Below the pieces are notes generated by a model. That model saw only the letters and a program-made list of their open reading frames with translations. It was not told the DNA's origin and made no database searches. A program made the translations under genes and the position numbers. From NCBI RefSeq assembly GCF_014696675.1, contig NZ_JACJQN010000009.1:124001-188000 (forward strand): a stretch of 64,000 nt of DNA, written 5' to 3'. This DNA is from Phormidium tenue FACHB-1052 (lineage in GTDB: Bacteria; Cyanobacteriota; Cyanobacteriia; Phormidesmidales; Phormidesmidaceae). Below are positions 1-64,000 of this stretch, in pieces. Each line of letters starts with the position of its first letter. The first letter of the stretch is position 1.

Positions 1-1
1 T

Positions 2-856
2 CGTCAGGCCCAGGATGACCCCGACTGGCTGGGCTACCAGGCGATGTCGGAGCTGGTCTATCAAGACCATCCCTACGGTCGGCCAGTGCTGGGTACGGCA
101 GAAATTTTGCAGCAGCGATCGCCTGAAGAGATGCGCTGCTTTCACCAGGCCCACTACCAGCCCAACAACATGACGGTGGTGATTGCGGGTGGCATTCCCT
201 TGGAGCCCACGGTAGCTATGGTAAAGCATGCCTTTCGCGGCTTTGCCGCGCCGCCACCCTGCCCAGCTGCGGCGATCGCGCCCATCCCCTGCCTGCCGGG
301 GGTGCGCCGCGAAACCCTTCACCTGCCGCGCCTTGAGCAGTCGCGCCTGTGCATCGCCTGGCTGGCCCCCGGCATCGCTCAGCTCGAAACCGCCTACGGC
401 TTAGACCTGCTGGCGGCCATTCTGGCGGAAGGGCGATCGTCTCGCCTGGTGCGCGAGCTGCGGGAAGACCGCCAGCTGGTGCAGGACATTAGCGCCGGAT
501 TTTCCCTCCAGCGCGATTGCAGTCTGTTTACCATTCAGGCCTGGCTTGACGGTAAGGATGTGGACCGGGTAGAGGCAATTGTGTGCGATCGCATTAGCGA
601 ACTGGCGGCTAAACCCATTACCGATGCCGAACTGGCCCGCGCCAAACGCCTGCTCTGCAACGACTACGCCTTTTCGACCGAAGCGCCGGGGCAGCTGGCA
701 GGTCTCTACGGCTACTACGGCACCATTGCCCACGCCGATCGCTGCCTGAGCTACGTTCCCACCCTGAAGCGCTACACCAGCGACCAACTGCAATCGCTCG
801 CCGCTCAGTACCTCACGCCCTTGCGCTACGTGTCCACTATTCTGCGTCCAGCCTGA
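2..856 (+). CDS. M16 family zinc peptidase, C-terminal part (5' end outside window)
   Basis: The reading frame is open from base 2, so the gene starts upstream of the window; about 284 C-terminal residues are visible. The sequence matches the second half of an M16B processing-protease-like subunit: a beta-rich core, then a segment reading SSRLVRELREDRQLVQDIS, at the place where the family carries its Arg/Tyr substrate-binding pair. Here the Tyr position is Val, which is typical of the subunit that instead carries the HxxEH zinc site in the unseen N-terminal half. The next gene, 109 bp downstream on the same strand, is a second M16 subunit, so the two probably form an operon and a heterodimer. 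The zinc site itself cannot be checked here. Confidence 0.85.
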   Translation, partial: RQAQDDPDWLGYQAMSELVYQDHPYGRPVLGTAEILQQRSPEEMRCFHQAHYQPNNMTVVIAGGIPLEPTVAMVKHAFRGFAAPPPCPAAAIAPIPCLPGVRRETLHLPRLEQSRLCIAWLAPGIAQLETAYGLDLLAAILAEGRSSRLVRELREDRQLVQDISAGFSLQRDCSLFTIQAWLDGKDVDRVEAIVCDRISELAAKPITDAELARAKRLLCNDYAFSTEAPGQLAGLYGYYGTIAHADRCLSYVPTLKRYTSDQLQSLAAQYLTPLRYVSTILRPA

Positions 857-965
857 TGCCGCCTGGGCAGACTATAGTTAGACTGGCCAGCGCCGCGATC
901 GCCCAGGCCGTCGGTCCAGATCGCTTCAAAATCGTTCACTGTTCTTTTCATTAACCTCTTGCCCT

Positions 966-2249
966 GTGACAGCTTCTCTTCTTCAAGCGCCGCGCCTGCA
1001 CCGCACCGTTTTAGACAACGGCCTAACAGTGATTGTTCTCGAAAACCCCGTCGCTGATATTGTCTCCGCTCGGCTGTTTATTCGGGCTGGGAGTGCCTTT
1101 GAGGCTCCCCACCAGGCGGGGCTAGTGAGCTTTTTGATGGGGCTGCTGACCAAGGGCACTGAGACGCTCTCTTCGATGGCGATCGCCGAAACCGTCGAGT
1201 CGGTGGGGGCCAGCCTGGGCACTGATGCCGCCGCCGACTACAGCGTCATCAGCCTCAAAACCGTCTCCGCCGACTTTCCCGAAATCTTTGCCCTGGCCGC
1301 CACCCTGCTGCGGCAGCCCAGCTTTCCCCTCGACGAAATCGACCTGGAGCGGCGACTCACCCTCCAGCAAATTCGCTCCATGCAGGAGCAGCCCTTCACC
1401 ATTGCCTTCAACCGCCTCCGCCAGGACATGTACGGCGAGCACCCCTACGCCCTGCCCGGCATTGGCACCGAGGCCTCGGTTGCGGCCATTACCCAGCAGG
1501 CCCTGAGCGACTTTCATCGCCAGCACATGCGCCCCGACAACGTTGTGGTTACGATTGTGGGCCGCATTAGCCCCGAAGCCGCCCTGGCCCAGGTCGAGAA
1601 GGCCCTGGGAGATTGGCAGGCTCCGGCGATACCAGCTCCGGCCTTGACCCTGCCCTCGGTGACTCCCGCCGCTACCTGCTCAATGGTGGCCCAGGACACC
1701 AACCAGGCGATTGTCATGGTGGGCTACCCAGCAGCCCCGGTAAAGCACCCCGCCTACGCTGCCCTCAAGCTGATCAACACCTACCTAGGCAACGGTCTCT
1801 CTAGCCGCCTATTTGTCGAACTGCGCGAAAAACGGGGCCTAGCCTACGACGTGTCGGCCTTTTACCCCACCCGGCTGGGGCTGTCGCAGTTTGTCGCCTA
1901 CATTGGCACCGCCCCAGAGAATGCCGCTACGGCCCTAGAGGGGCTGCGCTTTGAGGTAGAACGGCTGCAAGAGACGGTGCTCTCCGACGACGAGCTTCAG
2001 GCGGCTAAAAACAAGCTGCTGGGCCAGTACGCCCTGGGCAAGCAAACCAACGCCCAGATCGCCCAACTGCTGGGCTGGTACGAAATTTTGGGGCTGGGGG
2101 TCGAGTACGACCAGCAGTTTCAAGACATGGTGGCAGCGGTGACGGTGCTCGACGCCGAAGCCGTCGCTCAAGAATTTTTCCACACCCCCTGCATTTCACT
2201 GCTGGGGCCAGAGGAATTTGTTGCTCCCGTGGCTGCTGCCCAGGCTTGA
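966..2249 (+). CDS. M16 family peptidase subunit lacking the HxxEH zinc motif
   Basis: This 427-residue protein starts at GTG (966). It has the full M16B two-domain architecture, with an N-terminal domain beginning near HRTVLDNGLTVIV and a C-terminal domain with LSSRLFVELREKRGLAYDVS. Where active M16 enzymes have HxxEH this protein reads GLVSFLMG, so it cannot bind catalytic zinc. It keeps the Arg/Tyr pair (KRGLAY) that positions substrate. This is the complement of the upstream subunit, as in known bacterial M16B heterodimers. The likely role is peptide or processing-type proteolysis as the non-catalytic partner. A cyanobacterial gene pair of this type is common; the substrate is unknown. 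Confidence 0.9.
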   Translation: MTASLLQAPRLHRTVLDNGLTVIVLENPVADIVSARLFIRAGSAFEAPHQAGLVSFLMGLLTKGTETLSSMAIAETVESVGASLGTDAAADYSVISLKTVSADFPEIFALAATLLRQPSFPLDEIDLERRLTLQQIRSMQEQPFTIAFNRLRQDMYGEHPYALPGIGTEASVAAITQQALSDFHRQHMRPDNVVVTIVGRISPEAALAQVEKALGDWQAPAIPAPALTLPSVTPAATCSMVAQDTNQAIVMVGYPAAPVKHPAYAALKLINTYLGNGLSSRLFVELREKRGLAYDVSAFYPTRLGLSQFVAYIGTAPENAATALEGLRFEVERLQETVLSDDELQAAKNKLLGQYALGKQTNAQIAQLLGWYEILGLGVEYDQQFQDMVAAVTVLDAEAVAQEFFHTPCISLLGPEEFVAPVAAAQA

Positions 2250-2415
2250 ACTATATTCGCGTTGCAACTGGCGATCTAACTGCTTGAGTAAGTCATACTC
2301 ATAAGACGTTGCCAAATTGAGTAAGTAAGTAAACCTCAGTTGCAGCGCCGAATGAGGGTGGTGGTAAGTGTTTTAGGAGCTGAGCTATGTATGGTGCTGC
2401 ATTTGCTAAGTGAAT

Positions 2416-3018
2416 TCATGCTGGTGAGGGTTGCAAGGGGATGGCGGACGAGTTGTGCTGAAAGAACAATTTATCAAGGTCAGTAAAATCGTCGGCGGCG
2501 AAGCGCAGCCTTTGACTTAGACCACTTGAGAATGCTGCTAGCCAGACTTGCTTGCCTTGCCGAGTTAGTTCTTCTACAAGAGGGAGATAGTCACCATCAC
2601 CACTAAGTAAGAGCAGTGCATCAAACTTTCTATCGTTGGCATATCGCATCATATCGACGGTGAGATTTATATCCACACTCTTGGTTTTTTTACCTTTCTT
2701 TGCTTTTTTGAAGAGCTTTGGATATAGACTGCCTGTACCCTCAAGTGCGGAATCACCTCCACCAGTCGAGTATGAAAACTGAATTTTAGAAATTTCCTGC
2801 CTGTACCAATCAAGTTGCTCCTCGGCTCCAACTACGGTTTGATAGAAAGATAGGCGAGTGAAGTCGCAGTAGTACTGCTCTGTTATCTTGGGATGCCAGA
2901 CCACAAGGTCCGGGATGTGAAACACTTCATCTGTAGGAATACATCCGTTTTCGACCATTTCCTGATATCGGAGTGTGAGGTTTTCGCCGTCAGCGAATCC
3001 TAAAACTTTGTGAAACAT
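2416..3018 (-). CDS. NYN-domain (LabA/DUF88-like) putative ribonuclease
   Basis: The 200-residue protein begins with an acidic beta-strand motif (GFADGENL), continues to KSVDINLTVDMMRYA and then SGDGDYLPLVEELTRQGKQV. This is the order of the conserved Asp residues in NYN domains (PIN-like fold, LabA/DUF88 group), predicted metal-dependent RNases. A Lys-rich loop (about residues 105-113) sits just before the second acidic motif. Codon use and the flanking spacers are visibly AT-richer than the neighbouring GC-rich genes, which suggests acquisition by transfer. It stands alone on the minus strand between plus-strand genes. The substrate is unknown; a role in RNA turnover, circadian output (LabA) or defence is possible. 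Confidence 0.75.
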   Translation of the reverse strand: MFHKVLGFADGENLTLRYQEMVENGCIPTDEVFHIPDLVVWHPKITEQYYCDFTRLSFYQTVVGAEEQLDWYRQEISKIQFSYSTGGGDSALEGTGSLYPKLFKKAKKGKKTKSVDINLTVDMMRYANDRKFDALLLLSGDGDYLPLVEELTRQGKQVWLAAFSSGLSQRLRFAADDFTDLDKLFFQHNSSAIPLQPSPA

Positions 3019-3393
3019 GGTTAATTAATGTAGAAGAACCTACTTATGAACAAGTGTTAGAGCTACTAGATAAACCCATACAACTTTCGCATTATTCAAC
3101 ACAACTAGGCGATAACAACTAGTTTTGAATGCAATAAATAGGATAATTGTTGGACAAACCCCAGTTTTCTTAATGGTGGCCGGTAGCACTGATGATCAAG
3201 CCAGAAAACGAAGTGCTTATCTGCCAAGATTACGAAATAACGCCCTTAATATAAGGATTATCTAGCACCCACAAGACTTATGAGGTCTCTACATGCTATG
3301 TTTGGGCGTCCTGCTAGGTGTCGATCAAGGTCTTCATTAAAAATATTGTTACGACTAGACACCCCGCTGATCGTAAATATAGTTCAGAGCTGA
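3019..3393. other. AT-richer intergenic stretch between NYN gene and permease
   Basis: These 375 bases lie between the divergent NYN-domain gene and the TauE/SafE gene. They are richer in A and T than the surrounding coding DNA. I found no ORF with homology, no RNA gene and no clear inverted repeats. The stretch should hold promoters for both genes but none is convincing by eye. Confidence 0.4.
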
Positions 3394-4224
3394 ATGGCCG
3401 GGGAGACTGCTTTGGGAAGTGGATTAATTTTAGCGCTGGCAGGGCTACTCGCCGGGGTGCTGGCGGGGTTTTTGGGCATTGGCGGTGGCACGGTGATGGT
3501 GCCAGTGATGGTGGCCCTGGGGCTGTCTGGCGTGCAGGCAGTGGGAACGAGCACCCTGGCGATCGCCCTAATTTCCCTGGTTGGCAGCGTGCAAAACTGG
3601 CGTATGGGCTTTCTCAACCTCAGCAACGTCGCCATGCTTGGGCTGCCTGCCCTGATCACCGCTTACCTGGGCCAAAAGCTGGCCACGGCCCTGCCCGAAT
3701 ATGCGCTGCTGGGGATTTTTGGCCTGTTTCTGCTGCTCAATATCTATCTGATTGGCATCAAAAAGCAGGTCATCCGTCAGGCCCAAAAGGCTGAAACCGG
3801 CAAGGCGGCTGCGGTGCCCAAGGCGCGATCGCCGCAAATCTCGCCCACGGTATTTCGCCTCGGCATTGGCGGGCTGGCGGGGTTTTTGGCCGGGCTGTTT
3901 GGCGTCGGCGGCGGTGTGGTGATGGTACCGCTGCAAATTTTGCTGCTGCAAGAGCCGATTAAAGTAGCCGTGCAGACCAGCCTGGGGGCGATCGTGATTA
4001 CTGGGCTGTGGGCCTGTCTGTGGCATGCCCAGGCCGGTAACGTGCTGTTGATTACTGGCCTAATTTTGGGGGCGGCGGGGGCGATCGGGGTGCAGGTGAG
4101 CACCCGCTACCTGCCTCGCCTGCCCGACCAGACCGTCAACGTCATGTTTCGCCTGCTGCTGGCCCTGCTCTCGGGATACTTCTTCTTCAAAGCCTGGGCC
4201 AGCTACACGGCCCTCTCTACCTAA
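3394..4224 (+). CDS. TauE/SafE family membrane permease (sulfite/organosulfonate exporter-like)
   Basis: The 276-residue protein is almost entirely hydrophobic and has two internally similar halves. Each begins with a Gly-rich signature (LAGVLAGFLGIGGGTVMVP in the first, LAGFLAGLFGVGGGVVMVP in the second), the hallmark of the TauE/SafE (DUF81) fold. About eight transmembrane helices are expected, with a basic cytosolic loop around residues 130-150. The family moves sulfite, sulfoacetate or other small anions; the substrate here cannot be assigned. The ATG start agrees with the first helix. There is no sulfur gene nearby to narrow the role. Confidence 0.88.
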   Translation: MAGETALGSGLILALAGLLAGVLAGFLGIGGGTVMVPVMVALGLSGVQAVGTSTLAIALISLVGSVQNWRMGFLNLSNVAMLGLPALITAYLGQKLATALPEYALLGIFGLFLLLNIYLIGIKKQVIRQAQKAETGKAAAVPKARSPQISPTVFRLGIGGLAGFLAGLFGVGGGVVMVPLQILLLQEPIKVAVQTSLGAIVITGLWACLWHAQAGNVLLITGLILGAAGAIGVQVSTRYLPRLPDQTVNVMFRLLLALLSGYFFFKAWASYTALST

Positions 4225-4338
4225 CTTGAGCAAAGCACGAAGCTAGCGGTTCAGTGGTAGGCGGGTTTGATAAAGCTGGCTGAAGAATATTCCAAGTCCA
4301 TGGCAACCAGTGGATAAACGGGCTAGCGTGCGAATGAT

Positions 4339-5193
4339 GTGTCTTCACTAGCCATGCGACCTCTTCTGACCGGCTCCCTGACCGTTGAAAAGGTAACTAT
4401 CCCCATTCGCGACCTGCCTCAGCGGTTAGAGGGATGTCGCATTGTGCAGCTCTCTGACTTTCACTACGACGGGCAGCGGCTCTCGCCCCGGCTGTTGCGG
4501 CAGGTGGTCGATCGCGTCAATGAGCTAGCCCCCGATCTGATTGCTCTAACGGGCGACTATGTGACCCGAGACCCTACCCCTATTTTTGACCTGGTGACTT
4601 ACCTCAGCCAGATGAAAAGCCGCTTTGGCACGGTGGCGGTGTTGGGCAACCACGACAACGTTACCCAAAAGGGGCGTAAGACAATTCTGCGATCGCTCCA
4701 GCAGGCTGGCATTCACGCTCTGTGGAACGACATTGCCTACCCCCTAGGCGACGATCTGCCCGTGGTGGGTCTGGCCGATTTTTGGTCGCGAGAGTTTCAC
4801 CCAGCGCCACTGCTCGACTCGCTATCTCCCACTCAGCCCCGGCTGGTGCTCTCCCACAACCCCGACACAGCAGAGTTTTTAGCTCCTTGGCGAGTCGATC
4901 TCCAGCTCTCTGGCCATACCCACGGCGGGCAGATTGTGCTGCCGATGATTGGCCCTGTGGCTGCACTCATCCAATCCCTGCGGCTGTCGGTGCTGTCGAA
5001 GCTGCCCTTCGATCTGCCCTATCTCAAGCGCAAACGCAACCGCTCCAAAATAGTGCGTCACTGGGAATGGGTTTCAGGCCTGCACGCTGTGGGTCAAAAC
5101 CAGCTCTACGTTAACCGGGGTCTGGGGAGTTATGCGCCGGGGCGACTGGGCTGTCCGCCGGAGGTGACGGTGGTGGAGTTGGTGAGGGGATGA
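4339..5193 (+). CDS. Calcineurin-like metallophosphoesterase
   Basis: All five metallophosphoesterase blocks are present in order: SDFHYDG, LTGDYV, LGNHDN, LSHNPD and SGHTHGGQ. These provide the dimetal-binding Asp, His and Asn residues. The spacing resembles YaeI/LpxH-related phosphodiesterases, although no N-terminal membrane helix is visible, unlike typical YaeI. The first start is GTG at 4339; an ATG five codons later (4354) is equally good. The C-terminal part (about residues 205-270) contains a basic helix LKRKRNR. The substrate is unknown. It is convergent with the hydrolase gene at 5256. Confidence 0.88.
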   Translation: MSSLAMRPLLTGSLTVEKVTIPIRDLPQRLEGCRIVQLSDFHYDGQRLSPRLLRQVVDRVNELAPDLIALTGDYVTRDPTPIFDLVTYLSQMKSRFGTVAVLGNHDNVTQKGRKTILRSLQQAGIHALWNDIAYPLGDDLPVVGLADFWSREFHPAPLLDSLSPTQPRLVLSHNPDTAEFLAPWRVDLQLSGHTHGGQIVLPMIGPVAALIQSLRLSVLSKLPFDLPYLKRKRNRSKIVRHWEWVSGLHAVGQNQLYVNRGLGSYAPGRLGCPPEVTVVELVRG

Positions 5194-5255
5194 GGAAGGT
5201 GGGGGAGACGCTATGCAAAGGACAGTCCTAGAGACTCGCTTGCCCTAGCGGTTTA

Positions 5256-6086
5256 CTAGGACGCAATCGGCTCGCGCTGGATTTCTTCGGCTGACGGTTC
5301 CCTATCGATCGCACCCTTGGGCAAAAACCCTACCGCTCCCATGATGGCCCCTAGGTTAACGCCGTCTTCGAGCAGGCTGACGTGACCGCTGTGGGGCAGG
5401 GGGTAAATGCGGGAGCTGGGCAGTAACGCAGCCAAACGCTGGGCCTCTTCTAAAGAGGGCAGCAGGCGATCGCCCAGGGAGGCCACCAGCAGAGTTGGTG
5501 CCGTCACCCGGTGCAGGCGCAGAGGCTCTAGGCGAAACTGTGACAGCAGGGACAGCCGCCACGCAGCGCTGGCCTGACTCACCCCCCCCATCGCCCGCAT
5601 GAGCGCCTGGCGGCTGACCTCTCCAATACGGCTGAGGTTGGCCAGCACCGGCAGACTGGTCAAGGCAGAACTTTGATACAGGGGCGGAGCAACCCAGGGG
5701 GTGAGGCTGGCCACCCAGTGCAGCCACGGAAAACGGTGGAATGCCGAGGCAGAATTGATTAAGACCAGGTGGCTGGCCAGGGTTGGGGCCAACGCGACCA
5801 CCCGCAGGGCTAAGCAAGCACCAAATGACTCACCGCAGAGGTATACCGGGGCAGTTCCCGCTTCCTGGCGAATCAGCTGCACCGCCTGGTGGGCTAGACC
5901 TTCCCAAGACGACATATCATCGCCCGGAATCACCAGGCAGCGAATGTCGAAGTGAGATTTAAGCCCGACGCTTTGGAGCTCAAATAACTCGCCGCTGCCA
6001 TCCATGCCGGGGAAATAAATAAACAGGGGATGCTGGGGATTTTTCCCAACGGGGGCATAGAGCTTAAGAATGGCAGGTTCAGGCAT
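5256..6086 (-). CDS. Alpha/beta hydrolase, PES-type N-terminal domain homologue
   Basis: The 276-residue protein has an alpha/beta-hydrolase fold: an oxyanion strand FIYFPGMDGSG, the nucleophile elbow GESFG (Ser in GxSxG), an acidic motif GDRLLPS and a C-terminal His in HSGHVSLLEDG. It follows the acyltransferase gene by 76 bp on the same strand. Plant phytyl ester synthases (PES1/PES2) fuse exactly these two domains in one polypeptide. I infer that this pair may be a split version acting on phytol, fatty-acyl or quinol esters at thylakoids. A generic esterase role cannot be excluded. The last 20 residues are charged and probably disordered. Confidence 0.8.
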   Translation of the reverse strand: MPEPAILKLYAPVGKNPQHPLFIYFPGMDGSGELFELQSVGLKSHFDIRCLVIPGDDMSSWEGLAHQAVQLIRQEAGTAPVYLCGESFGACLALRVVALAPTLASHLVLINSASAFHRFPWLHWVASLTPWVAPPLYQSSALTSLPVLANLSRIGEVSRQALMRAMGGVSQASAAWRLSLLSQFRLEPLRLHRVTAPTLLVASLGDRLLPSLEEAQRLAALLPSSRIYPLPHSGHVSLLEDGVNLGAIMGAVGFLPKGAIDREPSAEEIQREPIAS

Positions 6087-6162
6087 GGAGACGTAGGAGT
6101 GACGACAGGCTTAACAACAAGCCGACCAATACAGTTATAGCTATTGAGGCCTCAAAAGCACC

Positions 6163-6915
6163 TTAGTAACACCCCTGCTTGAGCAGCATAGCAACTTCCT
6201 CTTGGCAGCACTGGGTCAGCTCTGAAGCCAAAGCGCCTTTGCCTTTGCTGTGGTAGTGCGATCGCAGCCGGTCATCCACCCGCACTGGGCGGCCAATCAT
6301 CACATCCACCTCGTGGTAAAACACCGCCGGATGCCACCCCGGCTGCTGAAACAGGGGTTCCGCCGAGTCGAACAGGCTGAGCAACCGCAGGGGCACCAGC
6401 GAGTTATTGGTCTCGCGGTGGGCGGCGATCGCTACCGGCACAATCGCCAGCTCATCCACCGGTGCCCGCAGAGCCAGTTGGGCAAACCCTCGATGAAAGG
6501 TGTTGAGATTATCGGGGGTAGTTTTATGCACCATTGGGGCCGCCCCCTCCGGAAAAATACCCACCGCTTCCCCTTCTTTAAGCGCCTTTCTAGCTCGACG
6601 AAAGAAGGCGGTCTGGCCTTTGTCAGGGGCGTCCAAGGGTAGGCAACCCAGAGCGTTAATGACCGTACGTAGACCTGGCACCTGGCTCATGTAGTGGTGG
6701 CAGGCAAACCGCACCGGACGCCCCACGGCGCTCATTACCAGGGGCGCATCCATAATGCTGCGGTGGTTGCTCACCACCACCATCGGCTGTTGGGGCGGCA
6801 GACGATCTTGTCCATGCACTGACATCCGCACCTGCGACAGGGTCAGCAACCAGTTAGACACATCTAAGGGGTTGGTCGTTAGAGATGTTAGCGGTGGTAG
6901 AGGAGCTAGGGCCAT
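6163..6915 (-). CDS. PlsC-type 1-acyl-glycerol acyltransferase family protein
   Basis: The 250-residue protein contains the LPLAT/PlsC catalytic motif NHRSIMD (NHx4D) near residue 50 and the glycerophosphate-binding motif FPEGAAP near residue 120. There is no strong membrane helix at the N terminus, which differs from classical PlsC. It is the first gene of a two-gene minus-strand unit with the alpha/beta hydrolase at 5256. The resemblance to the acyltransferase half of phytyl ester synthase and to cyanobacterial DGAT-like enzymes suggests esterification of phytol, diacylglycerol or plastoquinol. Phosphatidic-acid synthesis is the alternative. Confidence 0.82.
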   Translation of the reverse strand: MALAPLPPLTSLTTNPLDVSNWLLTLSQVRMSVHGQDRLPPQQPMVVVSNHRSIMDAPLVMSAVGRPVRFACHHYMSQVPGLRTVINALGCLPLDAPDKGQTAFFRRARKALKEGEAVGIFPEGAAPMVHKTTPDNLNTFHRGFAQLALRAPVDELAIVPVAIAAHRETNNSLVPLRLLSLFDSAEPLFQQPGWHPAVFYHEVDVMIGRPVRVDDRLRSHYHSKGKGALASELTQCCQEEVAMLLKQGCY

Positions 6916-7057
6916 GCAAACCTACAGAGACGAAGATGACTCAGCCACCTTTAGCAGCAGGTAGCAAAATCGTATGACTCACAACTTAACAAACTATTCA
7001 GGGTTCAGAAGCGCAGAAACCCGCCAATTCGAGCGAGATCTCCCCACCGACATAGCC

Positions 7058-8158
7058 CTACCGTCGGGAGGCGCGCAGTTGCCCACAGGCGGCGTTTTCC
7101 CCTAGCCCGCGCGAGTAGCGCACGGTGACGGCAATTTTGCGCTTCTCTAGCTCGGCGACAAAGGTGCGAATGCTCACTTCGCTGGGGCGCTGGTAGTCGG
7201 CCTCATCAATGGGGTTATAGGGAATTAGATTGACGTGGCTTTGAAAGCCGCGCAGGTGCTGAGCCAGCTCAGCAGCGTTCGTGGGTTGGTCGTTGAGCCC
7301 TGCCAGCAGAATGTATTCGAAGGTTACCCGTCGCCCCGTTAGCTGCACGTACTCGCGGCATTCGTCGAGCAGCACCTCTAAGGGATAGGCCCCAGCGCTG
7401 GGGATCAGCCGCAAACGCTGGGCCTGGTTGGAGGCATGCAGGCTCACCGCCAGGGTGACCTGGAGCTGCTCCGCCGCCAGGGCGCGAATGCGGCCCGGCA
7501 CCCCGACCGTAGACAGGGTTATAGCCCGCTGGCCAATGCCCACATCCCGGTTGAGACAGCGGATGGCGGCCACGGTGTTGGCGGCATTCAGCAGCGGTTC
7601 GCCCATGCCCATAAACACAATGTGGCTGACCCGCTGGCCAAAGTCTTCTTGAACCGTGAGCACCTGGTCGACAATTTCGTGGGTGGCCAGGTTACGCATA
7701 AAGCCGCCCTTGCCCGTGGCGCAAAAGTCGCAGGCCATGGGGCAACCCACCTGCGACGACACGCACACCGTCAGCCGCTTGGCCGAGGGAATGCCCACGG
7801 TTTCAATGATTTGGCCATCGGCCAGTCTGAGCAAATACTTGATCGTGCCGTCGCTGGCCACCACCCGGTGGTGCAGGGCAGAGCGACCTAGGTCAATGTG
7901 AGCCATGGCTTGCCGCCAGGCTTTAGAGAAGACGGTGATGTCTTGGAGCGATCGCGCCCCCTGTTGATAGATCCACTGGTAGAGCTGCTTGCCGCGATAG
8001 CTCGGCTGCCCCTGGGCCTGCACCCACTCGGTCAGTTCTTCCAAAGATTTCCCCAGCAAGGGCGCTGGCAATGCTGCCTCTGTTGAAGGAGTTGCCTGGG
8101 CAACAGCATCTACAAGAGATGAGTCAGTAGAAGACAGAGGAGAAACAGTCATGGCCAC
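7058..8158 (-). CDS. rlmN: 23S rRNA (adenine-2503-C2) methyltransferase RlmN
   Basis: This is a radical-SAM enzyme with the cluster motif CPMACDFC (Cx3Cx2C), preceded by [16 protein letters not shown], and the GMGEPL SAM-binding motif. The late Cys in [10 protein letters not shown] is the methyl-carrying cysteine of RlmN/Cfr enzymes. The length of 366 is normal, with about 20 extra disordered residues at the N terminus. It methylates C2 of A2503 in 23S rRNA and probably A37 of some tRNAs. It appears to be a single-gene unit, downstream of divergent or unrelated genes. Confidence 0.95.
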
Positions 8159-8206
8159 AGGGAATGCACAATTCTCTATGGTAGCGATGTTTTAACCGTA
8201 GGGGTG

Positions 8207-9055
8207 CTACCGACGGCGGCTGGGGAAGTCATCAGAGTCTTTCTTGGGAGAGGCCGTATCCGTATGCATCAGCTCGACTATACCCTCCGTCAACATTTTA
8301 GGATCCATAAAGACCACCTTGGAGTTTTCGCTCTCCCCGAGTCTTTGGTTGGCCTCGACATAGCGCTGAGCTAGCAAATAGTTCAAAATCTCGGAGGTGT
8401 CACCCTGGTTTTGCAGCGCCTGGGAGAGCATTTGAATCGATCGCACTGTTGCCTCAGCCCGCTTGATGGCGGCTTCCTGTTCCCCCTGGGCTTCGAGCAC
8501 CATGGCCCGGCTTTTTAGCTCCGCCGCCTGCTGCAACTGCATCGATCGCCGCACCTCTTCAGGGGGAATAATTTCCTGCACTTCGACCCGTGTGACCTTC
8601 ACCCCCCAGGGCTCGGTGGCTTCGTCGAGCTGGGAGAGCAACGCCCGGTTTAACTCATCGCGAGAGGAGAAAGTTTTTTCAAACTCCATCTTGCCAATTT
8701 CCGATCGCAGGGTAGTGGTGACCAGTTCTTGAATGGCCTGCTCGACGTTCTCAATGGCATAAAAGGTCAGCTCTAGCTCCAAGATGCGCCAGTACACCAC
8801 CGCATCAACTTCTAGCGACACGTTGTCTCTAGTGATCGCCCCCTGCTTGGCCACATCGAGAATCTGCTCGCGCACGCTGTCGCGCAGCACAATGTAGTCG
8901 AGCACCGGCACAATGAAATTTAGCCCCGGCTTGAGTTTGCGGTTGTAGCGCCCCAGTCGTTCTACTAGAGCTTCGGTACCTTGATTGATAATGCGTACCG
9001 AGCCAACGGTGTAGCCAATAATGATTAACGCCAGAATCCCGATGATTGACGGCAC
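8207..9055 (-). CDS. SPFH/band-7 (stomatin/paraslipin-like) membrane protein
   Basis: There is a single N-terminal membrane helix (residues 3-22) followed by an SPFH domain: RIINQGTEALVERLGRYNR, PGLNFIVPVLDYI, then VSLEVDAVVYWRI and VTTTLRSEIG. A Glu/Ala/Gln-rich coiled coil (about residues 175-225) contains EAQGEQEAAIKRAEA, typical of paraslipins that form membrane scaffolds. Cyanobacteria carry several such proteins (Slr1128-like) linked to membrane integrity. No NfeD or protease partner is adjacent. The C-terminal 25 residues are charged. Confidence 0.9.
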   Translation of the reverse strand: MPSIIGILALIIIGYTVGSVRIINQGTEALVERLGRYNRKLKPGLNFIVPVLDYIVLRDSVREQILDVAKQGAITRDNVSLEVDAVVYWRILELELTFYAIENVEQAIQELVTTTLRSEIGKMEFEKTFSSRDELNRALLSQLDEATEPWGVKVTRVEVQEIIPPEEVRRSMQLQQAAELKSRAMVLEAQGEQEAAIKRAEATVRSIQMLSQALQNQGDTSEILNYLLAQRYVEANQRLGESENSKVVFMDPKMLTEGIVELMHTDTASPKKDSDDFPSRRR

Positions 9056-9244
9056 GGCCAGCTCCCGGAGCTAAAGGGTTGAGTAAGCCTGTTCTACTGA
9101 TAAGTGTACCGATTTCTCTCCAAAATGAGCTAAAACTCCGCCCAATACCAAATTCTGCCTACCCTTTTAGATTGGGTCAGACATTCTTTTCTGGGGCAGC
9201 ATCAAAGCTAAAAATGAGGGTTTGAGTAGGCTGACAGCCCACTA

Positions 9245-10162
9245 CTAACGGTCAGACAGCTCAGGGCAGGCCACCTGTTTGAGAATTGTCATCGGGCCAA
9301 GGGTTTTGAGCAGGTCAAACTGCTCTAAATTTTTGACCAGCAGCGACCCCGCAAACCCCAGCGAATTCACTGGAATCGACCGATAATGCTCCTGCTGGCG
9401 AGCCACCATCATCATCCAGTCGCAAGTGACTAGCAGGTTGTAGGGAAACGCCTGGGGCGGCTCGCTGCCGTCGATCCCAAAGTGAGACAAGAGGGTCTGG
9501 TAGGCTCTCAACAGCGCCTTACCGGCTGGAGACGGAGTGTTGCCCAGGGGCAGAATAGCGTGGCGAAAGGGTAACTCGGGAGAGGCCACCGGGTCGGGGG
9601 AATCGGGATTGAGACCTAGATCAGCGATCACGGTTGCCAGGGGCAGAGGACTGCGATCGGGGCAGAGGGGCGGCGGCACCAGCTGAAGATGTTTGTGGCG
9701 CTGGCTGGCCCCTGCCAAGCGGCCACCATTATAAAAGGCCAGCCCGTCAATGTCGGCCATACAGGTGGCTAGGGCCTCAAAATCGGCCAAGGTCAGCCAG
9801 CTATCTTGATCTTCGTAGGCGCGGGTGACGATCAAAATGTGGTGATCGACCACGTTGTATTTATTGAGCAGACACAGGTGGGTGGCCGACAGGTTGGCTA
9901 CAAACAGGTCTGGGTCGTAGGGCAAAAACGGATTGGCGGGTTTGCCCAGCCGTTGCTGGCTCTGCTGGGCCAGGTCAGCTTTTTCTTTGCGGGCCAAGTT
10001 GGCCAAAATTCTGACCAAAAACCGCATGCCCTCCTGCTCTAAAAACTCATAGCGGGTGTCGATGGGTTGAAGGGCACCACAGCGCTGGGCGTGGCGCGTC
10101 TGCTGCTGAATTTTGATCCAGAGGGCACCAGGCGCTAGCTCAACCTCGGGGAAATGCTCCAT
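9245..10162 (-). CDS. ATP adenylyltransferase / Ap4A phosphorylase family protein
   Basis: The 305-residue protein has the HIT-like catalytic signature HKHLQLV near residue 155, preceded by a NKYNVVDHHILIVTR strand, and a C-terminal segment with PYNLLVTCDWMMMV. Together these match the bacterial/fungal diadenosine tetraphosphate phosphorylase family, which converts Ap4A plus phosphate into ATP and ADP. The role would be control of alarmone-like dinucleotides or sulfate/nucleotide metabolism. It appears monocistronic. Confidence in family is high and in substrate moderate. Confidence 0.85.
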   Translation of the reverse strand: MEHFPEVELAPGALWIKIQQQTRHAQRCGALQPIDTRYEFLEQEGMRFLVRILANLARKEKADLAQQSQQRLGKPANPFLPYDPDLFVANLSATHLCLLNKYNVVDHHILIVTRAYEDQDSWLTLADFEALATCMADIDGLAFYNGGRLAGASQRHKHLQLVPPPLCPDRSPLPLATVIADLGLNPDSPDPVASPELPFRHAILPLGNTPSPAGKALLRAYQTLLSHFGIDGSEPPQAFPYNLLVTCDWMMMVARQQEHYRSIPVNSLGFAGSLLVKNLEQFDLLKTLGPMTILKQVACPELSDR

Positions 10163-10756
10163 GGGGAAGGAAATGGGGAGAGGGTTGCCTTTCCGACTGT
10201 AACAAACCGTTGCCCAAGCAGCACCGAGACAAAGCTATAGAAAGCGCCTAAAAAAATCAGGCCGTTGATTTCTTTTAAAACAACAACACCCATTCTCTTG
10301 ACCAAAGAACTTCCTGTTTTAGGTTGAGCTTTCGTGGAGATAAGGGACAAAACTTACGCCTCAAATGAGGATAAATTTGTCGTGCTTAAGACTCCCATTT
10401 GCTACTGAAGGAAGGGTTGGTTGGAGCGTTGGGTGTTGTCGCTTGAACGAGACAGATTAAGAGCTAACAGCGTTTCACTCCTTTTTCTGGGTTGACTTTT
10501 GGCTGTTTTATCTGCCAGGGGAGCTTCATCAGCTCCACATTCAATATAGCCCTTGAATCTGTTGATCCCTGTCGCCGAAATGATAGTTAACAGTGGGCCT
10601 AATAACCCATACTTTTAGTGAAAACGCCCTTGACAAGATGCTTATTTGCTAAAGAGCTGAATCAGCTTTTTTTCTGCTCAAAGAATATGAATCAGGGGTG
10701 GTTAACACAGATTCGGCGGAGGAAAGCCAGCTTTAAACCGAGAGGCGGGGATGAGT
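10163..10756. other. Intergenic stretch with no recognised gene
   Basis: These 594 bases separate the Ap4A phosphorylase-like gene from the CBS-domain gene. A 71-codon minus-strand frame (10135-10350) contains one hydrophobic helix but overlaps the start of the neighbouring gene and looks like a chance ORF. Near 10650-10672 a short inverted repeat (AGCT...AGCT) runs into seven Ts on the plus strand and could be a weak terminator. Nothing else is recognisable. Confidence 0.4.
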
Positions 10757-11809
10757 CTAGTTTTCTGAAGAGTCGTTGAAGCCACGGGTGCTGAGGATTT
10801 GTCGGCCACGTTGACGGGCCAGTTTTTGCAGGTCGATGCTGCGATCGGTCTCATCGACGATCTCGCCCGTCAGCACCTCTAACACGTCTTCCAGGGTGAC
10901 AACCCCCGACACGCCGCCGTACTCATCGACCACCACAGCCAGGTGCTCGCGGGCGGTTTGAAAGTCTTGCAGCAGTTTGTCGGCCCGTTCGGCCTCGGCA
11001 ACGAAGCGCACTGGGCGGGCCACCTGGCTGAGCAACTGGTGTCCCTGGCCGCTAATCAGGGCGGTGAGCAGCTCGTTTTTGAGCACTAGACCGACAATGC
11101 GATCGATGTCGTTGTCGCTGATCAGAATGCGGCTGTGCTGGGAGTTGAGGATTTGGGCCTCGGCTTCGGCAATGGTGAGGTCGCCAGGCAGGTGGGTGAC
11201 GGCTACTCGGGGCGTCATGATGTTGACCGACTTCATATCGTTGAGGCGAAACACCCGCAAAATCATCTCGGCTTCGTCGGCTTCGATGATGCCCTCTTGA
11301 TGGCCGATGGTGGCTAGCAGCTTGATCTCGGCCTCATCGGTGCTAGGGCGGTTGCCGTCACCCACGAGGGGGGCTGTAACTTTCTCAAGCAGCAGCACTA
11401 TTGGCGTAAACAGCCAGGTTACCCACCGCACAGGCACAGCCACAGCCAGGGCGACGGGGATAGCGTAGCGCTCTCCCAAAACCTTAGGAAAAATTTCTCC
11501 AAATAAGATGACGAGTAGGGTCAATACACCAGTAAACAGCCCCAGCAGTGCATCGTTAAAAACCGTAGCGGCAATGCCCCCGGCTAGGACGCTGCCCACA
11601 ATGTTGAACAGGTTGTTGAGAATCACAATGGTGGCGATGGGCCGGTTGATCTTGCGGCGAATGGCCAGCAAGGTTATGGCAGCGGGCTTTTTTGACTCAG
11701 CTAGTTGTTGGGCTTTAAGAACGGGCACCGAGAGCAGTGCCGCTTCGCTACAGGAGCATAGGGCGGAGCCAATCAACATGGTCACAATGGCGATCGCGAG
11801 GGTCAGCAT
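10757..11809 (-). CDS. CNNM/CorC-type membrane protein with tandem CBS domains
   Basis: The N-terminal DUF21/CNNM membrane domain (residues 1-165, three to four helices) includes GSALCSCSEAALLS and LFGEIFPKVLGERYA, the family's conserved small-residue and Pro-bearing helices. Two CBS domains follow (about residues 195-310; IMTPRVAVTHLPGDLT and VVDEYGGVSGVVTLEDVLE). The C-terminal CorC_HlyC domain is missing or very short, since the protein ends about 40 residues after CBS2. The family transports or gates Mg2+ or Na+. It is convergent with nothing and about 195 bp from the divergent ABC gene. Confidence 0.9.
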   Translation of the reverse strand: MLTLAIAIVTMLIGSALCSCSEAALLSVPVLKAQQLAESKKPAAITLLAIRRKINRPIATIVILNNLFNIVGSVLAGGIAATVFNDALLGLFTGVLTLLVILFGEIFPKVLGERYAIPVALAVAVPVRWVTWLFTPIVLLLEKVTAPLVGDGNRPSTDEAEIKLLATIGHQEGIIEADEAEMILRVFRLNDMKSVNIMTPRVAVTHLPGDLTIAEAEAQILNSQHSRILISDNDIDRIVGLVLKNELLTALISGQGHQLLSQVARPVRFVAEAERADKLLQDFQTAREHLAVVVDEYGGVSGVVTLEDVLEVLTGEIVDETDRSIDLQKLARQRGRQILSTRGFNDSSEN

Positions 11810-12003
11810 GGGTGAGTTAGGGGCGAACGAAACCGGCAGGAGGGAGGCTGTTATGATTCATCTACTATGATCCATTGACGAGATTAATCAAACTTCTCTC
11901 GTAGCCGATTCAGTATGGCACTGGAGGTTTGCTCCGGGGTTAACGCTGGATGAGACTGCGCGGAGGGATGCCCTGTTCTGAATCGTCTGTCTGCAAATAA
12001 CCC

Positions 12004-13938
12004 ATGAGCGATACCATTCTCGACGTTAAGCACCTCACCGTTCACTTTGAGGTCGATGGCCAGCTCATTCAGGCCGTGAATGATATTTCGTTTCAGGTGC
12101 AGCGGGGGCAGACCCTGGGCATTGTGGGCGAGTCGGGGTCGGGGAAGTCGGTAACATCGCTGGCGGTGATGGGGCTGGTGCCCAACCCGCCGGGCAAGGT
12201 AGTCAATGGCGAAATTTGGTTTAACTCGGGCCACGGCACCCCGACAGATCTTGCGACCCTGAGCGAGGCCCAGCTCCAGGCCTATCGGGGGGGGCAGGTG
12301 TCAATGATTTTTCAGGAGCCGATGAGCTCGCTGAACCCGGTGTATACCGTGGGGTTCCAAATGGTGGAGGCGATTCGTCAGCACCAGAATATTTCGAAGG
12401 AGGCGGCTCGTCAGCAGGCGATCGCCCGGCTGCAAGAGGTCAAACTGCTGCCCGCCGATGCCGTACTGGCAACCACCATCAAAACCGAGCAGCCTCGCCT
12501 CGACGACGAATCGCTGAAGGAAGAGGTCGATCGCCGTCAGCAGGCCATTCTCGATCGCTACCCCCACGAGCTGTCGGGGGGGCAAATTCAGCGGGTGATG
12601 ATTGCCATGGCGATCTCCTGCAACCCGGCCCTGCTGATTGCCGACGAGCCCACCACAGCGCTCGACGTGACGGTGCAGGCGACGATTCTCGACCTGCTGC
12701 GCGAACTACGCGATCGCCGGGGCATGTCGCTGATTTTCATTACCCACGACCTGGGCATCATTGCCGAGATCGCTGACCAGGTGGCGGTGATGTATCAGGG
12801 CAAAATTGTTGAAGCTGGCCCAGTGTGGGATATCTTTGCCCAACCCCAGCATCCCTACACCAAGGGGCTGCTGGCCTGCCGCCCCCAGCCCACCCAGCGG
12901 CTGCGGTTATTGCCTACGGTGGCCGACTTTATGTCTGTGGAGCTGGCGGGTACCGAGATCAACGCTGCTGCGGCTAATGGCGGGCAGCCGCTGGCGGGTG
13001 CGGCCCCCATCCTTCGCGAGCGCGTGCTCGACGCCGAGGCTCAGGCTCGCTTTGCCCCCCTGACCGAGGAGGAACTGACGGCGCGGGCGGCAGCTCTAGC
13101 GGCCAATGGCCCCCTGCTGGCGGTGGAAAATCTCCAGGTGGGCTACCCGGTGCGGGGCATCTTTGGCAAAACCCGCAGCCACATGATGGCGGTGCAGGAT
13201 GTGTCATTTCAAATTCAAAAGGGTGAAACCTTTGGCCTGGTAGGGGAGTCGGGCTGCGGCAAAACTACTCTAGGCCGGGCGCTGCTGCGGCTGGTGCCTA
13301 CCATGGGCGGCAAGATTTGGTTTGAGGGGCGCGACGTGCTGGCGCTGGGCTCGTCACCCCTGCGGCAGCTACGGCGCGACATGCAGATTGTGTTTCAAGA
13401 TCCCTACAGCTCGTTAGATCCGCGCATGAGCATTGGGGCGGCGATCGCCGAACCGCTCAAAATTCACGGCGTGATCAAAAGCAGGCGCAACCAGCAGGAG
13501 CGGGTTGCCTACCTGCTCGATCGCGTCGGTCTGCCCGCTAGCGCCATGAACCGCTATCCCCACGAGTTTTCGGGTGGGCAGCGCCAGCGGGTGTGCATTG
13601 CCCGCGCCCTGGCCCTCAACCCCAAGTTCATCATTTGCGACGAGTCAGTGTCGGCACTGGATGTGTCGGTGCAGGCCCAGGTGCTCAACCTGCTCAAAGA
13701 ACTTCAGGCGGAGTTTGACCTCACCTACATCTTTATTTCCCACGATCTGGCGGTGGTGAAATTTATGAGCGATCGCATCATGGTGATGAATCAGGGCCGA
13801 GTCGAAGAGATTGGCCCCGCCGAGCAGGTCTATCGCCAGCCCCAGACCCCCTACACCCAGGCGCTAATTAACGCGATTCCGGTGGGCAGCCTCGATCGCA
13901 TTCAGGAGTTGCAGCGCGATCGGGCCTCGGTGGCGTAG
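12004..13938 (+). CDS. Fused double ABC ATPase of peptide/nickel-type transporter (DppD-DppF-like)
   Basis: The 644-residue protein carries two complete nucleotide-binding domains. NBD1 has Walker A GESGSGKS, signature LSGGQIQRV, Walker B LLIADEP and the H-loop ITHD. NBD2 has Walker A GESGCGKT, signature FSGGQRQRV and Walker B IICDES. Each ends with the oligopeptide-transporter C-terminal extension ([18 protein letters not shown]). NBD1 contains an insertion of roughly 40 residues before the signature, and the inter-domain linker is Ala-rich. Such fused ATPases energise Dpp/Opp/Gsi-type permeases. No permease or binding protein is encoded nearby, so the partners must be elsewhere. Confidence 0.93.
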
Positions 13939-14089
13939 CTTAAGTTTGCACCTTCCCAGTTCGCAGCGGCCCTATCAAGATCGAGTTTAGAACATTCACC
14001 TCTCCCTCTATATGTAGAGCCGTGAAGCAAACGAGGTTGGGTATTTCTGGTCACCCTACAATGAGTCCATACCTTACCTGTTTGAAGCT

Positions 14090-14305
14090 ATGCCTGTAGA
14101 AACCGTTGGCAGCCCACCCCCCGAGGCCGATCAGGTGCGCTCTGTGCTAGAGCAGCAGCTGCCAGAGATTATTGCCAGCTTTAATCAAGTGCTGCGAGAG
14201 CAGTACGGGGTTGAAGGCGTTAGCGTGGGTGGGTTCACCGTGGTGCCCGAGAGTGCGGTGGCCTCCAAAGTCACCTGCGATCAAGACAGCTGTTCGATTA
14301 GCTAG
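14090..14305 (+). CDS. Small conserved-looking hypothetical protein with Cys-containing tail
   Basis: The 71-residue protein has a helical N-terminal part (VRSVLEQQLPEIIASFNQVL), a short beta-like segment (VEGVSVGGFTVVP) and a polar tail ending TCDQDSCSIS with two Cys residues. It is followed 18 bp later by a cupin gene in the same direction, so the two are probably co-transcribed. I do not recognise the family. The tail could bind metal or form a disulfide. A leader-plus-core peptide organisation is conceivable but unsupported, since no modification enzyme other than the cupin is adjacent. Confidence 0.6.
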   Translation: MPVETVGSPPPEADQVRSVLEQQLPEIIASFNQVLREQYGVEGVSVGGFTVVPESAVASKVTCDQDSCSIS

Positions 14306-14323
14306 GGCTGGATCGGGTACGCC

Positions 14324-14659
14324 ATGTCCCCTGTGCCAGCATCCGGCAATCTGTTTCAGCTACCCGATCCGCTACCGGCGGCAGAATTATTTACCGCCCT
14401 GTTTGAAACACCCCATCTCCGGGTTGAGCGCATTCTCTCGACTGGGCAGACAACGCCCCCCAACGAGTGGTACGACCAAAGCCAAGATGAGTGGGTTGTC
14501 CTGCTACAGGGAAGCGCCACCCTCACCTATGAGGATGGCGCTTCTTTAGTGATGGGGCCGGGAGACTACGTGCTGATACCAGCCCACAGACAACACCGGG
14601 TCAGCTTCACCAGCAGCGATCCGCCCTGCGTTTGGCTGGCGATTCACTGTCTTAAGTGA
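14324..14659 (+). CDS. Cupin-domain protein
   Basis: The 111-residue single-domain cupin shows motif 1 around QDEWVVLLQGSATLTYEDG and motif 2 around GPGDYVLIPAHRQHRV, with His and Glu residues in the usual metal-binding positions (the first His pair of motif 1 is degenerate). Cupins of this size are often small-molecule isomerases, dioxygenase-like enzymes or sensors. Here the only clue is the upstream 71-residue protein, 18 bp away. There is no signal peptide. Confidence 0.82.
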   Translation: MSPVPASGNLFQLPDPLPAAELFTALFETPHLRVERILSTGQTTPPNEWYDQSQDEWVVLLQGSATLTYEDGASLVMGPGDYVLIPAHRQHRVSFTSSDPPCVWLAIHCLK

Positions 14660-14857
14660 GCAACTGGGTTTCTGGTGAGTACTTTTGGCTGATTGTGACA
14701 GGCTCAAACGGCTTAGGGTGAAGGGTTTGAGGTGTCGGGTCTAAGGCTTGCCTTGAACCTAACACCTTGAACTCTAAACCCCCCACTAACCCCTGCAGAT
14801 GACTAGCTGAGCGCAAACCAGAGGCGCGGCACCGCCGAACCCGATTTTTGAGCCGGC

Positions 14858-16123
14858 CTAGTTAGCGATCGCATCTACCGTGAGGTCAGAGCGCAGGGTG
14901 AGGTCGAGATCGCTGGGGCTGATGACCACAACCGCGCTGTTAGAGGTGACCTGGTTGTCGCCGTTGATGACGGCCCCAACCACGCTGCCCAGACCGCTGT
15001 TGCCAGTAATCCTACCTAGGATCGATTCGGCTGCGCCGGTAATGAGTGCCCCTTGCAGGGTGCCGCCGCCGACGCTGTTGGTGGCCGCGATCGCGCTGGA
15101 CTCAGCGTTGACGCTGTAGGTGCGGCCATTAATCGTGAGATTGTCAGCGACAAACTTGGCCGCTGTGATCGACGAGCCACGAATTTCGACCGGCACAATG
15201 CGACCCACGATGGTGCTGCCCGCAGGCACCAGCACCTGACCCTGGCTATTGCGAATCGGCTCGGTAGTTTGCAGACTGGTGGCCACGGTTTGGCCAGGGG
15301 CCACCACAATATCCACATCGGCGCTGCTGTTGGGGTAGCGCACCGCTAGCTCAGTGCCGCTGGGCACCAGGCGGGGCGAACTGGTGGGGGTGCCAGTGCC
15401 AGTTCCAGTTCCAGTGCCGACTCCCACGATGTAGCTGTTGGCGCTTTGCCCAGATTGCAGCACGGGCATGCGGCCCTGAGCCACTAGAGCTTGATAGATA
15501 AAGGCCGCCACATCAGCACGGGTGGCGGTGCGCTGAGGTTGCAGGGTGTCTACGTTGGGATAGTTGACCACCAGCCGGTTTTCGGTGGCAGCGGCCACTG
15601 GCCCTTCGCCATAGCTAGGGATTTGACCGCGATCGCGGTAGACGCCCAGCACTTCGTTGACCGAACCCCGAGGGCTGTAGTCAAGACCGTTGGCCAGGGC
15701 GACTAGGGCCTGCACCCGAGGAATCTGCTGCTCAGGCTGGAAAGCACCATTGGGGTAGCCCGAGAGAAAGCCTTGACCGTAGGCGTTGGCGATCGCAGCG
15801 CTGGCCCAATAGTTGCTAGAGACATCGCTAAACCGAGGTGCGGTGCGATCGAGGGGCTGGTTGAAGGCGTTGCGCACAATGGCGGCAAACTGGGCACGGG
15901 TCACTGGCTGGTCAGGCCGAAAGGTGCCATCGGGGAACCCAGCGATAATTTGCTCAGAGGCGAGGCTTTCGATAAAGGGACGCGCCCAGTAGCTCGAACC
16001 AACATCATTAAACTCAGCGGTTTGGGCGGTGGCAGGCAGCGCCAGCCCCACAAACGCTACAGAACCCAGGGCCACAAAGGCGGTGGTTTTGGCAGACAGA
16101 CTCAGTACGGTGCTCATACTCAA
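14858..16123 (-). CDS. Secreted SLH-domain protein
   Basis: A signal peptide (residues 1-33, ending LALPATAQTA) is followed by S-layer-homology repeats: FNDVGSSYWARPFIESL...AGFPDGTFRPDQPVTRAQF, FSDVSSNYWASAAIANA...SGYPNGAFQPEQ, and a more divergent third (about residues 160-220). A short Gly-Thr repeat linker (about 232-244) leads to a roughly 170-residue beta-rich C-terminal domain with a glycine-rich stretch. SLH repeats bind pyruvylated or other cell-wall polymers, so the protein is probably at the outer wall. It is transcribed divergently from the oxidoreductase gene. Confidence 0.9.
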   Translation of the reverse strand: MSMSTVLSLSAKTTAFVALGSVAFVGLALPATAQTAEFNDVGSSYWARPFIESLASEQIIAGFPDGTFRPDQPVTRAQFAAIVRNAFNQPLDRTAPRFSDVSSNYWASAAIANAYGQGFLSGYPNGAFQPEQQIPRVQALVALANGLDYSPRGSVNEVLGVYRDRGQIPSYGEGPVAAATENRLVVNYPNVDTLQPQRTATRADVAAFIYQALVAQGRMPVLQSGQSANSYIVGVGTGTGTGTGTPTSSPRLVPSGTELAVRYPNSSADVDIVVAPGQTVATSLQTTEPIRNSQGQVLVPAGSTIVGRIVPVEIRGSSITAAKFVADNLTINGRTYSVNAESSAIAATNSVGGGTLQGALITGAAESILGRITGNSGLGSVVGAVINGDNQVTSNSAVVVISPSDLDLTLRSDLTVDAIAN

Positions 16124-16678
16124 TGATTCCTTAAAAGCGGGGTGTTAATGCAGGGTGATAAAAGCGAACAGCATCCATAGCAAAATGGCCCCAGAACCAG
16201 CAGAGCGAGTCAGAGGCAGTGCTATAGAGATGGGCCGTTCTACCAAGGCAGCTTTGGTAGAACCAACAGCCTGGAGCAAATGGGGGCAAATTTATTCGCT
16301 AAACCCTGGAGTGGGGTTTGGTGTTTAGCCGAGCCAAATGGTAAATGCACGGGAACCTATGGGAGAAAAGCTGCGCTTTTAGTGACAAGACCATTAGCAC
16401 TGGGCTATTGTTCCCCCTTTTCGGGCCTATTTCCCAAAAGATTCGGCAAATCAGCCTTAGGAGATAGGGCGATCGCCCTTTTCCGCCCCTTCAAGCTCAG
16501 TGTAGTCACTTCTGCTTTAAAGTGCCTGTGCCAACGGAGAGGCTTTGTCAATCACCACTCCAACCGATGACTAGCGGCTTCTAAACCCAATTTCATCAAA
16601 AATAGGCTTACTCTATGGGCTTATCCTGATGAAAGACCTTTTGATCTGCATCTGCGCACAGCGAGCGCTCAATTCACT
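16124..16678. other. Divergent intergenic region with inverted repeats
   Basis: These 555 bases lie between the divergent SLH and oxidoreductase genes. They contain a 9-bp perfect inverted repeat at 16238-16262 and a second, imperfect one around 16301-16331 (CTAAACCC...GGGTTT..TTTAG). The only ORFs are short and show no recognisable protein features. The region presumably carries both promoters and may form a structured 5' leader for the SLH gene. Confidence 0.45.
16238..16262. repeat. Perfect 9-bp inverted repeat upstream of SLH gene
   Basis: TTCTACCAA and TTGGTAGAA are separated by seven bases, about 115-140 nt upstream of the SLH start codon on the minus strand. No U-run follows on either strand, so it is not a standard terminator. 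It may be an operator or a leader hairpin. Confidence 0.6.
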
Positions 16679-17695
16679 ATGAAAGCTGTTGCCCTGACCC
16701 ATTATTTGCCCATTAGCGACCCAGACTCACTCTTCGACGCTCGCTTGCCCAAGCCCAGCCCTACAGGCCATGACCTTTTGGTGCGGGTAGAGGCGGTTTC
16801 AGTCAACCCAGTTGACACCAAGGTACGTGCCCCAAAAGACAAGGTCGAAGACACGCCTAAGGTGCTGGGCTACGACGCCGCTGGCGTGGTTGAAAGCGTT
16901 GGCGATGCAGTGACGCGATTCAAGCCCGGTGATGCCGTTTACTATGCGGGCGACATCACCCGCCCCGGCTCCAACGCTGAATTTCAGCTAGTCGATGAGC
17001 GCATTGTGGGTGCCATGCCCCAAACCCTCTCCTTCGCCGAGGCCGCTGCGCTGCCCCTCACCACCCTCACCGCCTGGGAAGCCCTGTTTACCCGTCTGGG
17101 CATTGACCGCAACGGGGAAAGCCAGGGTCAGTCGATTCTGATCATTGGCGGGGCCGGGGGCGTGGGGTCGATCGCCATTCAGCTAGCCAAACTAGCGGGG
17201 TTAGTGGTGATTGCCACCGCCTCGCGGCCCCAGTCGCAGGCCTGGGTGAGAGAGCTAGGTGCCGACCACAGCGTGGACTACAGCGATGCGCTGATCGAAG
17301 AAATGGCCCAGCTCGGCCACCGCGAAGTCGATTTCATCGCCAACTTCAGCAACACCGATGCCTACTGGGGCGTGATGGCCGAGCTGATTCGCCCCCAGGG
17401 CAAAATTGTCGGCATTGTCGGCAACACCGACCCCCTAGACCTAAATTTGCTCAAAAACAAAAGCGCCACCTTTGCCTGGGAGTTTATGTTTACCCGCTCG
17501 ATGTACCAAACCGCCGACATGGCTGACCAGGGCCACTTGCTCGACGAGGTAGCGGCCCTAGTGGATGCGGGCAAGCTGCGCACTACCCTGCAACAGACGC
17601 TCTCACCCATCAACGCTGCCCACCTGCGCCAGGCCCACGCCCAGGTGGAGTCGGGCCGCACGATTGGCAAGCTGGTGTTGGCGGGGTGGCGGTAG
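16679..17695 (+). CDS. Zinc-free alcohol dehydrogenase / quinone oxidoreductase family protein
   Basis: This 338-residue medium-chain dehydrogenase/reductase starts MKAVALTHYLP and has the GYDAAGVVESVGDAVTRFKPGD signature of the GroES-like domain. The NADPH-binding Rossmann motif is GGAGGVGS near residue 160. The structural and catalytic zinc Cys/His ligands of true alcohol dehydrogenases are missing. The pattern fits the YogA-like adh_fam_1 quinone/enone reductases. It probably reduces reactive quinones or alpha,beta-unsaturated carbonyls. It appears monocistronic. Confidence 0.9.
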   Translation: MKAVALTHYLPISDPDSLFDARLPKPSPTGHDLLVRVEAVSVNPVDTKVRAPKDKVEDTPKVLGYDAAGVVESVGDAVTRFKPGDAVYYAGDITRPGSNAEFQLVDERIVGAMPQTLSFAEAAALPLTTLTAWEALFTRLGIDRNGESQGQSILIIGGAGGVGSIAIQLAKLAGLVVIATASRPQSQAWVRELGADHSVDYSDALIEEMAQLGHREVDFIANFSNTDAYWGVMAELIRPQGKIVGIVGNTDPLDLNLLKNKSATFAWEFMFTRSMYQTADMADQGHLLDEVAALVDAGKLRTTLQQTLSPINAAHLRQAHAQVESGRTIGKLVLAGWR

Positions 17696-17742
17696 GGAGT
17701 GGATGAGTAGGGGAGTGGGCAGTACCCAACATCCCCATCCTG

Positions 17743-18192
17743 CTATTTCACCGAGACGCGGCCATCGGCTTCGATGGTGATGCTGCGATCGCTCGGTTCA
17801 CTGGGCGCGTTATACAGTTCTACCCGCAGGATATTGGGGCTGGGGCGACCGAGGCGAGCACGCACGGGCAGCCGCTCTTGCGACCAGAAGAAAAACGATG
17901 GCTTGGGCTGCCCAGCCCAGTTTAGCCGGGTTTCAAAGGTGTTGCCGGTGTAGAGCAAGCGGGGGCCAAGCAGGGGTGGCTGCTCTAGGCTGAGGGGGCG
18001 GCTGCCAACGTTGACGACCTGCACCGTGATGCGATCGCCCGGCGTAAACTGAATCTGCCCTGACCGACAGTTGGCGGTGCAGGGGTCAGCGACAGCAGCG
18101 GGCACGCTCCACAGCCAGGCCGCTAGGCTAACCAAACATCCCCCAATCAAAAAACGAGTCGGCACCAGCTTCTTCACAGCAACGATCCTCAC
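17743..18192 (-). CDS. Secreted hypothetical protein
   Basis: The 149-residue protein has an N-terminal signal sequence (residues 12-36, ending AVADP) and then a small beta-rich domain with a Cys pair (CTANC) near the mature N terminus. The middle part (TPGDRITVQVVNVGSRPLSL) resembles an immunoglobulin-like or bacterial filament-accessory fold, but I cannot name the family. Export to the periplasm is likely. It is convergent with the oxidoreductase gene and has no obvious partner. Confidence 0.7.
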   Translation of the reverse strand: MRIVAVKKLVPTRFLIGGCLVSLAAWLWSVPAAVADPCTANCRSGQIQFTPGDRITVQVVNVGSRPLSLEQPPLLGPRLLYTGNTFETRLNWAGQPKPSFFFWSQERLPVRARLGRPSPNILRVELYNAPSEPSDRSITIEADGRVSVK

Positions 18193-18372
18193 AGGAAAAC
18201 GGATCTTTTGTTGTAATCGCTACTGGGGCACCCTGAAACCCGATCTACACATCTTGTAGGAATTGATAGTTTCACTGAGCGCCACCAGAGCGTGATACCC
18301 AAGGAGCAGGCTATAGGACACCAGCCGTGGAACGGGACGACCGATCTTGACTCAAGCAAATGGCTCGGTAAG

Positions 18373-19263
18373 TTAGGCGGCCTGATCTGTAGCTACGGCC
18401 TGAGTAGCCAGAGAAATAACTATGGCATCGTCGGGTTGAAGGGTGAAGCTGTTCCACCGATCTAGATATTGGGTGAGGTGATGGTCGCCCTGGGCAATGC
18501 GATCGCCCACCATCCCCCGCAGCCGCGATTCCTCTTCCAAGTACTGCTCCTCGCTAAAGAATCCTGCAAACCTTGCTGCCCGCAGCCACACCAGGTAGGT
18601 GCTCAGCGCATCGTACTGGCTCTGCGCCACGATCGATCGCAAGTCTCCCTCAACCCACCAATTCACCACATCATGGGGTTGCGCCCCTATCTGACCAGGA
18701 ATGCCCATCGCCGCTGCCAGTTCGTGCAGAGTAGGTGTAGCAATTCCCCAACCGCTGAGGACGTTTTTCAAATCGACATGGGCGTCGCCGTGGCGACTAA
18801 AGTAGTCGCTGCCCCAGCCCTTGTCAGCCCGGCGGCAAAACTCGGCTGCCGAAATGCCGGTTACCAATCCGCGCTGAAGCAAAATTGGCAGGTCAGCCGT
18901 TTGAGAATTGAAGCCGACTAGCTGAGGATGGTGTTGCCCCAGATAGCCCAGAAAAGTTGAAATGAGTTCGCCCTCATCCATGGGGCGATCGCCTTGTCTG
19001 GGCAAAGTGGTGAGCCGCAGGATAACCTCCCCGTTGGCTTGCTGCTCTCGCACCACTGCCGAAACCGCGACCACACGGCACAGCGCCGTTTTGAGATGGG
19101 GCCGAGGTTTCTCTGCCGTGGCTCCAGCCTTAGCCCACATCACCTCAAATACCTCAGCATCCGCTAGCGTTGCGGGCAGACCGTATACGCGCCGTCCCGA
19201 TGTCGGGTCGGGCACCCACTCCAAGTCAAAGGCGCATAGGTGCCGACTAACGGATTTAAACAT
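18373..19263 (-). CDS. Predicted 3'-5' exonuclease (DNA polymerase B exonuclease-like, DEDD)
   Basis: The 296-residue protein shows the DEDD exonuclease motifs: AFDLEWVP (Exo I, Asp and Glu), VGFNSQTADLPIL (Exo II), a metal-binding Asp in HVDLKNVLSGWG, and YDALSTYLVWLR (Exo III). This matches the stand-alone PolB-exonuclease-like family, which lacks a polymerase domain. The function may be DNA repair, RNA trimming or proofreading in trans. It forms a minus-strand pair with cbiX but the 90-bp gap argues for separate expression. Confidence 0.82.
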   Translation of the reverse strand: MFKSVSRHLCAFDLEWVPDPTSGRRVYGLPATLADAEVFEVMWAKAGATAEKPRPHLKTALCRVVAVSAVVREQQANGEVILRLTTLPRQGDRPMDEGELISTFLGYLGQHHPQLVGFNSQTADLPILLQRGLVTGISAAEFCRRADKGWGSDYFSRHGDAHVDLKNVLSGWGIATPTLHELAAAMGIPGQIGAQPHDVVNWWVEGDLRSIVAQSQYDALSTYLVWLRAARFAGFFSEEQYLEEESRLRGMVGDRIAQGDHHLTQYLDRWNSFTLQPDDAIVISLATQAVATDQAA

Positions 19264-19353
19264 GGCTGGCTGCCCCCTGGAAATGCTTAAAAACTGACCC
19301 AGGCCGCTGCCCAGGCGCTGTTTTTAGCATTCCCAGCCCAATTAGCTGAGCAT

Positions 19354-20397
19354 CTAGGGAACCTGCCAAGCCCGCTGATGGTAGTCGTCGGGTTCTGGAA
19401 AGAGATCTACGGGTTCGCCGTGATGATGCCCGTGATCGTGGCCGTGGCCGTGCCCGTGGCCATGATCGGTGTGAGCATGTCCGTGGTCATGCCCGTGACC
19501 GTGCTGACTGCCCCCGGCGGCAAGGCGAAACTTGCACATTTCGCAGTTCATCGCTACCTGGCCCAAATGGGTTTCGATTTCGCGATCGCGCAAAATCTGC
19601 ATCAACTGAGGATGGCTGCCCATCTCTGGCAGATAGCTCACCAACTGTTCTGGATGCGCCGCCTGCTCCTGCTGGGTAATATCCAAAATCTTCTTGATTA
19701 GCACGCCGGTAAAGAGAAAATAAGGCAGCACAATAATGCGTTTGGGTTCATACATCCGGGCGCGGCGAAAGCCCTCTTCTAGGCGCGGATGGGTGATGCC
19801 AATAAAGCAAATTTCCACCGTTTTATAGCGGCTGCCCTCCCACACAATACGGGCTAGCTTATAGACATCGCCGTTGGCATCAGGGTCGCTGGCCCCCCGG
19901 CCCACAAACAGCAGCACCGTGTCTTCGCGGGCAATGCCATTCGGGTTAAATCGAGGACTATCTAGTTCCGCCAATCGCTCCTGCCAAAGCTGAATGATGG
20001 CTGGGGTAATGCCAAAGTGGCGACCATAGTGAAATTTCACCTGGGGGTGGCGCTGGCGAGCCCGATCCAATTCATTGGTGACATCAAACTTGTTGTGGCG
20101 AGCCGCAAACAGCAAAATTGGCAGTACCGAGATATCGGTGTAGCCCTGCTCTACGCACCGATCGACCCCGTCTTGAATAGTGGGTTCTGTTAGCTCTAAA
20201 AAGCAGGGGATCACCGGGCGAGAAGTGTCGAGTGCTTGGTAGGCGGCGGCAAATTCTAGAACGCGATCGCGCCCCTCCAGATCGCGGCTACCGTGGCCCA
20301 CCAGCAGCAGCGGTCGCTGGGTCGGCAGCGGCGACCAGGTGCCCGTAGCGCTGGGCGAAAAATCATTGGGGGTAGTGATAATCGGTGCGATCGCCAT
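19354..20397 (-). CDS. cbiX: Sirohydrochlorin chelatase CbiX-like, two-domain with His-rich tail
   Basis: The 347-residue protein has two CbiX-type halves. The first starts [20 protein letters not shown] (the His is a metal and substrate ligand); the second starts [18 protein letters not shown] short linker with Cys residues (NCEMCKF) leads to a tail of alternating His, Gly and Asp (about residues 296-328). CbiX inserts Co2+ (or Fe2+ as SirB) into sirohydrochlorin for cobalamin or siroheme. The His tail probably stores or delivers the metal. Which metal is used cannot be decided from the sequence. Confidence 0.9.
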
Positions 20398-20666
20398 AGG
20401 TGCTCAAAGTGCCGCAGTGATACTAAATCTAACCCTCAAGTCCAGTCCAAAGATATCACTCGTGAAAATCTGACCTATAGCGGCCTGAGCATAGGAGCAA
20501 GCGCTAACCTAGACCCAGTTCAACCCTCAAAGCCAAATTGACCACTGGATAATTCGGAGCCTAGGGCAAGATGACTATAAAATCGCAGCCAGATAAAAAT
20601 CAGTCTGCCTGGCTATCTTAGCCCAGGCTAGAGCGCAGAACCATCCTGGGGGTGGGCATTAACACG

Positions 20667-21494
20667 ATGGAAAAACTCACAGATGAGCCGCAAAAAGCAT
20701 GGCGCGAAGGTCAGAAACCGGCGCTGCGCGATCGCCTACGCAGCCACCTAGACACCACCGACACCATGCCTGGCCGAGTGGTCAATGGCGCGATCGTGCT
20801 GCTGATTTTTATGTCGGCCACTATTTTTGTCATCAAAAGCTACCCCATCTCTCCGGCCCTAGATGAATGGCTAGACATTCTCGACTGGCTGATCGTGTTG
20901 GCCTTCACTTTTGAGTACGGTCTGCGCCTCTGGACAGCCCCACGCCCCTGGCAATACGCCTTTAGCCTCTACGGCCTGATCGACCTAATCGCCATTCTGC
21001 CCTCTTGGATTGGCGTCTTTGACATTCGGTTTTTGCGCTTTTTTAGGTCACTACGAATTTTGCGCCTAGTGCGCATCTTCAACGACCGGCTCTGGTTTGG
21101 CCAAGTCACCAGCACCGACAGCCTAATTTTGATTCGCATTTTGCTTACGTTAGGAGCAATTATTTTTATCTACTCCGGCCTGATTTTTCAAGTCGAGCAC
21201 CCCAGCAACCCTGAAGACTTTGGCACGTTTTTAGACGCGCTCTACTTCGCCGTAGTCACGATGACCACCGTGGGCTACGGCGACGTTACCCCCATCTCAG
21301 AAGCCGGGCGAGGGCTGACAGTAATGATGATTCTCACCGGCATTGCCCTGATCCCCGCCCAAATTAGCCGCTTGATCCGGCAATTGGGCAAGGTCTCCCA
21401 GCCGCAGCACCTGCCTTGCCCCGGCTGCGGCCTCACCCTCCACGATGACGATGCCCAATTTTGCAAACGTTGCGGTACTCTTCTAGAGCCCTAG
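20667..21494 (+). CDS. Voltage-gated-like potassium channel with C-terminal zinc ribbon
   Basis: Six transmembrane segments are visible. The S4 segment has regularly spaced arginines (FLRFFRSLRILRLVRIF), and the pore loop carries the K+ selectivity filter TTVGYGD at about residues 199-206. The last 30 residues form a Cys4 zinc ribbon (CPGCG ... CKRCG). It is likely a voltage-sensing K+ channel like cyanobacterial SynK. I prefer the ATG at 20667; an in-frame GTG at 20652 adds five residues. The zinc ribbon on a channel is unusual and may be a regulatory or assembly module. Confidence 0.9.
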   Translation: MEKLTDEPQKAWREGQKPALRDRLRSHLDTTDTMPGRVVNGAIVLLIFMSATIFVIKSYPISPALDEWLDILDWLIVLAFTFEYGLRLWTAPRPWQYAFSLYGLIDLIAILPSWIGVFDIRFLRFFRSLRILRLVRIFNDRLWFGQVTSTDSLILIRILLTLGAIIFIYSGLIFQVEHPSNPEDFGTFLDALYFAVVTMTTVGYGDVTPISEAGRGLTVMMILTGIALIPAQISRLIRQLGKVSQPQHLPCPGCGLTLHDDDAQFCKRCGTLLEP

Positions 21495-21567
21495 TTGGCG
21501 AGCCCTTCAGCCGCGCTGTTATCTCAGTGACGAAACATAACGATTATTGAAAAAACAAATATGCCTT

Positions 21568-21595
21568 TTGCCGGATACAGTGTTTCCGGTACAAT
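21568..21595 (+). promoter_or_regulatory. Putative sigma-70 promoter for ftsE
   Basis: TTGCCG (-35, 21568-21573) and TACAAT (-10, 21590-21595) are separated by 16 bp and lie about 110 bp before the preferred ftsE ATG. It is a plausible but non-consensus promoter read by eye. Confidence 0.45.
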
Positions 21596-21705
21596 AGCCA
21601 CCCAAAAGCCCCGTCAGCTCTGTCCTCGGTGCTGGCTGCGCAGTTCATACGTTTTTGTCAGCCTCACCCTTGAGTCTGTCTAGCCCATCTCAGTTAGGAC
21701 GTTCC

Positions 21706-22545
21706 ATGACTTCTGTGCTCCATCGCCCCACCGACGACGCCAAATTGTCTGGTCTTCCCGAAGACATCAGGGCCAGGCTACAAGACCGCTTCAAGCTTGT
21801 AGTGCCTGCCCGCTCCACCGCCGACCCTTCCCCTGCCCCCGTGCTCGACGCCGCTCCCCCCAAAGACCCAACTGTTCAGCCAATCGTTTCTCTCAACAAT
21901 GTTGAGAAGGTCTACGCCAACGGCAGCAAGGCCCTGGCCGGTGTCAATCTAACTGTCAACCCCGGCGACTTTCTTTTCGTCACCGGCCCCTCTGGTTCAG
22001 GCAAATCAACGCTGCTCAAACTGCTCTACGGCTACGAACGCCCCACAGGCGGCAATATTCTCGTGGGCGATGAACCCATTTCTGACTTGCGGGGCAACCG
22101 CCTAGCCATGATGCGCCGCCGGATTGGCGTTGTATTTCAAGACTACAAGCTAATTCCTAAGCGCACCGTGGCCGAGAATGTGGCCTTTGTGCTGTGGGCT
22201 CAGGGCTTCACCCGCAAAGAAATTCACCGCCGCCTCTGGCCCACCCTCAAAATGGTTGGTCTCCAGGGCAAGGCCCAGTGCTTCCCCGACGAGCTCTCTG
22301 GCGGCGAGCAGCAGCGAGTCAGCATTGCCCGTGCCGTGGTCAGCACCCCTCCGCTGCTGCTGGCCGACGAGCCCACCGGCAACCTGGATGCGGAGAACTC
22401 CCTTCAGGTGATCAAGATCCTCAAAAAGCTCAACTCCATCGGCATTACTGTCATCGTCACTACCCACGATGAGCATCTAGTCCGCATCTCAAACCACCCA
22501 GTGGTGCAGATTAAGAACGGTCGCCTGCATCACCTGCGCCGGTAG
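21706..22545 (+). CDS. ftsE: FtsE-like ABC ATPase (cell division)
   Basis: A single ABC nucleotide-binding domain has Walker [11 protein letters not shown]-loop VVFQDYKL, signature LSGGEQQRV, Walker [10 protein letters not shown] and H-loop TTHDEHLV. FtsE couples to the permease FtsX to drive peptidoglycan hydrolysis at the septum. The ATG at 21706 is preferred because AGGA lies 6 nt upstream; the frame also allows a TTG at 21655. Even so, about 65 residues precede the core, a disordered Pro/Ser/Ala-rich extension not found in typical 220-240-residue FtsE. FtsX is not adjacent. Confidence 0.85.
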
Positions 22546-22667
22546 TTTACGTTCCTTAACATCAACCGGTGTGCCTTATCCAATCAATAGGATAATGATC
22601 AGAGCTAACATTCAGGCGGTCTCACCCTGAGCCGCCGAATGACTTTGGACTCTGAGAGGAACGTGCT

Positions 22668-23969
22668 TTGGTCAGTACAGCCCCATTTAAGACAGCAAAA
22701 TCACAAGAAATTTTCTCCGCTGCCCAAAACCTCATGCCGGGCGGCGTCAACTCTCCGGTACGAGCCTTCAAGTCGGTGGGCGGGCAGCCTATCGTATTTG
22801 ACCGCGTCAAGGGTGCCTACATCTGGGATGTGGACGGCAATCAATATATCGACTACGTAGGCACCTGGGGGCCTGCTATCTGCGGTCATGCCCACCCCGA
22901 AGTGCTGGCGGCTCTGGCAGCGGCTTTAGAAAAGGGCACGAGTTTTGGCGCACCCTGCTACCTTGAGAACGTGCTGGCCGAAATGGTGATTCAAGCGGTG
23001 CCTAGCATCGAGATGGTGCGCTTTGTGAACTCTGGCACCGAAGCCTGTATGGCCGTGCTGCGGCTAATGCGGGCCTATACCGGGCGCAACAAAATCATCA
23101 AATTCTCGGGTTGCTACCACGGCCACGCCGATATGTTCTTGGTGCAGGCGGGTTCTGGTGTCGCCACCTTGGGCTTGCCCGACTCCCCTGGAGTACCCAA
23201 ATCGGCCACCAGCGACACCCTCACCGCTCCTTACAATGACCTTGAAGCGGTCAAGGCCCTCTTCGCCCAAAACCCTGGAGAAATCGCCGGGGTGATTCTA
23301 GAGCCGGTGGTCGGTAACGCTGGGTTTATCACCCCCGATGGCGGGTTTCTAGAAGGGCTACGAGAAATTACCCGCGAAAACGATGCGTTGCTGGTGTTCG
23401 ACGAAGTGATGACCGGCTTCCGCATTGCCTATGGTGGTGCCCAGGCCAAATTTAACGTCACTCCCGACCTCACTACTCTAGGTAAGGTGATTGGCGGCGG
23501 CTTGCCCGTAGGTGCCTACGGCGGTCGTCGCGACATTATGGAAATGATCGCCCCGGCTGGGCCGGTTTACCAGGCAGGAACCCTGTCGGGTAACCCCCTG
23601 GCTATGACGGCAGGCATCAAAACCCTGGAGCTGCTCCAGCGGCCTGGCACCTACGACGAGCTCGATCGCCTGACGAAGAAGCTCATCGACGGTCTACTTC
23701 AGGTGGCACGGGATGCGGGCCATGCCGTATACGGTGGCCACATCAGTGCCATGTTTGGCATGTTCTTCCATGCGGGGCCGATCAGCAACTTTGAAGACGC
23801 CAAGGGAGCTGATCTGGAGAAGTTTAGCCGCTTCCACCGGGGCATGCTGGAGCGCGGTGTTTACCTGGCACCGTCGCAGTTTGAGGCTGGGTTTACCTCT
23901 CTAGCCCACACCGATGCCGATATTGACGCTACGATCGCAGCCGCCCGCGACGTGCTGGCAACTCTGTAA
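22668..23969 (+). CDS. hemL: Glutamate-1-semialdehyde 2,1-aminomutase HemL
   Basis: The 433-residue class-III aminotransferase has the PLP-binding Lys in [25 protein letters not shown] around residue 145 and FDEVMTGFR before the Lys. It makes 5-aminolevulinate in the C5 pathway, feeding haem, chlorophyll and phycobilins. The start is TTG at 22668: AGAGGA lies seven bases upstream and the resulting length matches characterised cyanobacterial HemL. A bidirectional terminator follows its stop codon. Confidence 0.96.
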
Positions 23970-24033
23970 GTTGTTCAGTTGGTGCGTCACCCTGAGCGAT
24001 GACGCACCCCAGGACAGCTAGCCCACCTAAAAC

Positions 24034-24066
24034 AAAACCCCGGATTCTTGAAGAATTCGGGGTTTT
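24034..24066. terminator. Bidirectional intrinsic terminator between hemL and apcD
   Basis: A 33-nt hairpin with a 16-bp stem (one mismatch) runs from AAAACCCC to GGGGTTTT, so a T-run follows the stem on both strands. It lies between the convergent stops of hemL and apcD and can serve both genes. Confidence 0.85.
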
Positions 24067-24094
24067 AGCTTTCGCTAGGAAGGTTTTGCTAGAA

Positions 24095-24580
24095 CTATGA
24101 CATCGCTTGGATGATGTAGTCAAAATAGGGCTGAGCTTCAGCAGCGTCTTCGTCAGACAGCAGATTGAGGGAAGCCTCTTTCAAACAGCGAATGGCTTCA
24201 GCCATGCCGGGCACGGGCACGTCTAGGGCGTTGTACATTTCGCGGACACCCACGATGCCGATGGCCTCAATGGGGGTCTGGTCGCCCGCTAGCACGCCGT
24301 AGGTGACCAGGCGCAAATACCAGCCGTAGTCACGAATGCAGAGGGCACGCTGCTTTTGACCATAGGCATTGCCGCCGGGGGCGATGAAGTCAGGCCGTCG
24401 CCGCCATAGCTCTCTGCTGGCCTGGTCAACAATCTTTTTCTCGTTCTCAGACAAGGTAGCGGCAATGCGGGTGCGCTGCTCGCCAGTCTTCAAAAATTCT
24501 TCAATGGCCTTGAGCTCGCCGGTGGTTGGGTAGCGCAGCTCGTCGTCGGCATTCAAAATAACTTGGCTAACAACAGACAT
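24095..24580 (-). CDS. apcD: Allophycocyanin alpha-B subunit ApcD
   Basis: The 161-residue phycobiliprotein begins [18 protein letters not shown] and contains the chromophore Cys in [15 protein letters not shown] (Cys at about residue 81). The segment [15 protein letters not shown] and the ending [10 protein letters not shown] match ApcD rather than ApcA, whose N terminus and residues around the chromophore differ. ApcD is a terminal emitter of the phycobilisome core and favours energy transfer to photosystem I. It is monocistronic, as is usual for apcD. Confidence 0.93.
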
Positions 24581-24807
24581 AGTTAAAAATGACGGGATGA
24601 CCTTTTTCCATAGCTAGTTTAACGACTTGGGGGTCATCAGGGAAAGTTAAATTCTCATTTAGTTGCCAATGTCAAAGGCGCTTCAGATGGGTTGACTGGG
24701 GCGACAAACAAGCTAAAACGTCCATTCTATGGGGAATTTTTAGGGATTACTCAGTGTTCTTCTGGTGAGAATGCAGAGCGTTTTCGTAACGCTTTTGCAA
24801 CAATTGG

Positions 24808-25758
24808 CTAGGTGAAAAGGTCAGCGCGGGGGCGGAAGCGTTCGGTTTGGCGGAGTTCTTCGTAGAGGGCTTTTTCGCGATCGCTTAGCCCCGTCGGCAC
24901 CACCACCTCTAGCTCCACAATTTGGTCGCCTCGGCCTTCTTTGCCAACGGGGTAGCCCCGCCCCGGCAGCTGCAGGACTTGCCCAGTCTGCGCCCCCTGG
25001 GGCAGACTGGTGCGCACGGGGCCATCCAGCGTGGGGATATCGATGGCGCTGCCCAGGGCAGCCTCACTGGGGGTGATGGGCAGCCGGCAGTACACATCGT
25101 TGCCCCGAAGGGTGTAGAACGGGTGCGGATCAACCTGAATGCGCAGGTACAGGTTGCCACCGCCTACCCCCTGGCCTCGCAGGCGAATGCGCTGCCCGGT
25201 AACCATGCCAGCGGGCATGTTGACCTCTAGCGATCGCCCATCCTCTAAACGAATGCGCTCTCGCCCACCCCGAAAGGCTTTTTCGAGGGGCACGGTGAGG
25301 TCGGCCTCGGCATCGCGGCGGCCAGCGCTGGTGGACGGGCTGTAGGTAGCGGTGTTGGCAGGGTAGCCATCGTCGTCGCTAGCACTACGGCGGGGCGGGC
25401 GACGGTTGAGCAGCTGGTCGACAAAGACGTTGAAGTCAGGAAATTCGCCAAAGCCAAAGTCTTCTAAGGAAATCCGCCCGCTGAAAAGATCGCTAACGAC
25501 CGATTTGCCCTGACCTTTCTTAAAGCCCTCCTGCTGCCAGTACTCGCTAAATTTCTCGTACTGAGCGCGCTTTTCGTCGTCGGAGAGCACGGTGTAGGCT
25601 TCGCTGAGCAGCTTAAATTGATCCTCTGCCGCCTGGTCGCCAGGGTTGAGGTCGGGGTGGTACTGCCGGGCCAGCTTGCGGTAGGCCTGCTTGATGTCGC
25701 TAAAGGTTGCTTCTCTGGAAACCCCCAGAATGTCGTAGTAGTTCCGAAAGTTCTCCAT
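24808..25758 (-). CDS. dnaJ: J-domain protein without zinc finger (DnaJ/CbpA type)
   Basis: The J domain covers residues 5-70, with the catalytic HPD in QYHPDLNPGD. It is followed by a disordered Ser/Arg/Asp linker and the C-terminal substrate-binding beta domains (KAFRGGRERIRLEDGRSL, then IQVDPHPFYTLRG). There are no CxxCxGxG zinc repeats, so it is a class-II/CbpA-like J-protein. It lies 96 bp after dnaK on the same strand and is presumably its co-chaperone; the arrangement resembles the cyanobacterial dnaK3-dnaJ pair. Confidence 0.93.
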   Translation of the reverse strand: MENFRNYYDILGVSREATFSDIKQAYRKLARQYHPDLNPGDQAAEDQFKLLSEAYTVLSDDEKRAQYEKFSEYWQQEGFKKGQGKSVVSDLFSGRISLEDFGFGEFPDFNVFVDQLLNRRPPRRSASDDDGYPANTATYSPSTSAGRRDAEADLTVPLEKAFRGGRERIRLEDGRSLEVNMPAGMVTGQRIRLRGQGVGGGNLYLRIQVDPHPFYTLRGNDVYCRLPITPSEAALGSAIDIPTLDGPVRTSLPQGAQTGQVLQLPGRGYPVGKEGRGDQIVELEVVVPTGLSDREKALYEELRQTERFRPRADLFT

Positions 25759-25761
25759 GCA

Positions 25762-25803
25762 GGGTGGATGGGTGGGCGGGTTAGGGGGTTAGGGGGTGGA
25801 TGG
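25762..25803. repeat. Short tandem G-rich intergenic repeat
   Basis: Between dnaJ and dnaK the spacer is built from repeated GGATGG, GGGTTA and GGGGG words. Similar low-complexity words occur in other spacers of the window (50315-50368 on the other strand), suggesting a dispersed family of short tandem repeats. Confidence 0.5.
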
Positions 25804-25854
25804 TCTTGTTTGCCGATTCATCCCCCTACTTGGCAGGGTGAGGTGAAGGGTGGT

Positions 25855-28743
25855 TTAGAGCCACTCGTCGCGATCGCTCCAGTTGTCGCCGTCATAGCGG
25901 GGGGCAGGGCGGCGATTGTCTTGGCGCGGGGGCACTGGTCTGGCAGCGTCAGGCCCGCGTTCCGGGGAGGCAGGCCGTGAGCGATTCTCTGGCGCTGGGT
26001 TTTCAGCAGGGCGATTCGATGCGGGCTGCCCCCAAAGGTCATCCTCCCAGCTATTGTCTTGGCGAGGGACAGCAGGGGCAGTACTGGGTCGAGTTTCTGG
26101 TGGAGACGCGTTGCGAGCGTAAGGGTCATAGCCCTGATTATCGTAGCCACGGTTCCCAGAGCGCTCTGCTCCAGCATCGCGTCCGGCATTACCATAGCCT
26201 GACTCAGGGGCGCTAGGTTGGTCGTAGCGGGGATCATCGTAGCCCGATTGACCGTAGTCAGCATCGCCATAGCTGGGGCGAGCAGGTTCAGGGTTTTGCG
26301 TTCTGGGGGCGTCCTCCGCAGGGAATCGACCATAGTCTTGCCCATAGTCTTGGCGACCATAGCCGGACTGATCGTAGCCACGATAGTCGTCGGCAGCGGG
26401 TTGGGTATCGCCTGACGGTCTGTAGTCTTGGCGATCGTAATCCTGGCGATCGTAGCCAGGTTGCCCGTAGTCTTGGCGGCCATAGTCTGAGGCGGGCGGC
26501 TGAGGACGGCTGGGTTCTTGGGAGCGGTCGTAGCCGTTGCCGTAGCCCTGGCTGTCGTAGCCAGAGTTGCCGTAGCTAGAGCCGCCGCTGGGGCGATTCC
26601 CTGAGGGGGAGGCTCCGCGATCGCTGTACCCCTGACTCCCGTAGCCTTGATCGCCGTAGCCTTGGCTGCCGTAGCTTGGGTTGTTGTAACCCTGACCGTT
26701 GTAGCCGGTCGTACCGTAGGCACGGTTGTCGTAGGCTGGGCTACCGTAGCGCTGTCCACCCGCTCCGCCGCGATTGTCGTAGTCCCAGTCCTCGTCCCAG
26801 TTGCCCCAGGAGGTAGAGCCTTGGTAGCCGTAGTTGGGCCGCGCATCCAAGTCGTCGTCGAAGGAGAAGGTCTTCTTCAAGGTGTTGCCGATCTGGCCGA
26901 GGATGCCGCCTTCGGGGGCATCCTCAGCTTCGTAGAGGTAGGCCTCGCGGTTGAGGTCGTAGAGTTCGTCTTGCAGCTCGGCCTGAGCCATGTCGATACC
27001 GCGCTCATCGCTTTGCTCTAGGTAGTCGCGCAGTTCTTGCACTAACCCTTCAATGCGGCGACGGCGATCGCGGGCAAACTGCATGCCAAAGTCAAGGGCC
27101 ACCTCCCGCAGCAGTCGCTCGGCTTGGAAGGTCAGGGCTTCAGCCCGGTTGCGCTTCTCGACCCGCTCACGCTGGAGGCGATCGGTTTCGGCAAACTCCT
27201 CCGCCTCACGGATCATCCGCTGCACTTCGCCTTCTTCGAGGTTAGACGCGCCCTGCACGGTCAGACTCTGCTCGCGTCCGGTGGTCTTATCCATCGCCGA
27301 CACCTGCAAGATGCCGTTGGCGTCAATGTCAAAGGACACCAGCACCTGGGGCACACCGCGCGGCGCGGGAGGAATGCCCATCAGCTTGAAGCGGCCCAGG
27401 GATTTGTTGTCGGCCCCCATCTCGCGCTCGCCCTGGAGCACATGCACCTCCACCGAGGTCTGGTTGTTTTCAGAGGTCGAGAAAATATCCGATCGCCGCA
27501 CCGGAATCGTGGTGTTGCGAGGAATCACCTTTTTCATCACGCCGCCGATGGTCTCCAGCCCCAGGGAGAGCGACGTGACATCCAGCAGCATGATGTCTTG
27601 CACTTCTTGGGTGATGATGCCCGCCTGCACGGCAGCGCCCACGGCAACGGCTTCGTCAGGGTTCACGTTTTGGCTGGGTTCGAGGCCAATCAACCCGCGC
27701 ACCAAGTCCTGCACCATGGGCATGCGGCTGCCTCCGCCCACCAGCACCACTTCGTCAATGTCGTTGGGGGTCAGGCCCGCATCGCTGAGCGCTTGCTTGA
27801 GAGGAGCGCGCAGAGCGCTGACCAGGTCGCCACAGAGACCTTCGAACTGCGATCGGCTCAGACGCGTCTCAATATGCTTAGGGCCTTCAGGGCTAGCGGT
27901 GATAAACGGCAGGCTAATCTCGGTGCTGGCCACGCCAGAAAGCTCAATCTTGGCTTTCTCAGCCGCCTCAGTTAGTCGCTGTAGGGCCTGGCGATCTTTC
28001 CGTAGGTCAATGCCTTCTTTTTCAAGAAACTCATCGGCCAGCCAGTCAACGATTTTGGTGTCGAAGTTGGTGCCCCCCAGCTGGGTATCGCCCGAGGTTG
28101 ATCGCACCTCAAACACCCCATCGCCCACATCGAGAATCGACACGTCAAAGGTGCCACCCCCCAGGTCAAACACCAGGATGGTCTCGTTCTGCACCTGGTC
28201 GAGGCCGTAGGCCAACGCCGCCGCCGTCGGCTCGTTCAAAATGCGCTTGACTTCCAGCCCAGCAATGCGCCCGGCATTGCGGGTGGCCTGGCGCTGGGCA
28301 TCGTTAAAATAGGCGGGCACGGTGATCACCGCCCCGGTCACCGGCTGGCCCAGGTAGCGGCTGGCCTCATCCGCCAGCTTGCGCAGCACGATCGCCGAAA
28401 TTTCTTCCGGGGCAAAGTCTTTTTCGAGGCGGGGGCAGCGGATCTTAACGTTGCCCAAATCGTCGCGGCGAATGGTGTAGGGCACCCGCTTAGAGGATGG
28501 GTCAAGTTCCGCGTAGCGACGCCCCATATAGCGCTTGACGCTGTAGAAAGTGTTTTGGGGATTGAGCACCGCCTGCCTGCGGGCCATCTGCCCCACTAGC
28601 CGCTCGCCCTCTTTGCTAAACGCCACTACCGAGGGCGTAGTCCGCATCCCTTCGGCGTTGGCAATCACTACCGGCTTGCCGCCCTCCATTACAGAGACCA
28701 CGGAGTTGGTCGTACCCAGGTCGATGCCAACTACTTTTCCCAT
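25855..28743 (-). CDS. dnaK: Hsp70 chaperone DnaK with long Tyr/Gly-rich low-complexity tail (DnaK3-like)
   Basis: Residues 1 to about 630 are a normal Hsp70: ATPase start [15 protein letters not shown], phosphate loop [16 protein letters not shown], adenosine motif LVGGGSRMP, then substrate-binding domain and helical lid. From about residue 633 to 962 there is an extended disordered tail rich in Tyr, Gly, Gln, Asp and Ser, with recurrent YGxQGY, YDxQ and QDYG units. The last residues, WSDRDEWL, look like the conserved acidic tail end of cyanobacterial DnaK. The J-protein downstream supports a DnaK3-type pair; DnaK3 associates with thylakoids and ribosomes. The tail resembles prion-like condensate-forming domains. 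Confidence 0.93.
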
Positions 28744-29013
28744 GCGCTCTGGCGTCTCCTTATCTGTCGGACTGCGTGCTCAATGAAGGTTAGCACCGAG
28801 GGGGCATTGCTTCTGCCAACCTACTTACATCAACTTTCTTAATGATAGTCTGTCACAGGCTGGCCTTGATTCTACCCCATGGCTTCTGGAGCCTTATTTA
28901 AGGGGAGCTGGGGAGGGTAGGGGAGTTGAGGGGTGATGGAGTAAAGGGGGCTCTAGATCGGGATTGGTTTTAGACTGAAGTTATCTTGAGAACGCTAAGC
29001 CTTTTTTGGTTTT

Positions 29014-29595
29014 ATGGTGCAGACGCGGCCCAGGTTCTATAGCTTTGAAGAGTATCTGGCCTACGACGACGGCACGGAACACTTTTACGAGCTATTTAAT
29101 GGAGAACTAATCGAGGTGCCGCCAGAGTCTGGGCAAAACGTGCAGATTGCCAATCGCCTGCTGCTAATCTTTGCACTGCTATTAGGAATAGATCGGGTAC
29201 GGGGGCATGGCTTGGAGCTTGAGGTCAGGGGCGAACCGAAGAATCGCTACCCTGACCTGACGGTGATTCAGCCAGAACACATTCAGCTATTGGCGAAGCG
29301 CAACACCATTCGCCTGACGATGCCACCCCCAGCGCTGGTGGTCGAGGTAGTCAGCCCTGGGGAGTTGCAGTGGGAGCGCGACTACGTGGCCAAACGTGCC
29401 CAGTACGAAGACTTAGGCATTCCTGAGTACTGGATTATCAACCCCCAAGACCGTACAGTGCTGGTGCTGGCGCAGCAGGGGCAGGGGTTTGTCCCGGTGG
29501 GCACGTTTGCGGGGGAGCAGCGGATAGAGTCGGCTCAGTTTGCCGATCTCACCCTGACTGCCGCTCAGCTATTTGCGGCGGGGCTGCCAGAATAA
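29014..29595 (+). CDS. Uma2 family PD-(D/E)XK nuclease-like protein
   Basis: The 193-residue protein matches the cyanobacteria-expanded Uma2/DUF820 family. It has RFYSFEEYLAYDD near the N terminus, PDLTVIQPE (acidic residue), LVVEVVSPGE (the E strand) and YVAKRAQYEDLGIPEYWII with the conserved Lys. Uma2 members are predicted endonucleases of unknown biological role, often numerous and mobile-associated. Another copy with a different architecture is at 43746-44483. Immediately downstream is a toxin-antitoxin pair. Confidence 0.88.
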   Translation: MVQTRPRFYSFEEYLAYDDGTEHFYELFNGELIEVPPESGQNVQIANRLLLIFALLLGIDRVRGHGLELEVRGEPKNRYPDLTVIQPEHIQLLAKRNTIRLTMPPPALVVEVVSPGELQWERDYVAKRAQYEDLGIPEYWIINPQDRTVLVLAQQGQGFVPVGTFAGEQRIESAQFADLTLTAAQLFAAGLPE

Positions 29596-29685
29596 CGCAC
29601 CATGGTTGGAGGTGCAGGTTTATTGACCGGCGATCGCACCCCTCCCACAGACTTTCAAAGACCATCCTTAGGGTAACCACCCTCC

Positions 29686-29937
29686 ATGCGCATCAACCTG
29701 GATATTCCTGACGAAGTCGCCCAGTGCCCAACCTTCTCTAGGGCCGACTGGCTGCGGGAAATGGCCATTTCCCTGTTTGAGCATGAGCAGGTTACCTTGG
29801 GCGTTGCCAGCCAGATTGCAGGCATTCACCTGATGGAGTTTCAAAAAATCATCGGCAGTCGCGGTGTTTGTGCCCACTACGAAGCCGAAGAGTTTGCTGA
29901 CGACATTAAAAACCTGCGCCGCCGGGGTTGGCTATGA
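29686..29937 (+). CDS. UPF0175 family protein (putative antitoxin)
   Basis: The 83-residue protein is helical: MRINLDIPDEVAQCP, LREMAISLFEHEQVTLGVASQIAGIHLMEFQ, then a Gly-bearing turn and EFADDIKNLRRRG. This fits the UPF0175 family, the DNA-binding antitoxin-like partner of PIN-domain proteins. Its TGA overlaps the ATG of the next gene (29934), so the two are translationally coupled. That arrangement supports a type II toxin-antitoxin module. Confidence 0.85.
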   Translation: MRINLDIPDEVAQCPTFSRADWLREMAISLFEHEQVTLGVASQIAGIHLMEFQKIIGSRGVCAHYEAEEFADDIKNLRRRGWL

Positions 29938-30422
29938 CCATTGTGAGCGATGCTTCATCGTTGGGCAGCTTGGCCCTGGTTGACTACCTCTGGCTGCTGG
30001 AGGCACTCTACGGCACCGTGGTGATTTCAGAGGTGGTGGCGCAGGAGTTGGCGACGGCCAAAAATGCTCGCATTCAGGCGGTACTGTCTGTCAGTTGGGT
30101 CAAGGTGCAGGTGCCGACAGAGGGCGCGATCGCCCAGGTTCAGCAACAGGGCAAGCAGTTCGACCTGGGCGAAACCCAAACCCTGGCCCTAGCCCTCCAG
30201 CTCCACGCCGACGAGTTGTTGATCAACGAGCGCAGAGGACGGCAGGTCGCCCAAGCGCTAGAGCTGTCAGCCATTGGCATCGTCGGCATTGTTATCGTCG
30301 CCAAGCAGCGGGCGCTGATTCCCAGCGTGCGGCGGGTGATGGATGCCCTGGTAGAGCTAGCTGGTTTTCGCATCAGCCACCAGCTTTACCAAAAGGTTCT
30401 TAAGTTTGTTGATGAAATCTAA
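29934..30422 (+). CDS. DUF3368 PIN-like protein (putative toxin)
   Basis: The 162-residue protein is preceded directly by the UPF0175 gene with an ATGA overlap; an upstream TTG at 29928 is less likely. It shows the DUF3368 order: IVSDASSLGSLALVDYL (first acidic site), VVISEVVAQELA (Glu), GETQTLALALQL (Glu/Asp region) and ELLINERRGRQVAQ. In most relatives the last motif reads LIDERRGR; here the Asp is Asn. PIN-like members are RNases when all acidic residues are kept, so this copy may have reduced activity. It ends with ISHQLYQKVLKF, a typical DUF3368 tail. Confidence 0.85.
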   Translation: MTIVSDASSLGSLALVDYLWLLEALYGTVVISEVVAQELATAKNARIQAVLSVSWVKVQVPTEGAIAQVQQQGKQFDLGETQTLALALQLHADELLINERRGRQVAQALELSAIGIVGIVIVAKQRALIPSVRRVMDALVELAGFRISHQLYQKVLKFVDEI

Positions 30423-30472
30423 GGCGGCAGCGGATAGGGTTTAGGGTTTGAGGTTCAGGGTTCAGGGCTGCA

Positions 30473-30524
30473 CCTTAGACCTCAGACCAGCCTTAGACCT
30501 CAGACCAGCCTTAGACCCTAGACC
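30473..30524. repeat. 18-bp tandem repeat upstream of valS
   Basis: The unit CCTTAGACCTCAGACCAG occurs twice in tandem (30473-30490 and 30491-30508), followed by a degenerate third copy. It lies in the spacer between the toxin gene and valS and is flanked by related GGGTTTAGGG words. Confidence 0.75.
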
Positions 30525-30643
30525 TGACACCTTAAACCCGTCAGCCCCTGATACCCGGCAACTCCCCAGGTTCCCCATCAAAATGGCAGAATCCCTAGGT
30601 ACACTGTCTTTAATGCAATAGTCCCCGCGCTCCAGGTTTTGTG

Positions 30644-33859
<3,216 letters not shown>

Positions 33860-34017
33860 GGGATTTTGAACAATCAAATCGATCAGCCTACCGAGGGGGG
33901 CGGCGAATCCGGGTTGCGCTGAACCCCAAACTCAGTTTTTGACAGATTTGATTGCCCAGCCCTAGACAATCTCAACTACGGTATACAGCATTCAACTCAA
34001 CTGGGCTCGATCTTTCG

Positions 34018-35397
34018 ATGCGTACACAGGATAGATCTATCGCCCAAGTCAAGGCCGGGTCAGAAGTACGAGCCTTTCTCGCCCTGGCGGGGCCATTGGC
34101 GGGGGCTCAGGTGGCCCAGGCTGCCGTAGGCTTTGTGGACACCTTAATGATGGGGCGATTGGGGGCTAACACCCTGGCGGCGGGTGGGTTGGCTGCGATT
34201 AGCTTTCAGCTATTGCTGGCGGTGATTGGCGGGTTTGTGATGACGGTGGGGCCACTGGTGGCCCAGGCCTTTGGAGCCGGGCAAAAAGACCAGATTGAGG
34301 CGATCTCCCGCCAGGGGTTCTGGCTTTCGCTAGGGCTGAGTCTGCCGATGATGGTGGTGCTCAGCCAGCTCGATCGGGTGCTGCTGGGGCTAGGGCAGCC
34401 CGAGGCGATCGCCACCCTCACCGCCCCTTATTTTCAGACGATTTTGTGGGGCGCGTTTCCGGCCCTGGCCTTTGCCATGCTGCGGGGCTACGCGGCGGCC
34501 CTGGCCGAGGCCCGAGTGGTGATTGTGATTGTGCTGGTGGGTACGGCTTTTAACATTGTGGGCAACTATGCCCTGGGGTTTGGCAAATGGGGCTTTCCGG
34601 CTCTGGGGCTGGGGGGGCTGGGGCTGTCTAGCGGGCTGAGCTACTGGCTGATGTTTGGGCTATTTCTGCTCTATACCCTCAAGCACCCCAGCTTAAAGGA
34701 ATACCGCTTTTGGCGCGGGTGGCACCGAGTGCAGCCCCGGCTAGTCGGTCGGCTACTGGGCATGGGGGGCGAGATCGCCGTCACCATCGCCCTAGAATTT
34801 AGCCTGTTTGCCGTAGTTACGTTTTTAATGGGGATACTTGGCCCTGAGATGCTGGCTGCTCACCAGACCGTGTACCAGACTATTTACGTAATTTTTATGG
34901 TGCCGCTGGGCATGTCCTACGCGGCGACAGCCAGGGTGGGGCTGGCTTTTGGCCAGCAAGATATGAACGCGGCGCGACGGGCGGGGTATGTGGCCATGGC
35001 GATCGCCGCCGCCTTTATGCTGCTGGCCACCCTAGGGCTGCTGCTGTTCCGCCAGTCCATCATTGGCCTATATCTAGATCTGCGCGACCCAGCCAATGGC
35101 CCGGTATTCGCCCTGGCCCTGCCGATGCTTTTTGTGGCGGCCCTGGCCCAGGTCACCGACGGTGTTCAGCGGGTGGCCTCGGGGGCACTCTACGGGCTGC
35201 AAGATACCCGCATGCCCATGGTGCTCAGTGGGCTGGCCTTCTGGGGGGTGGGGCTGACTACGGGCTACATTCTCGGTTTTTGGCTGGGCCTCGGCGGGGT
35301 GGGGCTATGGATTGGTCAGTCCATTGGAGTAGCCACCGCTGGAATAATCTTTGTGGCCCGATTCCACCGCTTGACCCGCCCCAGCCGGGCGGTCTGA
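34018..35397 (+). CDS. MATE family multidrug/sodium antiporter (NorM-like)
   Basis: This is a twelve-helix integral membrane protein with the two MatE repeats, beginning at LAGPLAGAQVAQAAVGFVDTLMMG and at MGGEIAVTIALEF. Charged and Gly residues in the GFVDTLMMGRLG motif match NorM-type antiporters that export cationic drugs using Na+ or H+. The chosen ATG (34018) gives 459 residues, the usual size; a TTG at 33952 would add 22 non-hydrophobic residues. Local neighbours give no substrate information. Confidence 0.9.
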   Translation: MRTQDRSIAQVKAGSEVRAFLALAGPLAGAQVAQAAVGFVDTLMMGRLGANTLAAGGLAAISFQLLLAVIGGFVMTVGPLVAQAFGAGQKDQIEAISRQGFWLSLGLSLPMMVVLSQLDRVLLGLGQPEAIATLTAPYFQTILWGAFPALAFAMLRGYAAALAEARVVIVIVLVGTAFNIVGNYALGFGKWGFPALGLGGLGLSSGLSYWLMFGLFLLYTLKHPSLKEYRFWRGWHRVQPRLVGRLLGMGGEIAVTIALEFSLFAVVTFLMGILGPEMLAAHQTVYQTIYVIFMVPLGMSYAATARVGLAFGQQDMNAARRAGYVAMAIAAAFMLLATLGLLLFRQSIIGLYLDLRDPANGPVFALALPMLFVAALAQVTDGVQRVASGALYGLQDTRMPMVLSGLAFWGVGLTTGYILGFWLGLGGVGLWIGQSIGVATAGIIFVARFHRLTRPSRAV

Positions 35398-35442
35398 CGG
35401 TGGCGGAGCCTAAGCTCTAAGGCCATGGTGAAACAAAGCAGT

Positions 35443-35853
35443 TTATGGGCGCACGGTTTCGTAGCGAATCAGGCGACGAATGGTGTCTGGAGAAACATTC
35501 AGCCGCTGCGCCATTTCTGCCTCAATGGCCGATGGCGATCGCAGCGGTAGGTAAAAGTCGAGGGTGCGCGGCACCGGCTTCACCACAATCACCTCCACCC
35601 GAGTCGCCCGGCGATCGCCCCCAGCCGCCGCATCCTGACCCTCGTTGTCGATGACAGCGCGAATGCTGAGAATGCCTTCGTCCTGCGCCGCTCCACTGGT
35701 CGCCAAGGCCAGAGGTGCGATCGCCCGGTTTGCCACCCCCAGGTAGTGATGAGTCCAGCCGTAGCCAGCCAGCCAAAATGCGGCCCCCAACAGCCCTAGG
35801 GGTAGCCAGAACTCTAGGCCAGATCGGGTAAGAAGACGTTTGAGAGCAGGCAT
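35443..35853 (-). CDS. Membrane-anchored hypothetical protein
   Basis: The 136-residue protein starts at MPALKRLL and has one N-terminal transmembrane helix (about residues 13-35, FWLPLGLLGAAFWLAGYGW). A soluble domain follows, with predicted beta strands (VEVIVVKPVPRTLDFYL) and a C-terminal helical part ending RRLIRYETVRP. The open frame extends 32 codons upstream, but that part is low-complexity and lacks a ribosome-binding site. I do not recognise the family; the C-terminal helices loosely recall a winged-helix end. Confidence 0.65.
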   Translation of the reverse strand: MPALKRLLTRSGLEFWLPLGLLGAAFWLAGYGWTHHYLGVANRAIAPLALATSGAAQDEGILSIRAVIDNEGQDAAAGGDRRATRVEVIVVKPVPRTLDFYLPLRSPSAIEAEMAQRLNVSPDTIRRLIRYETVRP

Positions 35854-36234
35854 AGGCGATGGGAAAGGTGGGGAAGTGGGCAATGTAGGTGAGTCAGTGA
35901 TAGGGGTGGGAATGATTCTAAAGCTTAACGTCACCGGCATAACATCCACTCAGCTACCCATCCACTCCCTACTTGCCTTGGGTAAACTCACTAATGGTAA
36001 ACAGCAGGTTAAGCTAGCAAAGCGAGGGTTGCAGCCTTTAGAATAGCTGCTGCGTTATCCCAGTCAGGTGCTAACCCACAGCTAGCTAGAACACGCCCTT
36101 AGCCCCTGGGGCACCGACACCTGGATCGCACCTATCGACGGCAGGGGCGATCGTTTCACCATGGGCAAACTCTGTGCCTAAGTCCGTCTCATCCCCTCGA
36201 CTCACCTCCCATCCCCTCGTCTCCCCATATCTCC
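35854..36234. other. Divergent intergenic region upstream of histidine kinase
   Basis: These 381 bases separate the divergent hypothetical gene and the kinase. A short frame at 36086-36181 reads like a protein tail (ending [10 protein letters not shown] and a stop) but has no start and no recognisable family. The rest carries CATCCCCTCG-type short repeats just before the kinase. No Pho box was found. Confidence 0.4.
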
Positions 36235-37548
36235 ATGTTTACCCGCAGCCGCAAACATCTTACCCAGTGGCTCATGCTGACCATGGGCAGCGTCTTTGTG
36301 GTGTTTGGCGGACTGCTCTACGTAATCGAAGTCGAGCGGGAGCTAAACAAACTCGACCAGCAGCTCTACCGCGAAGCGGAGCTGATGATTAGCAGCGGCG
36401 GCGCTGACTCGTCGCCCAACCCAACCTACCCCGTGCAGTTTCAGATCAAAACGGTGCCGCTGCTGGGGGGCAGCACCCTGAGCATTACCTCAGATCTGGT
36501 CTACGCCCGCTGGTACGACACCAACAACCACCTGCTGATGTTTTTCGGGCCGCTGTCGGGCGATCAGCGCAACATTCAGCCCGGCTACAAAACGCTAATC
36601 TACGAGGGCCAACGCCTGCGCCAGATGACAGTGCCCATTGAGTCGGCGGGGCAAACCCTGGGCCACCTAGAACTGGCCACTACCCTGGTGCCAGTAGAAA
36701 CTGCCCTCAACCAAGTTCGGCTGGTTTTGAGCCTGGGGCTGCCGGTGGGGGTGGGCCTGATTGGGCTGCTGAGCTGGTGGTTCGCGGGCCAGGTGATGCG
36801 GCCCATTCAATTGTCATACCAGCGATTAGAACAATTTAGTGCCGATGCCAGCCACGAGCTGAGGACGCCAATGGCCACTATTCTCAGGCAGGCCGAGCTG
36901 GGGCTGATGACGGCTTCGCCCCAGGAGCAGGTGGCGCGGCTCCAGCATATTGCCGGGTTGGCCCAGTCAATGGGGCAGTTGATTAACAGTCTGCTGGTGC
37001 TGGTGACCGCCGATCGCTGGTCGGGCACCCAGCGGTGCAACCTCACCCTCTTGGTGAAAGAAATCGCCCGCGAGTATCAGACCCAGGCTAAGGCTAAGGG
37101 GCTTTGGTGGCGGCTAGAGCTGCCCCAGGCTCCCCTCTGGGTCAATGGAGACGCCAACTTGCTCCGGCAGGCGATCGCCAACCTGCTCAGCAATGCCTGC
37201 CGCTACACGGCTACCGGGGGAGAGGTTGCGCTTTCTCTCAGCCATCGCCTCGACCGGATTATGATTACGGTGCAAGACAGCGGCATCGGCATTCCGGCGG
37301 CTGATTTGCCCCGCGTGTTTGACCGCTTTTACCGGGTTGACAAGGCGCGATCGCGCGAGACTGGCGGCTTTGGGCTAGGGCTGGCGATCGCCCAGCAAAT
37401 CATTCAGGCGCACCAGGGCAAACTTACGGTAGTCAGCACCGAAAACCAGGGGTCAACCTTCACCATTACCCTGCCGTTACTCCTGTCTGCCAGTGACCGA
37501 GGGCAACCTGCCCCCCCGCAGACCTCGGGCTATAAGGCAGGGTGTTAG
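36235..37548 (+). CDS. Membrane sensor histidine kinase
   Basis: The 437-residue protein has two transmembrane helices (about residues 11-31 and 162-185) framing a roughly 130-residue periplasmic sensor. HisKA follows with the phospho-acceptor His in [13 protein letters not shown] (about residue 206). HATPase_c then has the N box [14 protein letters not shown]1 DSGIGIP, F box [13 protein letters not shown] and G2 GFGLGLAIA. No response regulator is next to it, so it is an orphan. It lies 104 bp upstream of a phosphate-binding protein gene in the same direction, which makes phosphate sensing a possibility; the sensor domain does not prove this. Confidence 0.92.
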
Positions 37549-37651
37549 ACCCAACACTGCATCAATTTCTCGTCGGCTAGATTACTCCGGCAAATGCCTA
37601 AAACCCTCGTTCTACCGTTGACCGTCAAAAACTGTCCGGAGTGTTGTTCCT

Positions 37652-38764
37652 ATGATTTTTAATCGCAAAGTAGGGTTAGCGGCGGCTTTGCCCATGGTTT
37701 TGGCGATCGCGGCCTGCGGTGGCGGGTCTTCTCCTACCGCCGAGACCAACCGCGATGCTCCCCCGGTGTCCGCTGGCGACGGCAGCGGCACCACGATCGC
37801 GATCAGCGGTGCCGGGGCAACTTTCCCCGCGCCGATTTTTCAGCGCTGGTTTGACGCCTATGGCCGGGAAGTTGACTTCGATGTGCAGGTGAGCTACCAG
37901 TCAGTGGGCAGTGGCGCTGGCCTAGAGCAATACATCGCTGGCACCGTAGACTTTGGCGCGTCTGAGGCTCCAATTACCGATTCCGAAAAGCACACTCAGG
38001 CTTTCGTTGAGGCCTTTGGTTATGCCCCCATTCAGGTGCCGATCACGGGCGGTTTGCTATCGTTCTCCTATAATCTGCCTGGGATTGGCGATCGCGAGCT
38101 ACGCCTTTCCCGCGAGGTCTACTGCGGCATCGTCACGGGCGAAATTACCCAGTGGAGCGACCCGGCGATCGCCGCGATCAACCCCGATCTAGAAATGCCT
38201 GACCTGCCCATCACCTGGGTTCACCGCTCCGACGGTTCAGGCACCACCTTTGTCTTTGTCAACCACATTGACACCGTCTGCGACGGCTGGGCAGGCGGCG
38301 TTGGCACCTCCGTTGACTGGCCCGTGGGCCTCGGCGACCAGGGCAATGAGGGGGTAGCCGCTACGATTCAGCAAACCGAAGGCGCGATTGGCTATCTGTC
38401 CTACGCCTATGCTGCCCTCAATGACATTGATTCAGCGCTGGTAGAAAACAACGCCGGTAACTACGTCGAGCCATCCCCTGAAACCGCAGGCAATGCCCTG
38501 CTCGAGGAAGCAATACCAGACGACTTTGCCCTGCTGGTGCCCGACCCCACTGGCGAAAACGCCTACCCCATCGTCGGTCTAACCTGGATCTTGATCTACA
38601 ACCGCTACGAAGACGCAGCCCAGTGGAACGCCATGCGCGACGTGTTTGAGTGGTCCCTCGGCCCCGAAGGCCGCGCCATTGCTGAAGAGTTGCTCTACGT
38701 GCCGCTGCCTGAGCCGCTGGTGGAGCGCATTCAAGAGGTGTTTGACACCGTCAACGCGGGCTAA
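37652..38764 (+). CDS. pstS: Phosphate ABC transporter substrate-binding lipoprotein PstS
   Basis: A signal peptide with lipobox LAIAAC (Cys near residue 22) is followed by the PstS core. SGAGATFPAPIFQRW, SYQSVGSGAGLEQY, DFGASEAPIT and HRSDGSGTT contain the phosphate-binding loops. The protein captures phosphate for the Pst permease. Unlike the pst genes at 61.8-64 kb, no Pho box is visible in its 100-bp upstream spacer, so it may depend on the kinase-gene promoter or be constitutive. No pstCAB follows here; the next gene is dnaB. Confidence 0.95.
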   Translation: MIFNRKVGLAAALPMVLAIAACGGGSSPTAETNRDAPPVSAGDGSGTTIAISGAGATFPAPIFQRWFDAYGREVDFDVQVSYQSVGSGAGLEQYIAGTVDFGASEAPITDSEKHTQAFVEAFGYAPIQVPITGGLLSFSYNLPGIGDRELRLSREVYCGIVTGEITQWSDPAIAAINPDLEMPDLPITWVHRSDGSGTTFVFVNHIDTVCDGWAGGVGTSVDWPVGLGDQGNEGVAATIQQTEGAIGYLSYAYAALNDIDSALVENNAGNYVEPSPETAGNALLEEAIPDDFALLVPDPTGENAYPIVGLTWILIYNRYEDAAQWNAMRDVFEWSLGPEGRAIAEELLYVPLPEPLVERIQEVFDTVNAG

Positions 38765-38833
38765 TTGAGCCTTCATTGCCCCCAGGAGAGACAGGTTTAA
38801 AGCACAATTAATCTACTCCCATCACCCAGGGCC

Positions 38834-41800
38834 ATGGTTCAGAATCTCAAGTTTGATGCGGTCAGCGATCGCCTGCCACCCCAAAATATTGAGGCCGAAG
38901 AGGCCATTCTGGGCGGTATTTTGCTTGACCCCGAAGCCCTCAGCCGGGTGATGGAGATTCTCACCCCCGACGCCTTTTACATCGGTGCCCACCGCGATAT
39001 TTATAAAGGAGCGCTGGCCCTCCACGCCAAGGGGCAGCCCGCCGATCTGATGACCATTGCCGTCTGGCTAAAGGACAACGGCAAGCTGGAGCAGGTGGGC
39101 GGCCAAACCCGCCTGGCCCAGCTGGTCGATCGCACCATCAGTGCCGCCAACATCGACCAGTACGCCACCCTGGTGATGGATAAATACACCCGTCGCCTGC
39201 TGATTCAGACCGGGGGCGAGATTTCTCAGCTGGGCTACGACACGACGCTGCCCATCGAGAATGTGATGGATCAGTCGGAACAGCGGCTGTTTGGCATCAC
39301 CCAGTCGCGACCCCAGGGAGGGCTCACCTCCACGTCGGATATTTTGATTGAGACGTTTTCAGAGATCGAGCAGCGATCGCTCGGCGTCGTCCTCCCCGGC
39401 ATCCCCTGCGGCTTCTATGACCTGGATGCCATGACCCAGGGTTTTCAGCGTTCTGACCTAATTATTGCCGCTGCCCGTCCGTCAATGGGCAAGTGCTTGA
39501 GTGCAGACGCAGAGATCGTGGTGGCCGACGGCAGCCTCAAAACTATCGGCGAAATTTACCAGGAGAAATCTGCTTCGCTGCTCACCCTGGGGGATAACTG
39601 GCGCTTTCGGCTCACTCAGCCCAGCGCCTACGTAGACGACGGTCACAAGCCTGTGTTTCGGGTGAGAACGCGATCGGGGCGAGCGATCGAGACGACCCTG
39701 AGCCATCCCTACCTGACCATTCAAGGCTGGCGGCCCCTGGCGGAGCTGGCGGTAGGCCAAAAAATTGCCGTACCCAGAACGCTGCCAGTGTTTGGCACCG
39801 AAACCCTGCCTAAGCACCAGATCAAACTGCTGGCTTATCTAATTGGCGATGGCTGTCTGACAGGCACCTCTCCCCAGTTCACCAACGAAAATTCTGCTAT
39901 TCAAGCCGACTTCACCGCTGCTGCCCTAAATTTTCTAGGGGTGAAGGTGCGCAAGGAAACCTCCCAAGGCACCCGCACGCCAACCTTTTACGTCACCTCA
40001 GATAGCGAAGACTTGCAGCAGGCCCGTCAAATCTTTGGTCAACGACTCAAGGAATTGATCAAGGCCAGTGGCCAACCCGCCCGTAGGTTGGCCCAAACTC
40101 TAGAGGTTTCTCCCGGCTTGGTGACACTATGGCAGCAGGGCGTCTGTGCGCCCAGCCCAGATATCTTTGAGCGCCTGTGCCAACTACTCCAGGTTCTCCC
40201 CGAGACCCTGGCCCCCGGTGGCCTCGCGACCATCCGCTGGATGAGTCAAAACAATCTCACGCTTTGGCTGCAAAAACTGGGCCTTTGGGGCAAATCGGCT
40301 CACCAGAAAACCATTCCAGCGACGGTGTTTCGGCTAGAGCGATCGCATCTCGCCCTCTTTCTAAATCGCTTATTCTCCACCGATGGCTGGGCTACCGTCC
40401 TCGCCTCTGGGCAGGCGCAACTGGGCTTTGCCAGCGTCAGCGAAACCCTGGCCCGCCAGGTGCAACACCTGCTGCTGCGGTTTGGCATTTTGGCTCAGCT
40501 CAGGTTGCGATCGGTGAAGTATCAGGGTGGCCATCGCCCCGCTTGGCAGCTCGACATCACCGATGCCCCCTCGATCAAGACGTTCTTAAGCGACATTGGC
40601 ATCTTTGGCAAAGAAGCGGCCTTAGATAAGGTTAAGACTGCCTTGACCCACCGCCGTTACCAAACCAACCGCGATCTAATTCCGGTAGAAATTTGGCACA
40701 CCCTCCATGCCGCTAAGGGGGCTGAGTCTTGGGTGTCCCTGGCCACCCGCGCCGGATTCCAAAGTACCAGCAATATTCACGCTGGCAAACGCGCTCCCAC
40801 CCGCGATCGCCTCTTTGCCCTGGCCACCGCCCTAGAGCATCTGGAACTTCAGCACATCGCCACTAGCGATGTCTACTGGGACGAAATTGTGGCGATCGAG
40901 CCCCAGGGGATAAAACTGGTCTACGACCTCACCATCCCCGACACCCACAACTTTGTCGCCAACGATATCTGCGTCCACAACACCAGCTTTGTGCTAAATA
41001 TCGCCCGCAACATTGCAGCTCTACAGAAGCTTCCTGTCGCGATCTATAGTCTGGAAATGTCGAAGGTGCAGCTGGTCTATCGCCTGCTCTCTAGCGAAGT
41101 GGAGATGGAAAGCAGCCGCCTGCGCACCGGACGCATTGCCCAAAACGAGTGGGAAAAACTGGGCCATGCCATCAGCATTCTCTCCCAGATGCCGATTTTC
41201 ATTGACGACACTCCCAGCATTTCGGTGACTGAAATTCGTTCTCGCTGCCGCCGCCTTCAGGCCGAGCAGGGCGGTGCCCTGGGGCTGATTTTGATCGACT
41301 ACCTCCAGCTGATGGAGGGCGGCGGTGATAACCGGGTGCAAGAATTGTCGAAGATGACGCGATCGCTCAAGGGTCTCGCCCGCGAACTCAACGTACCGAT
41401 CATCGCTCTGTCTCAGCTCAGTCGGGGCGTCGAATCGCGCACCAATAAGCGCCCGATGATGAGCGACTTGCGGGAGTGCGTCACTGGCGATACCCTAGTT
41501 GTCCTTGCCAACGGTCGACGAGTACCGATTCAAGATCTGGTAGGTAGCACTCCAGACGTAGTGAGCTTGGATGAACAGGGCAAGTTAACTCAGGCTCAGG
41601 CCGATTTAGTTTGGCAGGTGGGTACTCGACCAATTTATGAGTTGACCACAGCCAGCGGACGCAAAATTCGTACGACTGAGAAGCACCGACTATATACCCT
41701 CGACGGCTGGCAACGGTTAGAGCAGTTGAAGCAGGGGAGCCGAATCGCTGTGGCTCAGCATTTGCCCGAACCCGCTGTTGCCGAGATTTGGCCTGAGTTA

Positions 41801-42919
41801 AGGCTGGCATTACTAGGGCAGCTCATTGGCGATGGTAGCTACCTCAAGGGGCAGCCCCTTCGATACACCACCGGCTCTGAAGAGAATAGCCAGATCGTCA
41901 AATTAGCTGCCGAGCAAGAATTTAGCTGTGAGGTGAAGCGCTACAAAGGCAGAGGTCAGTGGCATCAGCTTTTGATCTCTGGTAATGGCAATCGCTGGCA
42001 CCCTGCCGGGGTAAATCGTTGGTTACGGCAGCTTGGCATCTTTAACCAACCTTCTCGGGAGAAACGCATTCCTGCCGAAGTGTTTCAGCTCTCCAATCAG
42101 CAGGTAGGTCTGCTCCTCAAACACCTATGGGCGACTGATGGCTGTATCTCGGTACGCAAGGGCAGAGGCGGAGATGCCGTATTTTTCTCCACCAGCAGTG
42201 AGGGCTTGGCCCGCGATGTTGCGGCTCTACTTCTAAGACTCGGCATTTGGGCCTCTGTGTTTTGGCAGCCAAGTCAGTGTTTTACCGTCAACGTTCAGGG
42301 TAGCGTCAACCAGCTTAGGTTTTTGACTCGGGTTGGGGCTTTCGGCCCTAGGGTAGAACCCGCTGCCGCTCTACGGCTGAAACTTGAGAGCATCATCTCA
42401 AATCCCAACCGAGACACCTTGCCCAGAGAAGTTTTTGATCGAGTCAAGGCTGATATGAGAGCCCAGGGCATTAGTCAGCGCCAAATGGCAACCCTGCGAG
42501 GCACTTCCTATGGCGGGACAGCACACTTCAAATTTGCTCCTTCGCGGCAGACACTCCTCAGCTACGCAGAGATTTTGGACAATGAATCCCTCAAAGAAAT
42601 TGCCGCAGCAGACATCTTCTGGGATGAAGTGCTTTCTATTGAGCCTGCGGGGGAAGAACCCGTGTATGACCTGACTGTACCGGGGCCTGCCTCCTGGCTG
42701 GCAGACGGCATTGTGTCTCACAACTCAGGTGCGATCGAGCAGGACGCCGACTTGATCATGATGCTCTACCGCGAAGAGTACTACGACCCCGATACGCCCG
42801 ATCGCGGCATTGCCGAGATCATCATTACCAAGCACCGCAACGGCCCGACTGGCACCGTCAAACTGCTGTTCGAGCCGCAGTTTACTCGCTTCCGCAACCT
42901 GGCCACCCCAGGGATGTAG
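38834..42919 (+). CDS. dnaB: Replicative DNA helicase DnaB interrupted by two inteins
   Basis: The 1361-codon gene contains a normal cyanobacterial DnaB (about 449 residues after splicing) split into three exteins. Extein 1 (residues 1-220) has the N-terminal domain and ends in the Walker A motif ARPSMGK. Extein 2 (717-881) starts [10 protein letters not shown] and contains the Walker B region [10 protein letters not shown]. Extein 3 (1298-1361) starts [10 protein letters not shown]. The first intein separates the Lys and Thr of the P-loop GKT, so helicase activity requires splicing. DnaB unwinds DNA at the fork. It lies downstream of pstS and upstream of a dienelactone hydrolase, and appears monocistronic. 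Confidence 0.97.
39494..40981 (+). other. Intein 1 of DnaB (496 aa, with homing endonuclease and HTH insert)
   Basis: The intein begins with Cys ([13 protein letters not shown], block A) directly after the P-loop Lys and ends VHN before Thr+1. Block B is [12 protein letters not shown], and block F/G is [13 protein letters not shown]...ICVHN. The terminal His-Asn and Cys1/Thr+1 are all present, so splicing is expected to work. Two LAGLIDADG-type motifs ([11 protein letters not shown] and [11 protein letters not shown]) mark a DOD homing endonuclease. Between them lies an XRE-like helix-turn-helix (about 40037-40204). Insertion is inside Walker A, a recognised DnaB intein site. Confidence 0.95.
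41477..42724 (+). other. Intein 2 of DnaB (416 aa, LAGLIDADG type)
   Basis: The intein starts [13 protein letters not shown] (block A, Cys1) after SDLRE and ends VSHN before Ser+1 (SGAIEQDAD). Block B is [13 protein letters not shown] and the F block is [16 protein letters not shown]. Endonuclease motifs are [11 protein letters not shown] and [11 protein letters not shown]. All splice-junction residues are intact. The insertion point is the one used by several other DnaB inteins near the conserved SGxIEQD motif. It is independent of intein 1 in sequence, and its base composition looks somewhat less GC-rich. Confidence 0.94.
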
Positions 42920-43080
42920 CAGTCACCGTTAAGCCCACTGAAACTGGTGGAGAGCGCTAGTCGTAAACTTTGTAGCTACGACTCAACCTGCGGCGCTTAG
43001 ATTTTGCTCCTTTGAGAGGTAATCTAGCGATCGCGCAGCCTCTCTTTCAAAGAATCGCACTCAACCTCAGGAGACCTCCC

Positions 43081-43749
43081 ATGGGCGACATGATTAGCTT
43101 TAATCGACCCGATGGCCAATCGTGCCAGGGCTACTACGTCGAGCCAGCCAACGGCAACACCGCCCCCGGCATTGTTGTCATTCAAGAGTGGTGGGGCCTC
43201 AACGACCAGATCAAGGGCGTGGCCGATCAGCTAGTGCAGCAGGGCTACCGGGTGCTGGTGCCTGACCTCTACAAGGGCGAAGTCACCGTCGAAGCCGCCG
43301 AGGCCGAGCACCTGATGAACGACCTCGACTTTGGCGATGCCGCCACCCAAAACATTCGCGGCGCGGTGCAGCACCTCAAGGCCAGCAGCCCCAAGGTGGC
43401 GGTGCTGGGCTACTGCATGGGCGGAGCGCTAACAGTACTGGCGGCAGTGTACGCCCCCGAGACTGACGTAGCCATTAGCTGGTACGGGGTGCCCCCCGCT
43501 GAGGCTGCCGATGTGAGCACAATTGCAATTCCGTTCCAAGGCCATTTTGCCGAGCAGGATGTATTCTTTCCCCCTGACGCGGTGAAGGCCTTTGAGGCTC
43601 AACTTAAGCAAGGTAGTGCGCCCCACGAAACTTACTGGTACGACGCTCACCACGCCTTTGGCAATGAGAACAACGACATCTACGACCCAGAGGCGACAAA
43701 ATTGGCCTGGGAGCGATCGCTCACCTTCCTCGCCACCCACTTGACCTAG
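43081..43749 (+). CDS. Dienelactone hydrolase family protein
   Basis: The 222-residue alpha/beta hydrolase starts at ATG 43081, with AGGAG seven bases upstream; the frame is open further 5' but without a start of comparable quality. The catalytic triad is the Cys nucleophile in LGYCMGGAL, Asp in EQDVFFP and His in DAHHAFGNEN. The Glu in VVIQEWWGLN near the N terminus is also typical of the family. It hydrolyses lactone or ester substrates; the true substrate in cyanobacteria is not established. Its TAG overlaps the stop codon of the convergent Uma2 gene. Confidence 0.92.
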   Translation: MGDMISFNRPDGQSCQGYYVEPANGNTAPGIVVIQEWWGLNDQIKGVADQLVQQGYRVLVPDLYKGEVTVEAAEAEHLMNDLDFGDAATQNIRGAVQHLKASSPKVAVLGYCMGGALTVLAAVYAPETDVAISWYGVPPAEAADVSTIAIPFQGHFAEQDVFFPPDAVKAFEAQLKQGSAPHETYWYDAHHAFGNENNDIYDPEATKLAWERSLTFLATHLT

Positions 43750-44483
43750 GGTTGGTCTGGATCAATCCCCTGGGCACGGAGTAGAGCGTCTAGGCGATCG
43801 GCTCGCTGGCGCTCTGTCTCGGCCCGCTGGCGTTCCATGTCGGCTTGTTCAGAACTCCAGAGCAGCAGATTGCCGTCGGCATCCCACCAGCGCAGCCAGT
43901 TGAGGGTTTGGGCCAGGCGTTCTCCTGGCCAAATTCCTAGGAAAAGATTCAGCGACGGAATCCAAAAGTGGCCTTGGGCATTGGGGAGTTGAGATACGTA
44001 ATGCCCCGCTTCTAGGCACCGGACTTCGAGCTTGGCAACCGCTGGATCGTAGATAACGTAGGTGGGGATCTGCAAAATTTGCTCATAGATGTAGAGCTTG
44101 CCGTAGGGCTGAGTGGTTCGAATCGACAGCTCACCATTGTCTGCCGCTGAAAGAAACTCCATGACCACCGCTACAGGGTCTCCCTCCAGGTGAGGAGTGT
44201 AGCTCCGGCGCACTAACTCTGGCGGGTATGGGTTGACCCGAGGCACGTAAAACCAGTCGGGCGCTTTGACCACAATTTCACCGTTCATTCTGACCACCAA
44301 ACCAAAGTTGGAGCCAATTAGCATCTCAGGCCGAATTCGCTGGGCAGCCCCTAGGGCATCGGTGAGGGCGGCGGCTAGGGGCGGCTGTTGAATATTTTCC
44401 ACTGGGTCATCGGGCAGCTGAAAGTCATCGGGCAGCGGCTTCCAGGTAATCGTAGGGCCAGTGCGGGGCTGAGCTTGAACCAT
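43746..44483 (-). CDS. Uma2 family protein with C-terminal coiled coil
   Basis: The 245-residue protein is a second Uma2/DUF820 member. It has VKAPDWFYVPRV (acidic site), VAVVMEFLSAADNG (E strand) and YGKLYIYEQILQIPTYVIYD. The C terminus is a Glu/Arg-rich coiled coil (SEQADMERQRAETERQRAD) common in the larger cyanobacterial Uma2 proteins. The canonical Lys after the E strand is less clear than in the copy at 29014. Its stop codon shares a CTAG with the convergent dienelactone hydrolase gene. Confidence 0.85.
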   Translation of the reverse strand: MVQAQPRTGPTITWKPLPDDFQLPDDPVENIQQPPLAAALTDALGAAQRIRPEMLIGSNFGLVVRMNGEIVVKAPDWFYVPRVNPYPPELVRRSYTPHLEGDPVAVVMEFLSAADNGELSIRTTQPYGKLYIYEQILQIPTYVIYDPAVAKLEVRCLEAGHYVSQLPNAQGHFWIPSLNLFLGIWPGERLAQTLNWLRWWDADGNLLLWSSEQADMERQRAETERQRADRLDALLRAQGIDPDQP

Positions 44484-44563
44484 GGTCGTTCCTCAAGCAA
44501 AACCGTTTGCGGCGGTTGTCTATCTCTATCCTAATCGGTCGCTTCTCTGCTGCTGAATAAAGG

Positions 44564-44708
44564 GCGTTGCTTAACGCAAGTATGATTTGCCCCCCAGCCC
44601 CCCAATTCTGGGGGGAGCCAGAGTCTCAAAGTCCCCCAGAATTGGGGGATGTAGGGGGCTATGCAGCGTCTAAAGGTTTTTCCGGTTCATTCCTCGATTC
44701 AGCAACGC
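44564..44708. mobile_element. MITE-like palindromic element
   Basis: The element has 8-bp terminal inverted repeats GCGTTGCT (44564-44571) and AGCAACGC (44701-44708). Its internal palindrome has arms CCCCCAATTCTGGGGGG and CCCCCAGAATTGGGGG, with an outer C-run paired to a G-run. No ORF for a transposase is present. Similar C-rich/AATTC/G-rich palindromes are widely dispersed in cyanobacterial genomes, so I infer a non-autonomous element. It lies at the 3' end of the broken cheR-PAS gene. The short words GAATA on both sides could be a target duplication but are not exact. Confidence 0.7.
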
Positions 44709-44718
44709 AGAATAGAGG

Positions 44719-46080
44719 CTATTCCATGATCAGGATGACGCCCTGCACCTGCTTTTTGGCGTTTACCAGGGGGGTGCAGGTAATGTGGCAGCTCAGGCGG
44801 CGGCCCTTGCGGTTGACGGCCTCAAGGGTCAGCTCGACGGAGTTAGCGACGGTCGAGGCCAAGCAGTCGCGAATGGGCTGGCGCAGCTGCTCAACCGGCA
44901 GGCCGATATCTAGGTTGAGGAAATATTGGCCGACGACTTCTTCGGGGCGCAGACCCCAGAGGTCTTCGGCTTTGGTGTTCCAGATTTGCACTTACAGGTG
45001 GCGGTTGACCACCGCCACGCCGCCCTTGAGGCTAGTGAACACGCATTCTAAAAACGTGTTGCTTTTATTTAGTTCACCGCTGCTGCGCTGAAGTTCTTCG
45101 TTGGCCGATTGCAGTTCTTCGTTCATGGTTTCCAACTCTTCGTTGGTCGACTGCAATTCTTCGTTGGTGGTCTCTAGTTCTTCATTAGTAAATTGCAGCT
45201 CTTCGTTGGTGGTTTCTAGTTCTTCATTGGTAGATTGCAGCTCTTCGTAGGCCATCTCCAGCTCTTGGTTGGCATGCTCTAGCTCTCCCCGATATCCTGC
45301 TGGGAGAGACCAAAGAGCGCCTTGACGCGCTGATTGGCCAGCACCAACACACCATCGTGATTGAGTACAATGCAAGCCACTGGGCTGATGTCAAAGGCAG
45401 TTTCTAGCAGGCGTAGCTGGTCGGTCAGGGCATCGGGACTGGCTTCGTGGCCAGTTTGAGACATAATCAGCAGGCGATCGCGCCCAGTCAGCCGGGGCAC
45501 TTTAGTAAAGACGCGCCCCTTGAGCTGCACTGGGCTAAAAAGGTTGCTGTGGGTGAGCAGCATTTCGGCCTTGCCTAAGAACAGGTAGCCGTTGTCACTC
45601 AGGCCAAAGTGAAACCGGGTCAAGATTCGGCCCTGGGTTTCAGCGTTGAAATACATCAGTGTGTTGCGGCACAGCAGCAGGTCAATCTTAGAGATGGGGG
45701 CATCTTGAATCAGTAGGGTTCTTCTCCAGAGGCGCAGCCAGCGCTCCAGACTCGAATGGGCTCGGTGTCGGCCTTGGCGCTCAAAATCGCCGGTAAAACC
45801 TCGGTTCGCAGGGCCTCCCAGCTAGCGGCATCGCGAAAAAATGTGGTGACGTTGATCAGCAGCGTGTTGAACAAATGCTGAAACTCATCGGGATGCACCT
45901 CTAGATAGTCGGTGTATTCGCTAAAACTGGTGACACTGACTGCCTGCATGCGGCGGGTGACGCGCCGCCTGAGGCTGGGCTGTTTGTAGCCCGTAAAGTC
46001 AAGCCCCGGTGGCTGCGAACGTAGCTTAATAGAGTTCTAAAGTCGGCTGCATCGCCAAAATTTTCCGAATTTGAGGCCAC
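44719..46080 (-). pseudogene. Degraded CheR-PAS methyltransferase/sensor gene
   Basis: Read on the minus strand, pieces of one gene follow in order. First is the CheR N-terminal part (DFRTLLSYVRSHRGL), then after a 1-nt frameshift near 46000 FTGYKQPSL...VWSAGCASGEEPY. A deletion at about 45713 removes most of the SAM-binding domain and the sequence resumes at LIQDAPISKIDLLLCRNTLMYFN. A PAS start (LLETAFDISPVACIVLN) is cut near 45290 with another frame change. It is followed by a coiled coil of NEELQSTNEEL-type repeats, an in-frame TAA at 44992-44994, and a PAS end (IWNTKAEDLWGLRPEEV...GVILIME). At least four lesions make it non-functional. Confidence 0.88.
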
Positions 46081-46083
46081 AGA

Positions 46084-46407
46084 CTACATCTTTGCTTGTT
46101 GTAGCAGGTTTACCAGGGTTTGAGGAATGGTCTCTAGGGGCAAAACCCGATCTACTTGGTGGGTATCAATGGCGGCCTGGGGCATGCTGGCCACATTGGC
46201 GGTCGCGGGGTCTTGCACAATTACCCGCCCGCCGTGCTGCTTGATGGCCCGGATGCCAGCAGCGCCATCGCGACCGTAGCCAGTCAAAATGACGGCGATC
46301 GCCCGCTCCCCAAAGCGCTCGGCCACCGACACCAGGGTGCAGTCGGCGGACGGTCGAGAATAATTTACTTTTGCGGTATGGGTCAGGCAGAGGGTGCGAT
46401 CGCCCCC
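46084..46407 (-). pseudogene. CheB methylesterase, N-terminally truncated fragment
   Basis: The frame is open from an upstream TGA at 46408-46410 and reads LTHTAKVNYSRPSADCTL, then AIAVILTGYGRDGAAGIRAIK and IVQDPATANVASMPQAAI. These are the C-terminal half of the CheB catalytic domain, with the conserved GxGxDG loop. The Ser- and His-bearing N-terminal half, roughly 90-100 residues, is absent. The fragment ends with a natural stop four bases before the cheR remnant, so cheB and cheR were an operon that decayed together. Confidence 0.8.
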
Positions 46408-46598
46408 TCACCGCATTCACCTCACGAAATACCATCAGTGGAGGGATAAGTGGGCAGAGCGTAGGTGTACCCTAGGTTTTAGTTCGAAGCGAAAGCGCTG
46501 CTTCCAGGCTGGTGACAGTCTCTAGCGCTAGCATCGCACAGTATTCGCTGAGGTCAAGGCAGTAACCCTGACCTCAGTTGACAAATTAACTCAAGTGT

Positions 46599-47342
46599 CT
46601 ACTGCACTGCTGCCGAGACTCGCACCCATTGCAGGCTCTCGGCCAGCTGGCGCACCACAGCAACCATAGCCAAAGCGTTATCGAGCCGGTTGACGGCAGA
46701 GCCCACGCCCACGCCAGCAGCCCCGGCGGCGATCGCCATTGGTGCGGTTACATCTGACAAGCCCGACGCGCAGAGCACCGGCACCGACACCGCCCGAGCG
46801 ATCGCATGGGCAGCAGCCAGCGTCGGCGCAGCCTTCTCAATCAACCCCAGGGTGCCGGGGTGAGTCGGCTGGCTAGAGGTGCCCCCCTCAGTCTGAATAA
46901 TGTCGGCCCCAGCAGCCACCAAAGCTTCGGCCAGGCTCACCTGCTCATCCAGCGCCAAAATGTGGGGCACCGTGACCGACAGCGTGATCTGGGGCAGCAG
47001 GGCGCGGGTGCGGCGGGTCAGTTCGAGCACCTCAGGCGCTTCAAACCGCCGACCCTGAGCGTAGAAAGCATCAAAGTTGCCAATTTCGATCAGGTCGGCC
47101 CCAGCAGCCACGGGGGCGAGAAACGCCTCAGCCTCGACGGCAGAAACACAGATCGGCAGAGTCGTTGCGGCCTTGGCCAGGCGTACCAACTCAGCATCGG
47201 CGGCGATATCCACAAAGGTAGCACCACCCTGGTCAGCGGCCTTCACCACGGCCACCACCCGCTGGGGGTCAAAGTTGGTGAGACCGCTGATGATTTTGAG
47301 GGCGCTGCGGGTATCGAGGGCGCGTTGTAAGTCAGAGCGCAT
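46599..47342 (-). CDS. ycf23: Ycf23/DUF561 TIM-barrel protein
   Basis: The 247-residue protein (start ATG 47342; a TTG five codons upstream is also open) has beta/alpha-barrel periodicity. The motifs are ALKIISGLTNFD, FVDIAADAELVRLA, ADLIEIGNFDAFY, and VPVLCASGLSDVTAPMAIAAGAAGVGVGSA near a phosphate-binding C-terminal loop. It matches Ycf23, conserved in cyanobacteria and algal plastids and of unknown enzymatic function. The phosphate-type loop suggests a phosphorylated substrate. It appears monocistronic. Confidence 0.88.
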   Translation of the reverse strand: MRSDLQRALDTRSALKIISGLTNFDPQRVVAVVKAADQGGATFVDIAADAELVRLAKAATTLPICVSAVEAEAFLAPVAAGADLIEIGNFDAFYAQGRRFEAPEVLELTRRTRALLPQITLSVTVPHILALDEQVSLAEALVAAGADIIQTEGGTSSQPTHPGTLGLIEKAAPTLAAAHAIARAVSVPVLCASGLSDVTAPMAIAAGAAGVGVGSAVNRLDNALAMVAVVRQLAESLQWVRVSAAVQ

Positions 47343-47445
47343 AGGTCTATCTCTCAAGATTGGGCAGTGACCCGCCCAACATAGCTGGGCGGGCGCTAGT
47401 TTGACCTATTGTTGCACTGTTGGCCGAATTGCGGATAGCCCCATG

Positions 47446-47508
47446 TTTTGAGTTTTGAGTTCTCAGTTGTGAGCTGGCTGCCGAATTCAAAATTCAAAAT
47501 TCAAAACT
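47446..47508. repeat. Tandem/inverted octamer repeat at the end of the glycosyltransferase gene
   Basis: Three tandem copies of AATTCAAA (about 47484-47508) face an imperfect inverse copy built from TTTTGAG words (about 47447-47463). The resulting hairpin overlaps the stop codon of the minus-strand glycosyltransferase and could act as a weak 3' structure. Such AATTCAAA runs are common cyanobacterial spacers. Confidence 0.6.
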
Positions 47509-48658
47509 TAGAGCTCCACCGCATCCACCGCTGCCGCCATAGCCGCTGGGTGATATAGAACGGGCTGATCAAACTGTAGAGATAGAGCCGCATTTCGCAG
47601 GCGGCCACCGTATCGCTGACCACATCGCCCTGGTATTTGACCAGGTGGCGCAAAATTTTGCGCACATCGTTGACTAGGTAGGCATGGGCCATCAGCGGAC
47701 GCTGCCACAGGGGTACGCTGAGCATCCGCGTGCGGTGGCGGCTGAGGCCGATGCCCCGAAACAGTTGCAGCAGGTAGTCACGCTCAAACCGACTGGCCGG
47801 AATCTCGTGCTGCATGCGCATAGCCGGGTTATACCAGATCTCCCAACCGTGGCGCTGCATGTGGAGCACCACCTCCAGATCTTCCCCCGCCGCCCGAAAG
47901 CCAATGGCATCGGCCAGCGACAGCTGCTCGGGCACGCTGCCGAGCCAGGCCTGCCGCCGCACCACCAGCCCCGCCGCTGGCGGCAGCACCTTCTGTTTGG
48001 GTGCATAGAGCAGGGGGGTAGAGCCGCGCTCGGTCAACGCCAACAGAGACCCAATGCGCCCAAAGTTTGGCGGTGGGGTAACTTCAAAATCTCCCCGAAT
48101 GCGGCTGCCAAAGGCCCCCGCCTGGGGGTGAATCTGGCCAAAGCGGTGGGCCGCCACCACCCAGCCCAGAGCCGGGTGGTTGTCGTCGTCTAGAAACCCG
48201 ATCAGGGGGCTGCGGGCGAGGGTGATGGCCGACTGGCGAGCATAGCCAGCCCCCTGGCGGGGCTCAAAGGCATAGCGCAGAGGAATATCTTGGGGCCACT
48301 GCTGCTGATAGGTTTCGAACACCTGGGCGGTGCCGTCGGTGCTGTTATTGTCAACCACAATCACCTCCCAGGCCAGGTGCTCGGTACCCAGCTGGGCGAG
48401 CAGGCAGTCGAGCACCTTGGGCAGGCGGTGCTCACCGTTGTAGGTGCAGATCACCACCGATAGGTCGAGAACTTCTTTGCCAGGGGCGGCATTGGCCAGC
48501 TTCAGCCGCAGGCGCCGCAGCAGACGTTGGGTATAGCTGGGCAGCGGTCGATTGGCCATCGCCCGCCGCTGAAGGTCTGAGGCACCCAGTCGTTTAGCGG
48601 GCGGAGAGCCTACACCGGTAGAGAACGAGTCAGCGACCGCAAAAAAAGACTCAGCCAT
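47501..48658 (-). CDS. Family 2 glycosyltransferase (HpsE-like)
   Basis: The 385-residue protein has a GT-A fold with DLSVVICTYNG, VVDNNSTDGT and the DDD-type metal motif GFLDDDNHPALGW. AGLVVRR and LADAIGFRAAGEDLEVVLHM (the acceptor/ED region) follow. The C terminus has hydrophobic segments but no clear membrane helix. The overall pattern is closest to HpsE-type glycosyltransferases of hormogonium polysaccharide synthesis in filamentous cyanobacteria. The ATG at 48658 is preferred; a TTG lies three codons upstream. No other hps genes are adjacent, so polysaccharide assignment is inference. Confidence 0.85.
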   Translation of the reverse strand: MAESFFAVADSFSTGVGSPPAKRLGASDLQRRAMANRPLPSYTQRLLRRLRLKLANAAPGKEVLDLSVVICTYNGEHRLPKVLDCLLAQLGTEHLAWEVIVVDNNSTDGTAQVFETYQQQWPQDIPLRYAFEPRQGAGYARQSAITLARSPLIGFLDDDNHPALGWVVAAHRFGQIHPQAGAFGSRIRGDFEVTPPPNFGRIGSLLALTERGSTPLLYAPKQKVLPPAAGLVVRRQAWLGSVPEQLSLADAIGFRAAGEDLEVVLHMQRHGWEIWYNPAMRMQHEIPASRFERDYLLQLFRGIGLSRHRTRMLSVPLWQRPLMAHAYLVNDVRKILRHLVKYQGDVVSDTVAACEMRLYLYSLISPFYITQRLWRQRWMRWSSKF

Positions 48659-48763
48659 CGGTACCAAACCCTTTGCACTACTGGGTGACGCTCCTCAGTG
48701 TGCCCGTGGAGAATGGCCCAATATCTCGGCTGGTGGCTGAGTCTGGCAGACATGGCCGCTGGC

Positions 48764-49042
48764 TTAGTGCAGCCCTGGCTCGATCTGGCTGATGGGGACA
48801 AAGCACTCGGTGGGCAGCAGCACGGGGCGATCGCCAAAGATCAGCTTGCCACGATGGGTCTTAGTGCTAATGGCAATGCCGATGGGGCGCTGCACATCGT
48901 CGGGGTGCACTTCGTAATAGGTGCGGTAAATTTGCCGGGCTGACTTGAGCAGAACCGGGTTAAGCGCCATGGGCAGGGCACTAACATCTGGCAGCTGACT
49001 GGGCAATGGGCTGGAAGAAGGGGGTTGCTGTAGACCGTACAC
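48764..49042 (-). CDS. Small hypothetical protein
   Basis: The 92-codon frame starts at GTG 49042; an internal ATG at 48970 would give 68 residues. The part after that ATG, LKSARQIYRTYYEVHPDDVQ then ISTKTHRGKLIFGDRPVLLP, reads like a compact folded protein with mixed alpha/beta character, whereas the first 24 residues are Pro/Ser-rich. I do not recognise the family. It lies about 105 bp upstream of the glycosyltransferase on the same strand and might be cotranscribed. Confidence 0.55.
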   Translation of the reverse strand: MYGLQQPPSSSPLPSQLPDVSALPMALNPVLLKSARQIYRTYYEVHPDDVQRPIGIAISTKTHRGKLIFGDRPVLLPTECFVPISQIEPGLH

Positions 49043-49123
49043 GGCTCACCTGTGCGCTTATGAACAGACTCTAACTCGACTTTTCAGTGGCAGCACATTC
49101 TAGAAAGACTTCTAGAAAGAACT

Positions 49124-50206
49124 TTATGACAGGGCACTCAGCAGGGCTTCGCCCATGGCCTTGCAACCCACCTGGGTCATAGTCTCAGACATGATATCGC
49201 CAGTTCGATAACCCTGATCTAAAACTGTAGTTACGGCCTGCTCAATGCGATCGGCGGCGGCGGGCTGGTCGAGGGCGTAGCGCAGCATCATGGCGGCGCT
49301 CAGCACCTGGGCCAGAGGGTTGGCCTTGTCTTGCCCAGCGATGTCGGGAGCCGACCCGTGGACAGGTTCATAGACCCCTGGCCCACTGGCCCCTAGGCTG
49401 GCCGAGGGCAACATGCCAATGCTGCCGGTGAGCATCGCCGCCGCGTCGGAGAGAATGTCGCCAAACAGGTTGCCGGTGACGATGGTGTCAAACTGCTTGG
49501 GCCAGCGGATGAGCTGCATGGCCGCGTTGTCGACATACATATGGGTGAGGGTGACATCGGGGTAGTCGGCAGAGAGAGCGGTGATGCGATCGCGCCACAG
49601 CTGCGAGACCTCCAGCACGTTGGCCTTGTCTACCGAGCACAGCTGGCCTTTGCGCTTTTGGGCAGTCTCAAAGGCGACCTTGCCGATGCGGTCGATCTCG
49701 CGATCGGTATAGGCCATAGTGTTGACCCCCCGCTTTTCCCCCGTCTCCGTTTCAAACACGCCCTTGGGGCTACCAAAGTAGATGCCGCCCGTCAGCTCTC
49801 GCACCACCATAATATCGACCCCTTCCACCACCTCTCGCTTCAGCGAAGACGCGTCGATTAGCTGCGGCAGAATGGTAGCCGGGCGCAGGTTGGCAAAGAG
49901 TTCTAACCCCGATCGCAGACCCAGCAGCCCGGTCTCAGGCCGCTGGTGGCGGGGCAATGTATCCCACTTATAGCCACCGATCGCCGCCAGCAGCACCGCA
50001 TCGCTGGCCTTGCAGGTCTTCAGCGTTGCCTCCGGCAGCGGCTCCCCGGTTTCGTCGATCGCCGCCCCACCAATCAACGCCTCCTCAAACTCAAAGGCCA
50101 GATCCATCTGGCCGCCCACAGTCTTAAGCACATCCACCGCGATCGCCATAATCTCAGGGCCAATACCATCACCGGGCAATAGCGTAATGCGATAGGTCGA
50201 AGTCAT
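49124..50206 (-). CDS. leuB: 3-isopropylmalate dehydrogenase LeuB
   Basis: The 360-residue enzyme (start ATG 50206; the frame is open 20 codons further) shows [14 protein letters not shown] at the N terminus. It has the substrate Tyr region [10 protein letters not shown], the catalytic Lys/Asp region [25 protein letters not shown] and the NAD-binding HGSAPDIAG loop. It carries out the NAD-dependent oxidative decarboxylation of 3-isopropylmalate in leucine synthesis. No leuA/C/D is adjacent, typical for cyanobacteria. It is divergent from the esterase gene. Confidence 0.95.
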
Positions 50207-50314
50207 AGCGTTTGAAGAAGGTGAATCGAACGTAGGGTAGGCACTGCTTGCCAGCTTGGGAAGCACACCGATTCAATATCATACCCCCAGGGGTTTCCCC
50301 CTTCACCGACTCAC

Positions 50315-50368
50315 TCACCCACCCATCCACCCATCCACCCGCCCACCCGCCTACACACTCACTCCCCC
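50315..50368. repeat. CCCACCC/CCCATCC short tandem repeats
   Basis: The spacer before the YqiA-like esterase is a run of CCCACC, CATCCA and CCGCCC units. The open frame of the esterase extends through it only because the repeat lacks stop codons. Comparable G-rich repeats are seen at 25762-25803. Confidence 0.6.
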
Positions 50369-50369
50369 C

Positions 50370-51020
50370 ATGCCCCAATACCTCTACCTCCACGGCTTCG
50401 CCTCCAGCCCTCAGTCAGCCAAAGCCCAGGCCATGCGGACCCGCTTCTCGACGCTGGGCCTCGATCTCATCATCCCCGACCTCAACCAGGACGACTTTGG
50501 CCACCTCACCCTCAGCCGCCAAATTCAGCAGGTCAGCGCCTTGATTTTGGCCCAGAGTGAACCTACAGTTCTGATCGGCTCTAGCCTAGGGGGCCTCACC
50601 GCCGCCTGGGTGGCCCAACAAGCCGCCATTACCGATCGCATCGAAAAATTGGTGCTGCTGGCCCCCGCCTTTGACTTTCTTGCTCAGTGGCTGCCCCGCC
50701 TCGGCCCCGACCAACTCGAAGCCTGGCGCACCGGGGGTACCTTCCTCATCTACCACTACACTGAGCAGCGCACCCTACCGCTGCACTACGACTTCATCGC
50801 CGATGCCCAGGGCTACAGCGACGATGGCCTCAACGCTCAGATCCCAACCCTGATTCTCCACGGCACCCAAGACGAGACCATATCTATAGAAGCCAGCCGC
50901 GCCTACGCAGCCCCCCGCCCCTGGGTGCGACTGGTAGAACTCTTCAGCGACCATGCCTTAACAGATGTGGAGAAAGACATTTGGCAGCACACTCAGGATT
51001 TTCTCAAGCTTGGAACCTAG
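50370..51020 (+). CDS. YqiA/YcfP-family alpha/beta hydrolase
   Basis: The 216-residue protein starts MPQYLYLHGFASSP, a signature of YqiA-type serine esterases (oxyanion HGF). It has the nucleophile GSSLGG and an acidic HGTQDETI, and ends with FSDHALTD providing the His. The chosen ATG (50370) excludes the Pro-rich repeat-encoded stretch that the longer frame would add. Substrates are probably short acyl esters; the cyanobacterial role is unknown. It is divergent from leuB. Confidence 0.88.
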   Translation: MPQYLYLHGFASSPQSAKAQAMRTRFSTLGLDLIIPDLNQDDFGHLTLSRQIQQVSALILAQSEPTVLIGSSLGGLTAAWVAQQAAITDRIEKLVLLAPAFDFLAQWLPRLGPDQLEAWRTGGTFLIYHYTEQRTLPLHYDFIADAQGYSDDGLNAQIPTLILHGTQDETISIEASRAYAAPRPWVRLVELFSDHALTDVEKDIWQHTQDFLKLGT

Positions 51021-51136
51021 AGTAGTGCTTTAGCTATCGGGTCAGGTAGTTACGGTAGTTTCTCAACCCGTTTCAAGAACTGCAACCCCCATGCCACAAT
51101 TAGCCCAATCCTCTACGTTAGTAACAGGGCAGCCCG

Positions 51137-51721
51137 GTGGAACCGTCTTCCCTCAGTGCGTCAAACAGTGAGCCCAATCCAGTTCAGCCGCAGGGGCCAC
51201 CAACCCCACGGCAGTTGAGCAGCATCAAAGCTCAGCTTGACCTGGTGCTACTAGCCCTAGAAGCCCTCACCGGCCTAGGGTCAGACGCCATGCTGGCAGC
51301 GGCAAACGATTTGGGGGTATCGGATTTGCTGAGCGATCGCGTCAACCTATGGCGACTGCGTCAAGCCAGCCCGCTACGCAAGGGGCAGGGCCGCAAAAAG
51401 CTCGATGTTGACGAAGCCCGCGCCTTGGTGCTGGTGAGTTGTCATTTAGCGATCGCCCATCGCGATCCGATTCGGCAGGCCGTGGCGCGGTTAGAGAAAG
51501 CCCTCGAACAGGGGCAGCCTCCGCACCGCACCGCACAGCTAGGCGACTACCTCGACGCCTTTAGCAATGCCTACCAAGACCGCATGGAGGGCGATCAAAC
51601 CGCCACCACCGACGAGATCAACGCCCTAGGGCTGAAGCTGCTAGTCGATCTGCTGTTTTACAGTGGCTCCGGCGGCAGCCGTAAGCTGTGGGTGGCGCTG
51701 CTTGAGCGGGCTGGCCAATGA
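51137..51721 (+). CDS. DUF3038 domain protein
   Basis: The 194-residue protein starts at GTG with a disordered Pro/Ser-rich N terminus (about 25 residues). A helical domain follows: KAQLDLVLLALEALTGLGSDA, basic SPLRKGQGRKKLDVDEARALVL, and ALGLKLLVDLLFYSGSGG near the end. This matches DUF3038, a cyanobacteria-only family. It is followed 50 bp later by a DUF4335 gene; the two families are frequent neighbours in cyanobacteria, so a joint function is likely. No catalytic motif is visible. Confidence 0.85.
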   Translation: MEPSSLSASNSEPNPVQPQGPPTPRQLSSIKAQLDLVLLALEALTGLGSDAMLAAANDLGVSDLLSDRVNLWRLRQASPLRKGQGRKKLDVDEARALVLVSCHLAIAHRDPIRQAVARLEKALEQGQPPHRTAQLGDYLDAFSNAYQDRMEGDQTATTDEINALGLKLLVDLLFYSGSGGSRKLWVALLERAGQ

Positions 51722-51771
51722 GAAGTTTGAATTTTGGTTGGATTGGTTAAGGTGTTCTTGAGCTGAGTGCT

Positions 51772-53133
51772 ATGGCTGCGATCGCCACTGTCACCTCCTA
51801 CGAATATGCGGCGGGCACCTGTACTCTACGACTGGTGGGAGAGCTTTCGCCCCTGAGTCAGATTACGGGCCGCCCGGTGCTGGGGCGATCGCGGTTCCAC
51901 CTGCAAGTGCAGGGCGACGATGCGCCTAGAGAAGCTAGAACCCTCGCTAGCCAGGCCATGATTTTGGAGATCGGTGGCCGAGAGCCGCAGTTTTCAGCCC
52001 TGGCAGAGTTGGTGCAAACCTACGTTCAGAATCATCTCAATGCCGATGCGCTAGCCGCTGGAGGAGCGGTTGCTCGGGGGGAAAATTTGCTTCAACCCGT
52101 CGGCCTAACCCGCCATCGACTCACCCTGGCTATGCCCCCAGAGCCACCTAGAGTAGTTGAACTCTCTACCCTGCAACTGTCTGATCTAGCCGATGCCCTG
52201 GAGCAGGCCGATAGCAACCTTCAAATCCTGCCCGACACGGCGATGCCCAAAACTCGTCGCGTGCGCCCTAAGCTACCGCTTTGGCTGGGGTCTGTGGCAG
52301 CGGTGGGTATTGCGGCGCTACTGGGTAACCAACTGCTTACCACCGCCCCTAGCTCCGTAGTGCTTTCCCCTGGGGAGTCTCAACCTACCGATGAGTTAGC
52401 AGGTCAGAATTCTGCCGATAACCCACCGCTGACCTCAGCAGAACCTGCACCCCCCGCCGCCAATACTCCCACTGCAGAAGACTCTGCCCCTGCTGCCACA
52501 GGCGAGGCTTTGCCAGCACCCCTTACAACAGCTCCGACCAGTCCAGCGGTCCTCGCTCCAACCAGTCCAGGGGCTCCCTCAGGCAGTGCACCTGAGCCGG
52601 GAACCCCAAAGGCATCGCCCCCACCCTCCACTGCCCCAGCTCAACCATCCCAGACCAGGCATGCTCCGGCTCCCGCCTACCCAGCTCAGGCCGAGGCAAG
52701 CGCCGGGGGGCAAGCCTCGCCCGACTCAGAGATAGCCGCTGAACGGGCACCGAATGCTGCCCCACCCGAAGCTCGAATGACCCCGGCCAGCCCCGAAGCC
52801 TTTGACACTGGCCCTAGCATTGCCGCTACGACCGCTCCCGACTCTGCGATCGCCTGGATCAGCAACCTTACCCAAGCCCTTGAGCAGCAGTGGCGTCCCC
52901 CGGCCAACCTAGCCGCGCCCCTGCGCTACCGCCTGATCCTTGAGCCCGATGGCACCGTGACTGCCTTGGAACCCCTCAACGACTTCTCGGCTAATTACCA
53001 AACCAATGCCACTCTGCCTCAGCCCGGTGACATCGTCCCTGGTGTTGTCAAAGACGCGCCAACCACAGTAGAGGTGCAGTTTTTGCCTACCGGAGAAGTA
53101 GTCGTGGTGCCGCCCGAAGTTGCAAACCCTTAG
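51772..53133 (+). CDS. DUF4335 domain protein with membrane helix and disordered linker
   Basis: The 453-residue protein has an N-terminal DUF4335 domain (about residues 1-155; EYAAGTCTLRLVGELSPLSQ). A single transmembrane helix (about 165-187, LWLGSVAAVGIAALLGNQLL) follows. A linker of about 155 residues is very rich in Pro, Ala, Thr and Ser. The C-terminal domain (about 355-453) contains YRLILEPDGTVTALEPLN and reads like an exported or lumenal beta domain. Together with DUF3038 upstream it forms a conserved cyanobacterial pair. Its function is unknown. The architecture (cytosolic domain, helix, Pro-rich spacer, outer domain) resembles an envelope-spanning linker. Confidence 0.88.
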   Translation: MAAIATVTSYEYAAGTCTLRLVGELSPLSQITGRPVLGRSRFHLQVQGDDAPREARTLASQAMILEIGGREPQFSALAELVQTYVQNHLNADALAAGGAVARGENLLQPVGLTRHRLTLAMPPEPPRVVELSTLQLSDLADALEQADSNLQILPDTAMPKTRRVRPKLPLWLGSVAAVGIAALLGNQLLTTAPSSVVLSPGESQPTDELAGQNSADNPPLTSAEPAPPAANTPTAEDSAPAATGEALPAPLTTAPTSPAVLAPTSPGAPSGSAPEPGTPKASPPPSTAPAQPSQTRHAPAPAYPAQAEASAGGQASPDSEIAAERAPNAAPPEARMTPASPEAFDTGPSIAATTAPDSAIAWISNLTQALEQQWRPPANLAAPLRYRLILEPDGTVTALEPLNDFSANYQTNATLPQPGDIVPGVVKDAPTTVEVQFLPTGEVVVVPPEVANP

Positions 53134-53149
53134 GGCTAAGGCCTGCCCC

Positions 53150-53599
53150 TTAGGAACCAGCCTCGGAGCAGCGCTGGCTCCGGCGCTTGGCCTTACGCAT
53201 TTGCAGGGCTGACATGGCTTTGTCCACCGGGAACCCAGCTACGGGGATGACCTGGTGCTTGCGATCGCGCTCTAGCTGCTTCAACTCTGTATAGTCAATC
53301 CAGTGGATGCAATCTACCGGGCAGGTGTCGATCGCCTCTTGAATCAGATCTTCTGAGTCGCCATCTTGGCGGTAAACGCGCGACCTGCCGTGGTCAGGCT
53401 CAATATAAAAGGTGTTGCGGGCCACGTGGGCGCAGTGCTTGCAGCCAATGCAGGTAATTTCATCGACGTAGACGCCCTTTTGGCGCAGCTGACCGCCTAG
53501 CTCGGGTTCATAACCGGTACGGTCTTCTGCCTGGCGCAGTTGGCCGCCGAGTTCAGGTTCAAAGCCGGTCGCACCGGGTTGCCCGTCAAACTGTGTCAT
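53150..53599 (-). CDS. [4Fe-4S] ferredoxin with N-terminal duplicated motif
   Basis: The 149-residue protein (start ATG 53599) has a Cys cluster CIGCKHC, then TCPVDCIHW about 40 residues later, compatible with one [4Fe-4S] cluster. The N terminus contains two copies of GxEPELGGQLRQ separated by seven residues, and the C terminus is basic and Ser-rich. It sits at the end of a DUF2997-ycf35-ferredoxin unit, a conserved cyanobacterial arrangement. The ferredoxin probably delivers electrons to a partner linked to Ycf35; the partner is unknown. The upstream extension of the frame (to 53647) looks spurious. Confidence 0.9.
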   Translation of the reverse strand: MTQFDGQPGATGFEPELGGQLRQAEDRTGYEPELGGQLRQKGVYVDEITCIGCKHCAHVARNTFYIEPDHGRSRVYRQDGDSEDLIQEAIDTCPVDCIHWIDYTELKQLERDRKHQVIPVAGFPVDKAMSALQMRKAKRRSQRCSEAGS

Positions 53600-53651
53600 T
53601 GTGGTTGCTACTCGTGCTTTAGAACGCCCAAGGTTGGGCCAATACAAAGAA

Positions 53652-53669
53652 AGGGGCCAAATAGCCCCT
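53652..53669 (-). terminator. Hairpin between ycf35 and ferredoxin genes
   Basis: On the minus strand AGGGGC pairs with GCCCCT across a six-base loop and is followed by a T-rich run (TTCTTTG). It lies in the gap between ycf35 and the ferredoxin gene and might partly terminate or process the transcript. Confidence 0.5.
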
Positions 53670-53694
53670 CTCCAAGCTTCAAAAGGTCAATGGG

Positions 53695-54087
53695 TTAACC
53701 GTTCCAGCGCTGCACTACTAGCCGCACAGAACCATCTTCCCGCACCTGCTCTTCAGATAGCTGAAAGCCCTGACGAGAGGTTTCAGCCACTACAGTGTTG
53801 TAGGCATAGCGCTGGGTCACTCGGCTGAGAAACCCTTCAACAGTTAGCGGTTGCTGCCAATATTGCAGATCAGCCACCAGTTCATAATCACTGGTTTCGG
53901 GGTTGCGGCGAAAGCCAATATCGTAGCCGTTGTCTTGGGCAATCACCACATCTGCGGTCTGGGTTTGGCCCTGGTAGCCACGCACATCACAGGGGCCAGA
54001 CTTCCAGTCAGTGCCCAGGTCATTCAAAGCCAGCTTTAGGGAATCTAGATTACGAATTTTGGTTTTGATTTGGCTAAAGTGTGACAT
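53695..54087 (-). CDS. ycf35: Ycf35 (DUF1257) protein
   Basis: The 130-residue protein starts MSHFSQIKTKIRNLDSLKLAL, the characteristic DUF1257 opening. It has DVVIAQDNGYDIGFRRNPETSDYELVADL in the middle (as separate strands) and ends with RLVVQRWNG. Ycf35 is conserved in cyanobacteria and in some plastids, with unknown biochemistry. It is flanked by DUF2997 upstream (39 bp) and the ferredoxin downstream. Confidence 0.93.
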   Translation of the reverse strand: MSHFSQIKTKIRNLDSLKLALNDLGTDWKSGPCDVRGYQGQTQTADVVIAQDNGYDIGFRRNPETSDYELVADLQYWQQPLTVEGFLSRVTQRYAYNTVVAETSRQGFQLSEEQVREDGSVRLVVQRWNG

Positions 54088-54126
54088 TTGCTAGGGGTGA
54101 TAGTAGGGGACTCTAGAATCGAAAAA

Positions 54127-54342
54127 TTACCACTGACTGTAGGCAGTTTGGGCAGCCACAGTTTCGGTAGCCGTTTGCTCGTGCCGCTGAGCAAAATACT
54201 CAGAGGTCTGCTGCTGCGCCACTACGGTACCTAGCTGAGCTTCAATAGCCGCAGTTACCTCAGCGCAGGAGGCCCCCACAATGCCAGTCACCGTCTCTTT
54301 AACTCGACCGTCAGGGTAAATAATGAACTCTAACGTTTCCAT
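54127..54342 (-). CDS. DUF2997 protein
   Basis: The 71-residue protein starts METLEFIIYPDGRVKETVTG and continues with SCAEVTAAIEAQLG, typical of DUF2997. The C-terminal 25 residues are Gln/Thr/Ala-rich. A single conserved Cys is present. It is the first gene of the DUF2997-ycf35-ferredoxin unit. The function is unknown; the context with a ferredoxin points to redox or iron-sulfur biology. Confidence 0.9.
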   Translation of the reverse strand: METLEFIIYPDGRVKETVTGIVGASCAEVTAAIEAQLGTVVAQQQTSEYFAQRHEQTATETVAAQTAYSQW

Positions 54343-55038
54343 AGGACTGCTCGTTTCAACACCATTAATGGTGATACTAGTGACCTTTAAACATTGTGGG
54401 TGTTAACAGCTTCCCCAGCGGCATGTCAGGTTGGCAAGCACCAAATGTAGTAACCCGATTCTAACCAGCAGGGGTAGTGCAATTCGCCACTGTTCGTTAC
54501 GAAACTCAATCTAGTGCATTGATCCCGGAAGTGGGCACATCCATTAGACGTAGTGTCGCGTAACTTTTAGAGGGCGTCAAGGCAACTTTTGTTACATATC
54601 GCAGCGCTTTTGACAACTTACAAACGACAAACAGCCGTTTCAGCCGCATCCCAAGGCGTGGCGAGTATTAAGAAAATTAAAGATCAGCCTCTTGGCTCCA
54701 TCGCCAAGATCGAAGGAAAACCGTTTTTCACGATCCCATAACTGTTGCCAGACTCAGACGACAACTCCTTAGCTGCGCAACTCTAAAGCCTTGTGCTAGT
54801 ACATGGCTTTGACACTTTTAAGCAGGCAGCAAAAGCAGCTATCTCTCAGCGTTGCGCCCCGGACGGAGTGTTTAGAACGACCAAATTAGTTGTGGGACAC
54901 GATCGATCTATCGCCCGTCACAACGTCGGCGAATTACTCACAGAGCATCCTATTTGATGACACTTTAGTAACTGCGATCGCCCCTTAACCAAGCAATCCC
55001 ACCCCCGCACCAACCGCCTACATCGCTGGAAGTCATAC
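54343..55038. other. Long intergenic region with no recognised gene
   Basis: About 700 bases lie between the DUF2997 start and the psbA terminator. I see no coding frame, tRNA or known ncRNA motif. The region carries the promoter of the DUF2997 unit on the minus strand and could hold a small RNA or regulatory leader, but nothing specific can be supported by eye. Confidence 0.4.
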
Positions 55039-55070
55039 AAAAAGCGCCCCCCATGCGGGGAGCGCTCTTT
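55039..55070 (-). terminator. Intrinsic terminator of psbA
   Basis: On the minus strand AGCGCTCCCC pairs with GGGGGGCGCT (one wobble), with the loop GCAT and a T-run (TTTTTG) after the stem. It begins about 40 nt after the psbA stop codon. Confidence 0.85.
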
Positions 55071-55102
55071 TGCTAATCAATCAATGGGGTAGTCGATGAG
55101 GA

Positions 55103-56164
55103 CTAGCCGATGATTTCAGGTGCCTCAGCCGTAGCCAAGTCGAGGGGGAAGTTGTGAGCATTGCGCTCGTGCATCACTTCCATACCCAGGTTCGCCCGGT
55201 TGATCACGTCAGCCCAGGTGCCAATCACACGACCCTGTGAGTCGAGGATGGACTGGTTGAAGTTGAACCCGTTCAGGTTGAACGCCATGGTGCTGATGCC
55301 CAAGGAGGTAAACCAGATGCCAATCACTGGCCACGCACCCAGGAAGAAGTGCAGTGAACGAGAGTTGTTGAAGCTGGCGTATTGGAAGATCAACCGACCG
55401 AAGTAGCCGTGGGCCGCAACGATGTTGTAGGTCTCTTCTTCCTGACCAAACTTGTAGCCGTAGTTCTGTGACTCGGTCTCGGTGGTCTCACGCACCAGAG
55501 ACGAGGTCACCAGCGAACCGTGCATGGCGGAGAACAGCGAACCACCGAACACACCGGCCACACCCAACATGTGGAAGGGGTGCATCAGGATGTTGTGCTC
55601 AGCCTGGAACACCAGCATGAAGTTGAAGGTACCGGAGATACCCAGAGGCATGCCGTCTGAGAAGGAGCCTTGACCCAGGGGGTAAATCAGGAACACGGCG
55701 GTTGCAGCAGCTACAGGAGCGCTGTAAGCGACGCAGATCCAGGGGCGCATGCCCAGGCGGTAGGAAAGTTCCCACTCACGACCCATGTAGCAGAAGACGC
55801 CGATGAGGAAGTGGAAAATTACCAACTGGTAAGGGCCACCGTTGTACAGCCACTCATCGAGGGAAGCGGCTTCCCAGATGGGGTAGAAGTGCAGGCCGAT
55901 AGCGTTAGACGAGGGCACAACCGCACCAGAGATGATGTTGTTGCCGTACATCAAAGAGCCAGCTACGGGCTCACGGATGCCGTCGATGTCAACGGGAGGG
56001 GCGGCGATGAACGCGATGACGAAGCAAGCGGTCGCAGCGAGCAGCGTGGGGATCATCAGTACGCCGAACCAGCCCACATACAGGCGGTTCTCGGTGCTGG
56101 TCACCCACTGGCAAAACTGCTCCCACAGAGAGGCGCTCTCGCGCCGCTGTAGAGTCGTGGTCAT
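55103..56164 (-). CDS. psbA: Photosystem II D1 protein PsbA (Glu130 form)
   Basis: The 353-residue D1 protein binds P680 chlorophylls, pheophytin, QB and the Mn4CaO5 cluster. Conserved ligands read from the sequence are Tyr161, Asp170, Glu189, His190, His198, Ser264, His272, His332, Glu333, His337, Asp342 and the processed C terminus Ala344. Residue 130 is Glu, the form found in stress/high-light D1 isoforms; the other isoform class has Gln. After Ala344 only nine residues (TAEAPEIIG) remain, shorter than the usual 16-residue CtpA-cleaved extension. It is transcribed from a promoter with TTTACA/TATGGT boxes. Confidence 0.97.
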
Positions 56165-56469
56165 GATGTATTAGTCCTTGGTATTTATCGATTCAAGGTA
56201 CATGGGCCAACCGTTTAGATTTGTAACCCATGTGAGTAAACCATACCGCAGTTATGGAGTTTTGTAAACAAACATTCTGTCGAAATTTAATTTCTAGGGT
56301 CGCTGAGGAGAAGGTGTATATTCTCGCATTAGCCCTGTACCCCTTGATTACATAGGATTTATCAGGGTCACCAGGCTATATAAAGATTCTGAGCTGCGAT
56401 CGCAGCTCAGCCGCAACCCGCCCATAATTCTCATAAAACTCTGTAACAATCAATCGCTGTAGAAAGTGG
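56165..56469. other. Region between psbA and cytM with psbA promoter
   Basis: These 305 bases carry the psbA promoter and 5' leader (minus strand) and the 3' region of cytM. There is no other ORF. An AAGGA ribosome-binding site lies about 12 nt before the psbA ATG. Confidence 0.6.
56233..56268 (-). promoter_or_regulatory. psbA promoter
   Basis: On the minus strand the -35 box is TTTACA (56263-56268) and the -10 box is TATGGT (56240-56245), separated by exactly 17 bp, about 75 bp from the start codon. TTTACA -35 boxes are typical of cyanobacterial psbA. Confidence 0.75.
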
Positions 56470-56859
56470 TTACAGCTTCTCTAGGTAAATCAATAGATCA
56501 GCCATGTCCTGAGGCTCGGGCTGAAACTGAGGCATGGGAGGGGTTTGACCGCTGATGACCTGTTTTATCAAGCCAACCTTGGTTTTGTGGTCAGACACAC
56601 CCAACAACTTAGGCCCGACTTCGCCGGTAGCTTCAAGGCCGTGGCATACGGCACAGTTCATTTTAAAGATTGCTTCGCCTCGGCTGCCATTGCCCTCTAG
56701 GGAGAGCACCTGGTGAACATAGGGATCAGCGGCCTGAGAATAGCGCACGGCTACAACGCTCAGCACAACCGCTGTTACCAAACCCACAGCAATCAAAGCA
56801 GCCTTCTTTAGCAGGCTGCTCAGGTCTTCGGTCTGCTTGTCTAGCGTTTCTTGTGCCAA
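56470..56859 (-). CDS. cytM: Cytochrome c, CytM type
   Basis: The 129-residue protein has an N-terminal membrane anchor (about residues 20-40). It carries the haem motif CAVCH with MNCAVCHGLEATGEVGPKL and the distal Met in PPMPQFQPEPQDMADLL. This pattern matches the cyanobacterial cytochrome M family, small thylakoid or plasma-membrane c-type cytochromes. The only in-frame start is TTG at 56859 and no good Shine-Dalgarno precedes it; a weak start could limit expression. Confidence 0.85.
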   Translation of the reverse strand: MAQETLDKQTEDLSSLLKKAALIAVGLVTAVVLSVVAVRYSQAADPYVHQVLSLEGNGSRGEAIFKMNCAVCHGLEATGEVGPKLLGVSDHKTKVGLIKQVISGQTPPMPQFQPEPQDMADLLIYLEKL

Positions 56860-57333
56860 GGGAGGAAATGTATTTTCAACTAAATGTTACGTACTTTTAA
56901 GAACCGAAAACCGGTTTGCCACAGAATCTTAAGGATTCTGTCTAGAGAATGCCCATTTTTGCGCCAAGTCATAGCCTACTCACCTCAGTGGTTGATCCTT
57001 TGGCCTGAGATAGTACTTGTTAGTAGGTACTCCTCTCGCTGAGACCGCATTCGTCTACTTCAATGGGCCGTGCCGGTCTAGAAGCCAATGATTGGCCTAC
57101 GGTGCGATGGCCTTGGGGAAACGGCCCAGCACTTGCGAAGAGATTGCGCCAGCGATCGTTGCCTGCTCAACAGCACGCCTGGCCTGTAACGAAGGTCAGC
57201 ACTACTACCCATGATGCGGTTCAGATGGAGCAAACCTGGGTGGAGCCTCACGTCATTTAGCAGAGTCTGCTCTCGGTTTTGCGGTTAGGCACTTTTTCAC
57301 TGCTGGGGTTTGCCTTTTCACAATTAAACTGTC
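56860..57333. other. Intergenic region upstream of cytM
   Basis: This is a 474-base spacer. It contains two small palindromes (AAACCGGTTT near 56911 and a CAGAATC/GATTCTG stem near 56930-56940) that could be operators for cytM. A 65-codon plus-strand frame (57063-57260) has no recognisable features. Nothing else is visible. Confidence 0.45.
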
Positions 57334-57730
57334 ATGACCTCGTCTAGTGAAAGTACTCAGGGTTTTCAAGCCTCTCAGAGTTTTCTAGAGGCTCATTTTC
57401 ACCCCACGTTCATTGTGAAATGTATCGTGCCGGAGCTGAAGGCAGAGGCTTTGTTTCAACAGTGGCATAACCGACTAGCAGAGGCAGCGAGCTAGTTTGA
57501 GGGTCATACTCGCGTCGATAGTGATCAATAGTTTGATTCCTTCATCAATTTTGACCTGAGCGGTGATGCCAAGGGTGAGGCAGATCTTGAGCTTTTGGCT
57601 ACGCCCGGTCTACCGACTGACGGCATTGCAAACTGACCTAATTGGCGCTGGCCTGGTGTTTGCTGCTCTTGGTTTCATGGCCAACGTGTTCACCTATCTA
57701 ACCTGGGAAAGCGGCTTAGGAAAAGAGTGA
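57334..57730 (+). pseudogene. Remnant of an ABM-domain membrane protein gene
   Basis: An ATG at 57334 opens a 53-codon frame whose second half (TFIVKCIVPELKAEALFQQW) looks like the start of an antibiotic-biosynthesis-monooxygenase (ABM, ferredoxin-like) fold. It ends in TAG, and FEGHTRVD continues after it. In another frame about 100 bases on, RQILSFWLRPVYRL... and GLVFAALGFMANVF reads as a membrane tail ending with TGA at 57728-57730. The middle of the protein is missing. I read this as a gene collapsed by deletion, frameshift and nonsense mutation; the family assignment is tentative. Confidence 0.55.
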
Positions 57731-57810
57731 TAAACAACCGAATTGGCCAATTGCTTTAAAGCAAGTTCCACAAATGGTTACACTACTCGCAGAAAAAAGC
57801 GGGTGGAGCT

Positions 57811-58698
57811 ATGGAGTCGAGCTTTTTAACGGCGGTTTTTTTGCCCCTGGCCTTGTTTGCGGTCATGCTGGGCATGGGGTTGGGGCTGAGAATTGATGAT
57901 TTTACAAGGGTGTTGGTGTACCCCAAAGCAGTGGTGGTGGGGCTGCTGGCTCAGCTGGTAATGCTCCCGATTTTGGGGTTCGCGCTGGCGTCGATTTTTC
58001 CGCTGACTCCCGAGCTGGCGGTCGGGGTGATGATTTTAGCGGCCTGCCCTGGAGGGCCAACCTCAAACCTGATTACCTATCTGGCGCGGGGAAATGTGGC
58101 TCTGTCGATTACCCTGACGGCGATGAGTAGCTTAATTACGGTGTTTACCATTCCCCTGGTGGTGAACCTGGCGATGGGGGCGTTTTTAGGCGAAGCTACT
58201 ACTCTGAGTCTGCCGGTGGGGGCAACGGTGATTCAGATCGCCGTGATTACGCTGATTCCGGTAGCGATGGGCATGGCGCTGCACCACTACCGGCCAGGGT
58301 TCGCCGCCCAGGTGGAGCGGAGTGTTAAGTGGCTTTCATTGGGGTTGCTGGGGCTGATTATTGCGGGCCTGCTGGTACAGCAGCGGGCGAATGTGGTGGG
58401 CTTTTTTGCCCAGGTGGGCCTGGTGACGCTGGCGTTGAATCTGGCGGCGATGGCCTTGGGCTATGTCATTGCTGTAGCAGCTAAGCTCGATCGCCCCAGC
58501 GCCACGGCGATTACGGTGGAGGTAGGCATTCAGAATGGCACGCTGGCGATCGCCATTGCCAGCGCCCCCACCCTGCTCAACCAGCCAGACCTAGCGATTC
58601 CGGCGGCGATCTATAGCCTGCTGATGTTTGCCACGGGCGGGGCTTTTGCCGGGTGGGCCACCCGGCAAAGCTCAAGGGAACAAACTCCCGTTGGTTAA
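57811..58698 (+). CDS. Bile acid:sodium symporter (SBF/BASS) family protein
   Basis: The 295-residue, roughly nine-helix membrane protein carries the SBF family motifs MILAACPGGPTSNLITYLARGN and VEVGIQNGTLAIAIA, the two crossover regions that bind Na+ and substrate. BASS members in cyanobacteria import bicarbonate, pyruvate or other carboxylates, so a carboxylate or bicarbonate role is possible but not demonstrated. A strong terminator follows the stop codon. Confidence 0.9.
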   Translation: MESSFLTAVFLPLALFAVMLGMGLGLRIDDFTRVLVYPKAVVVGLLAQLVMLPILGFALASIFPLTPELAVGVMILAACPGGPTSNLITYLARGNVALSITLTAMSSLITVFTIPLVVNLAMGAFLGEATTLSLPVGATVIQIAVITLIPVAMGMALHHYRPGFAAQVERSVKWLSLGLLGLIIAGLLVQQRANVVGFFAQVGLVTLALNLAAMALGYVIAVAAKLDRPSATAITVEVGIQNGTLAIAIASAPTLLNQPDLAIPAAIYSLLMFATGGAFAGWATRQSSREQTPVG

Positions 58699-58718
58699 AG
58701 ATCGTTTGCCTAGCACAA

Positions 58719-58750
58719 TGCCCTGGGCCGCTATGGCCCAGGGCATTTTT
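58719..58750 (+). terminator. Intrinsic terminator of the SBF transporter gene
   Basis: The perfect 11-bp stem TGCCCTGGGCC/GGCCCAGGGCA has a five-base loop and is followed by five Ts. It is a strong rho-independent terminator about 20 bp after the stop codon. Confidence 0.9.
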
Positions 58751-58776
58751 AGTACAAATCAGACGACCTGATTGAC

Positions 58777-59145
58777 CTAAGCGCCAACCAGACCAACAGA
58801 ACTGAGGATGAAGTTGAGAATTGAACTGATGATGGCCAGGGCGATCGCGCCAAGAATCGCGCTCCAAATCCCGTAGCGCAGCCGGAAGCCCTCGATCAGC
58901 CAGGCGGCCAGGCCAAACACAATGATCGCCCCAATCAGCGGAATCAGACCCAGACTGATGACAGCGAACCCAGTGCGCAGGGCGCTGGGAAAGAAACTCC
59001 AGAAACCGTTAAACGCACCGATAATCGCGCCCCCCAGCAGCGCCTTGACGGGGCTATCAATTTCGACTCCAATGGGCGGAATCTTAGAAATAATCAGCAG
59101 GCTAATAGCCAGTACGACGACACTAATTAAAAATCCAATCAGCAT
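58777..59145 (-). CDS. Small membrane protein, phage-holin-like family
   Basis: The 122-residue protein is hydrophobic, with four putative transmembrane helices (starting at about residues 3, 36, 62 and 93). It resembles the phage-holin-superfamily IV/DUF-type small membrane proteins common in cyanobacterial genomes (SFFPSALRTGFAVISLG). No phage genes surround it, so a host membrane role is likely. It is convergent with the SBF transporter. Confidence 0.72.
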   Translation of the reverse strand: MLIGFLISVVVLAISLLIISKIPPIGVEIDSPVKALLGGAIIGAFNGFWSFFPSALRTGFAVISLGLIPLIGAIIVFGLAAWLIEGFRLRYGIWSAILGAIALAIISSILNFILSSVGLVGA

Positions 59146-59398
59146 TGGTATTTCTCCTCACACAGGTAAACGATGGGGTTTGTCAGAACAGGAAAATTAG
59201 CTCAGAAGGGCGGCTGGCCCATGCACCTGAAATTATCGAGCATAGAATAGCAATTGCTACAGTTTTTCGCTTTATCTCGGGGAAATTGAGGTTAGGTTGG
59301 CTCTGGCGCGGTCTTTTACGCTTTAGGGCGCTTGATCTGAAGCTATCTATACCATGAACCTCTAGAGGACAATTGATTTGCCCCTGGTCTGGAGTTGG

Positions 59399-59929
59399 TT
59401 AAACTGCCAGCCCCAGGGCCGTGCCCATTTTGTTGAGCACATCGCTTTCTTTATCACTGATGCGGCTGGAGCCGATGCCTAAAATGCCGCCCTCCCGATG
59501 GGCCTCGGCAACCTTGGTGGCTACGCCAATTAGCCATTGCTTAAGTTCGCTGGCTTGCACCCCAGTAACTTTGGTGTCTAGAATGGCCGCGACCGTTTGC
59601 AGATGGGCGATCGCATAGTCGCGCCCATCTTTAGCGCTTTTGAAGGTTTGCATCAGGCCCAGCAGTTCAAACTGTTTTTTAAGCAGCAGCTGCTCCCCAG
59701 CTAGCAGGTCGGCGGCATCCAGTTCGGCAATGCTGCTGATCAGGGTTGGGGCCAGGTCGCCCACGGCATCGCTTTGCTGAATTGCGTCGGCGACAATGGC
59801 GACCCCAGACTTAACCTCCTGCAAAAACAAAATCGGGTCAACCCGATCGGCCAGGCAAACACCCATGACCGCCTGCATTGGAGCCTGAAGCAGCGCTGAC
59901 CATTCCTCGGCAGTAAAGTTTTCTCGCAT
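59399..59929 (-). CDS. Hypothetical helical protein
   Basis: The 176-residue protein is strongly helical: WSALLQAPMQAVMGVCLADRV, VKSGVAIVADAIQQ, LLLKKQFELLGLMQTF, then GVATKVAEAHREGGILGIGS. It shows no transmembrane segment or signal peptide. I do not recognise the family. The C-terminal GGILGIGSSRISDKE is a flexible loop. Confidence 0.7.
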   Translation of the reverse strand: MRENFTAEEWSALLQAPMQAVMGVCLADRVDPILFLQEVKSGVAIVADAIQQSDAVGDLAPTLISSIAELDAADLLAGEQLLLKKQFELLGLMQTFKSAKDGRDYAIAHLQTVAAILDTKVTGVQASELKQWLIGVATKVAEAHREGGILGIGSSRISDKESDVLNKMGTALGLAV

Positions 59930-60032
59930 AAGAGCGCCCTGTCTTATTGCCTAAAGCTATGCCTAACCATATCGACCAAATATATGAAAACTCTAACGGC
60001 TTCCTACGTTACATCTCTGCTGAGGTTCGCCC

Positions 60033-60902
60033 ATGGCCCGTGCTACATCTGCCCTGCTTCAGGTACATGCGTCAGTGTTTTTGTTTGGGCTGGCGGGGTT
60101 GTTTGGCAAGTTTTTGGCGCTGCCCGCCACGGTGATTGTGCTAGGACGGACTGGGTTTGCCGCGTTGGCCTTGGGGTTGGCACTCGCCTTGGAGCAGCGG
60201 TCGGCTCGCCTGGGCACCGGCAAAGATGGGGTGGGGATGGTCCTGCTGGGGGCGCTGCTGGCCTTTCACTGGGTAAGCTTTTTTCTCAGCATTCAGCTAG
60301 CGACGGTAGCAGTGGGGCTGCTAACATTTTCGAGCTTTCCGGTGTTTGTGACGGTGCTAGAGCCGCTGCTGTTTAAGACGACCTGGCGCTGGCGAGATGG
60401 GGCGATCGCGGCTTTAGTCGTGCTCGGCGTTGCCCTGGTAATTCCTGAATACCGGCTGGGATCGGCGACGACCCTGGGAGCAGTTTGGGGACTGCTGTCA
60501 GGGCTGTCGTTCGCGCTGCTGCAATTGCTCAATAAAGGCTACCGGCAGCGCTACTCGGCAGTGGCGATCGCGTTTTATCAAAACCTGTTTGCCTGCCTCA
60601 GCCTGCTGGTGGTCACGCCGGTTCCGAGTCTGTCTCTCACCCCTGAAGAAGTGGGGCTACTGCTGGTGCTGGGGGTGCTATGTACGGCTCTGGCCCACAC
60701 CTTATTTATCGAAAGCTTGGCGGTGCTGCGTACCCAAACCGCCAGCGTGATCAGCAGCTTAGAGACGGTTTATGGCATTGCCCTGGCGGCACTGCTGCTG
60801 GGCGAACGGCCCAACCTCCGTACCCTGGTGGGCGGGGCGGTTGTGTTAGGTACGACGCTCTGGGCGAGCTGGCCCGATCAATCGTCGTCAGAATCGGGCT
60901 AA
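60033..60902 (+). CDS. EamA/DMT family transporter
   Basis: The 289-residue, ten-helix protein consists of two EamA repeats (first from [20 protein letters not shown], second from [25 protein letters not shown]). DMT proteins export amino acids, sugars or other small molecules. No substrate is deducible. It is directly followed (16 bp) by a truncated arsenite permease. Confidence 0.9.
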
Positions 60903-60918
60903 CCCAGGCCGCAAAACG

Positions 60919-61260
60919 GTGAATGAACTCTCGCTAATTGCGGTGCCCTTGTTCATTCAAACCAACTTTATTTTTCTGATCACCTACGTGGCCGGGCAAA
61001 AGCTGGGGTTGGCCTACGAAGATGCGGCCCCGGCGGCGCTGATTGGGGCGAGTAACCACTTTGAGGTGGCGATCGCCACGGCAGTCACCCTCTTTGGCCT
61101 CAACTCCGGGGCGGCCCTCGCCACCGTCGTGGGGGTGCTGATCGAGGTGCCCGTCATGCTCATGCTGGTGGAATTTTGCAAGCGCACCGCCTTCTGGTTT
61201 CCCCGCCATCCCGAGACAGCCACCCTGCGGGATCCGCGCTGCATTCAGCCTAGCGAATAG
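60919..61260 (+). pseudogene. Truncated ACR3 arsenite permease (C-terminal third)
   Basis: The 113-codon frame encodes the last two helices of an ACR3-type arsenical-resistance permease. It has [21 protein letters not shown], the conserved [20 protein letters not shown] and [22 protein letters not shown]. The first two-thirds of the protein (about 230-250 residues, including most helices) are missing. A GTG serves as an apparent start. With so few helices it cannot transport by itself. It probably arose from a deletion that joined it to the DMT gene. Confidence 0.85.
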
Positions 61261-61844
61261 TTGCCCCTGCGAGTCTGGTTAGAAGACTTCCTGGGGAGTT
61301 GCAAGCTCACAGGGGGGCCTCCACCACTCATAGACGGTTCTCTAAACCACCGGCTTAAGCATAGGCATGAGGCCACCCACAACGGCCCTTTCTAGTCAAG
61401 CCCAGCAAGCTTTTCACCAATCGGGCGGCCATCTCCGGACACTTTCTTAACCTCAGATTAATCTATAAAAAATCTTTTATTAATGTTCGCTTGACCTTCT
61501 CTTGAAGCAGATACCTGATTATTATACCGGGCATCAAATGCACGTTGGCGAATGGTGCATTTGATTATATCTAAAACAGCTAAAGGTTATTTACAGTAAT
61601 CTAAACGCGGTTACCAAGCCCATTTCATCTATAGATAAAGGTTGCCTTTTGCGGCATCCCATCGGTGATACAGTGTCAACAGACCCCCTTGAAAACGCAC
61701 ATCTTGTCTATCACAAAGCCCATTGGTGCGTTTGACAATTAGACCTTAAAAGCAATTGACAAAGGTTCTAACTATCTGGGTCAATGTAGCTGAAAATTTG
61801 CCGAATAAGTTCGTTAACGCGTTGGATTTGGAGTGAGAAGAATC
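61261..61844. other. Regulatory region upstream of pst operon
   Basis: This 584-base intergenic region is AT-richer than its surroundings. It contains the six-repeat Pho box and a -10-like TATTAT (61520-61525) about 11 bp after the last repeat, followed by a long leader of roughly 320 nt before pstS. No ORF is supported. Confidence 0.7.
61446..61508 (+). promoter_or_regulatory. Pho box: six direct 8-bp repeats at 11-bp period
   Basis: Repeats start at 61446 (CTTAACCT), 61457 (ATTAATCT), 61468 (AAAAATCT), 61479 (ATTAATGT), 61490 (CTTGACCT) and 61501 (CTTGAAGC), each followed by a 3-bp spacer. This is the arrangement bound by the cyanobacterial response regulator SphR, with core PyTTAAPyPyT. 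The last repeats are degenerate. A TATTAT box follows after 11 bp, placing the repeats where a -35 element would be, as expected for activated transcription under phosphate starvation. Confidence 0.9.
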
Positions 61845-62891
61845 ATGGTTTTGAGTAAGAAAGTTTTGCGTGTAGGCTACTCCTCCGCATTGGTAGCAAT
61901 GATGGCCAGTCTGGCCGCTTGCGGCGGTGGCTCTCAAACCGCAACTCCCGACGCTGGCACCACCGAAACCGCTGCTGGCTCTGAGCTATCGGGAACTGTT
62001 TTGGTAGACGGTTCCAGCACCGTTTTCCCCATCTCTGAAGCCATGGCTGAGGAATTTGGCACAGCTAACCCCGGCGTAGCGGTCACCGTTGGCGTATCGG
62101 GTACCGGCGGTGGCTTTAAGAAGTTTTGCGCGGGCGAAACCGACATTACTGGCGCGTCTCGCCCCATCAGTCAGGAAGAAATTGACCTCTGTGCTCAGGC
62201 CGGCATTGAGTATATCGAGCTGCCCATTGCTCTTGATGGTCTCACGGTGGTGGTCAACCCCGAGAATGATTTTGCGGAATGTCTCACTACTGACGAACTG
62301 CTAACCATATGGGAACCCGAGGCCCAGGACAATATCACTAACTGGAACCAGGTTCGCGCTGACTTCCCCGATGCGCCCCTCGGCCTCTATGGTGCAGGCA
62401 CCGACTCGGGTACCTACGACTTCTTCATGGAAGCGATCGGTGCCGATGGCGAGAGCCGGGGCGACTACACCGCCAGCGAAGACGACAACGTGATTGTGCA
62501 GGGTGTCAGTAGCGACACCAACGGCCTTGGCTTCTTTGGTCTGGCCTATTTCATCGAAAACCAAGATAAGTTGAAGGCTGTGGCTATCGACAGCGGCAAC
62601 GGCACTTGTGTAGAGCCCAGCGCTGAAACCGTTGCCGACGGCACCTACGTGCCCCTCTCTCGACCCGAGTTTATCTACGTCAAGCTAGATAAGGCAGATG
62701 ACCCTGCTGTGGCAGCCTTTGTCAACTTCTACATCTCCCCCGACAATGCAGGCTTGGTAGATGAAGTTGGCTACGTCAGCGTACCCTCAGAGATCAATAC
62801 CAAGGTCATTTCTCGCTTCGAGAACAAGACCACTGGCACCGTGTTTGAAGGCGGCTCCCCCATCGGCGTTAAGCTGGACGAAGTGCTCTAG
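61845..62891 (+). CDS. pstS: Phosphate-binding protein, PstS/SphX type
   Basis: The lipoprotein signal ends LAAC (Cys near residue 26 from ATG 61845). A Gly/Ala/Thr linker leads to the PBP fold with [38 protein letters not shown] and [15 protein letters not shown]. The Ser/Thr/Gly loops bind phosphate. It belongs to the SphX-like branch, distinct from the copy at 37652. It is the first gene after the Pho box and lies 105 bp before pstC, so its high expression is probably decoupled from pstC by the hairpin at 62953-62983. The GTG at 61833 is a weaker start. Confidence 0.94.
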
Positions 62892-62952
62892 GCCGATCGC
62901 TTAAACGCCCTCTGGCTCAGCCTTTTCTGAGGTTTAGCCGATCGAGTTCCTG

Positions 62953-62983
62953 GGGGCCAGCGTTGACTGGCCCCTTATTTTTT
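62953..62983 (+). terminator. Hairpin attenuator/terminator between pstS and pstC
   Basis: GGGGCCAG pairs with CTGGCCCC (8 bp) across a six-base loop, followed by a T-rich tract (TTATTTTTTT). It lies in the pstS-pstC gap. A leaky terminator here would give more PstS than permease, as in other pst operons. Confidence 0.8.
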
Positions 62984-62996
62984 AGAGTTCTGTATC

Positions 62997-63932
62997 ATGA
63001 CGACAAACTCTTTGCCGCCCGAGCCAAACAACCTCTGGCAACCCAACCGAGGGCTCAACAAATGGGTCGAACGTGCCTTTATCTGGCTATTTGGCCTGTT
63101 TGCCCTGATCTCCGTCGCTACCACCTTCGGCATTGTCCTCTCACTGCTGTTTGAGACCGTAGAGTTCTTCAAAGACGTTCCCCTGTGGAACTTCTTCACC
63201 GATCGACAGTGGACTCCTCTGTTTTCGAACCCGCAGTTCGGCATCATGGTGCTGCTGAGCGCCACATTTTTAACCTCGCTGATTGCCTTACTTGTAGCGG
63301 TGCCCCTGGGCCTGCTCTCGGCCATCTACCTCAGCGAATATGCCTCCCCTAAACTGCGCAAGTGGCTCAAGCCCGCCCTAGAGATTTTGGCAGGGGTGCC
63401 CACGGTGGTCTACGGCTACTTCGCGTTGCTCCTGGTTACGCCCTTTCTCCAGACGTTTATCCCTCAGCTGGGCGGGTTCAATGCACTGAGTGCAGGCATC
63501 GTCATGGGCATTGCCATTACGCCGCTGATTGCCTCCCTGAGCGAAGACGCCATCTATGCTGTGCCCAGCGCTCTTCGGGATGGCTCCTACGCATTAGGTC
63601 TCACCAAGCGAGAGACGATTTTTGGTGTGGTGCTGCCCGCCGCCCTTTCGGGCATTGTGGCCTCGGTGATTTTGGCCGTTTCTCGGGCCGTAGGCGAAAC
63701 CATGATTGTTGCTCTAGCGGCGGGGCAAAACCCTCGCCTGGGGCTCAACCCCTTTGTGCCGGTCATGACCATGACCGCCTACATTGTGCAGGTCAGCCTG
63801 GGCGACACCCCAGCGGGCTCGATCGCCTTCAAATCCATCTTTGCGGTGGGGATGACGCTGTTTTTGCTCACCCTGATATTCAACATCATTAGCTTCTGGT
63901 TTGTGCGCAAGTTTCGGGAGACCTACGAATGA
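62997..63932 (+). CDS. pstC: Phosphate ABC transporter permease PstC
   Basis: The 311-residue membrane protein has six or more transmembrane helices and the BPD_transp_1 motif EDAIYAVPSALRDGSYALG, plus EILAGVPTVVYGYFA and ALAAGQNP typical of PstC. It forms the channel with PstA. Its TGA overlaps the start of pstA (ATGA), so the two are translationally coupled. Confidence 0.95.
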   Translation: MTTNSLPPEPNNLWQPNRGLNKWVERAFIWLFGLFALISVATTFGIVLSLLFETVEFFKDVPLWNFFTDRQWTPLFSNPQFGIMVLLSATFLTSLIALLVAVPLGLLSAIYLSEYASPKLRKWLKPALEILAGVPTVVYGYFALLLVTPFLQTFIPQLGGFNALSAGIVMGIAITPLIASLSEDAIYAVPSALRDGSYALGLTKRETIFGVVLPAALSGIVASVILAVSRAVGETMIVALAAGQNPRLGLNPFVPVMTMTAYIVQVSLGDTPAGSIAFKSIFAVGMTLFLLTLIFNIISFWFVRKFRETYE

Positions 63933-64000
63933 CGCCCCTATCGTCTCAAACAAAACCTCTCGATGCCGGTTGGGATATTGAACAGAAACAGGTTCTCCAT
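63929..64000 (+). CDS. pstA: Phosphate ABC transporter permease PstA, 5' end only
   Basis: The ATG overlaps the pstC stop as ATGA. Only 24 codons (starting MTPLSSQTKPLDAG) are visible before the window ends. The position in the pst operon supports PstA; the visible residues are the cytosolic N terminus, which is poorly conserved. Confidence 0.8.
   Translation, partial: MTPLSSQTKPLDAGWDIEQKQVLH

Follow-up and report, generated by a model that had tools for sequence, protein, structure and literature searches.

The segment at 61446-61522 of the window (the whole 64,000-nucleotide stretch of Phormidium tenue FACHB-1052 DNA analyzed here) is very probably, with a probability of about 0.86, a phosphate-starvation promoter of the pstSCAB operon, with six half-sites arranged as three tandem dimer sites for a response regulator of the PhoB/SphR type. 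An initial annotation had claimed six direct repeats in exact 11-bp phase, and six 8-mers were indeed recovered at exactly that spacing between 61446 and 61508, while the pst operon that it placed downstream proved to be pstS-pstC-pstA-pstB (Table 1). Its reading of the repeats as an SphR-type element is likewise supported by the sequence, which points to a cyanobacterial Pho operator ahead of pstSCAB.

Table 1. Features of the putative pst promoter and operon (window positions, except where a locus is named).
Feature	Position	Strand	Remarks
Pho box 1	61446..61453	+	CTTAACCT; matrix score 11.4, the maximum possible; TTAA in 12/12 arrays
Pho box 2	61457..61464	+	ATTAATCT; score 9.6; TTAA in 12/12 arrays
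Pho box 3, degenerate	61468..61475	+	AAAAATCT; score -0.9; AAAA, not TTAA
Pho box 4	61479..61486	+	ATTAATGT; score 6.9; TTAA in 12/12 arrays
Pho box 5	61490..61497	+	CTTGACCT; score 7.5; core TTGA in the window
Pho box 6, degenerate, promoter-proximal	61501..61508	+	CTTGAAGC; score 1.5; core TTGA in the window
Most likely -10, GATTAT	61517..61522	+	8 bp after box 6; NANNAT conserved in 12/12 arrays
Alternative -10, TATTAT	61520..61525	+	hexamer of the initial annotation; 11 bp after box 6
Predicted 5' leader, ~316 nt	61529..61844	+	from the presumed start site to the ATG at 61845
pstS, TIGR02136 kind, 348 aa	61845..62891	+	TIGR02136, 296.6 bits (cut-off 206.6)
pstC	62997..63932	+	TIGR02138, 271 bits (cut-off 196.45)
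pstA	L038:3929-4861		past the window end; named from reading of the ORF
pstB	L038:4902-5708		past the window end; named from reading of the ORF

The Pho box array and its conservation

The six repeats are separated, in order, by the linkers cag, ata, ttt, tcg and tct. They were scored with a matrix derived from published cyanobacterial Pho boxes, namely 27 of the 30 three-box rows in Table 1 of PMC1906773; the three PCC 7942 rows left out represent the same sites as PCC 6301 rows. By eye, boxes 1 to 6 depart from the published consensus YTTAAYYW at 0, 1, 3, 2, 1 and 4 positions, respectively, and only boxes 1, 2 and 4 keep the TTAA core. Scores and mismatches together indicate that four of the six repeats are good and two degenerate. 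With six units in phase, the array exceeds the minimum of three tandem YTTAAYYW-like 8-mers with 3-bp linkers expected of a cyanobacterial Pho box, and it lies upstream of phosphate-acquisition genes whose products exceed the cut-offs of TIGR02136 and TIGR02138.

An ordinary four-box site, in which boxes 1, 2, 4 and 5 alone are bound, boxes 3 and 6 serve as in-register spacers and six is an over-count, is unlikely but not negligible. The low scores of boxes 3 and 6 speak for it, as does box 3, which lacks the TTAA core in all 12 arrays compared and reads AAAAATCT, GCCAAGAT or GTCAATCC. However, box 6 stands at exactly 8 bp from the -10, and in the three divergent arrays it carries TTAA (L069, L070 and G014, as ATTAACAC, ATTAATAC and ATTAATGC, respectively) and in two of the three it outscores its partner, box 5; the latter is weaker in these arrays (scores 4.6, 0.0 and -2.9, in the same order). 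Moreover, the weaker ancillary units of the Streptomyces pitH2 operator are protected at higher PhoP levels (PMC7866108). On the preferred reading, that of three dimer sites, fewer than six half-sites may nevertheless be filled, given the state of box 3 in all arrays and the TTGA cores of boxes 5 and 6 in the window.

The six-unit array was found without insertions or deletions in 12 of the 13 examined orthologues of at least 70% identity, several of which are near-identical (the window, L062-L067, L069, L070, G007, G010 and G014); the thirteenth, L068, has a two-box promoter in its place. Within the genus, a DNA search recovered the block from 7 of 26 genomes, that of the window included, and from the same 7 among 63 of the order, and a protein search of 16 same-genus genomes gave 4 with a PstS orthologue of at least 70% identity. 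The nearest named records of PstS come from Nodosilinea, Leptolyngbya, Tildeniella and Phormidium, and the host is a cyanobacterium of the Nodosilinea type. Scores of the 12 arrays ranged from 31.2 to 36.1, except for a weak 16.5 in G014. Mean conservation was 0.92-1.00 at the TTAA positions, 0.70-0.80 in the linkers and 0.47 in the upstream flank, values that derive from 12 sequences, many near-identical, and take no account of kinship. The three divergent arrays depart from the window in most of their linkers but have TTAA in common at boxes 1, 2, 4 and 6, and retention of the core while linkers change is the pattern that would be expected of phased binding sites.

These data also bear on the view that the AT-rich block is the site of another regulator or an UP-element, with an incidental 11-bp phasing, which is improbable. 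The linkers are also well conserved in the nearest relatives, and an A/T-rich near-palindrome (ATAAAA-AATC-TTTTAT) occupies the middle of the array, both as this view would have it, but L067 (same genome as L052) disrupts the palindrome and retains the boxes, the divergent arrays alter most linkers and keep the phased TTAA, and position and gene content fit Pho control.

Matched against itself at lags of 5 to 33, segment 61446-61508 gave peaks at 11 (0.58), 22 (0.49) and 33 (0.40), and values of 0.09-0.35 at other lags. The array was the best chain at every length from two to six boxes on both strands of the 64-kb window, with a six-box score of 36.1, and its five-box chain scored 34.5 at 11-bp spacing against a best of 8.1 at the other spacings from 8 to 15 bp. 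After dinucleotide shuffling of a 92-bp segment, the scores observed for chains of two to six boxes were reached 9, 152, 9, 1 and 1 times, respectively, per 20,000 shuffles; for the 584-bp intergenic region the corresponding numbers were 0, 21, 1, 0 and 0 per 5,000. A three-box pattern with up to three mismatches occurred at three sites in the genome itself, the array included, and at none in the reversed control. That the periodicity is a chance property of AT-rich DNA is hardly credible: the matrix is not fully specific in such DNA, an unrelated Halomonas stretch (L074) scoring 32.0 against 36.1 for the array, and three-box chains are not very rare among the shuffles, but the six-box score was reached by one shuffle at most, the array is conserved without gaps in 12 genomes, and it stands in phase with the -10.

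The opposite strand of the array scores as well (16.8 in the window, 28.4 in L070), since TTAA is a palindrome, and the direction of the array therefore rests on the -10 element and the gene.

The -10 element, leader and regulators

The hexamer TATTAT, given as the -10 in the initial annotation, is present after the repeats, but GATTAT, 3 bp upstream, is more likely to be the -10 element. Hexamers at the latter position fit NANNAT in all 12 arrays (GATTAT, GATCAT, GACAAT, TAGCAT), whereas the hexamer at 61520 reads CATTAT, TATTGT, TATTGC, AATGTC, CATACC, CATAAC or CATGAC in the 11 relatives. Further evidence came from a survey of the class, in which 126 genomes were searched, 50 matched, and 29 loci were examined besides the window, from 30 among the matches listed. 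A box pair of score at least 14 lay within 350 bp in 26 of the 29, and these formed the basis of the count (L129, L131 and L149 had no such pair). Among these 26 promoters of other genera, several of them close mutual relatives (7 of the 29 belong to the window's own family), TANNNT stood 8 bp downstream of the best box pair in 19, one unit further (8+11, or 19 bp) in 4, and at the 11-bp offset in none. L141 has TANNNT at 3 and 18 bp as well as at 8 bp, and L132, L138 and L139 showed none at any offset from 2 to 19.

Conservation of NANNAT in 12/12 arrays and the 8-bp spacing elsewhere together place the -10 at 61517-61522. Lack of conservation and an offset found in 0/26 promoters make TATTAT the second choice, although it keeps some likelihood, being nearer to TATAAT in the genome itself. 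The distance from the last box to the -10 is fixed (8 bp in 12/12 arrays and 19/26 comparison promoters). This simple geometric rule of last box, 8 bp and -10, obeyed by 19/26 orthologous promoters, offers a means of locating Pho promoters and of correcting -10 calls. As for the strong expression predicted in the initial annotation, GATTAT is a weak -10, and the number of boxes gives no measure of expression strength. A scan of 61261-61860 for the sigma-70 consensus returned 0 promoters against 0.8 expected, which fits an activator-dependent promoter and by itself is no evidence.

The proposed mechanism is as follows. The six half-sites would form three tandem dimer sites (1-2, 3-4 and 5-6) for the PhoB/SphR-type response regulator, and in the window none of these presumed sites is without a good half-site. 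When phosphate is scarce, the regulator, probably SphR, would in its phosphorylated form occupy the half-sites head to tail. Boxes 5-6, 8 bp before the weak -10, would stand in for a -35 element, and regulator bound there would recruit RNA polymerase, while boxes 1-4 would lengthen the regulator array upstream. The importance of the TTAA cores for binding to three tandem repeats has been shown in Synechocystis by electrophoretic mobility shift assays (PMC11126600).

The array begins 399 bp before the ATG, and the distance from the -10 to the ATG is 308-323 nt in 9 of the 12 array genomes and 526-550 in the three divergent ones. In an Rfam search of 57000-64000, two matches fell short of the gathering score, and both lay outside the leader. 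Near the predicted 5' end, at 61533-61565, lies an inverted repeat with perfect 11-bp arms (folding z -3.15); since it is kept only in part, with 8 bp of the arms in L065 and none seen on reading the other relatives, it was not counted as a general part of the leader. Three ORFs of 25-28 codons were also noted in the leader, as was an extended -10-like motif (TGNTAMAGT) at 61666-61674, TGATACAGT, which occurs in 9/12 leaders, is absent from L069, L070 and G014, and is possibly a second, phosphate-independent promoter. On the far side of the array, a 113-aa ORF (60919-61260) matches only residues 244-327 of 327 of an ACR3 arsenite transporter model, below its cut-off, and this neighbor of the phosphate operon is probably a gene remnant.

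Among possible regulators, the genome encodes PhoU above its cut-off. The PhoB and PhoR models gave many matches in the genome, none above cut-off, and these models pass in only 2 and 1, respectively, of 14 control genomes. From a reading of sequence motifs, we take C5:188948-189643 to be a candidate SphR and C1:668226-669314 a candidate SphS. A PDB search with the former gave MtrA as best match and PhoB lower down, so that assignment of SphR by this route was not decisive.

Promoter evolution and the second pstS gene

In the 19 promoters with a -10 at 8 bp, between 84 and 253 bp separate the box pair from the protein match (84-146 bp in 15 of the 19; distances run to the start of the match rather than to a verified start codon), and one of these promoters is from a sister genus, G046 (same locus as L068). 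Outside the clade, then, a proximal pair is found 84-253 bp from the gene in 19 of the 29 orthologues examined. Within 200 bp, no proximal pair was found in 9 of the 12 array genomes (scores 1.1-5.8, the window's best being 5.8); the best pair there scores 4.8 in L070, 9.2 in L069 and 10.5 in G014, against 18.5 in L068. With proximal pairs in the outgroups and none in 9/12 array genomes, the distal six-box promoter looks clade-specific. It looks like a lineage-specific extension, the direction of change being read from outgroups rather than from a tree. We suggest, tentatively, that the Nodosilinea clade lost an ancestral two-box promoter and gained the distal six-box one, with a leader of ~300-550 nt, and that a stack of three dimer sites, combining strong half-sites with weak ones, might give a sharper or later response to low phosphate than the two-box form. 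If true, a natural series exists for testing operator length against the threshold of a two-component response; should operator length tune the response, a comparison is ready-made in the orthologous promoters with two and six boxes.

The window contains another pstS, of the TIGR00975 kind, at 37652, of which the initial annotation stated that it has no Pho box. This holds directly upstream, where the best pair scores 5.5 in 37400-37660 and 1.5 in 37549-37651, but a conserved site of two to three boxes occupies minus-strand positions 35981-36013, past the neighboring kinase gene, and phased TTAA arrays precede the orthologous pstS in G011 and G012. The site is a Pho-like pair, CTTAACCT-gct-GTTTACCA, its 5' end 64 nt before an ORF of unknown family (35443-35949), with no TANNNT at 8 bp. 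It is kept in G007 and G010 (L173 and L174), with a better third box and a three-box score of 22.7, against 14.7 in the window. The kinase is a histidine kinase (best model RppB, below cut-off) encoded directly before the TIGR00975-type pstS in 36235-38764, and the pair is conserved in 4/4 genomes examined (74-95% and 79-91% identity). In G011 and G012 the stretch between the two genes is longer and holds the phased arrays. Read away from pstS, the best four-box chains of these arrays reach 30.2 and 22.4, and read toward the gene 19.9 and 17.0; despite the better scores away from pstS, their direction is ambiguous because of the TTAA palindrome. The ORF that follows this pstS (38834-42919) reads by eye as a DnaB helicase with long intein-like internal insertions.

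Elsewhere in the genome, a two-box pattern with up to three mismatches gave 16 matches against 5 in the reversed control, and a regulon based on it was dropped as too noisy. One of the 16, in L166, is a Pho-like pair that has TAAAAT at 8 bp and stops 35 bp short of an ORF that by eye resembles a polyphosphate kinase gene.

Comparison with known Pho operators

Jin et al. reportedly described three tandem Pho boxes in 2021. The array resembles the phoA, sphX and pstS2 promoters of Synechocystis sp. PCC 6803, in which 8-bp YTTAAYYW repeats with 3-bp linkers precede phosphate-acquisition genes, and where the SphR-dependent boxes overlap the -35 or sit upstream of it (PMC13226834 and PMC1906773). 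The initial annotation considered six repeats to be more than the usual three to four. The number does exceed the two to four motifs of Synechocystis Pho promoters (PMC13226834), two of the six being degenerate, but more than four is not unique, five occurring in L146 and L151 and six in Streptomyces pitH2. Su et al. scanned for three-box sites (PMC1906773).

The two-box pstS promoters of other cyanobacterial genera share the arrangement of a pair with a -10 placed 8 bp downstream (19/26), but the pair lies 84-253 bp from the match, whereas the window has six boxes at 399 bp from the ATG and no proximal pair. Closer in number of units are L146 and L151, both Synechococcus elongatus-like, which have five phased boxes with TAGGAT 8 bp after the last; unlike the window array, theirs lie about 1,430-1,450 bp before the matched gene, at a place where G027 has a second pstS-like gene, and the five-box arrays of both probably belong to sphX. 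In L151 the three proximal boxes are identical to the PCC 6301/7942 sphX rows of Table 1 of PMC1906773, and since the matrix was built from rows of this table, neither L146 nor L151 is independent of it.

Outside cyanobacteria, a close likeness is seen in the PhoP operator of Streptomyces coelicolor pitH2, whose protected region of 64 nt is made up of 11-nt direct repeats, four of them core units and two weaker (PMC7866108). It differs from the window array in consensus, regulator and gene. The pho promoters of E. coli usually contain one or two boxes. The PhoB pho box of that species likewise consists of tandem 11-nt half-sites at a fixed distance upstream of the -10, with a different consensus (PMC1906773 and PMC4415409).

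In the mostly open-access literature searched, no wording for five- or six-Pho-box or six-SphR arrays was found, nor any joint treatment of Nodosilinea pstS and phosphate. Multi-unit Pho and PhoP operators are known elsewhere, so the array is a long example of a familiar type of operator. Judged by its sequence, it is a real, conserved and longer-than-usual form of a known switch and not a new kind of switch, and it stands as one of the longer cyanobacterial Pho operators on record, with an origin from the two-box form suggested.
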